Below are positions 1 to 64,000 of a DNA stretch of 64,000 nt, in pieces. The notes under the pieces are model-generated. The model was not told where the DNA came from, searched no databases, and was given only the letters and a program-made list of their open reading frames with translations. The position numbers and the translations under genes were made by a program. The number at the start of each line of letters is the position of its first letter. Position 1 is the first letter of the stretch. Source of the DNA: Cinnamomum chago. Taxonomy: Eukaryota > Streptophyta > Magnoliopsida > Laurales > Lauraceae. The DNA is taken from NCBI GenBank assembly GCA_038049695.1, contig CP142453.1, positions 15,690,001 to 15,754,000 on the forward strand. The letters are read 5' to 3'.

Positions 1-1323
1 GAAGTGTAAAGTTTAGTACATCATTAAGTGCAGATTAATTTCTCTGATTAAATCTAAAGCCTAATGAGTGCAAAAGAATGATCCTTATAATATATCCTCT
101 AAGGCCAACAAGGCACTCAAATTATCAGGCCCTTATGCTATAGCAATTGATTGTGTAGATATGATTGTTTATTATGATAAATTATAATCAATGTAGGGTA
201 GATTGAGCACTGCCTCCATATAATTTTATAGTCAGTTTTGTTCTGAAAGTTTTTACAGTCAGATGCCTATTCAAGTTGCCAACCCTCCGCCAAATAATCC
301 GGGGAGAGACAGTCTGTAAAAGGGACATCCAAATGGGACATCAGTACAAGGTGTTGCTTGCAGATGCAGACCATTGAATGGGGCCACCGAAGACACGGCT
401 CTCTCTATGGAAGTTAGTTGAATGAATTTTAAGCCCCCAAAAGAACTAATGAAAGGGAGCATCTAAAGAAGAAACCATCGAAGATTACCATTGTTTATCA
501 ATTCATGTGTTTCTCTAATCAAGTGAAAAAAGTGTGTTTTCTACTAGTGAAACATTAAACCAACTCCTATAGACGACAAATATGGCCTTGTGTTTACATG
601 GATGGACTTTGAGAATGCAGTAGTGAAATTGTCTAAAGTCGAATATCAAATGCCCACTCATTTGTCTATGTGATGAATAATGAGTACTCCCTCTCACCTG
701 TAGAAAAGAGGATCCACATGATTACACGGCATTGGCTATAATTGTTCTTGTTGAGTAATGATAGTGATAGCCCACTACATATTTCACTCAGGACTAATCA
801 CAAAGGTGAGTGATGGTTTTATGTAAGTAGATATATAGATATATACAAAATTATGTAGAAGTCGGCATCTCCCACCTCCTCTCCACCAACATCTCCTTGA
901 TCAAAATCCACATGTCTCGTTCCATAAAAAAAAACCCAACAGCCTTTTACAAAAATACAAACACTTCTGTAAAAGCTTTAAGAACTTCTTTAAACAGCCT
1001 TTCAGAAAAGAAAAGACAAGCTACTTGCTGGAAATGGGCAGTGATAATGGAATGACCCACTGTTATGTGGTGATCTGTTTGATGGCCCACCAACTTGTGG
1101 TCTTCCTTATCAGGCAGTTTTCTGGAAGACTTGGCCACCTCACCAGTTAATGGGCCTGAAGTGCTTTAGAACCCCACTTCTTTGAATGCCCACTTTCACC
1201 TACCTCCTGGTTCTGTTCTTTTATCCTCCCATCTCCTCTTTGTTCTTCATCTTTCATCTATCCAACACAAGTATATACTTAATTGTAGACTTTATGCATA
1301 TGAAACTTACCTGAGAGAAAGAG
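1..1323. other. Non-coding flank upstream of the GDSL gene
   Basis: No convincing exon, RNA gene or mobile element is seen here. The short ORFs lack plant protein-family similarity. The last part must hold the promoter and 5' leader of the GDSL gene. A pyrimidine-rich stretch at about 1200-1265 is followed by a weak TATA-like string at about 1271-1277, roughly 50 bases before the start codon. I cannot place a transcription start. Confidence 0.5.
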
Positions 1324-5370
<4,047 letters not shown>

Positions 5371-6978
5371 TTAAGAGAAGAAAGGATTCCACCACACCAC
5401 ATCCATCCCCTCCCTTGCCTGCTGTTATTATCATCATCCTACAACTAATTTAAATATCATCCAGGCTTAAGGTGCATGTGGTCATATGTTTTTTAGTCTT
5501 GTGATGTTTGTCACTCCAGATTCCCATGGGTTTGGTTTTGATCCTAAGGGGAAATGATAATCTCTTTTAGCTTTAAAAGGAAACAAGATGCCATCTAAAA
5601 ACTGGCCTACATCTTTCATTTGAAAGGAATCATGACGACAACACCTCTCTTTCTCTCCCCCTCTTTCCGAAAGGAAACTTATCTATAGGCAAGTCAAAAT
5701 TGGGAAATTTTTTTGCAATTAGAATTAACGCCTTTCATACATATAAATTGAATAATTTGTCTCTTCGAAATGGCTTATTAAAGAGGTCCATAGTCCCCAT
5801 TCCCCAAAGAGGCATGTACCTGCACCATGGCAAGGCTATAAGCTCAATATTAGTGGTAGCTCGCAAAAAACTTTTGCTTCGGAAAAAAAATAAAAATTAT
5901 CCTCATCTGACATGGGTGATAAGAGAATGGTGTCATTCTGAATTCGAATTGAGTGGAGATTACAGTAAAGAGGCCTACTCTCATTCAATAGTTCTTTAAC
6001 AGGCTCTCTGTTAAGATGTCAGAGCCCAAAACTTAGTCCTATTGAATGATCCTGAGGGCCTGTTATTCTTAAGACTTCGTCGTAAAATGTGTTTAACAAA
6101 AGATTATCAAAGAGGAAAGGGTAAAAAGATCTAAGGTGGAGATGTAGATGGGGCAGGAATGAACTCTATAGAAGATAACAATGCATGTCTTACTACAGTA
6201 TTGGATCAAAATCAAGGCTAAGAACTAAGCCAAGACAATATACGCAGGGAGCAATATATGAGGGAAAATGTGATTTCAATTTGAATAGCAGAAAAATATA
6301 GCGTCGGACATTTTTGGACTAAGCAATCTAACAGAATGAACAAAATGCATTCTAACTTTTTAGCAGTGATTGCAGTACTAAGTTTGGAACAGAAAATTCC
6401 AGGTCCCTGATGAATTGAATAAATCTTCCCCAAGAATAGATAGGCCATCAGTACAATAACAGAAACTTAGGTCCACAAGTTCAAAATACTGCAGTCAGAG
6501 TGCCTCCAAACAAACAACCAGATCATAAAAACTGGGAATATTCAATTTAAAATCAGCAAAAAAAAATCTGTGAGCCCAAATATAAATTGCTAAATTTCAA
6601 AACTAAAGGAAGTTCAAAAATAACTTACAACAAGTTGACCAGCATTCATATAAATTGTCAAAAACCCTAATACTGAAGACAAATCCCTACCTTCTATCTC
6701 CTGCTTACAACCAATCTACTAACTCTAAAAACTTACTCCTATGAGAAATATGAACCTTTTTCCCCATATTGGCAAAAACAAGAACAGAAAGCAGGATATC
6801 AGCATTTTGTTATTAACTGACTGGAAGCTTCAACTGGACCTTGGGCCTAATATAATGAACTGAGCAGAGACGGGCCTGGCACAGCTGGGACCAGTTTGAG
6901 ATTGAGCTTCATACTGATGAGCTTGGTCCAGGGCCTCCTGCAACACTCTCTGGGATGCTAACTTACACCATTTAGTGA
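5371..6978. other. Convergent spacer between the GDSL and threonine deaminase genes
   Basis: The 3' flanks of two converging genes. No conserved exon was recognised. The region is AT-rich with several short ORFs lacking similarity. It must contain both 3' UTRs; I did not find unambiguous poly(A) signals for either gene. Confidence 0.5.
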
Positions 6979-9900
6979 TTACCGCATCAAAAGCCGGAAG
7001 GCCTTGTTATTCATCTCGATCTCATACTCATACCCCAGACTGTCAGCACGGCCCCGGAACTCACCTAATTCAGAATCTGGAACCTGGATGCCTACCAATA
7101 CATTTGCTCCTGTTTCACCCTGTCAAGGAGGAAAAAAAAAAAACATTCCCTTACACTTCTAAGTAATAAAAAAAGAAATGCTCATTCAGACATTGCAAAA
7201 AAGTAGCTAAATTGTTGACATGTCTATGCACAATCAAAAGTGAAGAATAAGATCTAAATACCAACCTGTGCTCGGTAATGGAACAAGCTAATGTTCCAAC
7301 GTGGACTGAAGGCAGCCAAGAACTTCATGAGAGCGCCTGGCTTCTCAGGGAAGATGAATCGGCAAAGAATCTCATTTTCTACATCTGATCGCCCTCCCAT
7401 CTGAATAATGTGGAATCAGAACCATACTATATCAATCAATCAGAAACTTGATTCGATCACATGATCTTTAAAATCTAAGTAAATATGAGTTGCAAATGTA
7501 ATTGTTGAAGCATAATCCACAACTTGCCTAGAAACTAGCATTCTATGCTTTTGAGAGATGCTGTCAAAGCCAGGCATATGTAACATAAAAGCCTAAATAT
7601 GGTTGAAGCCAACTTAGGAAAAAGTCAGCACGCTTAACCATAATAGTGAACAATTTTATGAAATAAGCACAAACATGGTGCTCATTTCCAATTGACTTCC
7701 ACGGTAGTTCACTGATAATGCTAGTGAATACTGATCAGTGAGCTACATGCAAGAAGAAGAGAATAAAAGGAGATACAGTCGAGCATGGATAGTCACAACT
7801 TACAAGATGCCGCAGATGATCTTTTGCCAAGTCATTATTTGTAAGATCAATGGTTCGAAGTTGAGAAGATTCCATCCGCTCCATCATGGCTTTGAGTTCA
7901 TCAGTTGTATGGACCCCAACGCTGCAAAAGAGAAGGAATTACCAATTTCTTTATACATGGCAAGAACATTCCCCTTTCTTGGCAGCTCACATGCCACCAT
8001 GTTGGCGCATGCGCAAGATCCAGGCCATTAACTAAGTGAGGTCCACGAGAAACATCCCCCAGCCAAAAAATAAAAAAAGAATGGTCATCTCATCAAGGGA
8101 ACCACTTGTGAAAATTGACTATGAACAATCAGATTTCATTCCAATTGCTCATCTTTTCTGTATGCGTGTCACTGACATGATGTGTAAATATATATGGGTC
8201 TAGGAATGCTCGAGGTGTATCCCACTGGATAAATGTGGCTCCAATCTTGGGCAAACGTGATGTGCCACACTGACATAAGTGATAAAAAAAATTCTAACTC
8301 CGCCAATTTGTGAGAAAAAAAACATGAACAATATTTGAAAATTATGAAAATGAAATATTCAGGGGAAACAATGACAATGCAAATTCTCTGCACAGAAACA
8401 GAATGAGAAAAAAAAAATTATGAGGAAATTTGAGAACTATTTGCTATCCTCTTTTTTTTTTTTAATGGTACTGACTATATCAAACTGCTACTTGCCTGTA
8501 CAGAACAAGAGCTTCCTTTTTTCTGTTATCATATCTATATTTGAACTCGGTGATATTTATTGGACCAACCTGCCATGATAAATGATTGTTACTTTAGCAA
8601 CAAGAATTAAACAAGGCAGATAAAGAAAAGTTGATAAAACGTCTTGGTAGCATACCTGTTTACAAAACCGTGCAAAGCTCCCTGTCTCCTCTGGCATAAA
8701 AGTAGCAAGGACAGCCTCTCGTTTCCTACCAACATCAGCAAGTTCAGTCACCAACCTCAGCCTATCAAAGTTCATGTTGGCCCCACTCGTTATCGCTACA
8801 ACAGTTTTATCCTTTAAACCATGGTACTTGCAGTATGCTTCTGCTCCGGCTAAGGCTAGAGCACCAGCCGGCTCAAGAATGCTCCTTTTTTCCTCAAACA
8901 TGTCCTGAAGTAAACCGCCTCATTAGAAATGAAGGGCACTAACTAACTTGTAAAATTCAATACTAGCATCCGCGTTTAAAAGTGTGTGTGTGTGAAAGGT
9001 CCTCAACAGTATTATCTACCTTGATCTGCCTAACTATCAGAAAATTCCATACAAAACACTGAAGCAAGATTTCATCAAAAAATAACAAAGGGACAAGCAC
9101 TGATTTCCACAGAGAATTAAGAGGCTCATCTTTGGAATTCATACTGCATTTCTTCTGAAGTGTACAAAGCATGACAAATCCCATCTACAACCATCTTTAA
9201 TGAGCTTCACCAAACAATGATGGCCTTTTAATCTTCCCTCTCTTTGGATAATGAAGAAAATTATTCAAGAATGGATACAAGATGAACAAACTACATACTA
9301 AAGAAGAAAACATTTCTCAATGTTCAAATACCAAAACAAAGCTCTACTTAGAATTGCAGCCATGTAATTTGTTTTTGAAGATGAACTCATGACAACATTG
9401 CATTCCTAAAGTCACCTTCCACTACAAGTTTACCTTAACTAATGAAAAAATCTTTAAGCCCCCATTTTTAGTACTTTCGGTTACGCCAATCCATCAAAGC
9501 CAATACAGTCGTTTAAATCAGTCACCCTAGAGTATGCTCCCTTATTCATAACAGGCCTTCACCTCCAAACTCATCATTTTCTGCCCTAACATTTGTTTTT
9601 ATTGGTAAAGAAAATGATTTTCTTAAGAAAACAGCCAGCATATAAAGTAAAAGAGGCATGGGAGCACTATGCCACAGCCACACAAACACAAAAGCCAATA
9701 ATAAATAAAGCAAAAGAAACTATATCAAAGGCCCCACAAATAGATCATTCTTATCAACCCCCTGTTTGGGAAGCATATCCACCACATTGTCAGCTCCCTA
9801 CCCATGTGGCAGAAGACCACAAGGAGAAAAGAATCTTAAGACTTGAACTCACTGAAATGAACTGATGTTTCCATGGACCCTTCCTAGGACCAAACCCATC

Positions 9901-12900
9901 TAATCCCATTAGAGGAGCAAGTTTCCACCACCACAATGCCTGAGAAGTGCTGCAAATAATTATCAATGTTTCTTTGGTAGATAAGACCTTGTACTCATCA
10001 GAATCCTTCAATAAGCGACAAAAGCACAATCAACACCTCTTCCCTAAATTGTGATCATGACATTTTCTTTGATTATAAAAGAAACTTCAGCATCTACCAT
10101 CTCAACTGTAGAAAGTATGAGATCCCTTGAGAATTATGTATTTAATCTTTACTTGGGAATGTACAAAGTGGTCCGTGCCAATTCTTGATGAGGTAAAGGA
10201 CACAGATAAATCACACAATAAGGATTGATCAAAGTAATGCAGGTGAAATAATTTAAGGAAACCCATACCAGGCGCTTTCATCCTTTCCAACCCAATGAGG
10301 AAGGTTCTTTGTGTGCGTGCATGTGTGTGTGTGTGCTCATGCACACATGCAACCCACATGGACACAAACTTTTCCTTGGTGAAGAGAAACTTGCATCGAT
10401 TCTCAGGACAACCCATACTTCCACCCTCATCCTTCCAACTCAAGAAGGTTGCATGATCAATGTTAGTTCCATTACCGGTCCATACACCTTTCATCTATTA
10501 GCCCATTCATAAAGGTAGGAAACTAGGCTGTCGGCCAGGGCATTGTCATGTTCAATAGCAGCTTGTCTTTGATATACAATTGGTTCCAAAGTTCTGTTAA
10601 TGAAATTTGATAGAGGCAAAATAAAGTGTATCTGTTCTAAACGTTAAAGCATATATACCATTATAAATGCTAAAGCATAAAACAAGCTCCACCTTTATTG
10701 AGGCACAAATAGCATCACGGCTGACAAGAACCACTCCATCGACCAATTCCCTGCATATGCGGAAAGTCTCCTCTCCAACCACTTTTACAGCTACCCCATC
10801 TGCAAAGCCTCCCACCTGCTCCAACATGATTCGCTGTCCATGATGTAATGACAATGCCATTGCATTTGCATCAAAGGGCTCGACTCCTATTATTTTTACC
10901 TTCACATCCAACATAACTGAATCAGTATCACAATTCAAGATTCATTTCACAGGTAACTGAAGCTGGAATTAAAAGATTTTGCAGCAGCAACTCAGAGAAT
11001 TCAATAAGAACTTACAGACCTCTGGTCGAACCCGCTTTATATAGGTGGCTATGCCTGCTATTAACCCACCGCCACCCACAGGTACAAAGATTGCATGCAA
11101 TGGACCTTTTAGTTGGCGAGTAATTTCCATTCCAATCGTCCCCTGACCCATTATTATGTCAGGATGATCAAAAGGAGGTATGAATGTGCGGCCATCCTGC
11201 TCAGCCCGTTGTTTAGCATACGATTGTGCTTCATCGTAAGAATCCCCCACAAGAACAACTTGCGCACCTAGCCTTTTAACAGATTTCCACTGAGCAATAC
11301 ATGGAAAAAAATGAAACAAAGAACACGAAAGTATAGGATCTCATATACTGGTACACCGCCCTAAAAGATTAAAATAAAATGAAACCGATGCAGTACATGC
11401 TAACTAAGGTCAATACAGAACAAATGACTTATCGTTAAAAAAATAAAAAATAAAAAGAAAATAATACATTAAACAAAAAGAATTAATCACTAAATACTTG
11501 CGTAAATGAGCTCATTTTTGTTCATTTATAGATCATTGAACCTTGATCTCTGGTGTTGTAACAGGCATGGCAATCACTGCATCACACTTTAGCTTCTGTG
11601 CAGCCAATGCTACACCTTGGGCATGGTTTCCGGCTGATGAGCAGATGACTCCCTTATCTAACTGCTCCCTAGAAAGTTTGGCCATCATATTATATGCTCC
11701 TCTTAACTTGAATGAAAAGACCTATAAATTCAGACATTAACACACTATAAATTCAATGCTTTATAACTTAAACATGAATAATAGGTGCCCAGTTAGCATT
11801 TCCATTAAACCCAACATGCTGGCACGTCTTGAAGTGAGCAACAACAATATTATCAATAATACCATTAAAAAAATATTATCAATAACAAAACAAAAACAAC
11901 ACTCTTTTGCGAGTGGTTTTCAAGCACATCATCTATCATATCCATAGGTCGAGTTCCAAGAGTTTATCATGATAAAAAGTGGGATTCATAAGCATGGATT
12001 TGGCACATTTTATCAAAAGCTTTAAGTATATAATATCATTTCTCAATGCAAACACTGTACCACATTATTTGTAAGATAAGGTTGGAGCAAATCAGTACAT
12101 TGAGCCCAACAATGAAAGCAACAATTACAAACCTCTGGATATCAACCTTATGGAAGTAGAATTCACCATTAACTGAACCATGCCTTGGGGCAAGATCAAT
12201 TGCATTGACTAAAGTGTGGTTTAATCCAGCAGTAAATAACACTCTTCTAGGGTGATTTTCAAGCACATCACCTACCATGTCCATAGTTCGAGTTCCAAAA
12301 GTGTGCAATAATTAAAAGTAGGTCCATGCATGAATTTGGCTCGATCTTTTATTTTTTGAATGGTGGTCTGACTTGACGTTATCATAAGGTCGAGCATAAC
12401 TTACCATTTCCCATAAGAGAACCAACTGTGTACGCTCGACCATGTCATTTGTATAAAAGGTCGAGCAAGTCCATATGATGGGCCCAAAAAATAAGGGAAA
12501 AAACTTTGGACCTCAAGCTACTACCATGAGAGGTATTGAACTAAACAGTTAACTGTATAGGAGTCGCAGTCACCATCGACCGTAAAATGCATTAGGGTGA
12601 GATCAACTACATTTATTGAAGGCATGGTTTAATCCAATGATGGGTAATCTGCAACAAGTGATTCTCTAGGACATCGGCTATTATGTCCAAGAGCATGTCA
12701 CGATTAAAAGTGGGCCCCATGTGTGGATTTGACTTGACCTTATCATAAGGTATGGACTTTAGTGTACCTTATCATTTCTCATAAGAGGACCAATTGCATA
12801 CAGTCAGCCTTATCATTTATATGGATAAGGATAAGGAAGGCAACTGAAGTCTGCATCTCAACCAACTTCGATTAAAAATACTCAACCTAAAAGAAAACTG

Positions 12901-14954
12901 TGCAAGAGTTGCATTCAGTGTTGACTAAATGATGCCCTCGGGTAAGGTTGACTCCATTGAATTGACTAAAGATGTGGTTTAATCCAACAGTGAATAACAC
13001 TTTCTACAAGTGATTTTCAAGCACATATCATGTCTGTAGAAAAAGTTCCACGAGCTTTTCAAAATTAAAAGTGGGCCATACATGCCTGAATTTGTCTCTA
13101 AATAAGGTCGAAGTATCTTACTTCTCATAAAAGGGACCGATTGAATGCACTCGACTATATCATTTGTATGATAAGGTTGAGCAAAGTAGTACAATTGGCC
13201 CATCAATGAAGGCAACTAATGTTTGGATCTCGACCCATTCCCTCGAAAGGTATTGAGAAAGGTCAAGTGCACAATAACTGTCTTTACCATTGACTAAACA
13301 ATGCCTAGGGGCAAAAGCTCCATTGACTGAAGATGTGGTTTAATCGAACAGTGAATATCACACTTTTATGAATTATAATTTAGAGCATGTCACTTAACAT
13401 CCCTGTGGGTTAAGTACCAAGAGTTTGTCATGATTAAAAGCAGGGCCTCATATGTATGAATTTGACTCGACCTTACCATAACGTCGAGCATGTCTTATCA
13501 TTTCTAATAAAAGGGTCGTTTGTATTTCACACAACAAGCCTTTGGATATCAATTATGGAATGCCCAAACCATCTCAAGCAACATTCCTTGATTGTCTCTT
13601 CTACCACAGCTATGAGTAAGTTTCCCCTCATGTGCAAATTCCTCGTTCAATACTTTGCATAGCAATTTTCATGACCTTTTCTGCACATGTCCGAACAAGG
13701 AATGTCCGAACCATTCCTTGTTCGATCCTTTCTAGTAACTCAACACTCCTCCTCATGCACATCTCAGCAACATGTACTCTCATTTCATCTCTTTTCATTG
13801 AACAACTTTTCCACTCCATACAACAAAGGGAGTTTAGTCATCGTCTCATAAAACTACCCCTTCAATCAATCAAAGTGGTACTCATTGAAGAAATAACACT
13901 CAGTACTCAACTAGCTTGTCATCACTTTACCCACCCTCTCTTGATCTCATTTGCTACATCCAGCCTAAACCATTAGATGCTCTCCCAAGTATCTAAATCT
14001 ATCAAATCGTGACTCCATCAACTTATTTCCAATTATTGTAGAACGCATTTTCCCTAGTCTCAAGACACATTTAAACTTGTACTCTATATATCATTAACTC
14101 ATTATCCCTTCTCTTAGCACCTTGAATGCTCCAACTGGTAACCCTTCTAACATGCAATCCAAAGACTAATTCATACTTTCTGCACACAAGCACAAACTTT
14201 TATCTTTTTCAACTATTAAAGCTAATGTAGGTTTCCTACCACACATCCATCTTAGCATGCACATCTCAGAACATGTTGATTAAAAAACAGTAACAACAAT
14301 TTTTTTTTTAAATGATTATTTTCAGCAACAATAATTAAAAAAAAATATTTTTTTTTTTCAAAATGTCCCATTCCACTAACACTTTTCCAAAAAAACCCTA
14401 AGAAACGCCCAAAATTTGAAGTTTTTCTCAACATTAGCCAACAGGAAGAAGAAGAAGAAGAAGAAGATGAAGATGAAGAAGACTCATACTGGTTGCAGAT
14501 CCTCTCGTTTGAGCCAAACATCGACTCCGATCCGCTGCGAGAGCTTCGGCGCCAGCTGCAATGGAGACTCGATGGCCACATCATACACCTTCGAAGAGAG
14601 TATGTTCGTCAGGTACCACATCGCGGTCGGAGCTCCGTCCTCCTCCTTCGCCGGCCGCGTCTTCTCCGAGACGCCGCCCAGGAATCCGCTCTCGTACTGC
14701 AGAGAGTCGGTATGGACCCTCTTCAAGGGAGCCTCAGGGAGTCTCTGTGTCGGGATCGCAGACGACGAGGGTTTCTGAGAGAGGTCGGGAGTGCCTTTCG
14801 CGAGGGTCGAGGAGATGAAGAAGGAGCTTCTTCTCTTCGATTGTGATGAGAGCTTTCTTCTTCGAGGGAAGGGAAGGTTCGAGGGCGCACGTGAGGAGAG
14901 TTGCAGAGGCACGTGAGGCTGGGGGAGAGAGACGGTGGCGGCGGCGGCCTCCAT
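6979..14954 (-). CDS. OMR1: Threonine deaminase (biosynthetic, plastid), complete (9 exons, 612 aa)
   Basis: Exons, in gene order: 14954-14490, 11721-11542, 11289-11020, 10899-10693, 8904-8656, 8569-8496, 7921-7804, 7400-7266, 7119-6979. The enzyme turns threonine into 2-oxobutanoate and ammonia, the committed step of isoleucine synthesis in plastids. Residues 1-70 are Ser/Arg/Pro-rich with few acidic residues, like a transit peptide. The PLP-binding lysine is Lys160 in [19 protein letters not shown] and GGGG (287-290) are the fold type II phosphate-binding loops. From about residue 435 come two ACT-like regulatory segments ([15 protein letters not shown] and [15 protein letters not shown]), the site of isoleucine feedback in this family. 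An in-frame extension to 15053 begins with GTG, so ATG at 14954 is preferred; it also gives the usual family length. The intron after exon 6 uses a GC donor (GCAAGT at 8495-8490). Intron 1 (2.8 kb) is full of repeats. Confidence 0.96.
11910..13500. repeat. Degenerate tandem repeat array (about 5 units of 340-400 bp) in OMR1 intron 1
   Basis: A recognisable block runs in order: a GATTTTCAAGCACAT-like segment, CATGTCCATAG-like, GAGTTCCAAGAGT-like, ATTAAAAGTGGGCC-like, then CTCGACCTTATCATAAGGTC-like. It recurs starting near 11916, 12254, 12657, 13010 and 13375, so the spacing is 338-403 bases. Copies are strongly diverged and differ by indels. Other shared words are GTGGTTTAATCCAACAGTG and CATAAGAGGACCAA. 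No coding potential was recognised. Confidence 0.8.
13528..14180 (-). mobile_element. Decayed RTE-type LINE fragment in OMR1 intron 1
   Basis: Phrases here match in order the antisense 3' part of the LINE copies at 51.3-51.8 kb and 55.8-56.1 kb: a run like CCAAACCATCTCAAGCAACA, then CATGCACATCTCAGCAACATG, then a region parallel to the element's C-terminal coding end. All frames are broken. Assignment rests on similarity within the window and on the typical plant RTE C-terminal coding pattern read on the minus strand. Confidence 0.55.
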
Positions 14955-17900
14955 GTCTAGATCTCGCGGGGGCTGAGAGAGGAGCGGAAATGGGGGAAGA
15001 AGAGGTTGGGTTTTAGAAGGGGTCAGAGATTTGGATCTTTTGATGGGCGCCACGCATCCTTGACCGTCGGATGGAAACGTCCGGAAGGAGTCGTGGCGGC
15101 ATGTTGAATATACGGTTTTTAATTTTTCGAGTGTTTTTTACATTTTGCACCCTAGATTTATGACTTATGCTTTTGAACTACAGGAACAGTATCACAACAG
15201 ACGAGCCAAGCAGGAGTCTGATGAGCCCACCCAAGATGATGAGGTCCATGAATAAGAGTCACATGGGTCTAGGACTCTAGGTCTAATTCTGGCCCATTAA
15301 GGGCTTTTGTAACCTAAACATGGGTTGCAGTCCAGCCCAAAAATGTCAAGTGTTCAATTGGGCCATGCCATGTCGGATTTGGGCCCATAAACAGCCTTGC
15401 CCTCCTTTGCACAATGGGTTGGATTTTGTTGGTAAATATCACAAGGCAAGTTTGCTAGTGGTTTTGGTGCTTGTGTGTGTTTATAGATCTTAGTCCTTCA
15501 TTTATTTTTAAGAGGAGATGCCCTAATATTTGTTCTTTGGGGAAGAAAAATGTTTTGGTAGATAAATTAATAGATGAGATGATAGTAGAACATAAGAGAT
15601 GGTTAGTAGCCTTTTTAAATAAAAGTACTCTAAAACAAGTCGCATAGATGCATAATATACGAATTGCAACTCCAATCAAGATGTGAAGTGAGTTAAGACT
15701 CCTATGAGAGTATAAGAAATTTAGAATTGATCCAACAAAGAGATTCAGTATCATATCTTGGCTCAATAATTAATAGGTTTGGAGAGACTAAGGAATATGT
15801 CAAACATCTTATTAGAGCAGAATAGTTGAAGTAGAGACTTGTTTTTATAGTATTTTTTATAATCGGTGCATACTAATAAAATTGAAGTAAAAAATTTAGA
15901 AACAATTATTGACCTATAAAATAAAATATTGATCGATCAAGAAACAATACATACACAAAATAAGTATAACAGAGATAAGATTATTGAGATAGATGTAGGA
16001 TGAGACTAAATAAGGTAAAATTAGAAATGAGTACTTTTAAAAACATTTAAAACTCCATTAATAAATAATAATTAAGAGAGATTTGTTGAAAATTCATATA
16101 ATATGTTGCAATGTGGCCACGGAGAAAATATTTTTCTATACAAGTTGATCACCGAATGGGTACAATTGCCTCGAGGAGATCATTGTATTTAGTCTGGTTA
16201 GCAAGGGGGCTGTTTGTAGTTTAACATTTGTATCACGTGAAGGGACTTATATCGTGGCTTTCATCCTTGTCGGCTGCTGCACCGTCATCGGTCAATAAGG
16301 ACAATTTGCATTTGACGCACATGAAAACCATTTGTGTATCCGTGAGTGATATGACTCATCCCCACCACAGAATAATAAACTTGGGCACACTATGCTCTCT
16401 GAGCCCATGCCCCAGAGTCCCAGACTATCTATCTATATTCAACTGCCTACTTCTTTGTTTTTTTTTTTTTTTATCAAATGAGGGAGTCATTAATATAGCA
16501 AACATTCGCCTAGGAACTATGATCTAAACTACTTATTTCAATCTTTCCGGTTAGTAATTGATGCAGAGAACTCAATTAAAAGCAGACAACTTACATTTCA
16601 TATATAGTTCATGTCTAGAAGTTCAATTGCAAATGGGCACACCTTTGATCAGTCTACAGTTTTTCACACACACTTCCTGTGAATTGACATGAGCCCAATT
16701 TGAAAATAACAAATCTGAATCTGTTAAATTGAGGTTAAGATAATTCAATGGGACTGATTTTTGCCATCCATGATGCTGATAAATCTATGTGGGCCGGCAT
16801 GTGGTCGGCGTAGTAGAAGAATTTCTCCACCCACCATGTGGCATGGCCGTGAGGGTGTACTAAGTGGACCATAGGTTGTTTCTTTGCCACAGGAATCTAG
16901 TGAGCAGCAAGTGTGAATCTGGATCCTCTTACCTATAGAAGTTGTGTGTTAAAGTAGTGAAACTCCACAATGAACCCTATCTATTGAAATTTGAACGGTT
17001 AAAAACAAATATTATCCAGCCACATGAGGTATCTTCAGAATTTACTTCAATCCGAATTTTTTCCACTGTTGGATTGCCCATTTGATGAAAAACATGATTA
17101 ACACAAACTTGGGCATACTCATTATCACGCTTTTTTTTAATTTATTTTTATCAAACAATCAACCCAATAGGTGGAATAAATTTGGATTGATGTAACATTT
17201 GAAAATACCCCAAGTAACTAATTAAAAGGCAATTATTTTGAGCAGTTGGATTTCAATCAATGGCCTCGGATGACCCAGACTCAACAGTGTAAGTAACTTG
17301 ACCAAACGATATGGCATCTCGCTGGCAGTCTTTTGCCAGGCCTTTGGCATTGTCTCTTTGCATATTTCCAGGTTCTCAAAAGAAAGAAAAAATCCCTGAA
17401 ACATTGATTTTGACCAGTGTAAAGTCCAATCTTTAGGATCAAAAGCCTTCCAATTCCATGCCCCTTTCTGCATGGGTACTGACTAGCATCAACCCTGGTT
17501 GATACAGGTTGACTGCTGTCTCCAGTCCACAAAAAATTAAAAAAATGATAGGCTCAATTTCACAAAATAAAGTGCAAGACCACAGAATTTTATCCCAACC
17601 TGGGTTTAACTTACCACGCGCAGAAACTAAGCAGGATACAGCTGAACATGACAACAGTATTTCAAAATCCATTTGTATGGGACCTGACATCCATAGTCTC
17701 CTAAGTTCTAACAGCTGCATTTCCACAATAAAACTCCAATAAAATGAAGTTATCCATGGAAGTGAAGCCATTTTCAAGGTATGGCCAATCCACAGATGAC
17801 TAACAGTATGGTTTCAAACCAACTAATAAGATACATGGGTTGAGGTGTAACTAAAGAGGAGGGTATTTGAGTTGGATGAAGGGTTGGACCTGCATTCATC

Positions 17901-18386
17901 TGGACCCATAATTGGATACAATCCAGAAGTGGGACCTTCCATTCATACAAAACAGTAAATTAGTGGTACAGCTTGTGCTATTGAAGTGACCCTGTGCATG
18001 AATGGATAAACATTTTCTACAAGCTTGACCAAACAAAAGCTCAACTATGATCGACCAGGACTAACCCCAGCCCAAACAAAAGGATCGGACTTGAGCTTAC
18101 CAGGCCATGCCTGAACATAATCTGTGGACCCTATGGTCTTTGCTAATCTCTAGATCCAACTGCATCTCCTGCATGCCAAAAGCACAACTCTAACCATGAT
18201 TGGTGAAAAAGAAAGAAGTAATGAATGTGATAGAATTTCTCCACTAGAAAGCAAATGAAGCTCAAAGTTAAAACAGGGAAACGCATGTAATTCACAACAA
18301 TAAATAAGTACAGTATTCATACTAGACAACTCTCACAAGAAGAATAACAGGGGACCCCAAAAAAAGTATGACTTCAAGTAAACAAG
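14955..18386. other. Spacer between the OMR1 start and the bL9 3' end
   Basis: Contains the OMR1 promoter (proximal part about 14955-15200; no clear TATA box seen), a decayed LINE piece at 15690-16070, and low-complexity AT-rich DNA to the bL9 stop codon. No further gene was recognised. Confidence 0.5.
15690..16070 (+). mobile_element. Decayed RTE-type LINE fragment, plus strand
   Basis: On the plus strand, about 15738-15775 reads RDSVSYLGSIINR, followed by FGETKEYVKHLIRAE and then a stop. This matches the [22 protein letters not shown] pattern of the better preserved copy near 56250. Further on, about 15980-16030, the DNA resembles the EMRMLRWM...RNE segment but carries stops. It is an inactive C-terminal reverse-transcriptase ORF remnant. 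Confidence 0.6.
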
Positions 18387-21356
18387 TCATCTTCTCCGAA
18401 TTTTAACATGTAGAGTCCAGTGGAGCTTTCCCACAGGCAACGGAATTGACTTAGGCAGACGAAGCGGGATCTCAAACTCTCCCAGTGAAGTAATCGGCGA
18501 TGGTAGATGCAGATTCTCTGGCTGGACGCTCACAGAAAGCTGTCTTGCCACCTGATTTCATCATAATATCAAATTCCACGTCTTTATCAGAAATCTGTTC
18601 ATTAGTATCTAGCTGTTTCCTTTAATTTCCACGTGAAACTCACATGTTCCAGGGACTAAGAAGAAAAGGGAATTAACATGTAAAGGTAATGAAGACGTAT
18701 AAAGGCAATTAATACCCATTATGCAAAAAGATAACATAAGCAATATTTTTTGGTTTCTCCATACAAGAAAAATGAGGTTAAAAACCCACAATTTCCTGTC
18801 ATGTTCTGATGTGCACACACATGCAGAGACCCCCGTCTGAGCACCACATAAGGAGCCAACCAGTAAAATCCGGATAAGGACACATTTTCTTGAACCTGAT
18901 TGATAATCGAGTCCAGGTCTACATTTTGGTTCTAATTGATTGGGTACATGTCAGGGTACAGATGGGTTCCAACCCAGAAACTTGAGTGTATAATGTATTT
19001 AAAGTATAAAAACATATATTATATATGATATATATATTATATTAAAAATACATAAATACATAACCCAAGTTGTTCTATGCAGGTTGATGGTCTCTCAAGG
19101 AAAAGGGGTAAGGCCGATGAGGCCATAGATGGAAGTAGTAAGGACTAAGGATAAATATGAAGTGCAACCTATCCAAGGATTTGACCCAAGATATAGATTG
19201 GAATGGAAAAACAGAATGCATGTAGCCAAATCCGACATAGCTGAGACAGGGCCTTGATGATGATGATGATTATGATTATGAAACATACTTTGCCTTGAGT
19301 TAGCGTCGGATCCTGGTTCTAACACATTACACACATGCTGGGTCTGAGTACATGGAAAACTAATTGGGTACTGTACTCCTGGCCAAGCATGGACCCAACC
19401 TGAATCGACCTGTTTACAGCCCCATGTTCCACATCTTGATGTAGTAACTATCAAACCGATTCAGGCCCACTTATAGTGGTTGAATTCCAATGAAGCAAAG
19501 GTTTCAGCCATGCTAATGAGATGCAGGAAATTGAAAATATTGTTCTCAAATGCAAATGCAATTTTTTAGCGTGATTCTTATTTTGCCATCCACTGAGGGT
19601 TGGCAGCTACCTCCCATCCCTGGCACCTAGCAGATCCAATGGAGTGTGTTCATTATTAATATTTGCAGAGAGGCCAGTGAGATGGCTAATAAATTAGCTA
19701 GAAATGGTGCATCTCATCCTGCCTTTATGCATGATGTTTATTAAATATTAATCTGCTTTAATAAATTTATTATATCATTTTAAAAAGATAGGTTATGACT
19801 AAAAACAATTCTCAACTTTTAATCATTACAGAAACTAGTATTTTCACCAGCACTTAATAGGATTCAATTATTCAAAAATGCTAGTAAAAAGGAAATGTAC
19901 TTAAATGAGAATAATCCAACCCGTAAATATAAGTAATAATGTTTGGATGTTGCCACCAATGACCAACTCATAGTAATAATAATGAATGAAGCTCAAATGC
20001 ATTTGTTAATTGAACAATTTTCTGTTAATGCATCCCTAGCAGGACCATACATGACACCAAATCAAGATGCCTTTTGCTAACAAAAAAAATAAAAATGATG
20101 CTTTTTATCTGAGGAATTAGATCAGAACATGTGTCCCCACCAGTCATATCATTCCACGGGCTATTTGCTTTCACAGTATCAGAAACCAAAACGCATGTGC
20201 CATTAGGCATCATTGAAATCAAGAACCCTATGACCTAAACATTTTGTGTATGGAAGCAAATGTGAACTGTATTTAAGACGAAAATAGCCGGTGAAACAAG
20301 CATACCTCAGCTACAAGCTCATCTTTCGTCACAGGCTCGCGCAATTCATTGTCTACTTTGACGAGCCTTCTCAGTCCCTGTAAGAACAAATAAATACAGA
20401 CTACTAGTTCAGTCAATGGCCATGGGCAAAGCATATGATCAATATTAGGAACAAATAAATACAAGACTCCTAGTTTACTCAAATGCCATTGGCAAAGCAC
20501 ATGAATAATGTTTGGCATGTCATCATGGAGCCTAATTGAACAATGGGACAATTATGTGACATATTGTCATACATTACAGAAACATGTGCACACCTCCTTC
20601 CTCAGCACACTTGGGAACAGCCATGGAATCCACGGTGTTTTCTCCATGGACATCTTAAAGTGTGATTCCTCACCCGTGGAATATGCAACTTCTTTTTGGG
20701 CACAATAATGGAGAGAGAAGGGAGAGAGCGAACAACTTCCACGGAAAAAATCACAACTACAATCCCCTCCCATTCGACTTTAAATTCCTCAAAATTGAGG
20801 ACTTCTGCTGAAACTTTTCCACGGAAAACTTCAAATTCTCCAAGGAAAATCTCTGCACCAAACATTGAGCACATACCTTATCCACGGAAACTTTTATATT
20901 TTTTTCTATAGAAATGTCAATGCAAAGATACGGCTCCTATGTGGAGCCTCCCTATAATCAACCCAAGCCCCTTACACACATATTGGTATTCTCTCTTTCC
21001 AAACAAATATTGCCACCCATCCAACATCCAGACAAGACCAATTTTGTCCCACCTTTAATCCACCTTACAACCTCACTGTCCCACCCTACTGTCTCTCATG
21101 AATGACATGCTCACATGCATCAAGGTGGTCACCACAGGGTCCACTTACAATCTTTCTAGGGGTATATTCTGTATATGCGTCCATTTTTCCTCATAGTCAC
21201 AGTTCACCCAGCTTTCTCCTATTAATCTGAACCTACCAATCAAACCATCCCACCTTGATTACCATAGAATAAATACTGCTATAACTAGAAAGATATTCAC
21301 TGTTGGATTGTCCATATGAGAAGAAAATGATTTGAGTCCCATAAGTTAATTGTGTT

Positions 21357-21388
<32 letters not shown>

Positions 21389-24300
21389 ACATCCACACAC
21401 GCACACACGAGTCCACTTTCCGTCCTTCTAGGGGGATGCTCTCTATCTGCGTCCATTTTTCACTCATAGTCACAATTCACCATTGTATCCATGTATTCAC
21501 AGCTCACCCAGCTTTCTTCCATTAATCTTAACCAACCAAACCATCCCACCTTGATTACCAAAGACAAACATATTGCTTTAACAGGAAGGATTGTCCATAT
21601 GAGAAGAATATGATTGAATCCCATGAGTAAATCGTGTTTTTTTGTGAATCCCATTTAAGTGTGAATATCATTCCCAAGTCCATCCAGAGTGAAACTTTGG
21701 GAAATTCCAATTTAGAGGAAGGATGATTTTTTCTTTTTTTTTCTTTTTTCTTTTTTTTTTTTTTTTTGAATGAATAAGAGGGATGATCCACTGGATGTTA
21801 TGTTGGGACAGGTGTATATAGGTTGATAAATTGATGAACGGGGAGATGGATGGATAGAGAATGAGAGGAGAGTTCTATTCCAGAATGACTATGAGCAAAT
21901 CATGGCCCAGACTATGGGGCCCACCATAGAGAGCAAATCATGGCTGGTATGAGGTCCACCTGAAGGCATCACAATAATTTGAGAGTGTGGGGAAAGGGGG
22001 ATGAAAACGTCCATGTATGGCTTAGGTAATGTGCAAAACATGGAGACCATTTGATCAATTAGATGAAGCACCTGCTTCGGTGTTTTTTATGCATGATCAA
22101 TCCAAGGGTGAGTGAAATTTGGATGAGTCAACTATTAAACAAAGATTTCCGTAACACTCCATATCTTTTTGAAGTGTTATATTTATTTATTTATTTGAAT
22201 GATGGTAATAAATTAAGGGAGCACTTCCCAAAGCATAAAAAATTCCATAGATTCAAACTACAGATAATTTCAACCTACTCCAAATCTAGCCAAATGGTAA
22301 GTCTCTCCAATTGCCTCCTAACACAAGACCATAAGAAAAATGAGAACTCCTATTAAAACCTTGGATTTCTCCAATCACATCAGACGCCAATAGAAATCAT
22401 CAGATTTAGTTGCCCAACGGATGGCACAAAGCAAATCACCTTCAACCATCAAAAAAGGAATCAGCCCATTATAAAATTTCTAAACTAAATCCAATTTCCA
22501 ATTATATGAACATAATTAGCAATTTTGACTAGGAATTATTTTAGTCAATGGATTTCAGAAAAGAATGTCAAAGGGCATGTAGAATTTCATTGAGGGCAAG
22601 TGCACAATTATGGGAATTAGGACAAGTGCCTCAGTAAGTTGCCTCAGATTTCATTTTGGACGGAGTTGAGGGCCCTTTTGGCAATTCACCCGAGAAAAAC
22701 CAGGCATATTCTTCCACTTGTGCTATTCCATTTTTGCTGAACTGTATTGGTTTTCTTCTTTCATCATTCCAAACCTGTCAGGATTAAAGAGCACTCACAT
22801 GACGTTTTACATCCAGCAAGGTTCTAGTTGATATTTCTGGGTTGCATATGACATTTCAGCTGAACTTTCTGAAAGACAGAAACCTTTGAACCTGAGGAAA
22901 ATAGGCTGTTTAGGTATTCTCCGCATGAGGCTAGCGTAAAAAAGCTTGCAGTGTCACAAATTTAGCACACAAACTTCCAGCCCACCATCCTTAGGAATTG
23001 AGCAAATTCATGGTTTGGTTTCCATCGATAATCCCACTACATCTAAAAAACTCATAGCTGGCAAGTTTGCCTACTTTGATTTGAAGAAAGGTTCATTTCG
23101 ATCTTATAGAAACACTGAAATAACATTTCAAATTCATTTTCCTCGCCAGACCAGTGAATTGAAGATTTTAGTTATAAACTAAATCATGTTCTTCCATTAC
23201 AAATTTTGATTGACCACTAAGTGCTAAGTCCAGTCATAGCTGGAAAATCCTTGTTTTTCATGTTGGTCATCTTTTGTGTTCCTTGATCTTCTTTGAATCC
23301 TTTTTTAGATTTTCATTTTCCTTTTTCAAAATGTCATTACTATAAAAGAAAATTACATAATTATATAGCCGACCCAGTATATGATGGTACATTGGGTGGA
23401 AAATTGAAGAGAAGACAAACTACATAGAAAAATCAACAATTGAACCCTGCACTGCATGGTGCCGATTGAATCCCTTTTTAAGTTTTGAGATTTTCTGATT
23501 TGCTCCATGTTCTTTTATTTTCCATTGAAAAGAATTCGTTACTGAGTGTATGTTTGTGTGTGCACACGCAGAATGTAAAGACAATATAAACCCAATTATT
23601 CACGGCGCACAGATTAAACCAAATCTAGAGTAGCCGACAAGGTACCAGACGAGCATTATCTAGACACTTTGCAGCCGTTTGATATTCTTTCATTTTGTCT
23701 TCCTTGGTCTTTGGAACAACCGTCACTGTCTCAACCTCTTCACGTTGGTAAATCTGGTTGACACAAGCATGTAATCTAAATTCAACAAGTTATGAATAAG
23801 ACTGATAGGAATATCTCTATTTCCACTACATCAAGAGATCAAAAAAATGATAGAAACAAACATTTATATCTAGTCAAGATAATATATACAAAAACAAGAA
23901 ATTTTAATATCAAAGATGAAAATTAAAGGATCTTGGCACAAAAGATAAGATTACAAGTAGATGGAGCATGTATTTTGAAGACTCATTACTAAATACAAAA
24001 GCATGTGAAGGGTGAAAAGAGTATTTATTTACTTCCTTTTATTTCTAATTTTTCCATCTTGCAGGGTATAATGCTCTTATTCTAGGGTTTACTTAGAGGT
24101 TTGTTTAAATAAAAAATATTGGCCAGTCAGCTAGGTAGTTTTGAGGGACTTCTATGAAACTTGATTGCAACTCCTTTTTTTTTTTAACGGTTAAGGGAAG
24201 ATAATTAATTAATGAGAGAAAACGAAATAGAGATACAAAAGTCCTACGAAGTGTCAATCAAACCGACAATGGGAAGCCACTGCTGAGTGGCAGAGAAATA

Positions 24301-26048
24301 TCACTTATACACACCAACTATAGAAAAGGGATTATATCACCAAAACACATCAGCTCGTGGTTGCTTCTCTGCTGATTTGTCTTCATCTTGTAAACTTCTG
24401 CCTATTCGTGTGCTTACTGCAGGGTGATGTACATGCTGTCCGTCACAAATACGGCCTTGCCAGAGATCCATGAGCAATTCCTATCCCGACTAATATTGAG
24501 GGGACTATTGAGCTGACATGACTCCAAATTTAGGAAGTTGCGCCAGTCCTACCAACTAAAGTATTATTAGCTTGGCAGCAATTGGCATCTAGATCTAAAA
24601 CTTGAGATCAGGTTTGACCAAGTTTGACATATTTAACAATACATACATAATTGGTTGATCATAAAAATGGTTGGATCTATTTGCATCTGCTGGATATTCA
24701 TCCACTGTTCACAGTGTTCGGTTGTTCGTTGCAATAAATTCCTTTGTTTCGGTTAGTATTCAATTTTTGGGGGTGTCAATGGATCTTTAAGCCTGATCAA
24801 TCCAGACTGCTCATGGCAATCAGGGTTGCAACAACTTCAATATAGATAGAATCTGCATTCTAGTGAATCATTATGTTTTCTCTATTGATTGAACTTCTAC
24901 GCAGCTAATAGCTAAAATGAAGTCTTCAATCCCTTTTATTAGCTGAGGTAATCCTTTAGTCAGTATCACATGACTATCCCAACAGAAAGGAAAAGATATC
25001 ACTATTCACTAGCAAAAACTTTTATTGCCCCTGAAAGACCTGGGTTTACTTTTGCTGCCTCATCTAATGTCTAAGTTGATGGGCTAGTGGCAACTTGCAG
25101 ACTACATTAGGCAGTAGAAGTGACGAGGGACGGACCCAGGCACAATCAGGCGGGTGCAGTCGCACCCGTTAAATTGTGGTGCGTTTCAAAAAGTTCAATA
25201 AAAATCATGAGTCCACCCTTAAAATCCACATGAAAATCCTCGGTTTGCCCCCAAAACCAAACTACCTATTAAGATCTGCACCCCTCAAACCAAAATACTG
25301 GGTCCGCCAAGTGACCTGTCTATAAACATAAACTTCATTCTACAAACCATTGGAATTTTCTATGTATTTATATTCTCTTTTGACTGAACTTCTACATGGC
25401 TAGTAGAAGTTCTCTTAGGTTGTGGCCATTTGTTTTTCAGCATTTGAGATTGTGACAAACTCATAATTCACTCTTGCTGGGATAACATCTTCTAAGTTTT
25501 ATATCCCTATTACAATTCCAAAAAAAAAAAAAAAACAAGAAGAAGAAGAAGAGAAGGAGGTTCTATATCCTTAATCAATGGCAATCATTGATGTCAACAA
25601 CCTAAGAAGTATAAGGCATAAAGGCAGTATGCACCCATCGAAGAAAAGTATATAACCCATTTCAAAAAACCAAGTATAGAACATGATGTCAATTCTTATT
25701 TACTCTCCAGTATAACTGAATGACAGAATATATATATATATAGAGAGAGAGAGAGATAGAGGAAGGCTCTCCTAAGCTCAGGCTTAGGATAAAATCTCGT
25801 AAGCTCATATCCGAATTTACTGGACCATTGGATCGACTATGTATCGATCTAAATGACTATTAACCATTAAACTTTTGGGCCCATATGGAGACGATAAAAT
25901 TCATGGTTGGGGCTGATTTTTTTACTGAGAGGAAGATCCCAAGGAGTCCTTAAAATCCCCCCACCCCCATCCCCATGTGGGTCCCCAAGTGGGCCCCACC
26001 ACAGACTTGAGCTTACCTTATCCTAAGCTTGAGCTTAGGAGAGCTGGC

Positions 26049-26090
<42 letters not shown>

Positions 26091-26988
26091 TAACTAACAC
26101 TATCAATTCTGCCAAAAAAACAACAAAAACTATTGCAACTCCGGGGTACAAGACAACAACCAAATACACCCTAAAACTTGTATGCTCCTTCCTCAAAACC
26201 AGATTATGACTGTCAAGATTTGAATCTTCTTCTCTTTTTTTCCTTCTGACATAATTTTACCACACAAGGAAAAAAACTAATCTATTTAAAAAAAATTGTG
26301 AACTTATGCATGGATTGATAACTGTTGCATCGCATTAAACAGTAAAAAAACCGGTTTTGCAAACATGGGTTTTAAGGAGTTCTTTCCCCAGATACATTGC
26401 ATAAATAATACAATCAAAACGAACTTCAATTTTATCTGATAGGATTCCATGTGGCAGAAATCTGAAAAGGGGATGCCGCCCTGTTTAGTAAGCAACAGAA
26501 TTCATTAAAATGGTAATGAGAATGATAGAAGAAAAGACCTTGCGCTGCTCTCTGATGAGGTAGGCATACTTGTCAATGTTTGGAACCGCAAGCAACTTGG
26601 GCATTAGGTGGTTCCTGAAATACCCAGGAGCGACCTTCACCGTTTCACCTGCTTTCCCCAGCTTATCTACGCTCTGATTGTTCATAACCACATCAAATCA
26701 GTGACCCACCAATCAAACAAAAACAAAAAAGGGAAGGAGGCTGCATTTGGGCATATCCAGACCGATTGCGATTTGGGGTACATCCAAACACACCTAAAAA
26801 GGAAGGGAAGAACAAGACATTGAAAAGTAAGGAATACTTCCACTGACCGTCGTGAGAATGACCTCCAACTTCCTGAATCTGAGTCCCTGACCCACCAACA
26901 ACGGATGGATTGTGTGACTGGAATTGGGGGCGGTCGTCTCTTTGACGAGTTGTCGGAGAAGATTTCTGCTGCATTGCATTTGAGCCAT
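18387..26988 (-). CDS. Mitochondrial 50S ribosomal protein bL9, complete (5 exons, 206 aa)
   Basis: Exons in gene order: 26988-26848, 26673-26539, 23753-23646, 20377-20306, 18551-18387. All joins are phase 0. The product starts MAQMQCSRNLLRQLV and has the bL9 signature RKLEVILTT...KLGKAGETVKVAPGYFRNHLMPKLLAVPNIDKYAYLIREQRK (the two parts lie either side of intron 1), then a charged linker and the C-terminal L9 domain ending PLPVGKLHWTLHVKIRRR. bL9 binds 23S-type rRNA near the L1 stalk base. The short Arg-containing N-terminus without acidic residues fits mitochondrial import, and the protein resembles the plant mitochondrial-type L9 rather than the plastid RPL9; the location is inferred. Intron 2 (2.8 kb), intron 3 (3.3 kb) and intron 4 (1.8 kb) hold repeats. 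A (GA)n tract lies 8 bases before the start codon. Confidence 0.95.
19090..19285 (+). mobile_element. RTE-type LINE 3' tail in bL9 intron 4
   Basis: The segment ends CCGACATAGCTGAGACAGGG followed by CCTTGATGATGATGATGATT. In plants RTE LINEs typically end in a coding tail followed by a short tandem repeat such as (GAT)n instead of poly(A). Only the last roughly 200 bases remain. Confidence 0.5.
21139..21640. repeat. Diverged direct duplication (period about 272 bp) in bL9 intron 3
   Basis: A block starting GTCCACTTACAATCTTTC at 21139 recurs as GTCCACTTTCCGTCCTTC at 21411. Both copies then share TGCGTCCATTTTT, CACCCAGCTTTCT, CCATCCCACCTTGATTACCA, and GATTGTCCATATGAGAAGAA in the same order, each running into a T-rich run. 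The first copy ends in a long T run and a (GT)n stretch. Confidence 0.75.
25764..26050. mobile_element. Foldback MITE family A, copy 1 (bL9 intron 2)
   Basis: Ends CTCTCCTAAGCTCAGGCTTA and its inverse complement (right end CTTGAGCTTAGGAGAG). The core contains ACTGGACCATTGGATCGACT and GTGGGCCCCACC. It is bordered by TA/GA dinucleotide DNA on the left and (TA)n on the right. Related copies lie at 47436-48232. Confidence 0.8.
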
Positions 26989-26994
26989 GGAGAC

Positions 26995-26996
<2 letters not shown>

Positions 26997-27033
<37 letters not shown>
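26997..27033. promoter_or_regulatory. (GA)n tract immediately 5' of the bL9 start codon
   Basis: On the coding strand this is a CT repeat that ends 8 bases before the ATG at 26988, so it lies in the 5' leader or core promoter. CT-rich leaders are common in plant ribosomal-protein genes; a regulatory role here is inference. Confidence 0.6.
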
Positions 27034-27036
<3 letters not shown>

Positions 27037-29209
27037 TGAGGGTTTTAGCTTATTGAAAGAAAGGGTTTTTGCATCTTTTCATTTCACATGACATGATATG
27101 GTATCATCCACTGAGTCAAAAATGATCAGTAGTTCTTTGACTCAGTGGGTTGTTTAGCAATCCACCGACTCGTCTCGATTCGTCCATGTACACTGCATGG
27201 TGTATATCAGTCCAAACTGTTGTTTAGTCCTTTGACTCAGTGGGTTGAACTGTGCTGGATCAGAGCTTTTTTTATCAGTCCAAACTGATTGACACGCCAA
27301 ATTTGACTCATGACTCAGGCTTTCACCGGTTTCCATTGTATTTTCAATAAAAACCACGTAACTCTGTAACTCATGCACTCACAACCACTATAACCATTGC
27401 CAACGTAGCCATAGGTAGAATCAAGTCATTTTTGTGAAAAAAATGCCTTACAACTGATCCATCGGTGGATCGATTGATCGCATTGCATAAGTAAAAATTG
27501 TACAAATTACTATGTGGGTAGTTTTCTCCCACCTACGCACCCACACATTTCGTAAGTTAATATATACTTAAAAAGAAATAAAAGGTTAAGAATAGCAATT
27601 TATATGAATTTTGTCATCTTCAGTGAGATCTACACATTTCTGGTTGATCTGCCGAGTTTGTTGGTCGACTGAACCCAGTAAAGATCCTGGTTAATATTTT
27701 GGACCTTTGGGCTTTCGAGCAGCTTTGATTTCCCAGCTGAGCTTATTGATTTATTGGACAGCCTGTTTGTTTGGAAGAACTCTGAAAATTATTGTCCGAA
27801 AGAATTTGAAACTCTCTTGATACTATATTCCGAGTGGAATTGCAAATGATCCAGCACGGTCCAACATTTAGAAAGCTGAGATTTTTAGAATTTAAAAATG
27901 TTAAATTAGAGAAGTTGGTTTTCAGAATTCTAGCAACCAAACGTTCGAGAATTCACAATTTGAGGGCCTTATTAACAAACCAAGTCACCATGCCCATGGA
28001 TCCCAATTCATTGTCTTATTCTTATTAATTCATATTTTTTCTGCGGATCTTCGTTTTTAATTGCTTTTAAAAGTGATTGTTTTATTTGAAAAGCATGGTA
28101 AAGCTTCATTTATTCAACTCAATGATAAATTAACTCCAATTCGAGATCCCAATAAGATGTGCATCGCCTGATTCACCAAAATGCAGACCACATTGCACCT
28201 AAAAGAAGCTTCAACATATCAACAGCAACATCTGCTTTGATTCTCAATCTCAACTTAAAGTAAAATAACAGCACCAATCCCTCCTGTCTCTATGTGGACC
28301 AAATCAGGCTGTATTTGACCGTTCTTCATGCAACAGTTTTTTCACATGAAAGAATTCATTTTCATGGGAGGATCAAGTAAAGTGTTTTCAACCCAAGGAA
28401 TTCATCTCTCACATAAATGAAAATCTGTGGAATGGAAAACTATTTACCATGAAAGGTGTAAAAAATTGAAAGTTACTTCTCTGTCAATCAAAGAATCCTT
28501 TTCAGTCTTCACCCTTTGCATCAAATACCATTTTCATGTGTAAACCATATGGGACACTAATGAGCAATTCCTTGAATTGGTTCTAGCAGGTTCATTTTAT
28601 AGCCAGAATGTACTACCATGGATTGGAATGGACCCAAATACAAGCCCAGACAAATCCCAGACAAAGCAACTAAAGGTGTATCAAATCTAGATTCCGGCAG
28701 TCAACAACCTAGGGTGTGACAACATTATTGTCTTGCATTAGTCCCAATGAGTCAGCAAAAGCAGATGACCTCCCCTTCTTTGTGAATTTACTTATAGTAT
28801 ATATCATCATCAAAGCATTATATATATATATATATGTGTGTGTGTGTATAAAGCAAAGTGGAAACCAAGGGGGAATCGCCTACACTTGATCCTTGAAATT
28901 CTGTCCGAGATTACTATTAGGATACAACATACTTGTGACTGTTCATCATAGAATCCAATACTCAGCACTAAACAAAACCATATATTGGTCAAGTTCAATA
29001 AGATGAAGCTGTGCACCTCGGTGCAAATAAATCTGAATATCACAACACTGAATATTACAAAGAAACTCTGCTGCAATTGTACCAAAACTTCAATTGCGCT
29101 ATCTTTTTTTCTCTTTAATGTGAAACTAAATATATAATAATGCAGACAATGCCTCTTATACAAAGTTTTGCACCATATCCGTACAAATAAAACCGAACAT
29201 CGAAACAAG
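27034..29209. other. Spacer between the bL9 promoter and the aspartic protease 3' end
   Basis: No exon was recognised. The bL9 upstream region is at the left. At about 28818-28850 a (TA)n(GT)n microsatellite lies in the 3' flank of the aspartic protease gene. Confidence 0.5.
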
Positions 29210-32200
29210 TTACAACCTTGAGAATCCAAATAATATCAATATATGCACAAGGCAGACAATAAAGTTGGTTGGTGTCATGTTGTAATGGAAACCAACCCGA
29301 GATGATGAGCTACTCACACTCATCTGTCCTGTGTTAACGAACTCGCTCTTACTAGATGATGTACTGACGTTTACAGCCAACGAACCTGAGCAAGAATTTA
29401 AGCAAAGAAGAGAAAAAAATATTTAAATTTTCTTTTATCAATGAGAACTTGTGGTGGGCAGAAGGAAAAAAATAATAATGGATTTTGCATAAGAGAATTG
29501 CTATTTGGTACACTCACAGTCATAATTCCCCCACCCTATGCGCTGAAGAGCCAGATCATAAACAAAGATCTTATCTTTTAGAACAAGGTCTGCAAAATAA
29601 GATTCTAGTTAATCAAATTGAGTGTGGCCTGAATGTTTCACAATCAGTCACAGCTAAATATGTCATACAATCACTTGTTAACTTAAGAAATTAATCAAGT
29701 TGTTGTCCTTAAATATAGAGAATAACCCAAAGAACCCACTGTTAAATGAATTAACACCACAGCTTGGCACAACACTTCCAGTTCTGCTACATTCATATGT
29801 AGAATAAATAAACATTTATAAACCAACATTTTCAATTATTTGTTTAGCAGCGGATCAAATCTTCAAGTTAAACCCATTGAGTTATCAATTCAACCTGGCC
29901 CGGCTGGACATCAAATCGAGTTCGATTCTTTGAAAAGTGAAAGATTAAATTGTGTTCACATTTTACCATTTCATGTTGGATGATGCATCTAATGATGCAG
30001 GAAGACTAGACGAGCAGGGAAAAGAAAAGGAACAAAAGAATATTCAAAATGGTGTTAAGAAGAGGAAAAGGCAAGGTTTGAGGCACCAATGCCCCATTAA
30101 ATATTGAGAACTCTCAAAACAAAACAAAAGGTTCATTTTTCAATTAGACCCACCCAAGGAGTACACCTTGCTCCTTTTAAAAACCAACCCCCAGTTACAT
30201 AATGACACCCGCCTTGCTCCTTTTAAAAATCAATATTAACTAATTCTTTGCTAAAATTCTGAGACCAAGCTCATGGTGATTTCTTGAGACCATAGATGGA
30301 TTTAATCAATCGACACACCTGATCTGCTCTTCCTAAATTATTAAGCCTTGGGTATTAAATAAGATAGTAAGTGGACTACCATACAGTGTGAAGGAGCATG
30401 TACTTTCTATGTATCATAGGTGGACCATGAGATTGTTTTATTCTGGATTACTTGTATTCCGGATTCTACATTGATTTAATTAGGATTTCTAATCAGCTTG
30501 CATCAACAATCAGGGGATTATTTAAGGAAATAATCCAATATAACACTCCAATAGAAAAGGGGGACTGGCCACGATGGGGGATCGCTCTATTGAATCCTAT
30601 CGACTTTTCATTTTTATTGTCTTCCTGCTGTTTTGACATGAGTAGTAGACATGTGAACTTGTTCCTAAAGATCCCTATTAAGGAATAGATTTTTGACATG
30701 TAATTGATTAAGAGAACATCTCTTCTTTTTTTTCATCTTTTTAGGTAAAAGAAGGACATCTCTTACTTGAAGCAAAAGAAAGAAAATCTCATTGTATTCA
30801 ATTTTTCCCAAGGCACAAAAGTCAGTCAGTTTCTTTTCATAAATACTTTAAATTATTTCAAGAGAAAAGATTCCAATGGAGGAAAACCAGAATAATATAT
30901 CCATAGCTAAAATACTCTACACAATAAACAGATCTCAGAGATGGTGAGACAAATAGGGCCACAATGTGGGCCAGGGGGCAAACAACTTCTAAAAAAAAGA
31001 GCCAGAGTTCAAACCTCCTAATATCGTCATTCCCTGAGTTATTTGCCAGCCTATACACCAAACCTCAGCACTATTCTGTACAAATATAAATATCAACCAT
31101 GTGATGTTATCATAAAAATAAAAATAAAATAAAAAACATGTCATGCTGATGTTTATACATGGCACAATATTTCAGTGAAGTGACTGGTCAAATAAAACCC
31201 TGTTGACCTTTAAAGTCATGACTAGTGTTCTGAAAAGTGAATAACCATCAAACTTAAGGCTAAGATTTGATGAAACTGATCTAACCAGTGGTTCATTGCG
31301 GTCAAACCATGACATCAGCATGATCATAATTATATAATAAAAGATAAAGATAAATTTTAAAGCTATATTTAGAAAGTAGAGAAATCATGGGGTGATTGAA
31401 AGGAGTAAACAAGGCAAGGAAATTGGGTCCAAGACCTAACTGTGCAAGAGGGCTCTAAATGCGCTTTAGCCTAAGCTAAGGATGCCTATCAAGCTCCAGA
31501 GACGATGGTGGATACTGTTGAGGAGATTCAATATATAAAGAGGCTAATGATGTTGTCAGTCAACTGCATTCTAAAAGAAGCAAATGGATGGGCAGATGAA
31601 CTGGCAAAATAGGGGGTAGACCTTTTCTCTTTAATGTTTTGAATGACATAACTGTTTGGACTTCAAGCTTGTCCTATACCTTAGTCGTGGGTTTGTTTTC
31701 AGGTGCTCTCTAGCTTCGAGGGCTGTTTTTAAGGGCTGATGTGCCCTTATATTTCTGTTGTTCATATATATTCCCACTATATTAATAAAATTTCTACCAT
31801 TCAAAAAGAAAAAAGAAATCATGAAAGTGCAAAAGATTCGAGATAATTGTTCCCCCTTTTGAAAAAAAATGTTGAATTTTTTTATGTATTAAAATGAAAG
31901 TAACAATTTATAATCCTAGAGTTTGTTACTTTTCACTTCTTCAATTTTACTTATTGGCTGGTTCTTAAAAAGCCAGCCAGTCTGAACAATTAGAACAGTT
32001 AGGTGGTCAGACCACACTGTTCACATGATTCAACTGAGGATAAGTGGTTTTGCTCATGGTCAGAAAACTCTCCGAGTTGACTCTTGACTCTCCCGAGTCA
32101 TATCTTTTTTACGAAGGACCGAGTTAAAAGTAGGGGAGACTCAGCCGAGTCATCTCATTTTAATAAGTTACTTGTTTTCTGAGATATTTCATAGGCAAAT

Positions 32201-35200
32201 CTAAGTTTAAACAATAAAAATTCAATTATAAGTAATTATGCATGAGGTTTGGAGTTAGTAATTTAAAAATGATGACTAGAATGTAATTTGAAACCTATAT
32301 TTGATCTTATAAATTCTATATTTTCTCAAAGTTGCTAGCCAGTAATCCCAAAACTAATTGTTGATGGGAAACTACACAAACAACTACCTAACACCCCCCC
32401 CCCCCCCCCCCCCCCCCGAACCCGGCACATGTTGGCTCTGATACCATCTCAAAGTTGCTAGCCAGTAATCCCAAAACCAATTAGTGATGGGAAACTACAC
32501 AAACAACTACTTAACATATTTGAACTAATAAATTATATAATATGCAATATTTTTCTTTTATTTTCCTTATTGTCGTAATTTTTTGCATATATAAATTTAT
32601 TAATTTGAACTGATTATCATGAATGCATGTAAATAAATGTATTTTTTTTATTTTATAAGTAATGCATTCATTTTCTAATATTATTTAAATTATTTAAAAA
32701 AAAAAAACATGACTCCCGAGTCTCCGCGTTGACTCTATCCGAGTCAATTTTTTTTGCATTGAACGAGTAGAGTCCGAGTCACGAGTTTTCCAACCTTGGT
32801 TTTGCTTGAACCAAACCATAGAAGGGCGGTTTTGGTTCAACCTGATCCAACCAGCTGGTCCAGTCTAGTTTTTCAAAACACCAATCATGACCCAACAAAA
32901 GGACAAAACAGTAGCAAGTGAAACTCACAAAAGGTTCCTGCTGAAGAAGATAGTCTTCTGGTTTTAAAATCATTGATGCGTTCTGGAAGTTCAGCGTAAC
33001 AGAAGGAAATACCTCGTTGACACTGTACAAAGAGACCGGGCACTATAATAAGATAAATTGTCATCCCGTTGTGGGCATCTATTATAAAAACCCATATGTG
33101 CCTATACAATTTTAATTTCTCATTGTTCTAAGATACCAAACCTGCCAGAGATCCAGAAGCAGTAGCTTTCATTAGAAGGAAGATAATGTGCAGATTGTGA
33201 AACAGCAGCATTTATCTGCAAGGGTTTATTACCATTAAAAAATAATAATAAACTTATAAACCACGAATGTCTATTCAGAATAGATGATTAAAAATATGTC
33301 CATCGTTAAAGAAGCTTCGGCAGCATAAGTAGTTAATAATAACATGAGATGGAAGAGTCACCCGACCAGGACAGCAAAGGAGCTATCCCTGATTCTCTAC
33401 AGGAATGAGTTTGTGCCAAGAGAGGTTAAGATGACCAAAAAATAAATTCATGCTTTGCACAATCAGGTGGCATTGATGGAAGTGTCAACTATTTTAGAGA
33501 GAAAATTCCAATCATGGCCTTGTACTGCTCCTAATGACAGATACACACTCCCAATAAATTTTCAGGATGGTCAATATGCACTCGCAGAGGGAACCTTGGG
33601 AGTAAGATGGACCATACAAATATTAAACTCTGCATCAGCTGTCAGGGTTATGAATCACAATACTCATTACATTGCTCAAGCTAATGACAGTGACAAAGGT
33701 GAGAGAGATGTTGTACCAATATAACTTACTGCATTGACAAATGGAGCATAAGCTTCTTGTACAAGGTAAGTCAATGTTGTTCCAGTATCAACAATGGTCC
33801 CTCGATTGCTTGATGTTTCAAACACTGCTGGATCAATGGACAATATTTGCCCATTAACAGCAATGCTTTGCAAATTCAGATTATAATGAGGCCTGCAAGT
33901 AATTACCAAAAAAGCAGTCACATCCTTCTGCAAAATCAACAGCTTGAAATGTTCAAATTTTAGCAAGATTTATCTAATCAAAATTGAAGTTGGGCTGCAT
34001 TCGTTGTTTAATGCCATATTAAAGCTATTGCTTATATCACTGTACCTTGTCTAATATGGGAAGACGTGTCAAACAATGCAATAAACATAATTTTTTAATA
34101 GAACACAAAAAATCCCCAAATAGATGTGACAGGGCTTTAATGATGATGATGGTGGTGGTTATATAATGTTCTAAATGTCAATAAAATTTCAAAAGATAAT
34201 GTTAAAGTTAAAAAAAAAAATCTTATATAATGTTATAAATGTTAATAAGATTTCAAAAGATAATATTTAAGTAACATATCTTAGATTATCACTTCACAGA
34301 TAATAGAGGTCCAACAGAGTTTAGGGTTTAAGAAAATAACACAAGAAAGAAAACATATGGACAGGGCCAAAATTGGTAGATATTGGTTCCTACTGATTTT
34401 AAAACCCATGACAGAGCCACATGCATGCTAATTCAAGGGGATGGGAGGAATGATCCTAGCCATGCAATTAGGCCCCATGAAAACTGGCTTTAATATGGGT
34501 TGGCCTGGTGATCATTCTGCAGGCCCTTCATCCTCTGGTTAGAAAAAAAAAATCTGGGTGAAATTTCATCCACGGAGCATCTAAGATATCCCAATCAAAT
34601 CACACAAAACTCAGTCAATCAGCATGCATCCAGGAGGGCTGCACATGCAAGCCCTCAGATCCAACCGGTATGAAATTCATGGTGTCTCCAAGATATCCCT
34701 TCATATCCCACTAAACCCCATACAGTGGCATGCATCCAGGTGGGCCGCATAAGCAAACCCACACCTCATATTAGGGGCAATCATGGCACATGATTGTGGT
34801 CTCTATCACTCCAAATATACCCTTCCCTCCACTCAATCTCACTATTTTTCTTTGCTAAATTAAATGTTAGCTTTACCAGAATTGGATAACATTCTCACCT
34901 GTAGAGACTTCCCAGAGCAGACATCACACTGCAAAACAACCATTAAACATGGCAATGGCTTGCCATTTGCCAAGCACTTTGACCATCAACATCTATAAAT
35001 GCCAAAATAAAATGCTATCCTTCTTAGCATGCCCATCCATAGGGCTGTCAATAGACCAGGCCTAGTTGTTCGATTTGAACAGGTAAGCACCCTATTGGGC
35101 TGGATCTAATTAAATTTTAATTATCTGGCTGGCCCTCTAAAAGCCCTAGAACTATATTGCATTTTTTCTGCCAGCATAAGCCACCTGAAACAGATTCTGG

Positions 35201-35591
35201 AATTGATTGACAAAAACTCCCTTCCCCAAAAGGGAACCATTGTTGTAACAAGTGTAACCAGCTTTCTCAATGCACAGTAAAGGTTGCAACACGAAAAGCT
35301 TAGAACCTAGAAGTAATCCACCATCCTTTTTAATGAAAAAATATAAAAATCAGAATAAATCAAACAGCAACAAGTATAAATTTCTTGAAACAGCAGGCAG
35401 CAAAAAAAATGGCATTTGAAATTTTGAATATGTATCAAAGTCCAAACAATATGTGATACGACATAATGCTATTAATCAGTTCATGTAAAATTAGAATCTC
35501 CACGAAATTATCTCTTTCAGTAAAAGTGTTAGACAAATATGCAGCATAAGAGCGCAATTTGAACATATTTTGATGACAAACGGTTCAATAT

Positions 35592-35635
<44 letters not shown>

Positions 35636-37642
35636 GAGAGAGAGAGAGAGTTTACTGTGATTGGACAAGTGGAGTATAAACAATTCCAGGCTCAATGATC
35701 TCTCCAAGAACCAATATGCCCCCACCATTGTTTGAGCCTTCCAAGCAATGAGAGAACACTTTCGGTGTTATCCCTCGTGATGAAAGCTGTGAGATTACCG
35801 AAAGATCATGTTGCCCAAATCCAAAAATTCCATCAACAGCCCTTTCTGGCTTGGTCAACTCCCCAGTCTGAGAATTGCTACACCTATTTTCCAAACCAAC
35901 CCCAACTCCATGAATCCAGAGGAACAAAGCCAACACAACTGCAAACCAAGTCCAGAAACAAAGCTGTGAAGAAGCTCACCCGAAAACAATACTAGCTGAA
36001 GAATTTGCAGTTGATGCCTCCCCAACAACTGCGTCAAAATACAGATTGTCTGAGACATAATACCCTGATGTTCCACTGCCATCGCCATAGACAAAACTAT
36101 AAGAGCATTGAGAATTTGTGGACCCAGAGGAGCAGGGTGCTGTTTGAATTGTAGAAGTACATATTTTGTCAGAACAACCAATCAGAGAAGCAGTAGATGA
36201 TCCTTGTGGACTGAAGGAGGTGAGCTCTCTCTATAAAAACAAGCAGCATAAACATGGAAAGAAATTCAGAACGATATGGAATGAAAATTTATATGCAATT
36301 TGGCAGTTAACGCACAAATGCACAACAAACAGTACAATATCCAATGAAATTCTGGACCAAAAAGGAAATATGGGAGAGAGGAGGTTTTACGATAAGTCCG
36401 CTGGATTTGGGGCAACTATCACATGGATTGCAAGTTACCCAGAGAATGTCACTTCCTGTATCAATCTGCACAATGAAATCCTCTGGCGGGGTGCCCAATT
36501 TCACTCTTGTAACATATAGCCTAGATGAGACCGTAAGAACAGAAGAAAAAGGAATTAACAACAACAACAATAACAAGTGGGAAAAACAAACACTCACTAT
36601 ATTTAAAGCCGGTCTGTCTGCTACATATTGAACTCATAGGAATTATTCATGTGTTATAAATGGAGTCACAAAGAGGATACAAGTGAAGGATCTAAGGTGG
36701 AGAAATCCATGGGACCATCAATTTCTTAGAATTTAGTTTCCAAGAGTGGATAATTATTTCTTATAAAAGGGATGACTATTAGATGCCCTCTTTGGGGTTC
36801 TTCCCCTTTAATCCTTCACTCGAGAACCTTTGATGGAAACATTGCTTACAAACGGTAGAGATTCAATACACAAACGGTCTCTTTAAAGTAAAACATCCAT
36901 TTCCAAATTAGAGTACAACTCTTTTAGCAACCCCGGATTGATGAAGGCTCTGTTGATGACAATAGATGATCATCATCCATTTCCAACTCACTAAATAGAT
37001 CAACAAGTAATTTCCAACAAACATACCATAGAAACAGCAGGAAATTTTTTTAAAAAAACAGTCATTCTCGAATTCTACCAAACGCGAAAAAAAAAAAAAA
37101 AAGAAGCAAGATTTCCTTCAATTCCCAACAAAGAAATGAAATGGAATAAAAGACAGAGAATCCAAAACCAGGAAAACAACACAAGCAAGAGAAAAGTACA
37201 CAACAGAGTCAAACATACAACGAAAAAGAAAGAGCATGACACATCAAAACAGAAGATTCAAGAGAGCAATAAAGAGAAGCAGAGAATACCCACCAATCAA
37301 AAAACTAACAAACAAAACCCATCAATTTCCCCACTCAAAAAAAGCAAAGATTCAACAAGTACAGAAATCACGAAGAAAAGGAGAAAGCTTTAGGGATCAA
37401 CAACATTACCCAACGGTAGCAGGGTTGGACGAGCCTTGCACAGGAAAATCGACCACACCACCTTGCAGCAATCTGCCATGTCGCCGCCGATCCCTCGCCA
37501 TGAGCTCCGCCAATTCGACGCTCCGTGCCGGCGGAAACGCCCGCTCCAGCTTCATTCTCGCCGGAAATCCGTTCACCACTTCCATCGACGGCAAGGACTC
37601 CACCAGGATCATGAGAAAGGCTATAAAAACCACCCCCATCAT
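29210..37642 (-). CDS. A1 aspartic protease, aspartic proteinase-like protein 2 type, complete (10 exons, 493 aa)
   Basis: Exons in gene order: 37642-37410, 36520-36391, 36230-35980, 35883-35656, 33892-33730, 33215-33142, 33022-32929, 31075-31015, 29589-29518, 29385-29210. All introns are GT-AG and phases join to 493 residues, normal for the family. Two catalytic motifs are seen: DTGS with Asp98 in [12 protein letters not shown], and DTGT with Asp316 in [13 protein letters not shown]. An N-terminal hydrophobic signal (residues 2-14) precedes a propeptide with RDRRRHGR. Cys-rich segments ([12 protein letters not shown], then [10 protein letters not shown]) follow the first motif, as in plant nucellin-like proteases. 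The C-terminus after NYDCSLAVNVS is Ser/Thr-rich and ends in a hydrophobic stretch ([14 protein letters not shown]), which fits membrane or GPI attachment at the cell surface (inference). Exon 8 is only 61 bp and encodes [15 protein letters not shown]. Introns 4, 5 and 7 carry transposons or a G-run. Confidence 0.94.
31430..31815 (+). mobile_element. L1-type LINE 3' end, antisense in the aspartic protease intron 7
   Basis: The plus strand reads [16 protein letters not shown] then a stop, like the RNase H tail of plant L1 LINEs (pattern REAN..AD.LAK). A 3' UTR follows and ends in ATTAATAAAATTTC and an A-rich tail at 31803-31815. Upstream coding is absent or decayed, so it is a 5'-truncated dead copy. 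Confidence 0.65.
32055..32798. mobile_element. hAT-type MITE with nested insertion (aspartic protease intron 7)
   Basis: A 744-bp element with imperfect terminal inverted repeats (CATGGTCAGAAAACTC at the left, inverse of GAGTTTTCCAACCTTG at the right), flanked by the exact 8-bp duplication GTTTTGCT (32047-32054 and 32799-32806). It is homologous along its length to the 519-bp copy at 59001-59519. Its extra length includes the 193-bp mini LTR element at 32324-32516. The interior repeats GAGTTGACTCTTGACT and GAGTC words. The 8-bp duplication points to the hAT superfamily. Confidence 0.9.
32324..32516 (-). mobile_element. Miniature LTR retrotransposon (TRIM/SMART-like), 193 bp, structurally complete
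   Basis: Two 70-bp direct repeats (32447-32516 upstream LTR and 32324-32393 downstream LTR, reading the minus strand) differ at four positions. Between them lie only 53 bases: directly after the upstream LTR the primer binding site TGGTATCAGAGCC (32446-32434), complementary to the 3' end of initiator tRNA-Met, then 16 bases, then a run of 24 G directly before the downstream LTR, in the place of a polypurine tract. The whole is flanked by the perfect 5-bp duplication TATTT (32319-32323 and 32517-32521), as retroviral-type integration leaves. LTRs begin TGTTA and end GAGA, not the usual CA. It codes for nothing and would need proteins in trans. Confidence 0.88.
34085..34160 (+). mobile_element. 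Probable RTE LINE 3' tail in aspartic protease intron 4
   Basis: CCCCAAATAGATGTGACAGG followed by GCTTTAATGATGATGATGG resembles the LINE tail at 19240-19275 (GAGACAGGGCCTTGATGATG). It is too short for certainty. Confidence 0.4.
35597..35650. repeat. G38 run plus (AG)n next to the exon 4 splice donor
   Basis: Thirty-eight consecutive G are followed by AG repeats ending at 35650. The 5' splice site of aspartic protease exon 4 (GT at 35655-35654 on the minus strand) lies four bases away, so the nascent intron begins GTAAACTCTCTC... and then about 38 C. The exact count is sensitive to sequencing error. Confidence 0.9.
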
Positions 37643-40600
37643 CTTCTACCTTCCCTTTTCTCTTTCTTCTTCTCTCAGACAAAAAAAAAATCGTTTCTTT
37701 CTCAAACCCAAAGAAGTAGAATGGAAGAAATCTATGTGCAGATTGAGCTAAAAGGAAGTGTTTGGATGCTCACATAGAGACGAAAAACGGGTCCGCTCCC
37801 AAGTTTCCGCGACAAGTTGTACAAAATACAAGTTTCAAACCGGTGTCCGTTGCTGTCTATATGGGACTTCTAACGTGTGCCTCTACTCCTGCTGGTTTTT
37901 GCTGGTAGCTTTGTTCAACTGCTTAGATGGGGGGATTTTTAATGGATTCTGGCTTTGATTATCATTTAGATGTTAGTCTTTTGAGATCAAAACAGCACTT
38001 TTCTGTGGGCGTGTTAGCATCAGTAAGCAGACTTTAGGAATCTTCAAAAACCAATTGTCAATTTAAAAATAGGACTTTCGATAGTTTGTGGGAGCTCAAT
38101 AGCCTTTGAGAACTTTTGCTAATTTCATTCCTAGTATTATACTTTTGTAAGTGGTTAAGAATGAAGAGTCAAAAGTAAATATCCAAAACTGACTATCATA
38201 TCAGTAATCTTTCCAAAATTGAATTTAAGGGAATATGGAGGATTAGAAGTTTAGAATACAGCTATCTTGGTAGTGGTAAGGTGCGTCATATGTCCTTCTT
38301 CCCTGGCTTTTTTTTTTTTTATGTTTGGGTAAAGTTACTCATGAATTCTTATAGTTATTATGCAGGGCGCTTTAGGAAAAACGAAATTTTATTTTGAGCA
38401 ATTTAGATTTTATTTAAGTTGACCGTGAAGTTTTTGTGAGCGAAAGCTTTAGAGGATCTCGACCTATAAAAAATAAATGTATTTAGTATGTCTTGGTTGA
38501 ATTTTGAAAAGTTAAAAAGTGATTTTCTAAAAGTAGCTGAAAAGTGGGCCCTCCGTTGAAAAGTGAGATGCACTGATAATGGAAAATTTTCCAATGGCAC
38601 CCCCACAGAGAAATCTGCTTTATAATATCAGCCTTTTCCTAGGAATTTCCAATATGGCCAACATTCCCATACATGATCTCTGATACTAGCTCAATCATCA
38701 TAATCCTAATTCCTTACCATATCAGGCACTGTTTTATAGCATGATTGAGATCTCTAATAATGAATAACACTATTGCATTTCAACTTCAAGACCACCTGTT
38801 TTTAAGAAAAGATAATCAACAGACAAGATTTGCATGTACTGATTGCCGTCCACAAGCTCGAGGTGGAGAAAGTTGGTTCTGAAATGGTGAAGTCCAACCC
38901 ACTTTGTGGGCCCATTCAGATGTTTGGATAAAAGTATTCTCTATGGGTTGCATGTGGTTTAGATTTTCTTTCATTTGGTGGTCTAAATGTCTAATCCCCT
39001 GAGAGGCTTTCAAAATAAAGGGTTAACAATTTTCATGATTTTCCTTGATGGTTATGATGGTGTTCTTAGATTGAAAATAAGGATGCATGCAATTCACACC
39101 AGAGCATTTTTTTAACCATAATTAGCTGCAATGGGCCCAAAAAGATGGGCTACATCTTACATGAATATGGTAGTTCAACTGATTGGAAAAGGATGGTCTA
39201 GTTTAGTTGGTGTTGTATTTTTGTTTCTTTGGGTGGTGGTGGGAAGTGCTTTCAGTGTATTCCACCTTTGAACCTTTGGGAAAGTAAAATCTTCTTGTCT
39301 TGTGAGACCAACAATTATTGGGGTTTGAGTTTTCCAAGTAAGATGGGACCCCAAATTTATAATGCCTTCCCTATTAATCACAAGTAGTCCTTCCTGGTGA
39401 TGAACAATATTACTAATTTGATGGATTCCTTCCATCAAAAGTAAGCTTCACAGGATCTGGATCCTCTAAAGTAGGACATGTTTGTGGGCTCACTGGTGCT
39501 ACTGCCTCCTAAACATAATAAGGGGCTTTCTCAAAATTAGCCACTTCAAACAATCTAATTTGGATGCTTGAAAAATGTCAATGTAAAGCCATGAAATAGT
39601 TAGGTCAATGAACCTTATACTTTTTACCTTTTATCTAATGGCCAGAGAACAATTTGTTAAAAACATCCACTAAATCTAGACAATTAATCTGCCCTCTAAT
39701 AAGGTCTGTATGACCCACTAGCCCTGTTATGCTTTTGCTGGGAAGATGAATGGGTTGGGAACTTTAACAGCCCTGCTGTGAAAGACAAGACAAGGGTTTT
39801 TCTCTCCCCAACAGGCAACCACCCTTTTTTATGAGTATTTACTGGAGGGCCTTCTGCTTTTGTCAAATGCACCAACAAAACGTTAGATTCTGGATCTGAG
39901 ATGGTCTTTCACATCAGAAAAAAAGACCCAGATCCCTAAAGTAGGACATGGATTAATGTGAGCCCATCGTCTTATTAAACATAAACAAGAAATAGCTGAT
40001 AATTAGTGAATTAAAACAATCAAGTTCATTGGCCGTTGCTGGATCTGCCAATTTAAAATCATGAAATGGTTGGTCAGTAAAATTATTATTATGACCTTCC
40101 ATCCATCCTATGAGCTGAGATCAGATTGGTAATAACAACATCCGGTAAACCTGATTAGTGTAAATTGTTAATTCACTAGGCCTTTGTCAGAACCCGAGGG
40201 ACCCCACAAGTCCTGTTATGTATTTGCATTGAAGCTCAATGCTAGGTAAAAAAAAAAAAAATGGGAAAAAATTAAGTTAAAATAATGTTATTAGCTGTTT
40301 GATCTAAAGTCATGAAAGAGACGGCCCCACGTGTGATCGATTATCAATCTTTAGGCTCTTATGCACCTGATAGGGTTAATGGGCCAAAGAGGTCAAACAC
40401 CTATCCTATTTTAAGAAGTGGGATTGAGATTCTTCTCCAAAGCTGCAGAATCTGGATTTCAAGGGATATATAATAGAATGTTTGAACTGTCAGTTGGACA
40501 GATGACAGGGATTTTGATTCCAGATAAAGACTTTGAATTAAAGAAGATTATAAATGAGATTAATTAATAAATTAATGATTTATTTATTCTATCTGTTTGT

Positions 40601-42689
40601 GGGTCCACCATCATTAAATCCTTTTGAGTGCATGTGGTCTATTGTGATTTCATCAATGAGATGGGGCCCACGTGAAATTATTATTTGGGCAGGGAAGAGG
40701 GAGAGGAAGCATCCACTCTGGAGAGGTCTGAGACGTGTTGGAAAGGAAAAATGAGCTCTTTAAACTTTTGACCAGTTTTATATGTCAGCAGGTTTGGCAA
40801 TGATCCAGGTCATATTTGGGTCAGGCCAAACTATTTGTTCGTCTAGCATGGCTATCACCAACTAAGGTTCAAAGAACAGACCATTTATAAAATGGGTTTG
40901 GAAATGTTAACCCCAACCTAACCTAATCCAAACTTTTGAGTGCATCCACAAGGGAAGGATGCCCGCACAAGCAAAAAGAGGAGATGTATCCAGGATTCAA
41001 AGCCCGAACAACCAAGTAAGAACTGATGCTCATTAGCGTACCCTATGACCAAGCTCTTGGTTGAAAGGTAGAGTTTGGAGTTGCGTGTTCGCTCTCCTAT
41101 AAGACGGTGAATGATACACATGTATGAAAATTATGCTTGCTTCCACTCATTTATGCATCACATGTTTTAATGAGGTGTGAAAACAAATGAAGCTTGTTTT
41201 AATGAGTCTTCAATACAGTATAGGTTATAGGTTGTGAGTTGTAGCCTTTCAACTATAATTTTTTTGCACTTTTATAGGCACTAAATAGGTAATATAACCA
41301 TTCACCCTTTTTTATTAGTCTAATAAACATTTATATGTTTAGTTTCATATCTTAAATCTTCATAAATTTTGAAAAAAAAATTTGAATAAGTCTAAGACTT
41401 GAACTCTAAATTACTAGATATCATTTGGTGGGTTCTTGTGCGAATTGCTAAAAAATCAAAAGTAACATGGTTAAAACATATTTTATGTGAAATACTTACA
41501 AATTGTCAATAAAGTGAGAAATTTCAAATACCATAAGAAATGTAAATGATAATACTATGATGCCTTCACAATGTTTTTTGTAACTATAATTTATAGAATT
41601 ATATGTTATTGTATTTCAAATAAACCTTTTATTTTCCATGTTTAATTTATTTCTATTTCGTGCATATTTCCCCAACAATAACTCTAGCAAAACACATTTA
41701 TAAAGATCTCTTATCTTTATCTCTACCATTAATAGCCTATTAACATTATTTGATTTATTGTTACTATCAAGTATCAACAACACTTGCAATGTACTCCTGC
41801 TCGAGCCTATCCATGTCTCGTGAGCTTCCACACCAATGCTGCCTAGCCATGCAACTAAGGCCCGTAGGCCACTTATTAGCTCAAATAATACTGTTTGACT
41901 CAAATTATACATGGTTACATTCAGGCTTAACTAATGACCCAAATGAAGCAAATATAATCATTTGAAGTTGAGTGTAATTCGCCACATTTTGTGTTCGAAA
42001 CCACTACAAATTTGTCTGATATGTATTTGTATTGGTTTAGCGAGCGCCACCCAGGAAATTATTCCTGGTCAGGTCGGACACCCACATCAAAAAAAAAAAA
42101 AAAAAAGCGTTTAAGTCAGGTTGAACAGTCAACAAATCTCTTGGTTAGATTTCCTTTTCAAACTAGAACAATTTAGGCATGTGTATAAATCATTTATATA
42201 CACATATTATTATTGTGTATGCCATGTGTTTGCAATAAATATACATATTTCATATTCAAGTTACAAAAGGGTTTTTTTTTTTTTTTACAAAAAAAATAAA
42301 GTTACAAAAGGGTTAATTCCTTAACATCTTTTTCTTCTATTTTTCTCTTGCTGCTCACTTTCATTAATTAATTAAAAAAATATGAAAGTAGCCTAATCAT
42401 TTAGATAAACACACCATTTATGCTGGAGATATCCATGTAAGTTACAATGATAAATACTACTGCTATTTTGTAAATAATGCACTATTAGTGTGAGTTTTTT
42501 TGAGTATTTCATGACTATCATTCATTGTGTGCTACACTCAAATGGAATATAGAAATTCTCATTGTAAATCATTTTTTTGAAGACTTTGTCTATTCTTTTT
42601 CGAGAAAAAAAGTAGAAAAATATTGATTTTTAAGAAAAAATAAAATTAATTTGTTTAAAGGTAAGAGAACTTTTAACGACAATCATTAT

Positions 42690-43080
42690 CGTCGCCATCA
42701 AAGTCTTGTCCCAACTATGTTGGAGTCAACTACAAGAATTCTACTTCTCAATTATGAAGTATTCTAAGCCAAACCCATGGATATGTTTCACCTTTTTCAT
42801 ATCTATCCATGCTGCATTCTTTCACTTATGTCCTTTTTGTCAAACTCATTTTTCTTGGTAAGCTATTAACTTTAATTGGCCTATGTTGAATATCTTAACT
42901 TATTCTCATTAATGCTACCCTTTAATGCTCCCGAAAGCTTTAATTTCTTTTCCAAATTTTACAACACATTCATCTCAACATCCTCATTTTTAACACACAG
43001 GTCTGTATATAACTTTTTTAAAAGTTTCAACAGAAGTGTGAAGATACAATACCCTCATTTTCAAAAGCGCACACACAAAT
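42690..43080 (-). mobile_element. Decayed RTE-type LINE 3' fragment
   Basis: Starts with CATCAAAGTCTTGTCCCAAC and ATGTTGGAGTC, the same antisense tail as the copy at 51148 (CATCAAAGCCTTGCCCCAAC). It continues in parallel with that copy through TAATGCTACCCTTTAATGCT and ACACATTCATCTCAACATCC. The coding frames are destroyed. Confidence 0.65.
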
Positions 43081-43660
43081 AATTTTTAAGTCAAGTCTCT
43101 ACAAAAGGGTAAGGATCCAATACAATATAATCGTTTGGGATTGGAAAGTAATTCGTGCCAAGCATTGTGGGTCCCATGGGTCAAAGGTAGCCCAGTTCAA
43201 AAAAGGTTGTGCCCGCTTCCATGGAACCGAAAGTAGCATTGTTTCCTCAAAAGTTGGTGGCATAATACAGAGGGAACAGAAACCTGATCCTCACAATCAC
43301 ATGAAACATGGAGATGCTATGCAGTGGGCCCACCTAATTAAAAGAAAACTGATACGCTTAAAAATTTTACTCTAATAGAAGTTGACGGGTAACAGCCATA
43401 TAGTCACATACAAAAAAACATGAATTGTATATTCATTTCTTAATTACTTTTCTGGTGCATTAATAAGATAATAGAATATTAGGGGAGTGAGATTGGTTTC
43501 ACATTTTAAGTTTAGGACCGGAAGCTAAAATGTTCGGCAATGATCAATATTGCCAAATCCTTGAAACCGTGTCTTTAGACCCATGTGAATCGAAGTGAAT
43601 AAAATATTTTTTTATTGTGCGGGCCACAAGGAGCCAAACCCATTACCCATGCTTTATGCC

Positions 43661-44045
43661 TAGGGTTGTAAACGGGTCGTTTCCGGTCTGAGCCCATGGT
43701 GGACCCGAAACCGAAACCGTTAAAGAAAATGTGGAATCGGATCCGGACCCGAAACCATTTCGGAACCAGTTTCTTGGCTCCGGATGGAAACCAAAACCAT
43801 ATATGAGACGGGTCTAGATCCGGGTCCGGGTTTAGGTCGAGAATGATATTAAAAAAACATAATTTTTAGGAGAGATTTTCAAAAATTAAGGTAATATGTC
43901 GGGTCTAGGGTCAACGGGTCCGAACTAAGGGGGAAACGGACCGAACTCATTGAGTTATTGGGGCTTAAATAAAAACTCAGACCTGATTTTTAACAGGTCG
44001 AAACTTCCGGATAATCAGATAATCGAGAACCCATTTACATTCCTA
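43661..44045. mobile_element. hAT-type MITE, 385 bp
   Basis: Ends TAGGGTTGTAAACGGGTC (left) and the inverse of GAACCCATTTACATTCCTA (right), forming imperfect terminal inverted repeats. It is flanked by the perfect 8-bp duplication TTTATGCC (43653-43660 and 44046-44053). The interior is rich in GGGTC/GACCC and CCGAAACC words. No coding is seen. Confidence 0.88.
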
Positions 44046-45300
44046 TTTATGCCAAAGAGCCAATAGCCAAAGGTATTAGTATTGGCCAGTTTATTTTCAT
44101 CAAATTGAATTTTCAGGGATTCATGGTAAAATGGATCTATGCATGATAGCCTTTACATAGTGTGCTCTGGTTTGCAGGTGTGGCCCCATAGTTTAGAAAA
44201 GGAACAGGTCTAAGTCAAATTTCCACTAAATCGCAGAGATGTTGATTTAGAAGAGGTCCCAGCAATAGAAAGACAGACCCATCATTGTCATGACTATCAA
44301 TTTCGACAATTTGGCAGTTAGAATGGCTCAGGGGCTTGGAGTTGTGACCGAACCATAAATTTGTTCAGACTTGGTCAATGGGCTGCGTCAACATCCAAGG
44401 ATGACCAATACAAATACTATGATAATGAATCCAAATCAAACCAGAATACTGTAGAAAATACTATTTTAAGATTTACTTATTTTTAAGGTTGGTCAATTGG
44501 TTAGGTCAACAACAGAACGCAAGACCTGACGAACACAAATTGTATGATAATATAAATGAACCCAACTCAAACCAGAATATTATACATAAGTACCATTAAA
44601 ATACATTTTATAATATGCCACTAAGTTTGGATCCTGGGGAGAGATTTGATTAGGTCTAGGCAGACTTGAAATTATTGTAATGAATGATTTTTTATTTATT
44701 TTTTTGCAAACATGGATAAAGATAAGACCTTACAAATAAAACCAAACTGATCAAGAAATACAGAGTTCTCTCGACGGGCTGTTTGCCGGCATAGAATATA
44801 TAGAAATTCATCATCATATCGTGAGAAATTAAAAATTAAGATCCAAAGTGGATATACAAAATGACCACCAAATACCTTCCCCTACAATGGAAAGTAAATC
44901 AAGGAAAGATAGAAAATAAGTACTCAGTCGTCACCCTAATAATTCAAATCCTAAAAATATTGAGGTCCCATGTACATTTCTACCTATTATCCTTCAACCT
45001 TCACCCCATATACATTTCCACCTTGAACTCGTACTTATTCTAATGCATCCAAACAGGCCCTAAGCCTAAGGTGCCTATGATTCCTTATCTTGATTTTCGC
45101 AATTGGGTGCCCTCAAAAAGTGGACATTATGAATGGCTAATATCCATAGTATTTCAATTTTTGTTTCAGCCACTATTTCAGTTTGACTCAGAATGAAACG
45201 GATTTGACTGATTCGGCATTTAGGCATTACATTTGCTGAGGTTTTTTTTTTTTTTTTAATTTTAAAAACATACATACTCAAAGAATATATATATATATAT

Positions 45301-45598
45301 GAGAAGTTTCAAGTGCATCCATCCCTCACCATAGGACGAGAGATGCTTCCATAAATGAGAATTTTCAAGTACAAAAGTGAATTTTTAAGTACATAGGGTG
45401 AGGTACACTTCCTTGTCTTCATGTGTAAAAAGGAAAAGTGCCCTCACCATAGGACGAGAGATGCTTCCATAAATGAGAATTTTCAAGTACAAAAGTGAAT
45501 TTTTAAGTACATAGGGTGAGGTACACTTCCTTGTCTTCATGTGTAAAAAGGAAAAGTGCCCTCACCCTATAGTGAGGGATGGATGCACTTGAAACTTC

Positions 45599-45602
<4 letters not shown>
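45301..45602. mobile_element. Foldback MITE family B, copy 1, with internal tandem duplication
   Basis: Ends GAAGTTTCAAGTGCATCCAT and its inverse complement (right end GATGCACTTGAAACTTC), bordered by (TA)n on both sides. The interior holds a 118-bp unit present twice in tandem (starts near 45325 and 45443) and nearly identical, so the duplication is recent. Copy 2 at 47212-47394 has a single unit. Confidence 0.88.
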
Positions 45603-45639
<37 letters not shown>

Positions 45640-45641
<2 letters not shown>

Positions 45642-46043
45642 GAAAATATCTCTTATAAGAGCATCTCTCTCACACACACATATCTAATTCTCACATATTA
45701 TATAAGAACTTTTTTGTGGGGCCAATTGTAGGCCCCATTTGGGGATGAGACCAAGGGGGATGGAAAGATTTACGTGAGACCACCCAAAGTATCAAATTTG
45801 ACCATAAACCCATGCCCCTAACCCCTTCATCTGTGGCCCACAAGTTTAATGGCTTCATATTCAAAAAAAAATATTTTTCCCTCGATCCAACGGTTCAATC
45901 CATTCGGATGTGTGTCAATCCTTGGAACTAGTGACTATCAGGGGGTTCCCTATTGGTTACTAGGTTTGGATGGTTACTAGTTGGGCCCCGCAAAAAAGTT
46001 CTCATATAATAGGTGTGAGAACTAGTCCTCACTTGAATGTTTT

Positions 46044-46047
<4 letters not shown>
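45640..46047. mobile_element. Foldback element family D
   Basis: A left segment CTAATTCTCACATATTATAT then AAGAACTTTTTTGTGGGG is matched in inverse complement by CCCCGCAAAAAAGTTCTC then ATATAATAGGTGTGAGAACTAG near 46020, giving about 40-bp arms. (TA)n tracts lie on both sides (45601-45639 and 46048-46074). The outer borders are uncertain by some tens of bases. Confidence 0.7.
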
Positions 46048-46078
<31 letters not shown>

Positions 46079-46796
46079 ATGCTCTTTATGAGAGATATTT
46101 ATCTCTTAAAAACGGAAATGAGACATTTCCCCGATTTTTCTCTTTTATCATTATGATTGCAACCATATTTACTACTTTGAATCTCTACACCCCTTTCTTC
46201 TTCCAATCAATTCAATCTAATCTGTTAAGCAATTCAATCTTACCTGCATGTGGTGGATCTAAACCACTTTTGATTGGTCCTAATTGAATTCCAGTCTAGT
46301 AGGACGTAGGCCTACCAATAGATTATGAGAAACAACTCAATCTTAGAATAATGAGTATCAGAAACGTGACATTTTTTATTTCACTGTGGACCCAACTATT
46401 GGAGTAAAATCAGATATAGAAAAGAGTAATTTGTAATCTGATGAAGATTGATTAATTTGAGTCTTTTATTTTTTAGGTGGGTCCCTCAAAAGGAGGACCA
46501 TGTTCCTTATAAAATGAATTGATATTCTCACTATTTCATAGTGTGCCCCACTTTAATGTAGAGTCAAGACACTAAAGAAAAAAAGAATGCCTATGAAAAG
46601 AATCTCCAAAGGACCCAGTTCCATGACATCTCTTGGTTTCTCTTTTTAACACAATTCCTATTTTCTCTCCCATCTCCTCAAAAATAGGTTTATTATATAC
46701 TTTCAACAACTACAATGTGAACTGGCATCATTTAATTGGACAAGTTAAAACGGGGCATAAACTCCCCTTTTGAAATGAGGGAGTTTTGGAGAATTC

Positions 46797-46827
<31 letters not shown>

Positions 46828-46830
<3 letters not shown>

Positions 46831-46996
46831 GGGTATTCGAGGGATTCCCTCACCATATGTGGTGGTGAAGAACTCCCTTTTGGGGGAGGTTTACAAAAGG
46901 GTGTACTCCCTTCAAATACAAAAATACTTTTGTACTTGAAACCTCCCCAAAAAGGGGAGTCCCTCACCACACATGGCGAGGGAATCCCTCATTTGA
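46828..46996. mobile_element. Foldback element family C
   Basis: Left arm GAGGGATTCCCTCACCATAT is matched by right arm ACACATGGCGAGGGAATCCCTC in inverse orientation; inner arms CCCTTTTGGGGGAGGTTT and AAACCTCCCCAAAAAGGGG also pair. (TA)n adjoins the left end. A half copy of the same sequence seems to lie at 46740-46800. Confidence 0.7.
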
Positions 46997-47029
46997 ATAT
47001 TTCTATATACATATATATAGACACATATG

Positions 47030-47156
47030 GAGATGCTCTCACCTTACTATGAGAGATGAGATGGGGGCTCTCATATCCATACCCAATGCCAACAACTTAA
47101 ATGTGAGGGCCCCCACTCTTATCTCTTCTATAAAGTAAGAGAAATCTCTCATATGA

Positions 47157-47158
<2 letters not shown>
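47030..47158. mobile_element. Foldback element family E
   Basis: Left GGAGATGCTCTCACCTTACT then GAGATGGGGGCTCTC; right GAGGGCCCCCACTCTTATCTC then AGTAAGAGAAATCTCTC in roughly inverse complement. (TA)n begins directly at its right end. Arms are imperfect and the borders approximate. Confidence 0.55.
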
Positions 47159-47192
<34 letters not shown>

Positions 47193-47211
47193 GGATATAT
47201 ATATATATATG

Positions 47212-47390
47212 GGAGGTTTCAAGTGCATCCATCCCTCACCATAGGGTGAGGGACACTTCCATAATTGGGCATTTTCAAGTACAAAAGCTACTTTTCAAGT
47301 ACATAGGGTGAGGTACACATCCTTATCTTCATGTGCAAAAATGGGAAGTGTCTCTCACCCTATGGTGAGGGATAGATGCACTTGAAACTT

Positions 47391-47394
<4 letters not shown>
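47212..47394. mobile_element. Foldback MITE family B, copy 2
   Basis: Same ends as copy 1 (GAGGTTTCAAGTGCATCCAT and inverse), with one internal unit (CAAGTACATAGGGTGAGGTA). (TA)n lies on both sides (47196-47211 and 47396-47435). Confidence 0.85.
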
Positions 47395-47435
<41 letters not shown>

Positions 47436-47436
<1 letters not shown>

Positions 47437-47804
47437 CAAGGCTTTCTTAAGCTCAAGTTTAGGATAAAATCTCGTAAGTTCATACTTGTAGAGCCCACAT
47501 TTGGTCAATCCAAATGGACCAAACACATGACACCCCCCAAAATTGCACATGTGCACCAACTTTTGGTCAGATTCGAATAAACTGGACCGTTGGATCGACT
47601 ATGTATCGATCCAAATATATTGTTGACCATTAAACTTTTGTGCCCATTTGGAGATGATAGAAATCACAATTGTAGCTGATTTTTTACAAAGAGTAAGATC
47701 TCAAGGAGTCCTTGAAATTTCCCTCATCTCCATCATGGGTCCTCAAGTGGGCCCCACCACACACTTGAGCTAACCTTATCCTAAACTTGAGCTTAGGAGA
47801 GTTA
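47436..47804. mobile_element. Foldback MITE family A, copy 2
   Basis: Left end GCTTTCTTAAGCTCAAGTTT; right end CTAAACTTGAGCTTAGGAGAG. Shares the family A core (GGACCGTTGGATCGACTATG, GTGGGCCCCACC). A (TA)n tract adjoins the left end, and the right end is fused to copy 3. Confidence 0.82.
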
Positions 47805-48143
47805 GATAAAATCATATAAGCTCATGCTTGTAAGGCCCACCTTTGGTCCATCCAAATGGACTAAACACATGACCCCTCTAAATTGCACATGTCCACTAAT
47901 TTTTGGATAGATCTAAATTTACTGGACTGTTGGATGGACTATGTATCGATCCGAATGGAATATTTACCATTAAACTTTTAGGCCCATATAGAGATGATAA
48001 AAATCACGGTTGGGGCTGATTTTTTGCGAAGAGAAAACTCTTAGGGAGTCCTTGAAATCCCCCCCTCCCCATGTGGGTCCCCAGGTGGGCCGCACAATAC
48101 ACTTCAGCTTACCTTATCCTAAGCTTAAGCTTAGGAGAGTTAA
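47805..48143. mobile_element. Foldback MITE family A, copy 3, missing its left tip
   Basis: Begins inside the family A left end (GATAAAATCATATAAGCTCA) directly after copy 2, so the two copies form a tandem head-to-tail pair sharing one end. The right end is CTTAAGCTTAGGAGAG. The core matches copy 2 closely in order. Confidence 0.8.
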
Positions 48144-48232
48144 AGCTCAAGCTTAGGATAAGATAAGCTCACGTATGTGGTGGAACCCACCTAGGGACTC
48201 ACGTGGGGATGGGGGTGGGGGAGATTTCAAGA
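48144..48232. mobile_element. Foldback MITE family A, inverted partial copy
   Basis: AGCTCAAGCTTAGGATAAG and then TGTGGTGGAACCCACC and GTGGGGATGGGGGTGGGG are the inverse complement of the right end of copies 1-3. It stops at a (TA)n tract at about 48233-48275. Confidence 0.75.
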
Positions 48233-49258
48233 TGATATATATATATATATATATATATGTATATGTATATGTATATAGTTAAAGATCATCCTAGAAAACT
48301 AAACCTAGTGATATAAATGAAACATACTTGGAATTTTGAAGGGAACAAGAATCCCATCCCCACTCACAAGAGACCAAAAGATGAAATCAGAGTTTGTTTT
48401 TTTTTTGTGGCTTGGATTAAAGAGAACATTTGTCTATAGAATTGGAACTAGAAGAGCATTTGCACCGAGCCCGGCCACAATTGGAAATTTAGGCCAGTTT
48501 GGATCAACAAATTCAAAACCAAAATGTAGATATTGACAGTGGGGGGGTTCGAATTCCGGACCAAAATTTTTTATAAGGGCTTGTTCAATTCAGTATAAGA
48601 ACCACACCCAATACTTTCGGATTTCAACCAACACAAACCAAATTTGACAAATATGCTACTACTCCCCACATGTACTGCAAAGGCCCTTCCCCTCTATATC
48701 ACACATTGAATAATTACCCGACTCCAAACAAGATTGTTAAGTTTGTATATCTCAAACTTAACCCATAGCAGCAAGTAGTAAAGTGCTTCCTTGAGTGCTG
48801 TAATGGTTCGGAATACAGGAATTGTACTCTGTTTACCTGCAAGTAGAACAAAAGTATCCAGGATCCAGATAGGGACATAGTCGCAGCATTTTGCTTGACT
48901 ACTACCAAAGGCTCAACCCAAACCTTGGCCTTAATAAGAGATACTCTGCAAATCCTTTCTGAACATACAATAAAAATATTTATTGACTTACCAATGTTAC
49001 AACAATCCCCACACTAATTCTACAACATTCAATCATTACATTTTTTTTTCCTCTTTCAACTGTGCAGATTACAGATTTTGATGCCACAGTATAGTCCTCC
49101 ACAAGAGAATTCACTTGTGCCCTGGTAAATATTCACGCGCCCACGCATAGATCCCCAGTTGGGGGTTGCCCTGGTTGTTTTTGTGGCACTGAGCTATCAG
49201 TGGATTAGCCAGATGGCTAATAAATGTAGAAGCAATGCAAAGTAATGTACTCGCCGAA

Positions 49259-52200
49259 CTATGTTTTTGAGAGCAACGAAGTTTGAAGACATCGCCCTTG
49301 AGGTTCTTGGAGAAACTGGTTTGTTTCTATGTAATACTCAATTTCTGCAATGATTTGATTCAGCCGCACATCTTGTATCTTTTTCAGTGAGACCAGAAAT
49401 TGGTGGGTGATGACATTCAAGACATTTCTAAACAGTAACTTGTATTTCTTAAACATCATAAAGCCAGCCATCTGAAAACATAAAAACTACTTAGCATTAG
49501 TAACTGCAGACTCATGATCAGAAAGTAATCCAAATATCAACTCACTCTTAGGAAGGCCAGCAAAGCAACAGCGGTTGACAGGTCAGCTGGAAGTGTATTC
49601 AATAATCTTGCAAGCCAAGCCCACCCTTCCTGAAGTCCATGGGTGTTTTTAATACCTTCAACTTCAATCTCTGTCTGTCAAAAATAAAAATAATAAAAAA
49701 GAAAGCCAATAAAGTGATTCTCGTCTTAATAGATAACTGAGTAATACATAGTACTTACAATAAATAGAATTTTATGGTGCAGGCTAGAGACTACAAACCT
49801 GGATCAATGCAGCATAAAGCGTCATATAAGATTCCATCCTTTCCAAATATTGGGCCGTGCTTTCAATTTTTCCATCTTTTTCTTGAAAACCAATTGCTTT
49901 CAAATATGCTTCTCTGGTTTTAAATGCTGACTGGAAGAAAATAAGTGTTTCAGAACACAGAAGTCAGAACCCATGGTGCATCAGAAAATGAGCAACTCAA
50001 GAGGCAGTAGCTGACCAAGACTCTTTTTTTACCTTTTTTGACCTTTTTTTTTTTTACTCTCTGTAGCTCATTAGATGACAAGGCTCATAGTCACATGTTA
50101 ATTATGGCTTTAACCGTCTCTTTCCTATGGTAGTTTCAAACATTCTCAACAAGAGTCAGTAGAAACCAAAATCAGAATCGTGGGAGGAGCTCTGTATAGG
50201 AAAAAATTATCATTATTATTGTTATTATTAATATTCTGTCTCTGTGTGCGTGACTAGGATTTGATAATTGGGGATCCATTAAATCTTCCTCATTTCTTCC
50301 TCTCAACTACTAATACTACTATACTGTCTTTATCTATTTGTGTGCGACTAGAATTGGACTCGCAATTTTTTTTATTGGGGTTTGATTGTCTCGTCTATTT
50401 CCTTGGATGGTTTTTCCAAATTTACTACTAAAGACATGCATACACATAATTTGTTTCTTGGTAAATTAGATTTTTGGTTTTTCATCTTTTTCTGATAATG
50501 ATTTAAATGGGTTTAGACAGTTTAGGTTGGGCTGATCCGCATATATGTTGGTTGGGAGTGAAATGGGAGCTCTGAGTCTTTCAAACCATTTTATACCAAG
50601 CAGGGTTCAGATTGGGTATTAAGGCATAACATATGGGTCTCAACTCTCAACTAGACCAGACCCATTGCAATTCACAAATATAAGAAGCCCAGTCAGCCAG
50701 CAATATCGGAGATGAGACCACAAAAGGCTAGTCCGGGTCAATAAATATCAATGAAAAGTGCTAAAGGATTTGTTTGATTCATTTTCTAAAGCAAAGGTCC
50801 AAAAAATGAATATTTGTGTTATAACAATGCTAGTATGCCACAGTTAAGTAAAGGAGAAAAAAATGGCTTAGACACAAGAAATGAATCTTAGGACTCACCT
50901 CTGAGTACTGAATGTGCTTTGGAACAGTGTAGATGCAGGCCTTGTGGAACTCAGCAAGAACAAGGTCCATTGTGACTGGGACCTAAATAACATATAGTAA
51001 TTAGGTAAACAATTAAAATAATCCTTAGAATTTAGAAACAATTCTTACATTCTACAAACAATTAGGAACAAGATAAGATCAGAAAATACGGGCAATGTGG
51101 TCTCCATCTTCCACTTTTTCTTTTTCAGTTTTTAAAGATCATTAGCTACTTCATCATCAAAGCCTTGCCCCAACTATGTTGGGGTCTGCTTCATGAATAC
51201 GATTTTTTCCATTCCAGTCTATCCTAAGCCAAATCATCAAATGGGATACACTTCTACAGATCTATCATTACTACTTCCATCCATATCCTCTTCAGCCTAC
51301 CCCTTCTCCTTGGTGGGCCATTAACTTGCACAAAAAAACTTCTCCACAATGGCTTGTCTCAGGCACACATTGGCCATGTCCAAACTATCTCAAACAAGTT
51401 TCTCTTAATTTATCACCTAGTAATGCTACGTTAAATGCTCCTCAAAGTGCCCATTTATGATTCTATCTTTCTTAGTTTTACTACACATCCATCTCAGCAA
51501 TCTCATCTTTACTACACTCATTTTGTGAATGTGTTGCTTCTTGATTGGTCAAGATTCTGCTCCATAGGTCATAACTGGTATACATGTTACCCTGTAAAAA
51601 TTTTCTTTCAATCGTTGATCACAAAGCACTTCAAAAGAAAGTCTCTACTTCAACCATCCTGCTCTTATCCTATGTTCGACATCTTCCTCAGTCTCTCCAT
51701 CCTTGGTAATTTCAAGCCAAGCTATCAGAATGAATCTCTTTCTAGTATTCTTGAGCTTCAATTTTCACAGTAGCTTCAGCTCCTTGCACATCCCTGCTAA
51801 AGTCACAATCCATATATTTTTACCTTTGTATGACTTATTTTAAAGCCCAAGCCCTTGGATTCTTAAGTCTCCCACCATCTCTCAAGTTTCGTATTCATGT
51901 AATCTCTCAATTCATAACACTATATTATCTACAAACAAGATATACCAAGGTACTTTATATAGCATATGAACAGTTAACTTTTCCATAATCAATGTAAAGA
52001 GATAAGAGCTTAAAGCTGACCCCTAATGCAAACCTACTATCATCGGCAACTCACCTATCTGTCCACAGGTAGTTCTCACTCACCTATCTCTCTACGGGTA
52101 GTTCTCACACTCCTTATAACTCCCTCATGCATGTCTTAATGATTTCAATGTAACTCCTTGAGACACTCCTATAATCCAAAATCCACCAAATTAAGTCTTT

Positions 52201-55200
52201 CAGTACCCTATCATAAGGCTTTCTCTAAATTGATGAAGACCATATGAAGACTTTTCCTTTTCTCACAGTATTTTTTTTATTAATTGCCTAAGTGAGAAGA
52301 TAGCTTCCATAGTTGACCTCCCTGACATAAGACCAAATTGATTTTTAGACATTTTGGTTTGTTATCCAAGTCTTTGCTCCATTACTCTCCCATAGTTTCA
52401 TAGTGTGACTCATAAGTTTCAGTCCCGTGATAGTTGGTGCAACTTTCTATATTTCCTTTGTTCTTGCATATAGGTACTATAACACTCCTCCATTTATCTG
52501 GCTCTTTGTTTACCCTTGATATGTTATTGAAAAGCCTAGTTAACCAAATTCATCCAATCTCTCCTACTCATTTCCAAGCCCCCATCAAAATACCTTCTGG
52601 CCCCATAGCCTTTCATATCTTCATTAGTGCCAATGCTTTCTTCACTTCTACTATGATTCTGCGAGTTTTTACTGCCGGTGTCAAGCCTATTGAAAAGCCT
52701 AGTTAACCAAATTCATCCAATTTCTCCTACTCATTTCCAAGCCCCCATCAAAATACCATCTGGCTCCATAGCCTTTCCCATCTTCATTAGTGCCAATGCT
52801 TTCTTCACTATGATTCTGCGAGTTTTTACTGCCAGTCTCAAGCCTATATAAAGGAGGATTGTGTTAGGTAGGTTGAGAGACAAGAGTAAAACCTTTTGTC
52901 ACGGTAAGAATTACACACAATCTGTTGCAATGTTTTGGCTTGCTACTTCAAGATGCATCTTGTTAGAAGCCTCTATATATCTGTTGAAAAGGGTTCCGAC
53001 ATGTGTCTGGTGTTGTCATGAAGCACTGTTTTAGACGTCTATCTAGTTTAAATTATTCACTCAGGTGATATTAAGTTTACTGCAAGGCTGGGGCTATGTT
53101 TTGGTAAGAGGTACCCCACACAGATTTTCATGAGGTAACTTTTTTACCTCAACATGCGACACCCCATAAGATATCCCCCCAACCCACTAAACCCCCAATG
53201 AATTAGCACTCACCCTAATTTGACACTAATCTAAATAATAATCACCATCGAAGGTTTTTAAGTTATATTTTCATGAAATTTAATTTGAGAGTGATTATTT
53301 TTCAGATTAACGCCAAATTAGGGTTGGTGAGTGTGGGGGGTGAATTTTCCATGGGGTATCCCACGCGGTGCTAAAAAAGTTACCTCTCACGCAAATCTGT
53401 GAGGGTACCTTTTAGCATAAGATAGCCCTATAATACATATATATGTTCTGCTAATGCAAGAGAGGTCAACCCACTTGAATGTATGCTAATCATGGGAGGG
53501 TGGTGTGATGGAAAGGTCTCATTGTGGATATGATTTTGGGTAAAAATCATCTCAACAAAATCATCGCATCATTGATTTACAGGCCTTAAAACGGTTTCTT
53601 AAGTTGCATGTTTTATTAAATTTAATCCAATGAAGAGTATAATTCAGATTAGTGTCAATCAGGGTGAGTTCATAGGGGGTTATTGAGTGTGAGGGGCACT
53701 GATTTGTAATAGGGGGTCCCATGTGGTGGGAAAAAAGGTTACCTGTTAACAGATTGGGTGAGAGGTACCTCTTGGTAGAACATGACCCTAAATGTGTATG
53801 GATCTAGACAAGATAGGAAACTACAACCAACCAGAATGTTAGGGCTTGTAAGATTTTGGCGGGTCTGCAGAAACTGACCACCAAATCAGAAGGTCCTAGA
53901 GGGGCTGGTGAACATCTCGTACCAGCCTGATAGGACTGGAGGGCACAAGTGAGAGCCTTCAAGGCCTGGCGATTACTGGCCGGAACATGAATCATACCTG
54001 GGCCTTCAAGGCCTAGCATCTAGTGCAGGAAGGCCTATAGGACCAAACAATTGAGTTAGAAGAACCTTTAAGGTCAGGTAACAGCTATAGACCTTTTTGG
54101 GGCCTGATTTTCTCATCAGGGCCTAATCTGCTACTGAAGGCACAATACGCTCTTGAAGGCCTGTGATGCTTGAGATCTTCACAGCCAGCCAAAATTATAG
54201 CAAGGAGAGAATAATGGAGATGAAAACGAGAAAGGAGACAAATGAAGTAGAAGAACCTTTAAGGTCAGGGAACAGCTATAGACCTTTTTGGGGCCTGATT
54301 TTCTCATCAGGGCCTAATCTGCTAGTGAAGGCACAATACACTCTTGAAGGCCTGTGATGCATGAGATCTTCACAGCCAGCCAAGATTATAGCAAGGAGGG
54401 AATAATGGAGATGAAAAGGAGAAAGGAGAAACCTAGAGAGACCTGTTCACGTGCCTAGACATGGCTCTGATACCATGTTCACATGAAGAGATTTGAATGC
54501 AAAGGAAAAAATAGAGGAATAGACGAATTACTTCTTTTTTGGCTCCTCTCATCACGAGATTCACTCTCCTTTGATAGGCATTGAAGTAACATTGGGATAA
54601 AATTCCATATTGTTACAAAGACGACCCAAAACCTACAACTGTAAATACCCCTATTCCGCCCTCATCTCTCGATGGTACTAAGGGAAAAACAATTTTTCTA
54701 TATGGTGATTACAACAATTAATCCTAGATTCCTAGTAAATAATTATAACAGTTACTCCTAGATTCCTAGTAAACTGTTATTTCAAGAAATTGGAAAAGCT
54801 AACAAGTGCTTCATTAACGTAATTGGAATATGTAGCTAGGGTGTCACATATCTGTAGGGAGCGCTGAGTACAAATGTGGGGGCCATTTATAACACCCTAC
54901 ACCTCATTGATATGATAATGCATAATACCAACTACCAACTAAATATCACAAAAATTTGATCGATGAAAATGTAAAAGTAGCAGGAGAAAAAAGACAGCAC
55001 GTAATATAAGATATGATGAATCTTTTATAGGATCCGAGTGTTAGATAATAAATGCATGTAACAAGAAAAGGTGTACCTGAGAACTAACACAGACAATGAT
55101 CCGTCCACAAGCAAAAGCAGTAGCTGTAATACTTACGGATGGGTTTTCACAGAGAGAGACAACCTACATATATATACGTTGAAGAAATTAGAATAACTTA

Positions 55201-58200
55201 TTAGATCCCATCACAAACAAAAATTTCAAAGTAGAACTCAAAATGTAAATAAGCATTATATACTTCTTATTTGATAACAATAAATTCAGTAAAATCGAAG
55301 AAATTTATAGTATGTACATCTAAATTAATCATGTTTGTTTGTTGCTTTAGTTGAAACAAAAGTTTCAAGCTGATGGTCAACCTGCCTAGCACAACCCTCC
55401 TCCTTTGACCGGGCTTTTTTTTTTTAATATTTCCTTTGTCTGGGCTTGGGAACAACAGAACTTCAATAGCAGAAGTTTTACACTGCCGAGTTACATATAT
55501 CTATATTAATGAATTAAATAAATAGACAAAGGTGGTTGTAGGGTTCTTTTCCCTAGGATTGGATTTTCTTATGGAGGTCCATAGTGTAAAGCTCCTATAC
55601 CGGTATCTATTTAGTTGTTTATATTACCACATCTGTACTTTTACCTATCTTAATGTTAAAATTCAATTGCAGAAAAAAGAAACCAAACCAAACCAAACCA
55701 AGCCTTTTCTCACTAGGTGGGGTCGGCTATATGGGTTTGACGACGCCAATTAAATCTGTTTAAGGTCATGTCATCCGTTAGATCCATGTAGGCAATGTCA
55801 TGTTTAATAGTTTATTTCCAACTTCTCTTGGGTCTCCCTCTCCCTCTCCTACTCTTACTCCTGGCAATCTCCATGCTTTCACACCTTTTAACAGGTGCCT
55901 CCGTTGGGCGCCTTCTAACATGGTCGAACCATCTCAGTCGATTTTCTCTCATTTTATCTTCAATCGGTGCTATTCCTACTTTGCCCCTAATCTCCTCATT
56001 CATAATCCTATCTCTCCTTGTGATCCCACACATCCATCTTAGCATTCTCATCTCCGCAACTTCCATCTTCTTAGCATGATTATGCTTTACTGCCCAACAC
56101 TCTGATCCATATAACAACGCTGGATGTACCGCCACCTTATAATACTTTCCTTTCCTTTAACCTTGAGGGGGACTTTCCGATCACACAAGACCCCCGAAAC
56201 ACTCCTTCATTTGGTCCACCCGGCCTAAATCCTGTGACTTACATCAGTATCAATCTCTTCATCCTGTTGCATCATAGATCCAAGGTACCTAAAGTTTTCT
56301 TTCTCTACAATCTTTTGTGTGCCCAAACTTATTTCTATGTTACCAGGTGTCCTACTTTGACTAAACTTGCATTCCATATAATCTGTCTTGCATCGACTTA
56401 GCCTAAACCCTTCTGTCTCTAACGTTTTCCGCCACAATTCTAACTTAGCATTCACTCCTCTCGTCTCACCCACTAAAACAATGTCATCTGCAAATAGCAT
56501 ACACCACGGCACCTCATCCTGAAAATGTCTTATAATCTCATCCATAACTAGGGCAAACAAGTACGGGCTTAACGCTGAGCCTTGGTGTAGACCAATTGTG
56601 ATAGGAAACTCTTTAGTTTCTCCGACAGTCGTTCTTATAGATGTCACGACTCTATCATACATATCCTTTATCGCCTCAATATATGCGACACACACTCTTT
56701 TGATTTCCAGTACTCTCCATAGAATCTCCCTAAGAACCCGGTCATAGGCCTTCTCCAAGTTAATGAACACCATATGTAAATCTCTCTAACCTTCTCTATA
56801 CTGTTCCATTAACCTTCTCAAGAGAAAGATAGCCTCCATGGTTGATCTCCAAGGCATGAAACCAAATTGATTCTCTGAAACGTTTGTTGTTCTTCTTAGT
56901 CTTCTCTCAATAACTCTCTCCCATAATTTCATCGTACGACTCATCAATTTAATCCCGCGGTAGTTCGCACAGTTCTGAATATCTCATTTGTTCTTGTATA
57001 TAAGTATAAGAATACTTTTCCTCCATGCATCAGGCATCTTCTTGCTCTTTAGCACTACATTAAAAAGAGTTGTCAACCAACTTATGTCATCCTCCCCCAA
57101 GTACCTCCAGACCTCAATAGGGATACCATCTGGCACAACCACTTTCCCATTCTTCATCATTTTCAATACTTCTTTAACTTCTTCTCTACCGATTCTCCTA
57201 TAGAACGTATGATTTGATTCTTCCCTATAAATGGTAAGCTGCCCCAATTGTACGTCACTACTACTGCTTTCTTTAAATAACTTGTAGAAGTAGCTCTTCC
57301 AACGCTCCTTTATCTCCTCTTCCTTTACTAATACCTTTTCATCCTCATCCTTAATGCATTTAATTTGGTTTAAGTCCTTGGTCCGCCTATCTCTGGCTTT
57401 GGCAAGCTTGAATATCTCTCTTTCGCCTTCCTTTGTGTCGAGTCGCCTATATAGCTCCTCAAATGCCTTTGCCTTGGCCTCAATAACTGCCTTTTTGGTT
57501 TCTCTTTTTTCTTTTTCTTTTTTTCTCTTTTTGAAAAAAAAAAAGAAAAAGAAAAAAGCACATAAGACTGATGAAAATATTGAAATGTGAAACTGCATAT
57601 CAAATTAGAACCCACATTTTAATCCCTAGAACTAACATCATATAACAAAATACATCTGAATGAGAATAAGACAACCTCTGTTTTAATCAATAGCTCATAT
57701 GAATAAGCACATATTTTTATTCCTCGCTCCTTATTTGTGCCGTAATTAGATGGGCCTGACCCCTTCTAGAGCAGAAGTTTTGTGCCTCGAAATGCTTTCA
57801 TGGTTTGTTCTAAACTGATCAAGACAATCTTAAAAATAAAAATAAATAAAAATCCCCAAGAGATGCAGGTATCACCCAGTACATTCAGAGAGATCATTTG
57901 TCACCTTTCTTCCAAAAGAATAATGAAGCACCAAATGGTCCACATCTTCCATGCAACAAACCAATCAAACTTGCTGAACACTGGACTACTCCCTCTGTTT
58001 GGCTGATTTGAAGACCTTAAAAAACTTTTTTTTTTCCATCCAATCCAATCCACTGGGATTCATTGTATGGCAGTCTTCTACTACTTAAGATGCTCTGATA
58101 CCATGTTAAAGCATCCATTATGATAGTTTCTAAGGTTTCCTTCTTTTAAGGTTTAGAAAAACCATTGAAAGAGAAGTAACTTACTAATAGTGAGACTCTG

Positions 58201-59900
58201 GTGAAAACCTAACACCTAATTTTAAAAAAGCACTTATAGGATGTTTAATTTTCCAAATATAACGCATATACTCTGTCCTATTATAACCACCAACAAAAGT
58301 CATAATAATTTGGCCAAAAAAATGGTATTAGGATTCAGACGCCAAAACAGAGCACCAAAACTGCAATTTGAAATAAAATTTCCCTAAAAAATAACAAAGT
58401 CAGAAGATAACATCTCAATTTCTTTCGCTTTTTCATTTTGAAAAATGAAAAATGTAAAAGATCAATGGGACAAAGAAAGTATTAGTAAGGCAGATCAAGC
58501 ATAAATTCTTTCTGTATTGGAATAAGAATGGATTCCAAATTTTTATTAAGCAACCTCAGAGGCAAGCCATTCTCATTTTTTAACTATGGGTGAGAATGTT
58601 AATTCCTTAAGGTAGTTACAACAATAAAGGCCAGGAATGTCTCTTAGTTGATCAGTTCCCATAAATGGTTTGTGAAATTAATTGAAGGTCACAGCAACAA
58701 TGCTTTGGCAGCATTGACCCTCTCCTGTGCATACCTGTCATGATTTTCTAGGGACGACAAGCTAAATTCGTGCAGGCATATTTTAATATAGTAGGTAAAA
58801 GCCTTTACAAGCAATGATCTGTAAAAATTTCCCTAAAAATGTGAAGTTACCCTCTAAACCTTCTTTCTCCTTTCTCCTTTCTCCATTCTACAGGGCAACT
58901 ACCACCGTACAACATTTGTCCCTATATTTTAACCATCATTGCAAGAAGCAACTCTATATCATATTGCCATTCAGCAGTTTAACTCATAAAGTAAATTTAT
59001 CAAGGTTAGAAAACTCCTGAGTTGACTCTTGACTGTCCCGAGTCATCTCGTTTTGACAAAGGATCAAGTCAAATACAGGGGAGACTTGGCCAATTCACCT
59101 CATTTTAATAAGCTGTTGAACCATTTAATAGGTAGGTATGATTTTAAACAATTTCAATGTTTATTTTCAAGTAATTATGCATGAGTTTGTAGCCATCAAT
59201 TTAAAAACTATGGTTGGAATGTAATTTGAAACTTATATGTATCTTTTATCTATGATATTTGGACTAACAAATTATGTAATATGCAACATGTTTTTTATTG
59301 TCCCTATTATACCATTTTTCTTGCATATATAAATATATTAATTTGAATCGATTATAATGAATGCATGTAAATAAATGTATATTTATATTTTATAAGTATT
59401 TGAGTAATTTTAAAAAATGACTCTCAAGTCTCCACATTGGCTCTATCAAAGTCTCTTTTTTTTTCTTTTTTTTTTTGCATTGGACGAATCAAGTCCTAGT
59501 CACGAGTTTTCCAACGTTGAAATTTATCATGAAGGATTGCATAAAGAGAACCATAACTAAGACTGGTGATATTATTAGAGCAAATTTGATCTTCAAGGTT
59601 GTTCAGATAAAAGATAGCATTTTCCAATTACTAAATGCACTCTATTCAACCATTCACAGTCAACACAATCAAATAGTTGAAATAGATATGATAGTTGAAA
59701 TAGATATGAGTTATGCAGTAATATATTTCAAGGCAATTAGGAAGAAAATAAAAATGTATAAACTTCCACCGAAAATCACAGAATATATAACAATTAATTA
59801 ACCATAAAGGGAATATACCTGCTTTGCAAATAATGCAATAGAGATAGATTGAGGGACAAGAGGATCGTTGATAATTTTAAGCAATCCACTTGTTTTTGCT
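49259..59900 (-). CDS. GLE1: mRNA export factor GLE1, C-terminal 241 residues (5' part outside window)
   Basis: Six exons in gene order: 59900-59819, 55163-55077, 50982-50899, 49930-49799, 49674-49546, 49471-49259. The first one enters with one base of a split codon, so at least one more exon lies upstream. The protein reads [116 protein letters not shown] and ends [20 protein letters not shown] plus KT. This is the HEAT-like C-terminal domain of GLE1, which with inositol hexakisphosphate activates the DEAD-box helicase Dbp5/LOS4 at nuclear pores to release mRNA. I found no further exon up to 64000. The 4.1 kb and 4.7 kb introns upstream of the third and second exons hold LINE and LTR remnants. 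The identification is firm; the N-terminal two thirds is not in the window. Confidence 0.94.
51140..52860 (-). mobile_element. RTE-type LINE, decayed, in a GLE1 intron
   Basis: The left end is the antisense LINE tail (CATCAAAGCCTTGCCCCAAC, ATGTTGGGGTC). About 52215-52240 reads on the minus strand as [13 protein letters not shown]-like, the reverse transcriptase segment seen at 56773. Stops and indels break every frame, and a 163-bp tandem duplication lies near its 5' side. Confidence 0.75.
52526..52848. repeat. 163-bp tandem duplication inside the LINE remnant
   Basis: The segment from ATTGAAAAGCCTAGTTAACC to about TCAAGCCTAT occurs twice head to tail (starts 52526 and 52689) and is nearly identical apart from a small deletion in the second copy. 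It arose after the LINE was already dead. Confidence 0.9.
54058..54432. repeat. 191-bp tandem duplication
   Basis: AGAAGAACCTTTAAGGTCAG at 54058 recurs at 54249. The following text (GGGGCCTGATTTTCTCATC, AGATCTTCACAGCCAGCCAA, GGAGATGAAAA) repeats with only a few differences. It lies in the presumed internal region of the LTR element whose PBS is at 54463-54475. Confidence 0.9.
54463..54901 (-). mobile_element. LTR (54476-54901) with adjoining PBS of an LTR retrotransposon remnant
   Basis: On the minus strand the 426-bp candidate LTR starts TGTAGGGTGTTATAAATGG and ends CATGTGAACA. It is directly followed by TGGTATCAGAGCC (54475-54463), the initiator tRNA-Met primer site. The internal region would extend left to about 53800, but no gag or pol coding and no second LTR was found, so the element is truncated or internally deleted. 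The outer LTR border is set by the terminal ACA only. Confidence 0.65.
55676..57530 (-). mobile_element. RTE-clade LINE, 5'-truncated, reverse transcriptase domain mostly readable
   Basis: Minus-strand frames at about 57530-56984, 56773-56225 and 56135-55812 together cover an RTE reverse transcriptase: [19 protein letters not shown], then [17 protein letters not shown], the catalytic FADD in [36 protein letters not shown], and the C-terminal [35 protein letters not shown] and [10 protein letters not shown]. The endonuclease domain is missing. The 3' end is CCGACCCCACCTAGTGAGAA followed by a (TTGGT)n-type tail at about 55680-55700. Frame breaks between the three blocks show it is inactive. It sits in the GLE1 intron between exons 59819 and 55163, in the same orientation as GLE1. 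Confidence 0.9.
58092..58103 (-). other. Initiator tRNA-Met primer binding site of a further LTR element remnant
   Basis: The minus strand reads TGGTATCAGAGC directly after TTTAACA, as expected at an LTR/PBS junction. A presumed LTR would run right from 58104 (plus-strand TGTTAAAGC), but I could not fix its other end or find a partner. Confidence 0.5.
59001..59519. mobile_element. hAT-type MITE, 519 bp (GLE1 intron)
   Basis: Ends CAAGGTTAGAAAACTCCTGA and the inverse of ACGAGTTTTCCAACGTTG, flanked by the exact 8-bp duplication AAATTTAT (58993-59000 and 59520-59527). It is colinear with the element at 32055-32798 (shared words GTAATTATGCATGAG, GAATGTAATTTGAAAC, GAATGCATGTAAATAAATGT) and represents the empty site of the mini LTR insertion there. 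Confidence 0.92.
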
Positions 59901-60399
59901 CTACAAAACAACCCAAGAACAAACAGTGCATAATATTTACATACTGATCAGCACCGATAAGATGCCAAAACGTCCTTAACAACATATCTAAAAGCAAAAC
60001 CAATCAAATTGTAGTAATAACAACAACAACAAAGGTAGAAGCATTTTTCTGAGAAAAACCATATGAAAAAGAAAGATTTATAATATGAAGTTTTTCTAGT
60101 TAAGCGAAACATTTAATCTGTCTCTTGTCATAGCAAAAGCTATTAGAAATAAAAACTTGCCATGTTGTATGTCTGATTGGGGATTGAAAAAAAAAAAAGG
60201 CAACTAGTATATGATCTTTTAACGACAAAAACTTGGGTCCTTGGTTTTGCCATGCAGTGTTCTTTCTTTATAGGGTTTATTCCGTATATGAGTGAATCTA
60301 AAAAAAAAAAAAAAAAATCAGTCTCTTCAGTAACAATAATAGAGCATGGAAAACTATAATGTCTGAGGTGCTTTATCAAATCAGATCCAGAACTATTTT

Positions 60400-61030
60400 T
60401 CTAAATCTTGAGGTTTCTAGCACACTGGCATCAAAGTGGGATTTGCCTATCTTTCACCCCCAAAACTCCCCTGGATGATGTTACTCTGTTGGCAATAGTT
60501 GGGGACCTTTTCATTCATTACCGGGATGATGTTGCTGTTGGTTTTTCAAAAGACGATTCAAGCCAATTGGATAGGTTGATCTCTATTCATCATGAAGATA
60601 TCTACCAAGCAGCAGCATTTCTCATCCGTGAAGCTGCCAAGTGTTCAGCCAGCATAACTATCTTAACTGACAGCAGAGCCCTTAAAGACGCTCTCCAGGA
60701 CCTGAGCTTGGAAGAGTCGTTTTCAGGCCAGAAGACTGCATTGCTTGGTAGACAATCTAAAAGTCTCAGTTTGCAACCATTATCCTGTTGACACGAGGAC
60801 TTGGTCCAAAACTGCATTTAATCTGAGAAATGTGAACCGTATTGACATCAGCTCAATTGGAAACTGACGAGCAGCTGCTTCTCTTTCCTCTTTCCCGGGC
60901 TGTGGGATCCTTTCTTTTGTTCTTTCGATGCCCAGTGTGTGGCCTTTTCTTTCTTTCCATTGCTTTTTGCCCGGAATGTGGGGTGTGGGGTTTTTTGTAC
61001 AATCACTTAATTTCAAAAAAAAAAAAGGAA
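60400..61030 (+). mobile_element. Probable L1-type LINE 3' fragment with RNase H-like remnant
   Basis: An open stretch at 60408-60791 contains IYQAAAFLIREAAKCSASITILTD and SRALKDALQDL, a pattern like the central helix and DS motif of retroelement RNase H. It is followed by a T/G-rich 3' part (GTGGGGTTTTTTGTACAATC) and an A-tract at 61014-61026, as at L1 3' ends. Weak protein similarity leaves room for a host gene fragment. Confidence 0.45.
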
Positions 61031-61137
61031 CTTTCAATCATGCCTTTCGTTGTGAATATCTATGGAAATTGTACAACCATATTACCACCTAGTCATTGCT
61101 TAATCTTTTACTTTGATGTGCATCTAACCATACACTA

Positions 61138-62088
61138 AGGGCCCGTTTGGATGTTTACAAAATAAAATATTTACAGATTTAAATATTGCAAGAATAAGAC
61201 AACATAGAATAGAATAATATAATATTAAAATGTTGTAATATTTTTGCTATTTGGCAATTTTTGAAGAATATTACAGATTTTCAATTAAGTTGTTTAGAAG
61301 GTGTGATTAAAGTAAATTTTATTATTAGAATAATTTTTAATTAAATACTTTTAGTTTATATGTAATTTATCATGTCTCGATAAAAAAGTAGTGTGATAAA
61401 GTAAAATTCAACTGCCATGTTTTTTACCATAAGTTACATTTCTTTTATCATATAAAAATATAGTAAAGTGCGGTAAAGTAAAGTCAATACAATAAACAAC
61501 TACTTAACAACTCTCTCTCCCACTTTATTTCATCACATACTTCATCTCACCTTACTTTACCTCACCTTTTACCATGATGTGACATCAATCTTTATTTTAC
61601 TTTACCACCCATGTGAACAGGTCACTTTTTATTTACCATATAAAACTACCATAAAATGTGATAAAGTAAAGTCACAAAAAAGGAAACTATTTTACCATTC
61701 CCTCCCATTTTACTTCACCATATACTTTATCTCACCTTTACTTTACCTCACCTTTACTTTACCTCACCTTTATTGTGCTATGACATTTACCTTTACTTTA
61801 CTTTACCATATATGTAAACAAATACATCATGATGGATTTAGTGAACTAAAGTATCTTCTTTACTCTACCACTTTGTAATCGTCATTTTGAAATATTTTTA
61901 TATTGTAGAAAGTTTTCTACCGGGAAGAGCTCTAGGAAGAAATATTGAGTTTTTTGAAAGAAAAGAATCTTTTCTTCAATTTTTTTCTTGGGTTACCAAA
62001 CGCACAAGATTCTTTTCTTTAGAAAATGAAAGATTGTGTACTATAAATATTCATTTCTTGTGTTTTCTTGTGCATATAAACAGGCCCT
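61138..62088. mobile_element. Possible TIR element, about 950 bp
   Basis: AGGGCCCGTTTGGATGTT at the left and the inverse of TGCATATAAACAGGCCCT at the right resemble the GGGCCYGTTTG ends common in plant hAT-like MITEs. No target duplication is evident, so borders may be decayed. The interior has many TTTACTTTACCTCACC repeats (near 61736-61772). Confidence 0.35.
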
Positions 62089-62505
62089 ACATCTTTTACA
62101 AAAAAAAAAAAAAAAAAAAAAAGGTCTCTACTACATTAAATAAGAAACTCCTGAAATCTTTGTTCCTTATACAAAGACAATAACACCATATCTCTATCAA
62201 TGGTTTGGTTGCCTCGTAAAGAGTTGAATGGAAATGGAATATTCACCCAGAAACCCTCTTTTGAAGTGAAATTAGAAAGATTGGTCATATACACAATACT
62301 TACAAACCCACTTACTAAAATCAAAGGGATCCATCTCTCCCATCGACACTGATATTAGAAAGTTGATCTGATGCAACCCAAGATAATCTACACAAGAGCC
62401 TATGCACTCACATGCATGGAGCACTCTTATTGGAGTTCAGAGATTTGAACTCATCGACAGGGGTCCATAGTTAGGCCTATTGGAGCAAAAACCTACGAGC
62501 CCAAG

Positions 62506-62959
62506 TGATGCGGAGCGGGGTACCAAGTAGGGGGCGGGCAGAGATGGAGGGATCGGAGATGGAGGGTGGAGGTGGTATGTCGGGCTTTTGCCTGAAAATT
62601 GGGTTCACGCCAAACTCCCTATCGATGGCGAAGAAGAAGAGATAACTCTGGGATACCCAAAAGCACTCAAGAAAATTTTCATTAATCACTGACTGAGGAG
62701 CCAAAAGGCTTTACAATGCTTATATAGGAAAATGAGAAACCCTAGAAATAATCTAGACCATCCAACACATCGATGGCCAGGATTAAAACATCTAAATTCA
62801 AATAAACTAAAAGACAAACCATCAAAATAACCCTAAATAATATAAAATAAATATAAACTAATGGCCTGGTAGGTGGGCTGGCCCAATGAAGTGGTCGAGA
62901 TGGATGGGCGGGCCCATTGGCGGGTCGACCCATGGGGACCATGGGTCTGTCTTGCATCA
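62506..62959 (-). mobile_element. Solo LTR, 454 bp
   Basis: Terminal TGATGC and GCATCA, flanked by the perfect 5-bp duplication CCAAG (62501-62505 and 62960-62964). On the minus strand a CCTATATAAGCATTG box (about 62735-62721) lies mid-LTR, as a U3 promoter would, and the reading continues into a C-rich 3' half. No internal region adjoins it, so it is the product of LTR-LTR recombination. Confidence 0.85.
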
Positions 62960-63685
62960 CCAAGCCCACTTCAAGGACGCACCAGGTGAATGGCTAGGGT
63001 TAAGCCCTGCCAACCAGTGTTTTAAAACTCCGACTCCACCAAGGTTTAGTTGAGCCAGGCCGGATCAAGTCAAGCCAAATCTGGATTTGGGTTAACTTTT
63101 TGCCCCAAAAAATATTGGAAAAATGTTTGAAAAATAAAAAAAAATTAAAAACTGGCATTCCATGGGGAGAGAGAGAGAGAGTTCAGATTTCAGAATGGAC
63201 TAAATTTTAGTTTGCTTAAAATGTTCTTTTTAGTACTTTCTTTTTTTCTAGAAGTCCATGGTTTCTATTTAATGAAGTACGCAAGTTAAGGTCTATGTTA
63301 TGTCATTTGTCCTTCAACTCTTGGACTGATCAAGGAAAGAGATGAATTTGAGAAGGGGAAAAAAGAAAATAAATTTTCTATGGGTAAATTGAATGGCCAC
63401 AATTGAGGTTGTTTATCTGAATAGAAGGGATTTCATGTAAATGTTCTTCATCTAACATGCCTTGAGAAAAAAGTTAGCTTAGTGTTGCTGACCATTTGAA
63501 GAAATAATTCCTCCAAAGAAGATCATTTTTTTTAGACAACCATAAATTGAATTAAACCAAACAAGAAAGCAGAATGGAAGAACGAATAAATAAGAGTCCA
63601 AGCTCTAAAATCGCATCTTTAGGCACCTGAACCCTCCTCACAAAAAAAAAAGTTGCTAATGGCATGGCTAATACACTGCAGATGC

Positions 63686-63687
<2 letters not shown>

Positions 63688-63719
<32 letters not shown>
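63688..63719. repeat. (GA)n microsatellite
   Basis: About 32 bases of pure GA repeat in non-coding DNA near the right edge. A shorter GA run lies at about 63167-63181. Confidence 0.95.
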
Positions 63720-63721
<2 letters not shown>

Positions 63722-64000
63722 TACTTTGTAGAAGATGATAATGGTAGTGGTGGGGAAGTGTTTTGGGGGTTTGAACCACTTAAGGGTTTTGAAATTTGAA
63801 CCCTTTGGAGAAGTGTTGGGAATTAGGAATAAATGAATTAAGTTTGACAGTAAATTGGGAATTGATGTAGAAGCTGATGATCCAGACTTCCTAGATCTTG
63901 TGTTCGATCAATCCTTGGATTATTTGGATTAATTTGACCAGTCAAAGGGGTTTACGATCCATCTTAAACAGGACCCAATCAAGCATGAGCACAAATCAAA

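Follow-up and report, generated by a model that had tools for sequence, protein, structure and literature searches.

A 193-bp LTR-retrotransposon insertion of TRIM type in Cinnamomum chago is most likely a shortened copy from an ordinary family of about 310-bp elements

Plant TRIMs have been sorted into 289 subfamilies with a mean length of 685 bp, using criteria that include a length below 1,500 bp without gaps and the absence of retrotransposon proteins, and are held to derive from internal deletions of larger elements (PMC4717578). The smallest subfamily described there, CcaRetroS9, is 233 bp long with 52-bp LTRs and has 10 complete copies (PMC4717578). TRIM sequences in syntenic maize genes average 219.9 bp (PMC4717578), and individual short TRIM pieces are thus common. 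The SMART element of grasses, FRetro129, is described as a non-coding element of 292 bp with 85-bp LTRs, a PBS and a PPT, present in tens to hundreds of complete copies, depending on the species (PMC3281118). Complete SMART copies in O. brachyantha average 260.6 ± 35.5 bp (PMC3281118), which suggests to us that shortened copies exist there too. TRIMs with Pol III promoters in their LTRs have also been reported (PMC10886601).

Here we analyzed a 64,000-nucleotide stretch of DNA, hereafter the window (G000:C3:15690001-15754000), from a source genome of 1.06 Gb in 14 contigs. It contains a 193-bp element (32324-32516, minus strand) composed of a 5' LTR, a PBS, 16 nt, a G24 tract, and a 3' LTR (Table 1). 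Self-BLAST recovered the two 70-bp direct repeats recorded in the initial annotation, with 66 of 70 positions identical, four differing sites (94.3%; E 3.8e-27), and 53 bases separating them. On the minus strand, these 53 bases consist of TGGTATCAGAGCC, which follows the LTR without a spacer, then AACATGTGCCGGGTTC, then G24; the plus strand of the same element shows C24 and GGCTCTGATACCA, and every LTR-element feature belongs to the minus strand. The PBS and the G24 tract each abut an LTR on that strand, in agreement with the earlier description. We take the PBS to be of the iMet type, presumably pairing with the initiator-Met tRNA. The flanking TATTT duplication reads AAATA on the element strand.

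Table 1. Coordinates of the 193-bp element, the MITEs and the neighbouring gene stretches; positions are those of the window.
Feature	Position	Strand	Basis or remark
MITE carrying the insertion, 744 bp including 198 bp from the insertion	32055..32798	.	8-bp duplication GTTTTGCT at 32047-32054 and 32799-32806
5-bp target-site duplication, copy 1 (TATTT)	32319..32323	.	occurs once at the empty site in the related MITE
3' LTR, 70 bp, start TGTTAGG, end TTTGAGA	32324..32393	-	repeat comparison
G24 tract at the family PPT position	32394..32417	-	at the 51 other loci, the longest run of G close to the 3' LTR has a median of 6
16-nt internal-region remnant AACATGTGCCGGGTTC	32418..32433	-	aligns with the start of the internal region in full-length copies
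PBS TGGTATCAGAGCC, abutting the 5' LTR	32434..32446	-	sequence
5' LTR, 70 bp, start TGTTAAG, end TTTGAGA	32447..32516	-	repeat comparison
5-bp target-site duplication, copy 2 (TATTT)	32517..32521	.	sequence
Related MITE without the insert	59001..59519	.	8-bp duplication AAATTTAT at 58993-59000 and 59520-59527
Putative peptide stretch, part of an aspartic-protease-like exon upstream of the insertion-bearing intron	32929..33024	-	resemblance; approximate borders
Putative peptide stretch within the following exon of that gene, on the downstream side of the intron	31016..31069	-	resemblance; approximate borders

The element sits in a MITE whose terminal inverted repeats, judged by eye, are imperfect, and whose 8-bp duplication suggests, by its size, a hAT-like MITE. 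The related MITE is 73% identical to it over 563 aligned positions and, when aligned across the insertion site, shows one TATTT and no insert. This alignment bears out both the perfect TATTT duplication and the empty site that had been proposed from the sequence. Tandem duplication as the origin of the 70-bp repeats was ruled out by the target duplication together with the empty site, and chance is not the source of the LTR repeats and the target duplication. The 193-bp stretch is a genuine LTR-retrotransposon insertion of TRIM type, with a PBS, a purine tract, and a target duplication. By itself, the long G-run is weaker evidence in this genome than the repeats and the duplication, because the window has another, G38 at 35597-35634, next to which no LTR repeat was seen. 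This second run, which is followed by a GA microsatellite, lies 3.2 kb from the element between stretches read as protease-like exons.

Judging from the surrounding sequence, the insertion is probably in an intron of an aspartic-protease-like gene, in the gene's own orientation. The two stretches flanking it are presumed parts of this gene by resemblance, while Pfam identified TAXi_N twice and TAXi_C once on three other stretches of the gene; one protease stretch had no match among solved structures. Rfam at gathering threshold had zero matches in the window, and neither a comparison of an LTR 23-mer with viral contigs nor one of the 193 bp with plasmids gave a match, as expected for plant sequence.

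Other traces of retroelements were observed elsewhere in the window. At 58103-58214 on the minus strand, an exact TGGTATCAGAGC follows approximately 111 bp reading TGTTAGG...TTTAACA; the two may represent a PBS and an LTR from a further retroelement. Neither the search of 57200-58990 nor a BLAST comparison of this stretch with the window revealed a partner LTR. The exact TGGTATCAGAGC occurs once more, following ...GTGAACA, at 54464-54475 on the minus strand, with no LTR pair in 53400-56200, and a 191-bp tandem duplication, 95% identical, spans 54047-54428. A reverse transcriptase fragment at 56225-56785 on the minus strand (Pfam RVT_1) is presumably a decayed LINE; its neighbouring frame at 56984-57604 had no Pfam match, and a scan of viral contigs with the fragment gave no relative.

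When the 193-bp sequence was used to query the source genome, 71 matches were obtained in the best 40 of 475 first-look candidates; as these were the best-scoring candidates, the sample of loci is not random. Thirty-nine loci were fetched, and two LTRs could be placed in 32 of them and one LTR in seven. Twenty-seven loci were recovered by searching for the pattern at normal spacing; eight of them, matched by coordinates, had already been measured and 19 were new, so that 51 two-LTR loci (32 + 19) were measured with the window excluded. The seven one-LTR loci (L019, L021, L024, L031, L038, L040, and L042) were left out, L021 being the L049 copy with a nested insert. The 51 loci are 263-347 bp long (median 312 bp), with internal regions of 133-224 bp (median 172 bp). 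The shortest, L044 at 263 bp, comes from a group of family members in tandem, L055, and L051 is probably another such group. Perfect 5-bp duplications directly at the fitted LTR ends are present at 20 of the 51 loci, all different from one another and from that of the window. Other copies with independent duplications, on which the initial annotation had made its reading depend, are thus present in the genome. The remaining 31 loci may owe the lack of a perfect duplication to divergence, misplaced ends, truncation, or tandem arrangement. Two pairs of loci, L016/L029 and L026/L027, have flanks in common and, by eye, appear to be segmental duplicates of single insertions; none of the four is among the 20 with perfect duplications, and on account of these pairs the 51 loci represent at most 49 insertions.

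All of these elements, at 193 bp in the window and 263-347 bp at the 51 other loci, fall below 1,500 bp without gaps, and the window copy and other loci alike have the TRIM anatomy of a PBS beside the 5' LTR and a purine tract beside the 3' LTR. The family has the properties set out in the first two of the three TRIM criteria of the published survey (PMC4717578). By their size, internal regions of 133-224 bp at the 51 loci would leave no room for a retrotransposon protein. A helper element was sought by comparing the LTR and the internal region with eight stretches of 9-10 kb that adjoin seven single-LTR loci and one tandem locus; a second LTR at a distance was seen only in L049, whose 1.6 kb between LTRs has no long open frames, and no helper was found in this second-LTR search. 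We read L049 (7867-9823) as one family member split by a nested insertion of approximately 1.6 kb. Family members vary both in the sequence that follows the PBS and in how the LTR ends, two traits that do not fully coincide. When 73 LTRs were tallied, including both from the window, 46 ended in GAGA and the others in GTCA and similar sequences. The initial annotation had considered TG...GA ends unusual, which does not hold within this family, and a precedent outside it is the autonomous Copia element Tos17. This LTR retrotransposon of rice, which is activated by tissue culture, is described as having TG-GA ends (PMC5659011).

Comparison with the other loci shows what the window copy lacks. Full copies have, downstream of the PBS and '..GGGTTCG' (or a variant), approximately 140 bp that lead to a short G-tract and then the 3' LTR; in the window copy, '..GGGTTC' leads directly into G24 and then the LTR. 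In the window copy, the PBS and following 16 nt correspond in alignment to the beginning of a full internal region, and the G-tract is at the same place as in full copies. From the median internal length of 172 bp, the 53 bp of the window copy, and a typical tract of 6-7 G, approximately 137 bp are missing and approximately 17 G have been gained. The description of the element as a complete-looking 193-bp LTR retrotransposon therefore stands as regards a TRIM-type insertion and is not supported as regards completeness, the 51 other loci all being at least 263 bp long.

The G-tract itself varies across the family. In a scripted measure, the 51 other loci have between 2 and 23 G in their longest run close to the 3' LTR (median 6), versus 24 in the window copy, and six of the 51 (L027, L030, L037, L045, L057, and L066) have tracts of at least 15 G, spanning 15-25 G; over the full locus, the tract measures 25 G in L045 and 18 G in L057. 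By eye, L037 and L045, both with expanded tracts, also lack neighbouring bases, while L022 and L046 have lost bases beside the tract with no G expansion, so a causal tie between G expansion and deletion is only conjectural. The tract and its surroundings are variable, and the window copy is compatible with a deletion having one end in the G-tract. Long G homopolymers are error-prone, and the G38 run lies only 3.2 kb away, both of which would favour an assembly or sequencing error that created G24 and removed the missing segment from a copy that is in truth full length. The family, however, has a G-tract at the same place with graded expansions of 15-25 G at other loci, and losing approximately 137 bp of non-repetitive sequence while both LTRs stay is not a simple homopolymer error; we therefore regard such an artefact as very improbable.

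The deletion may have come about by slippage or misalignment at G-rich sequence, and could have occurred either in place after insertion or while the copy was being reverse transcribed. A packaged RNA from a 193-bp element is not required in either case. The alternative is that the 193-bp form is itself mobile, the deletion having preceded insertion by at least one round, with an RNA of approximately 123 nt plus the R repeat packaged, reverse transcribed, and integrated. Such mobility would agree with an intact PBS and G-tract adjoining the LTRs, with the perfect duplication flanking the element, and with the moderate LTR divergence (K 0.060). We searched the genome with the exact anchors GTATYAGAGCC and GTTARGTAGTTGTTTG at a short spacing of 14-44 and a normal spacing of 142-172. 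This revealed a single match at short spacing, the window copy itself, versus 27 at normal spacing, with no match to the reversed-pattern controls in either case. As these exact anchors match 10 of 32 fetched copies tested, short siblings with mutated anchors could be missed; the chance of missing one is approximately 0.69, and that of missing n siblings approximately 0.69 to the power n, if they are as diverged as those 32. Among the best 40 of 475 candidates, scored for similarity to the entire 193 bp, there was no second short copy. The 51 other two-LTR loci, a non-random sample, are all at least 263 bp long. With exact anchors matching 10 of 32 copies, no second copy of the 193-bp form with an independent duplication was found, so the form does not qualify as a distinct subfamily.

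These counts make mobility of the 193-bp form itself improbable. It is likewise doubtful, and in our view unlikely, that this form is a functional minimal substrate, for which 70-bp LTRs, a PBS, and a G-tract would suffice for packaging, reverse transcription, and integration given a helper, and of which sister copies would exist with mutated anchors or in related plants. A record-small mobile family was rejected as an interpretation, a single copy having been found genome-wide with the exact anchors. The suggestion that the element lies near the lower limit for a mobilised LTR RNA thus loses its support, the short spacing occurring once with exact anchors and the 51 other loci measuring at least 263 bp. 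We conclude, with a probability of about 0.86, that the window copy is one internally deleted member of an ordinary TRIM family of approximately 310 bp; the deletion is most likely private to this copy. Retention of both cis sites counts against a random internal deletion, which need not spare them, although a deletion ending in the G-tract would tend to favour keeping both.

The two LTRs of the window copy differ by K 0.060, within a range of 0.017 to 0.30 over the 32 two-LTR loci. Each of the four differing sites has the family's commonest base in one window LTR and, in its partner, a base found in 0 to 2 of 71 other LTRs, which is the pattern expected if the two LTRs were identical at insertion. 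By contrast, the window 3' LTR has three differences from the 3' LTR of L033 versus four from its own partner, and the window 5' LTR has two differences from the 5' LTRs of L010 and L030; with 70 bp, this closeness does not separate the hypotheses. The existence of tandem family members (L055 and probably L051) raises a further explanation, that recombination between two members, for example in a tandem array, made the short copy instead of a deletion within one. Against this, one 5-bp duplication flanks the element, the LTR differences are changes rare or absent elsewhere that affect one side at a time, and a crossover between LTRs would retain the entire internal region or none of it, making recombination an exceedingly improbable source.

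For the family as a whole, we propose a route of transposition in which reverse transcription would start from a primer at the PBS and second-strand synthesis from the G-rich tract beside the 3' LTR, the proteins presumably being supplied by an autonomous helper element. The window copy would then have lost approximately 137 bp between '..GGGTTC' and the 3' LTR, after insertion or while being copied, and its G-tract would have grown to 24 G. Taken together, the window copy is real and most likely ordinary, a shortened TRIM copy. Before the family of a lone miniature LTR element has been examined, the presence of both cis sites does not justify treating that element as a minimal mobile unit. 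The six of 51 loci with expanded tracts, two of them with loss of neighbouring bases, hint that instability of the purine tract is a possible route to ever smaller TRIM copies.

A small size, a presumed lack of coding capacity, two short LTRs, 5-bp duplications, locations in introns, and tandem arrays are features that this family shares with plant TRIMs as described (PMC4717578), and at approximately 312 bp with 70-bp LTRs it lies near the small end of the published range. The window copy, at 193 bp, is shorter than CcaRetroS9 at 233 bp (PMC4717578), yet is a single find. No TRIM below 233 bp was encountered in the partial survey of the literature considered here, and the notion that known TRIM and SMART elements begin at approximately 290 bp had already been superseded by the 233-bp element (PMC4717578). 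By description, SMART/FRetro129 shares with this family a small size, 5-bp duplications, a PBS and PPT, and a presumed lack of coding capacity, but is set apart by its TGT...ACA ends, as the LTRs here mostly end in GAGA and some in GTCA (PMC3281118). Tos17 has TG-GA ends in common with this family (PMC5659011).
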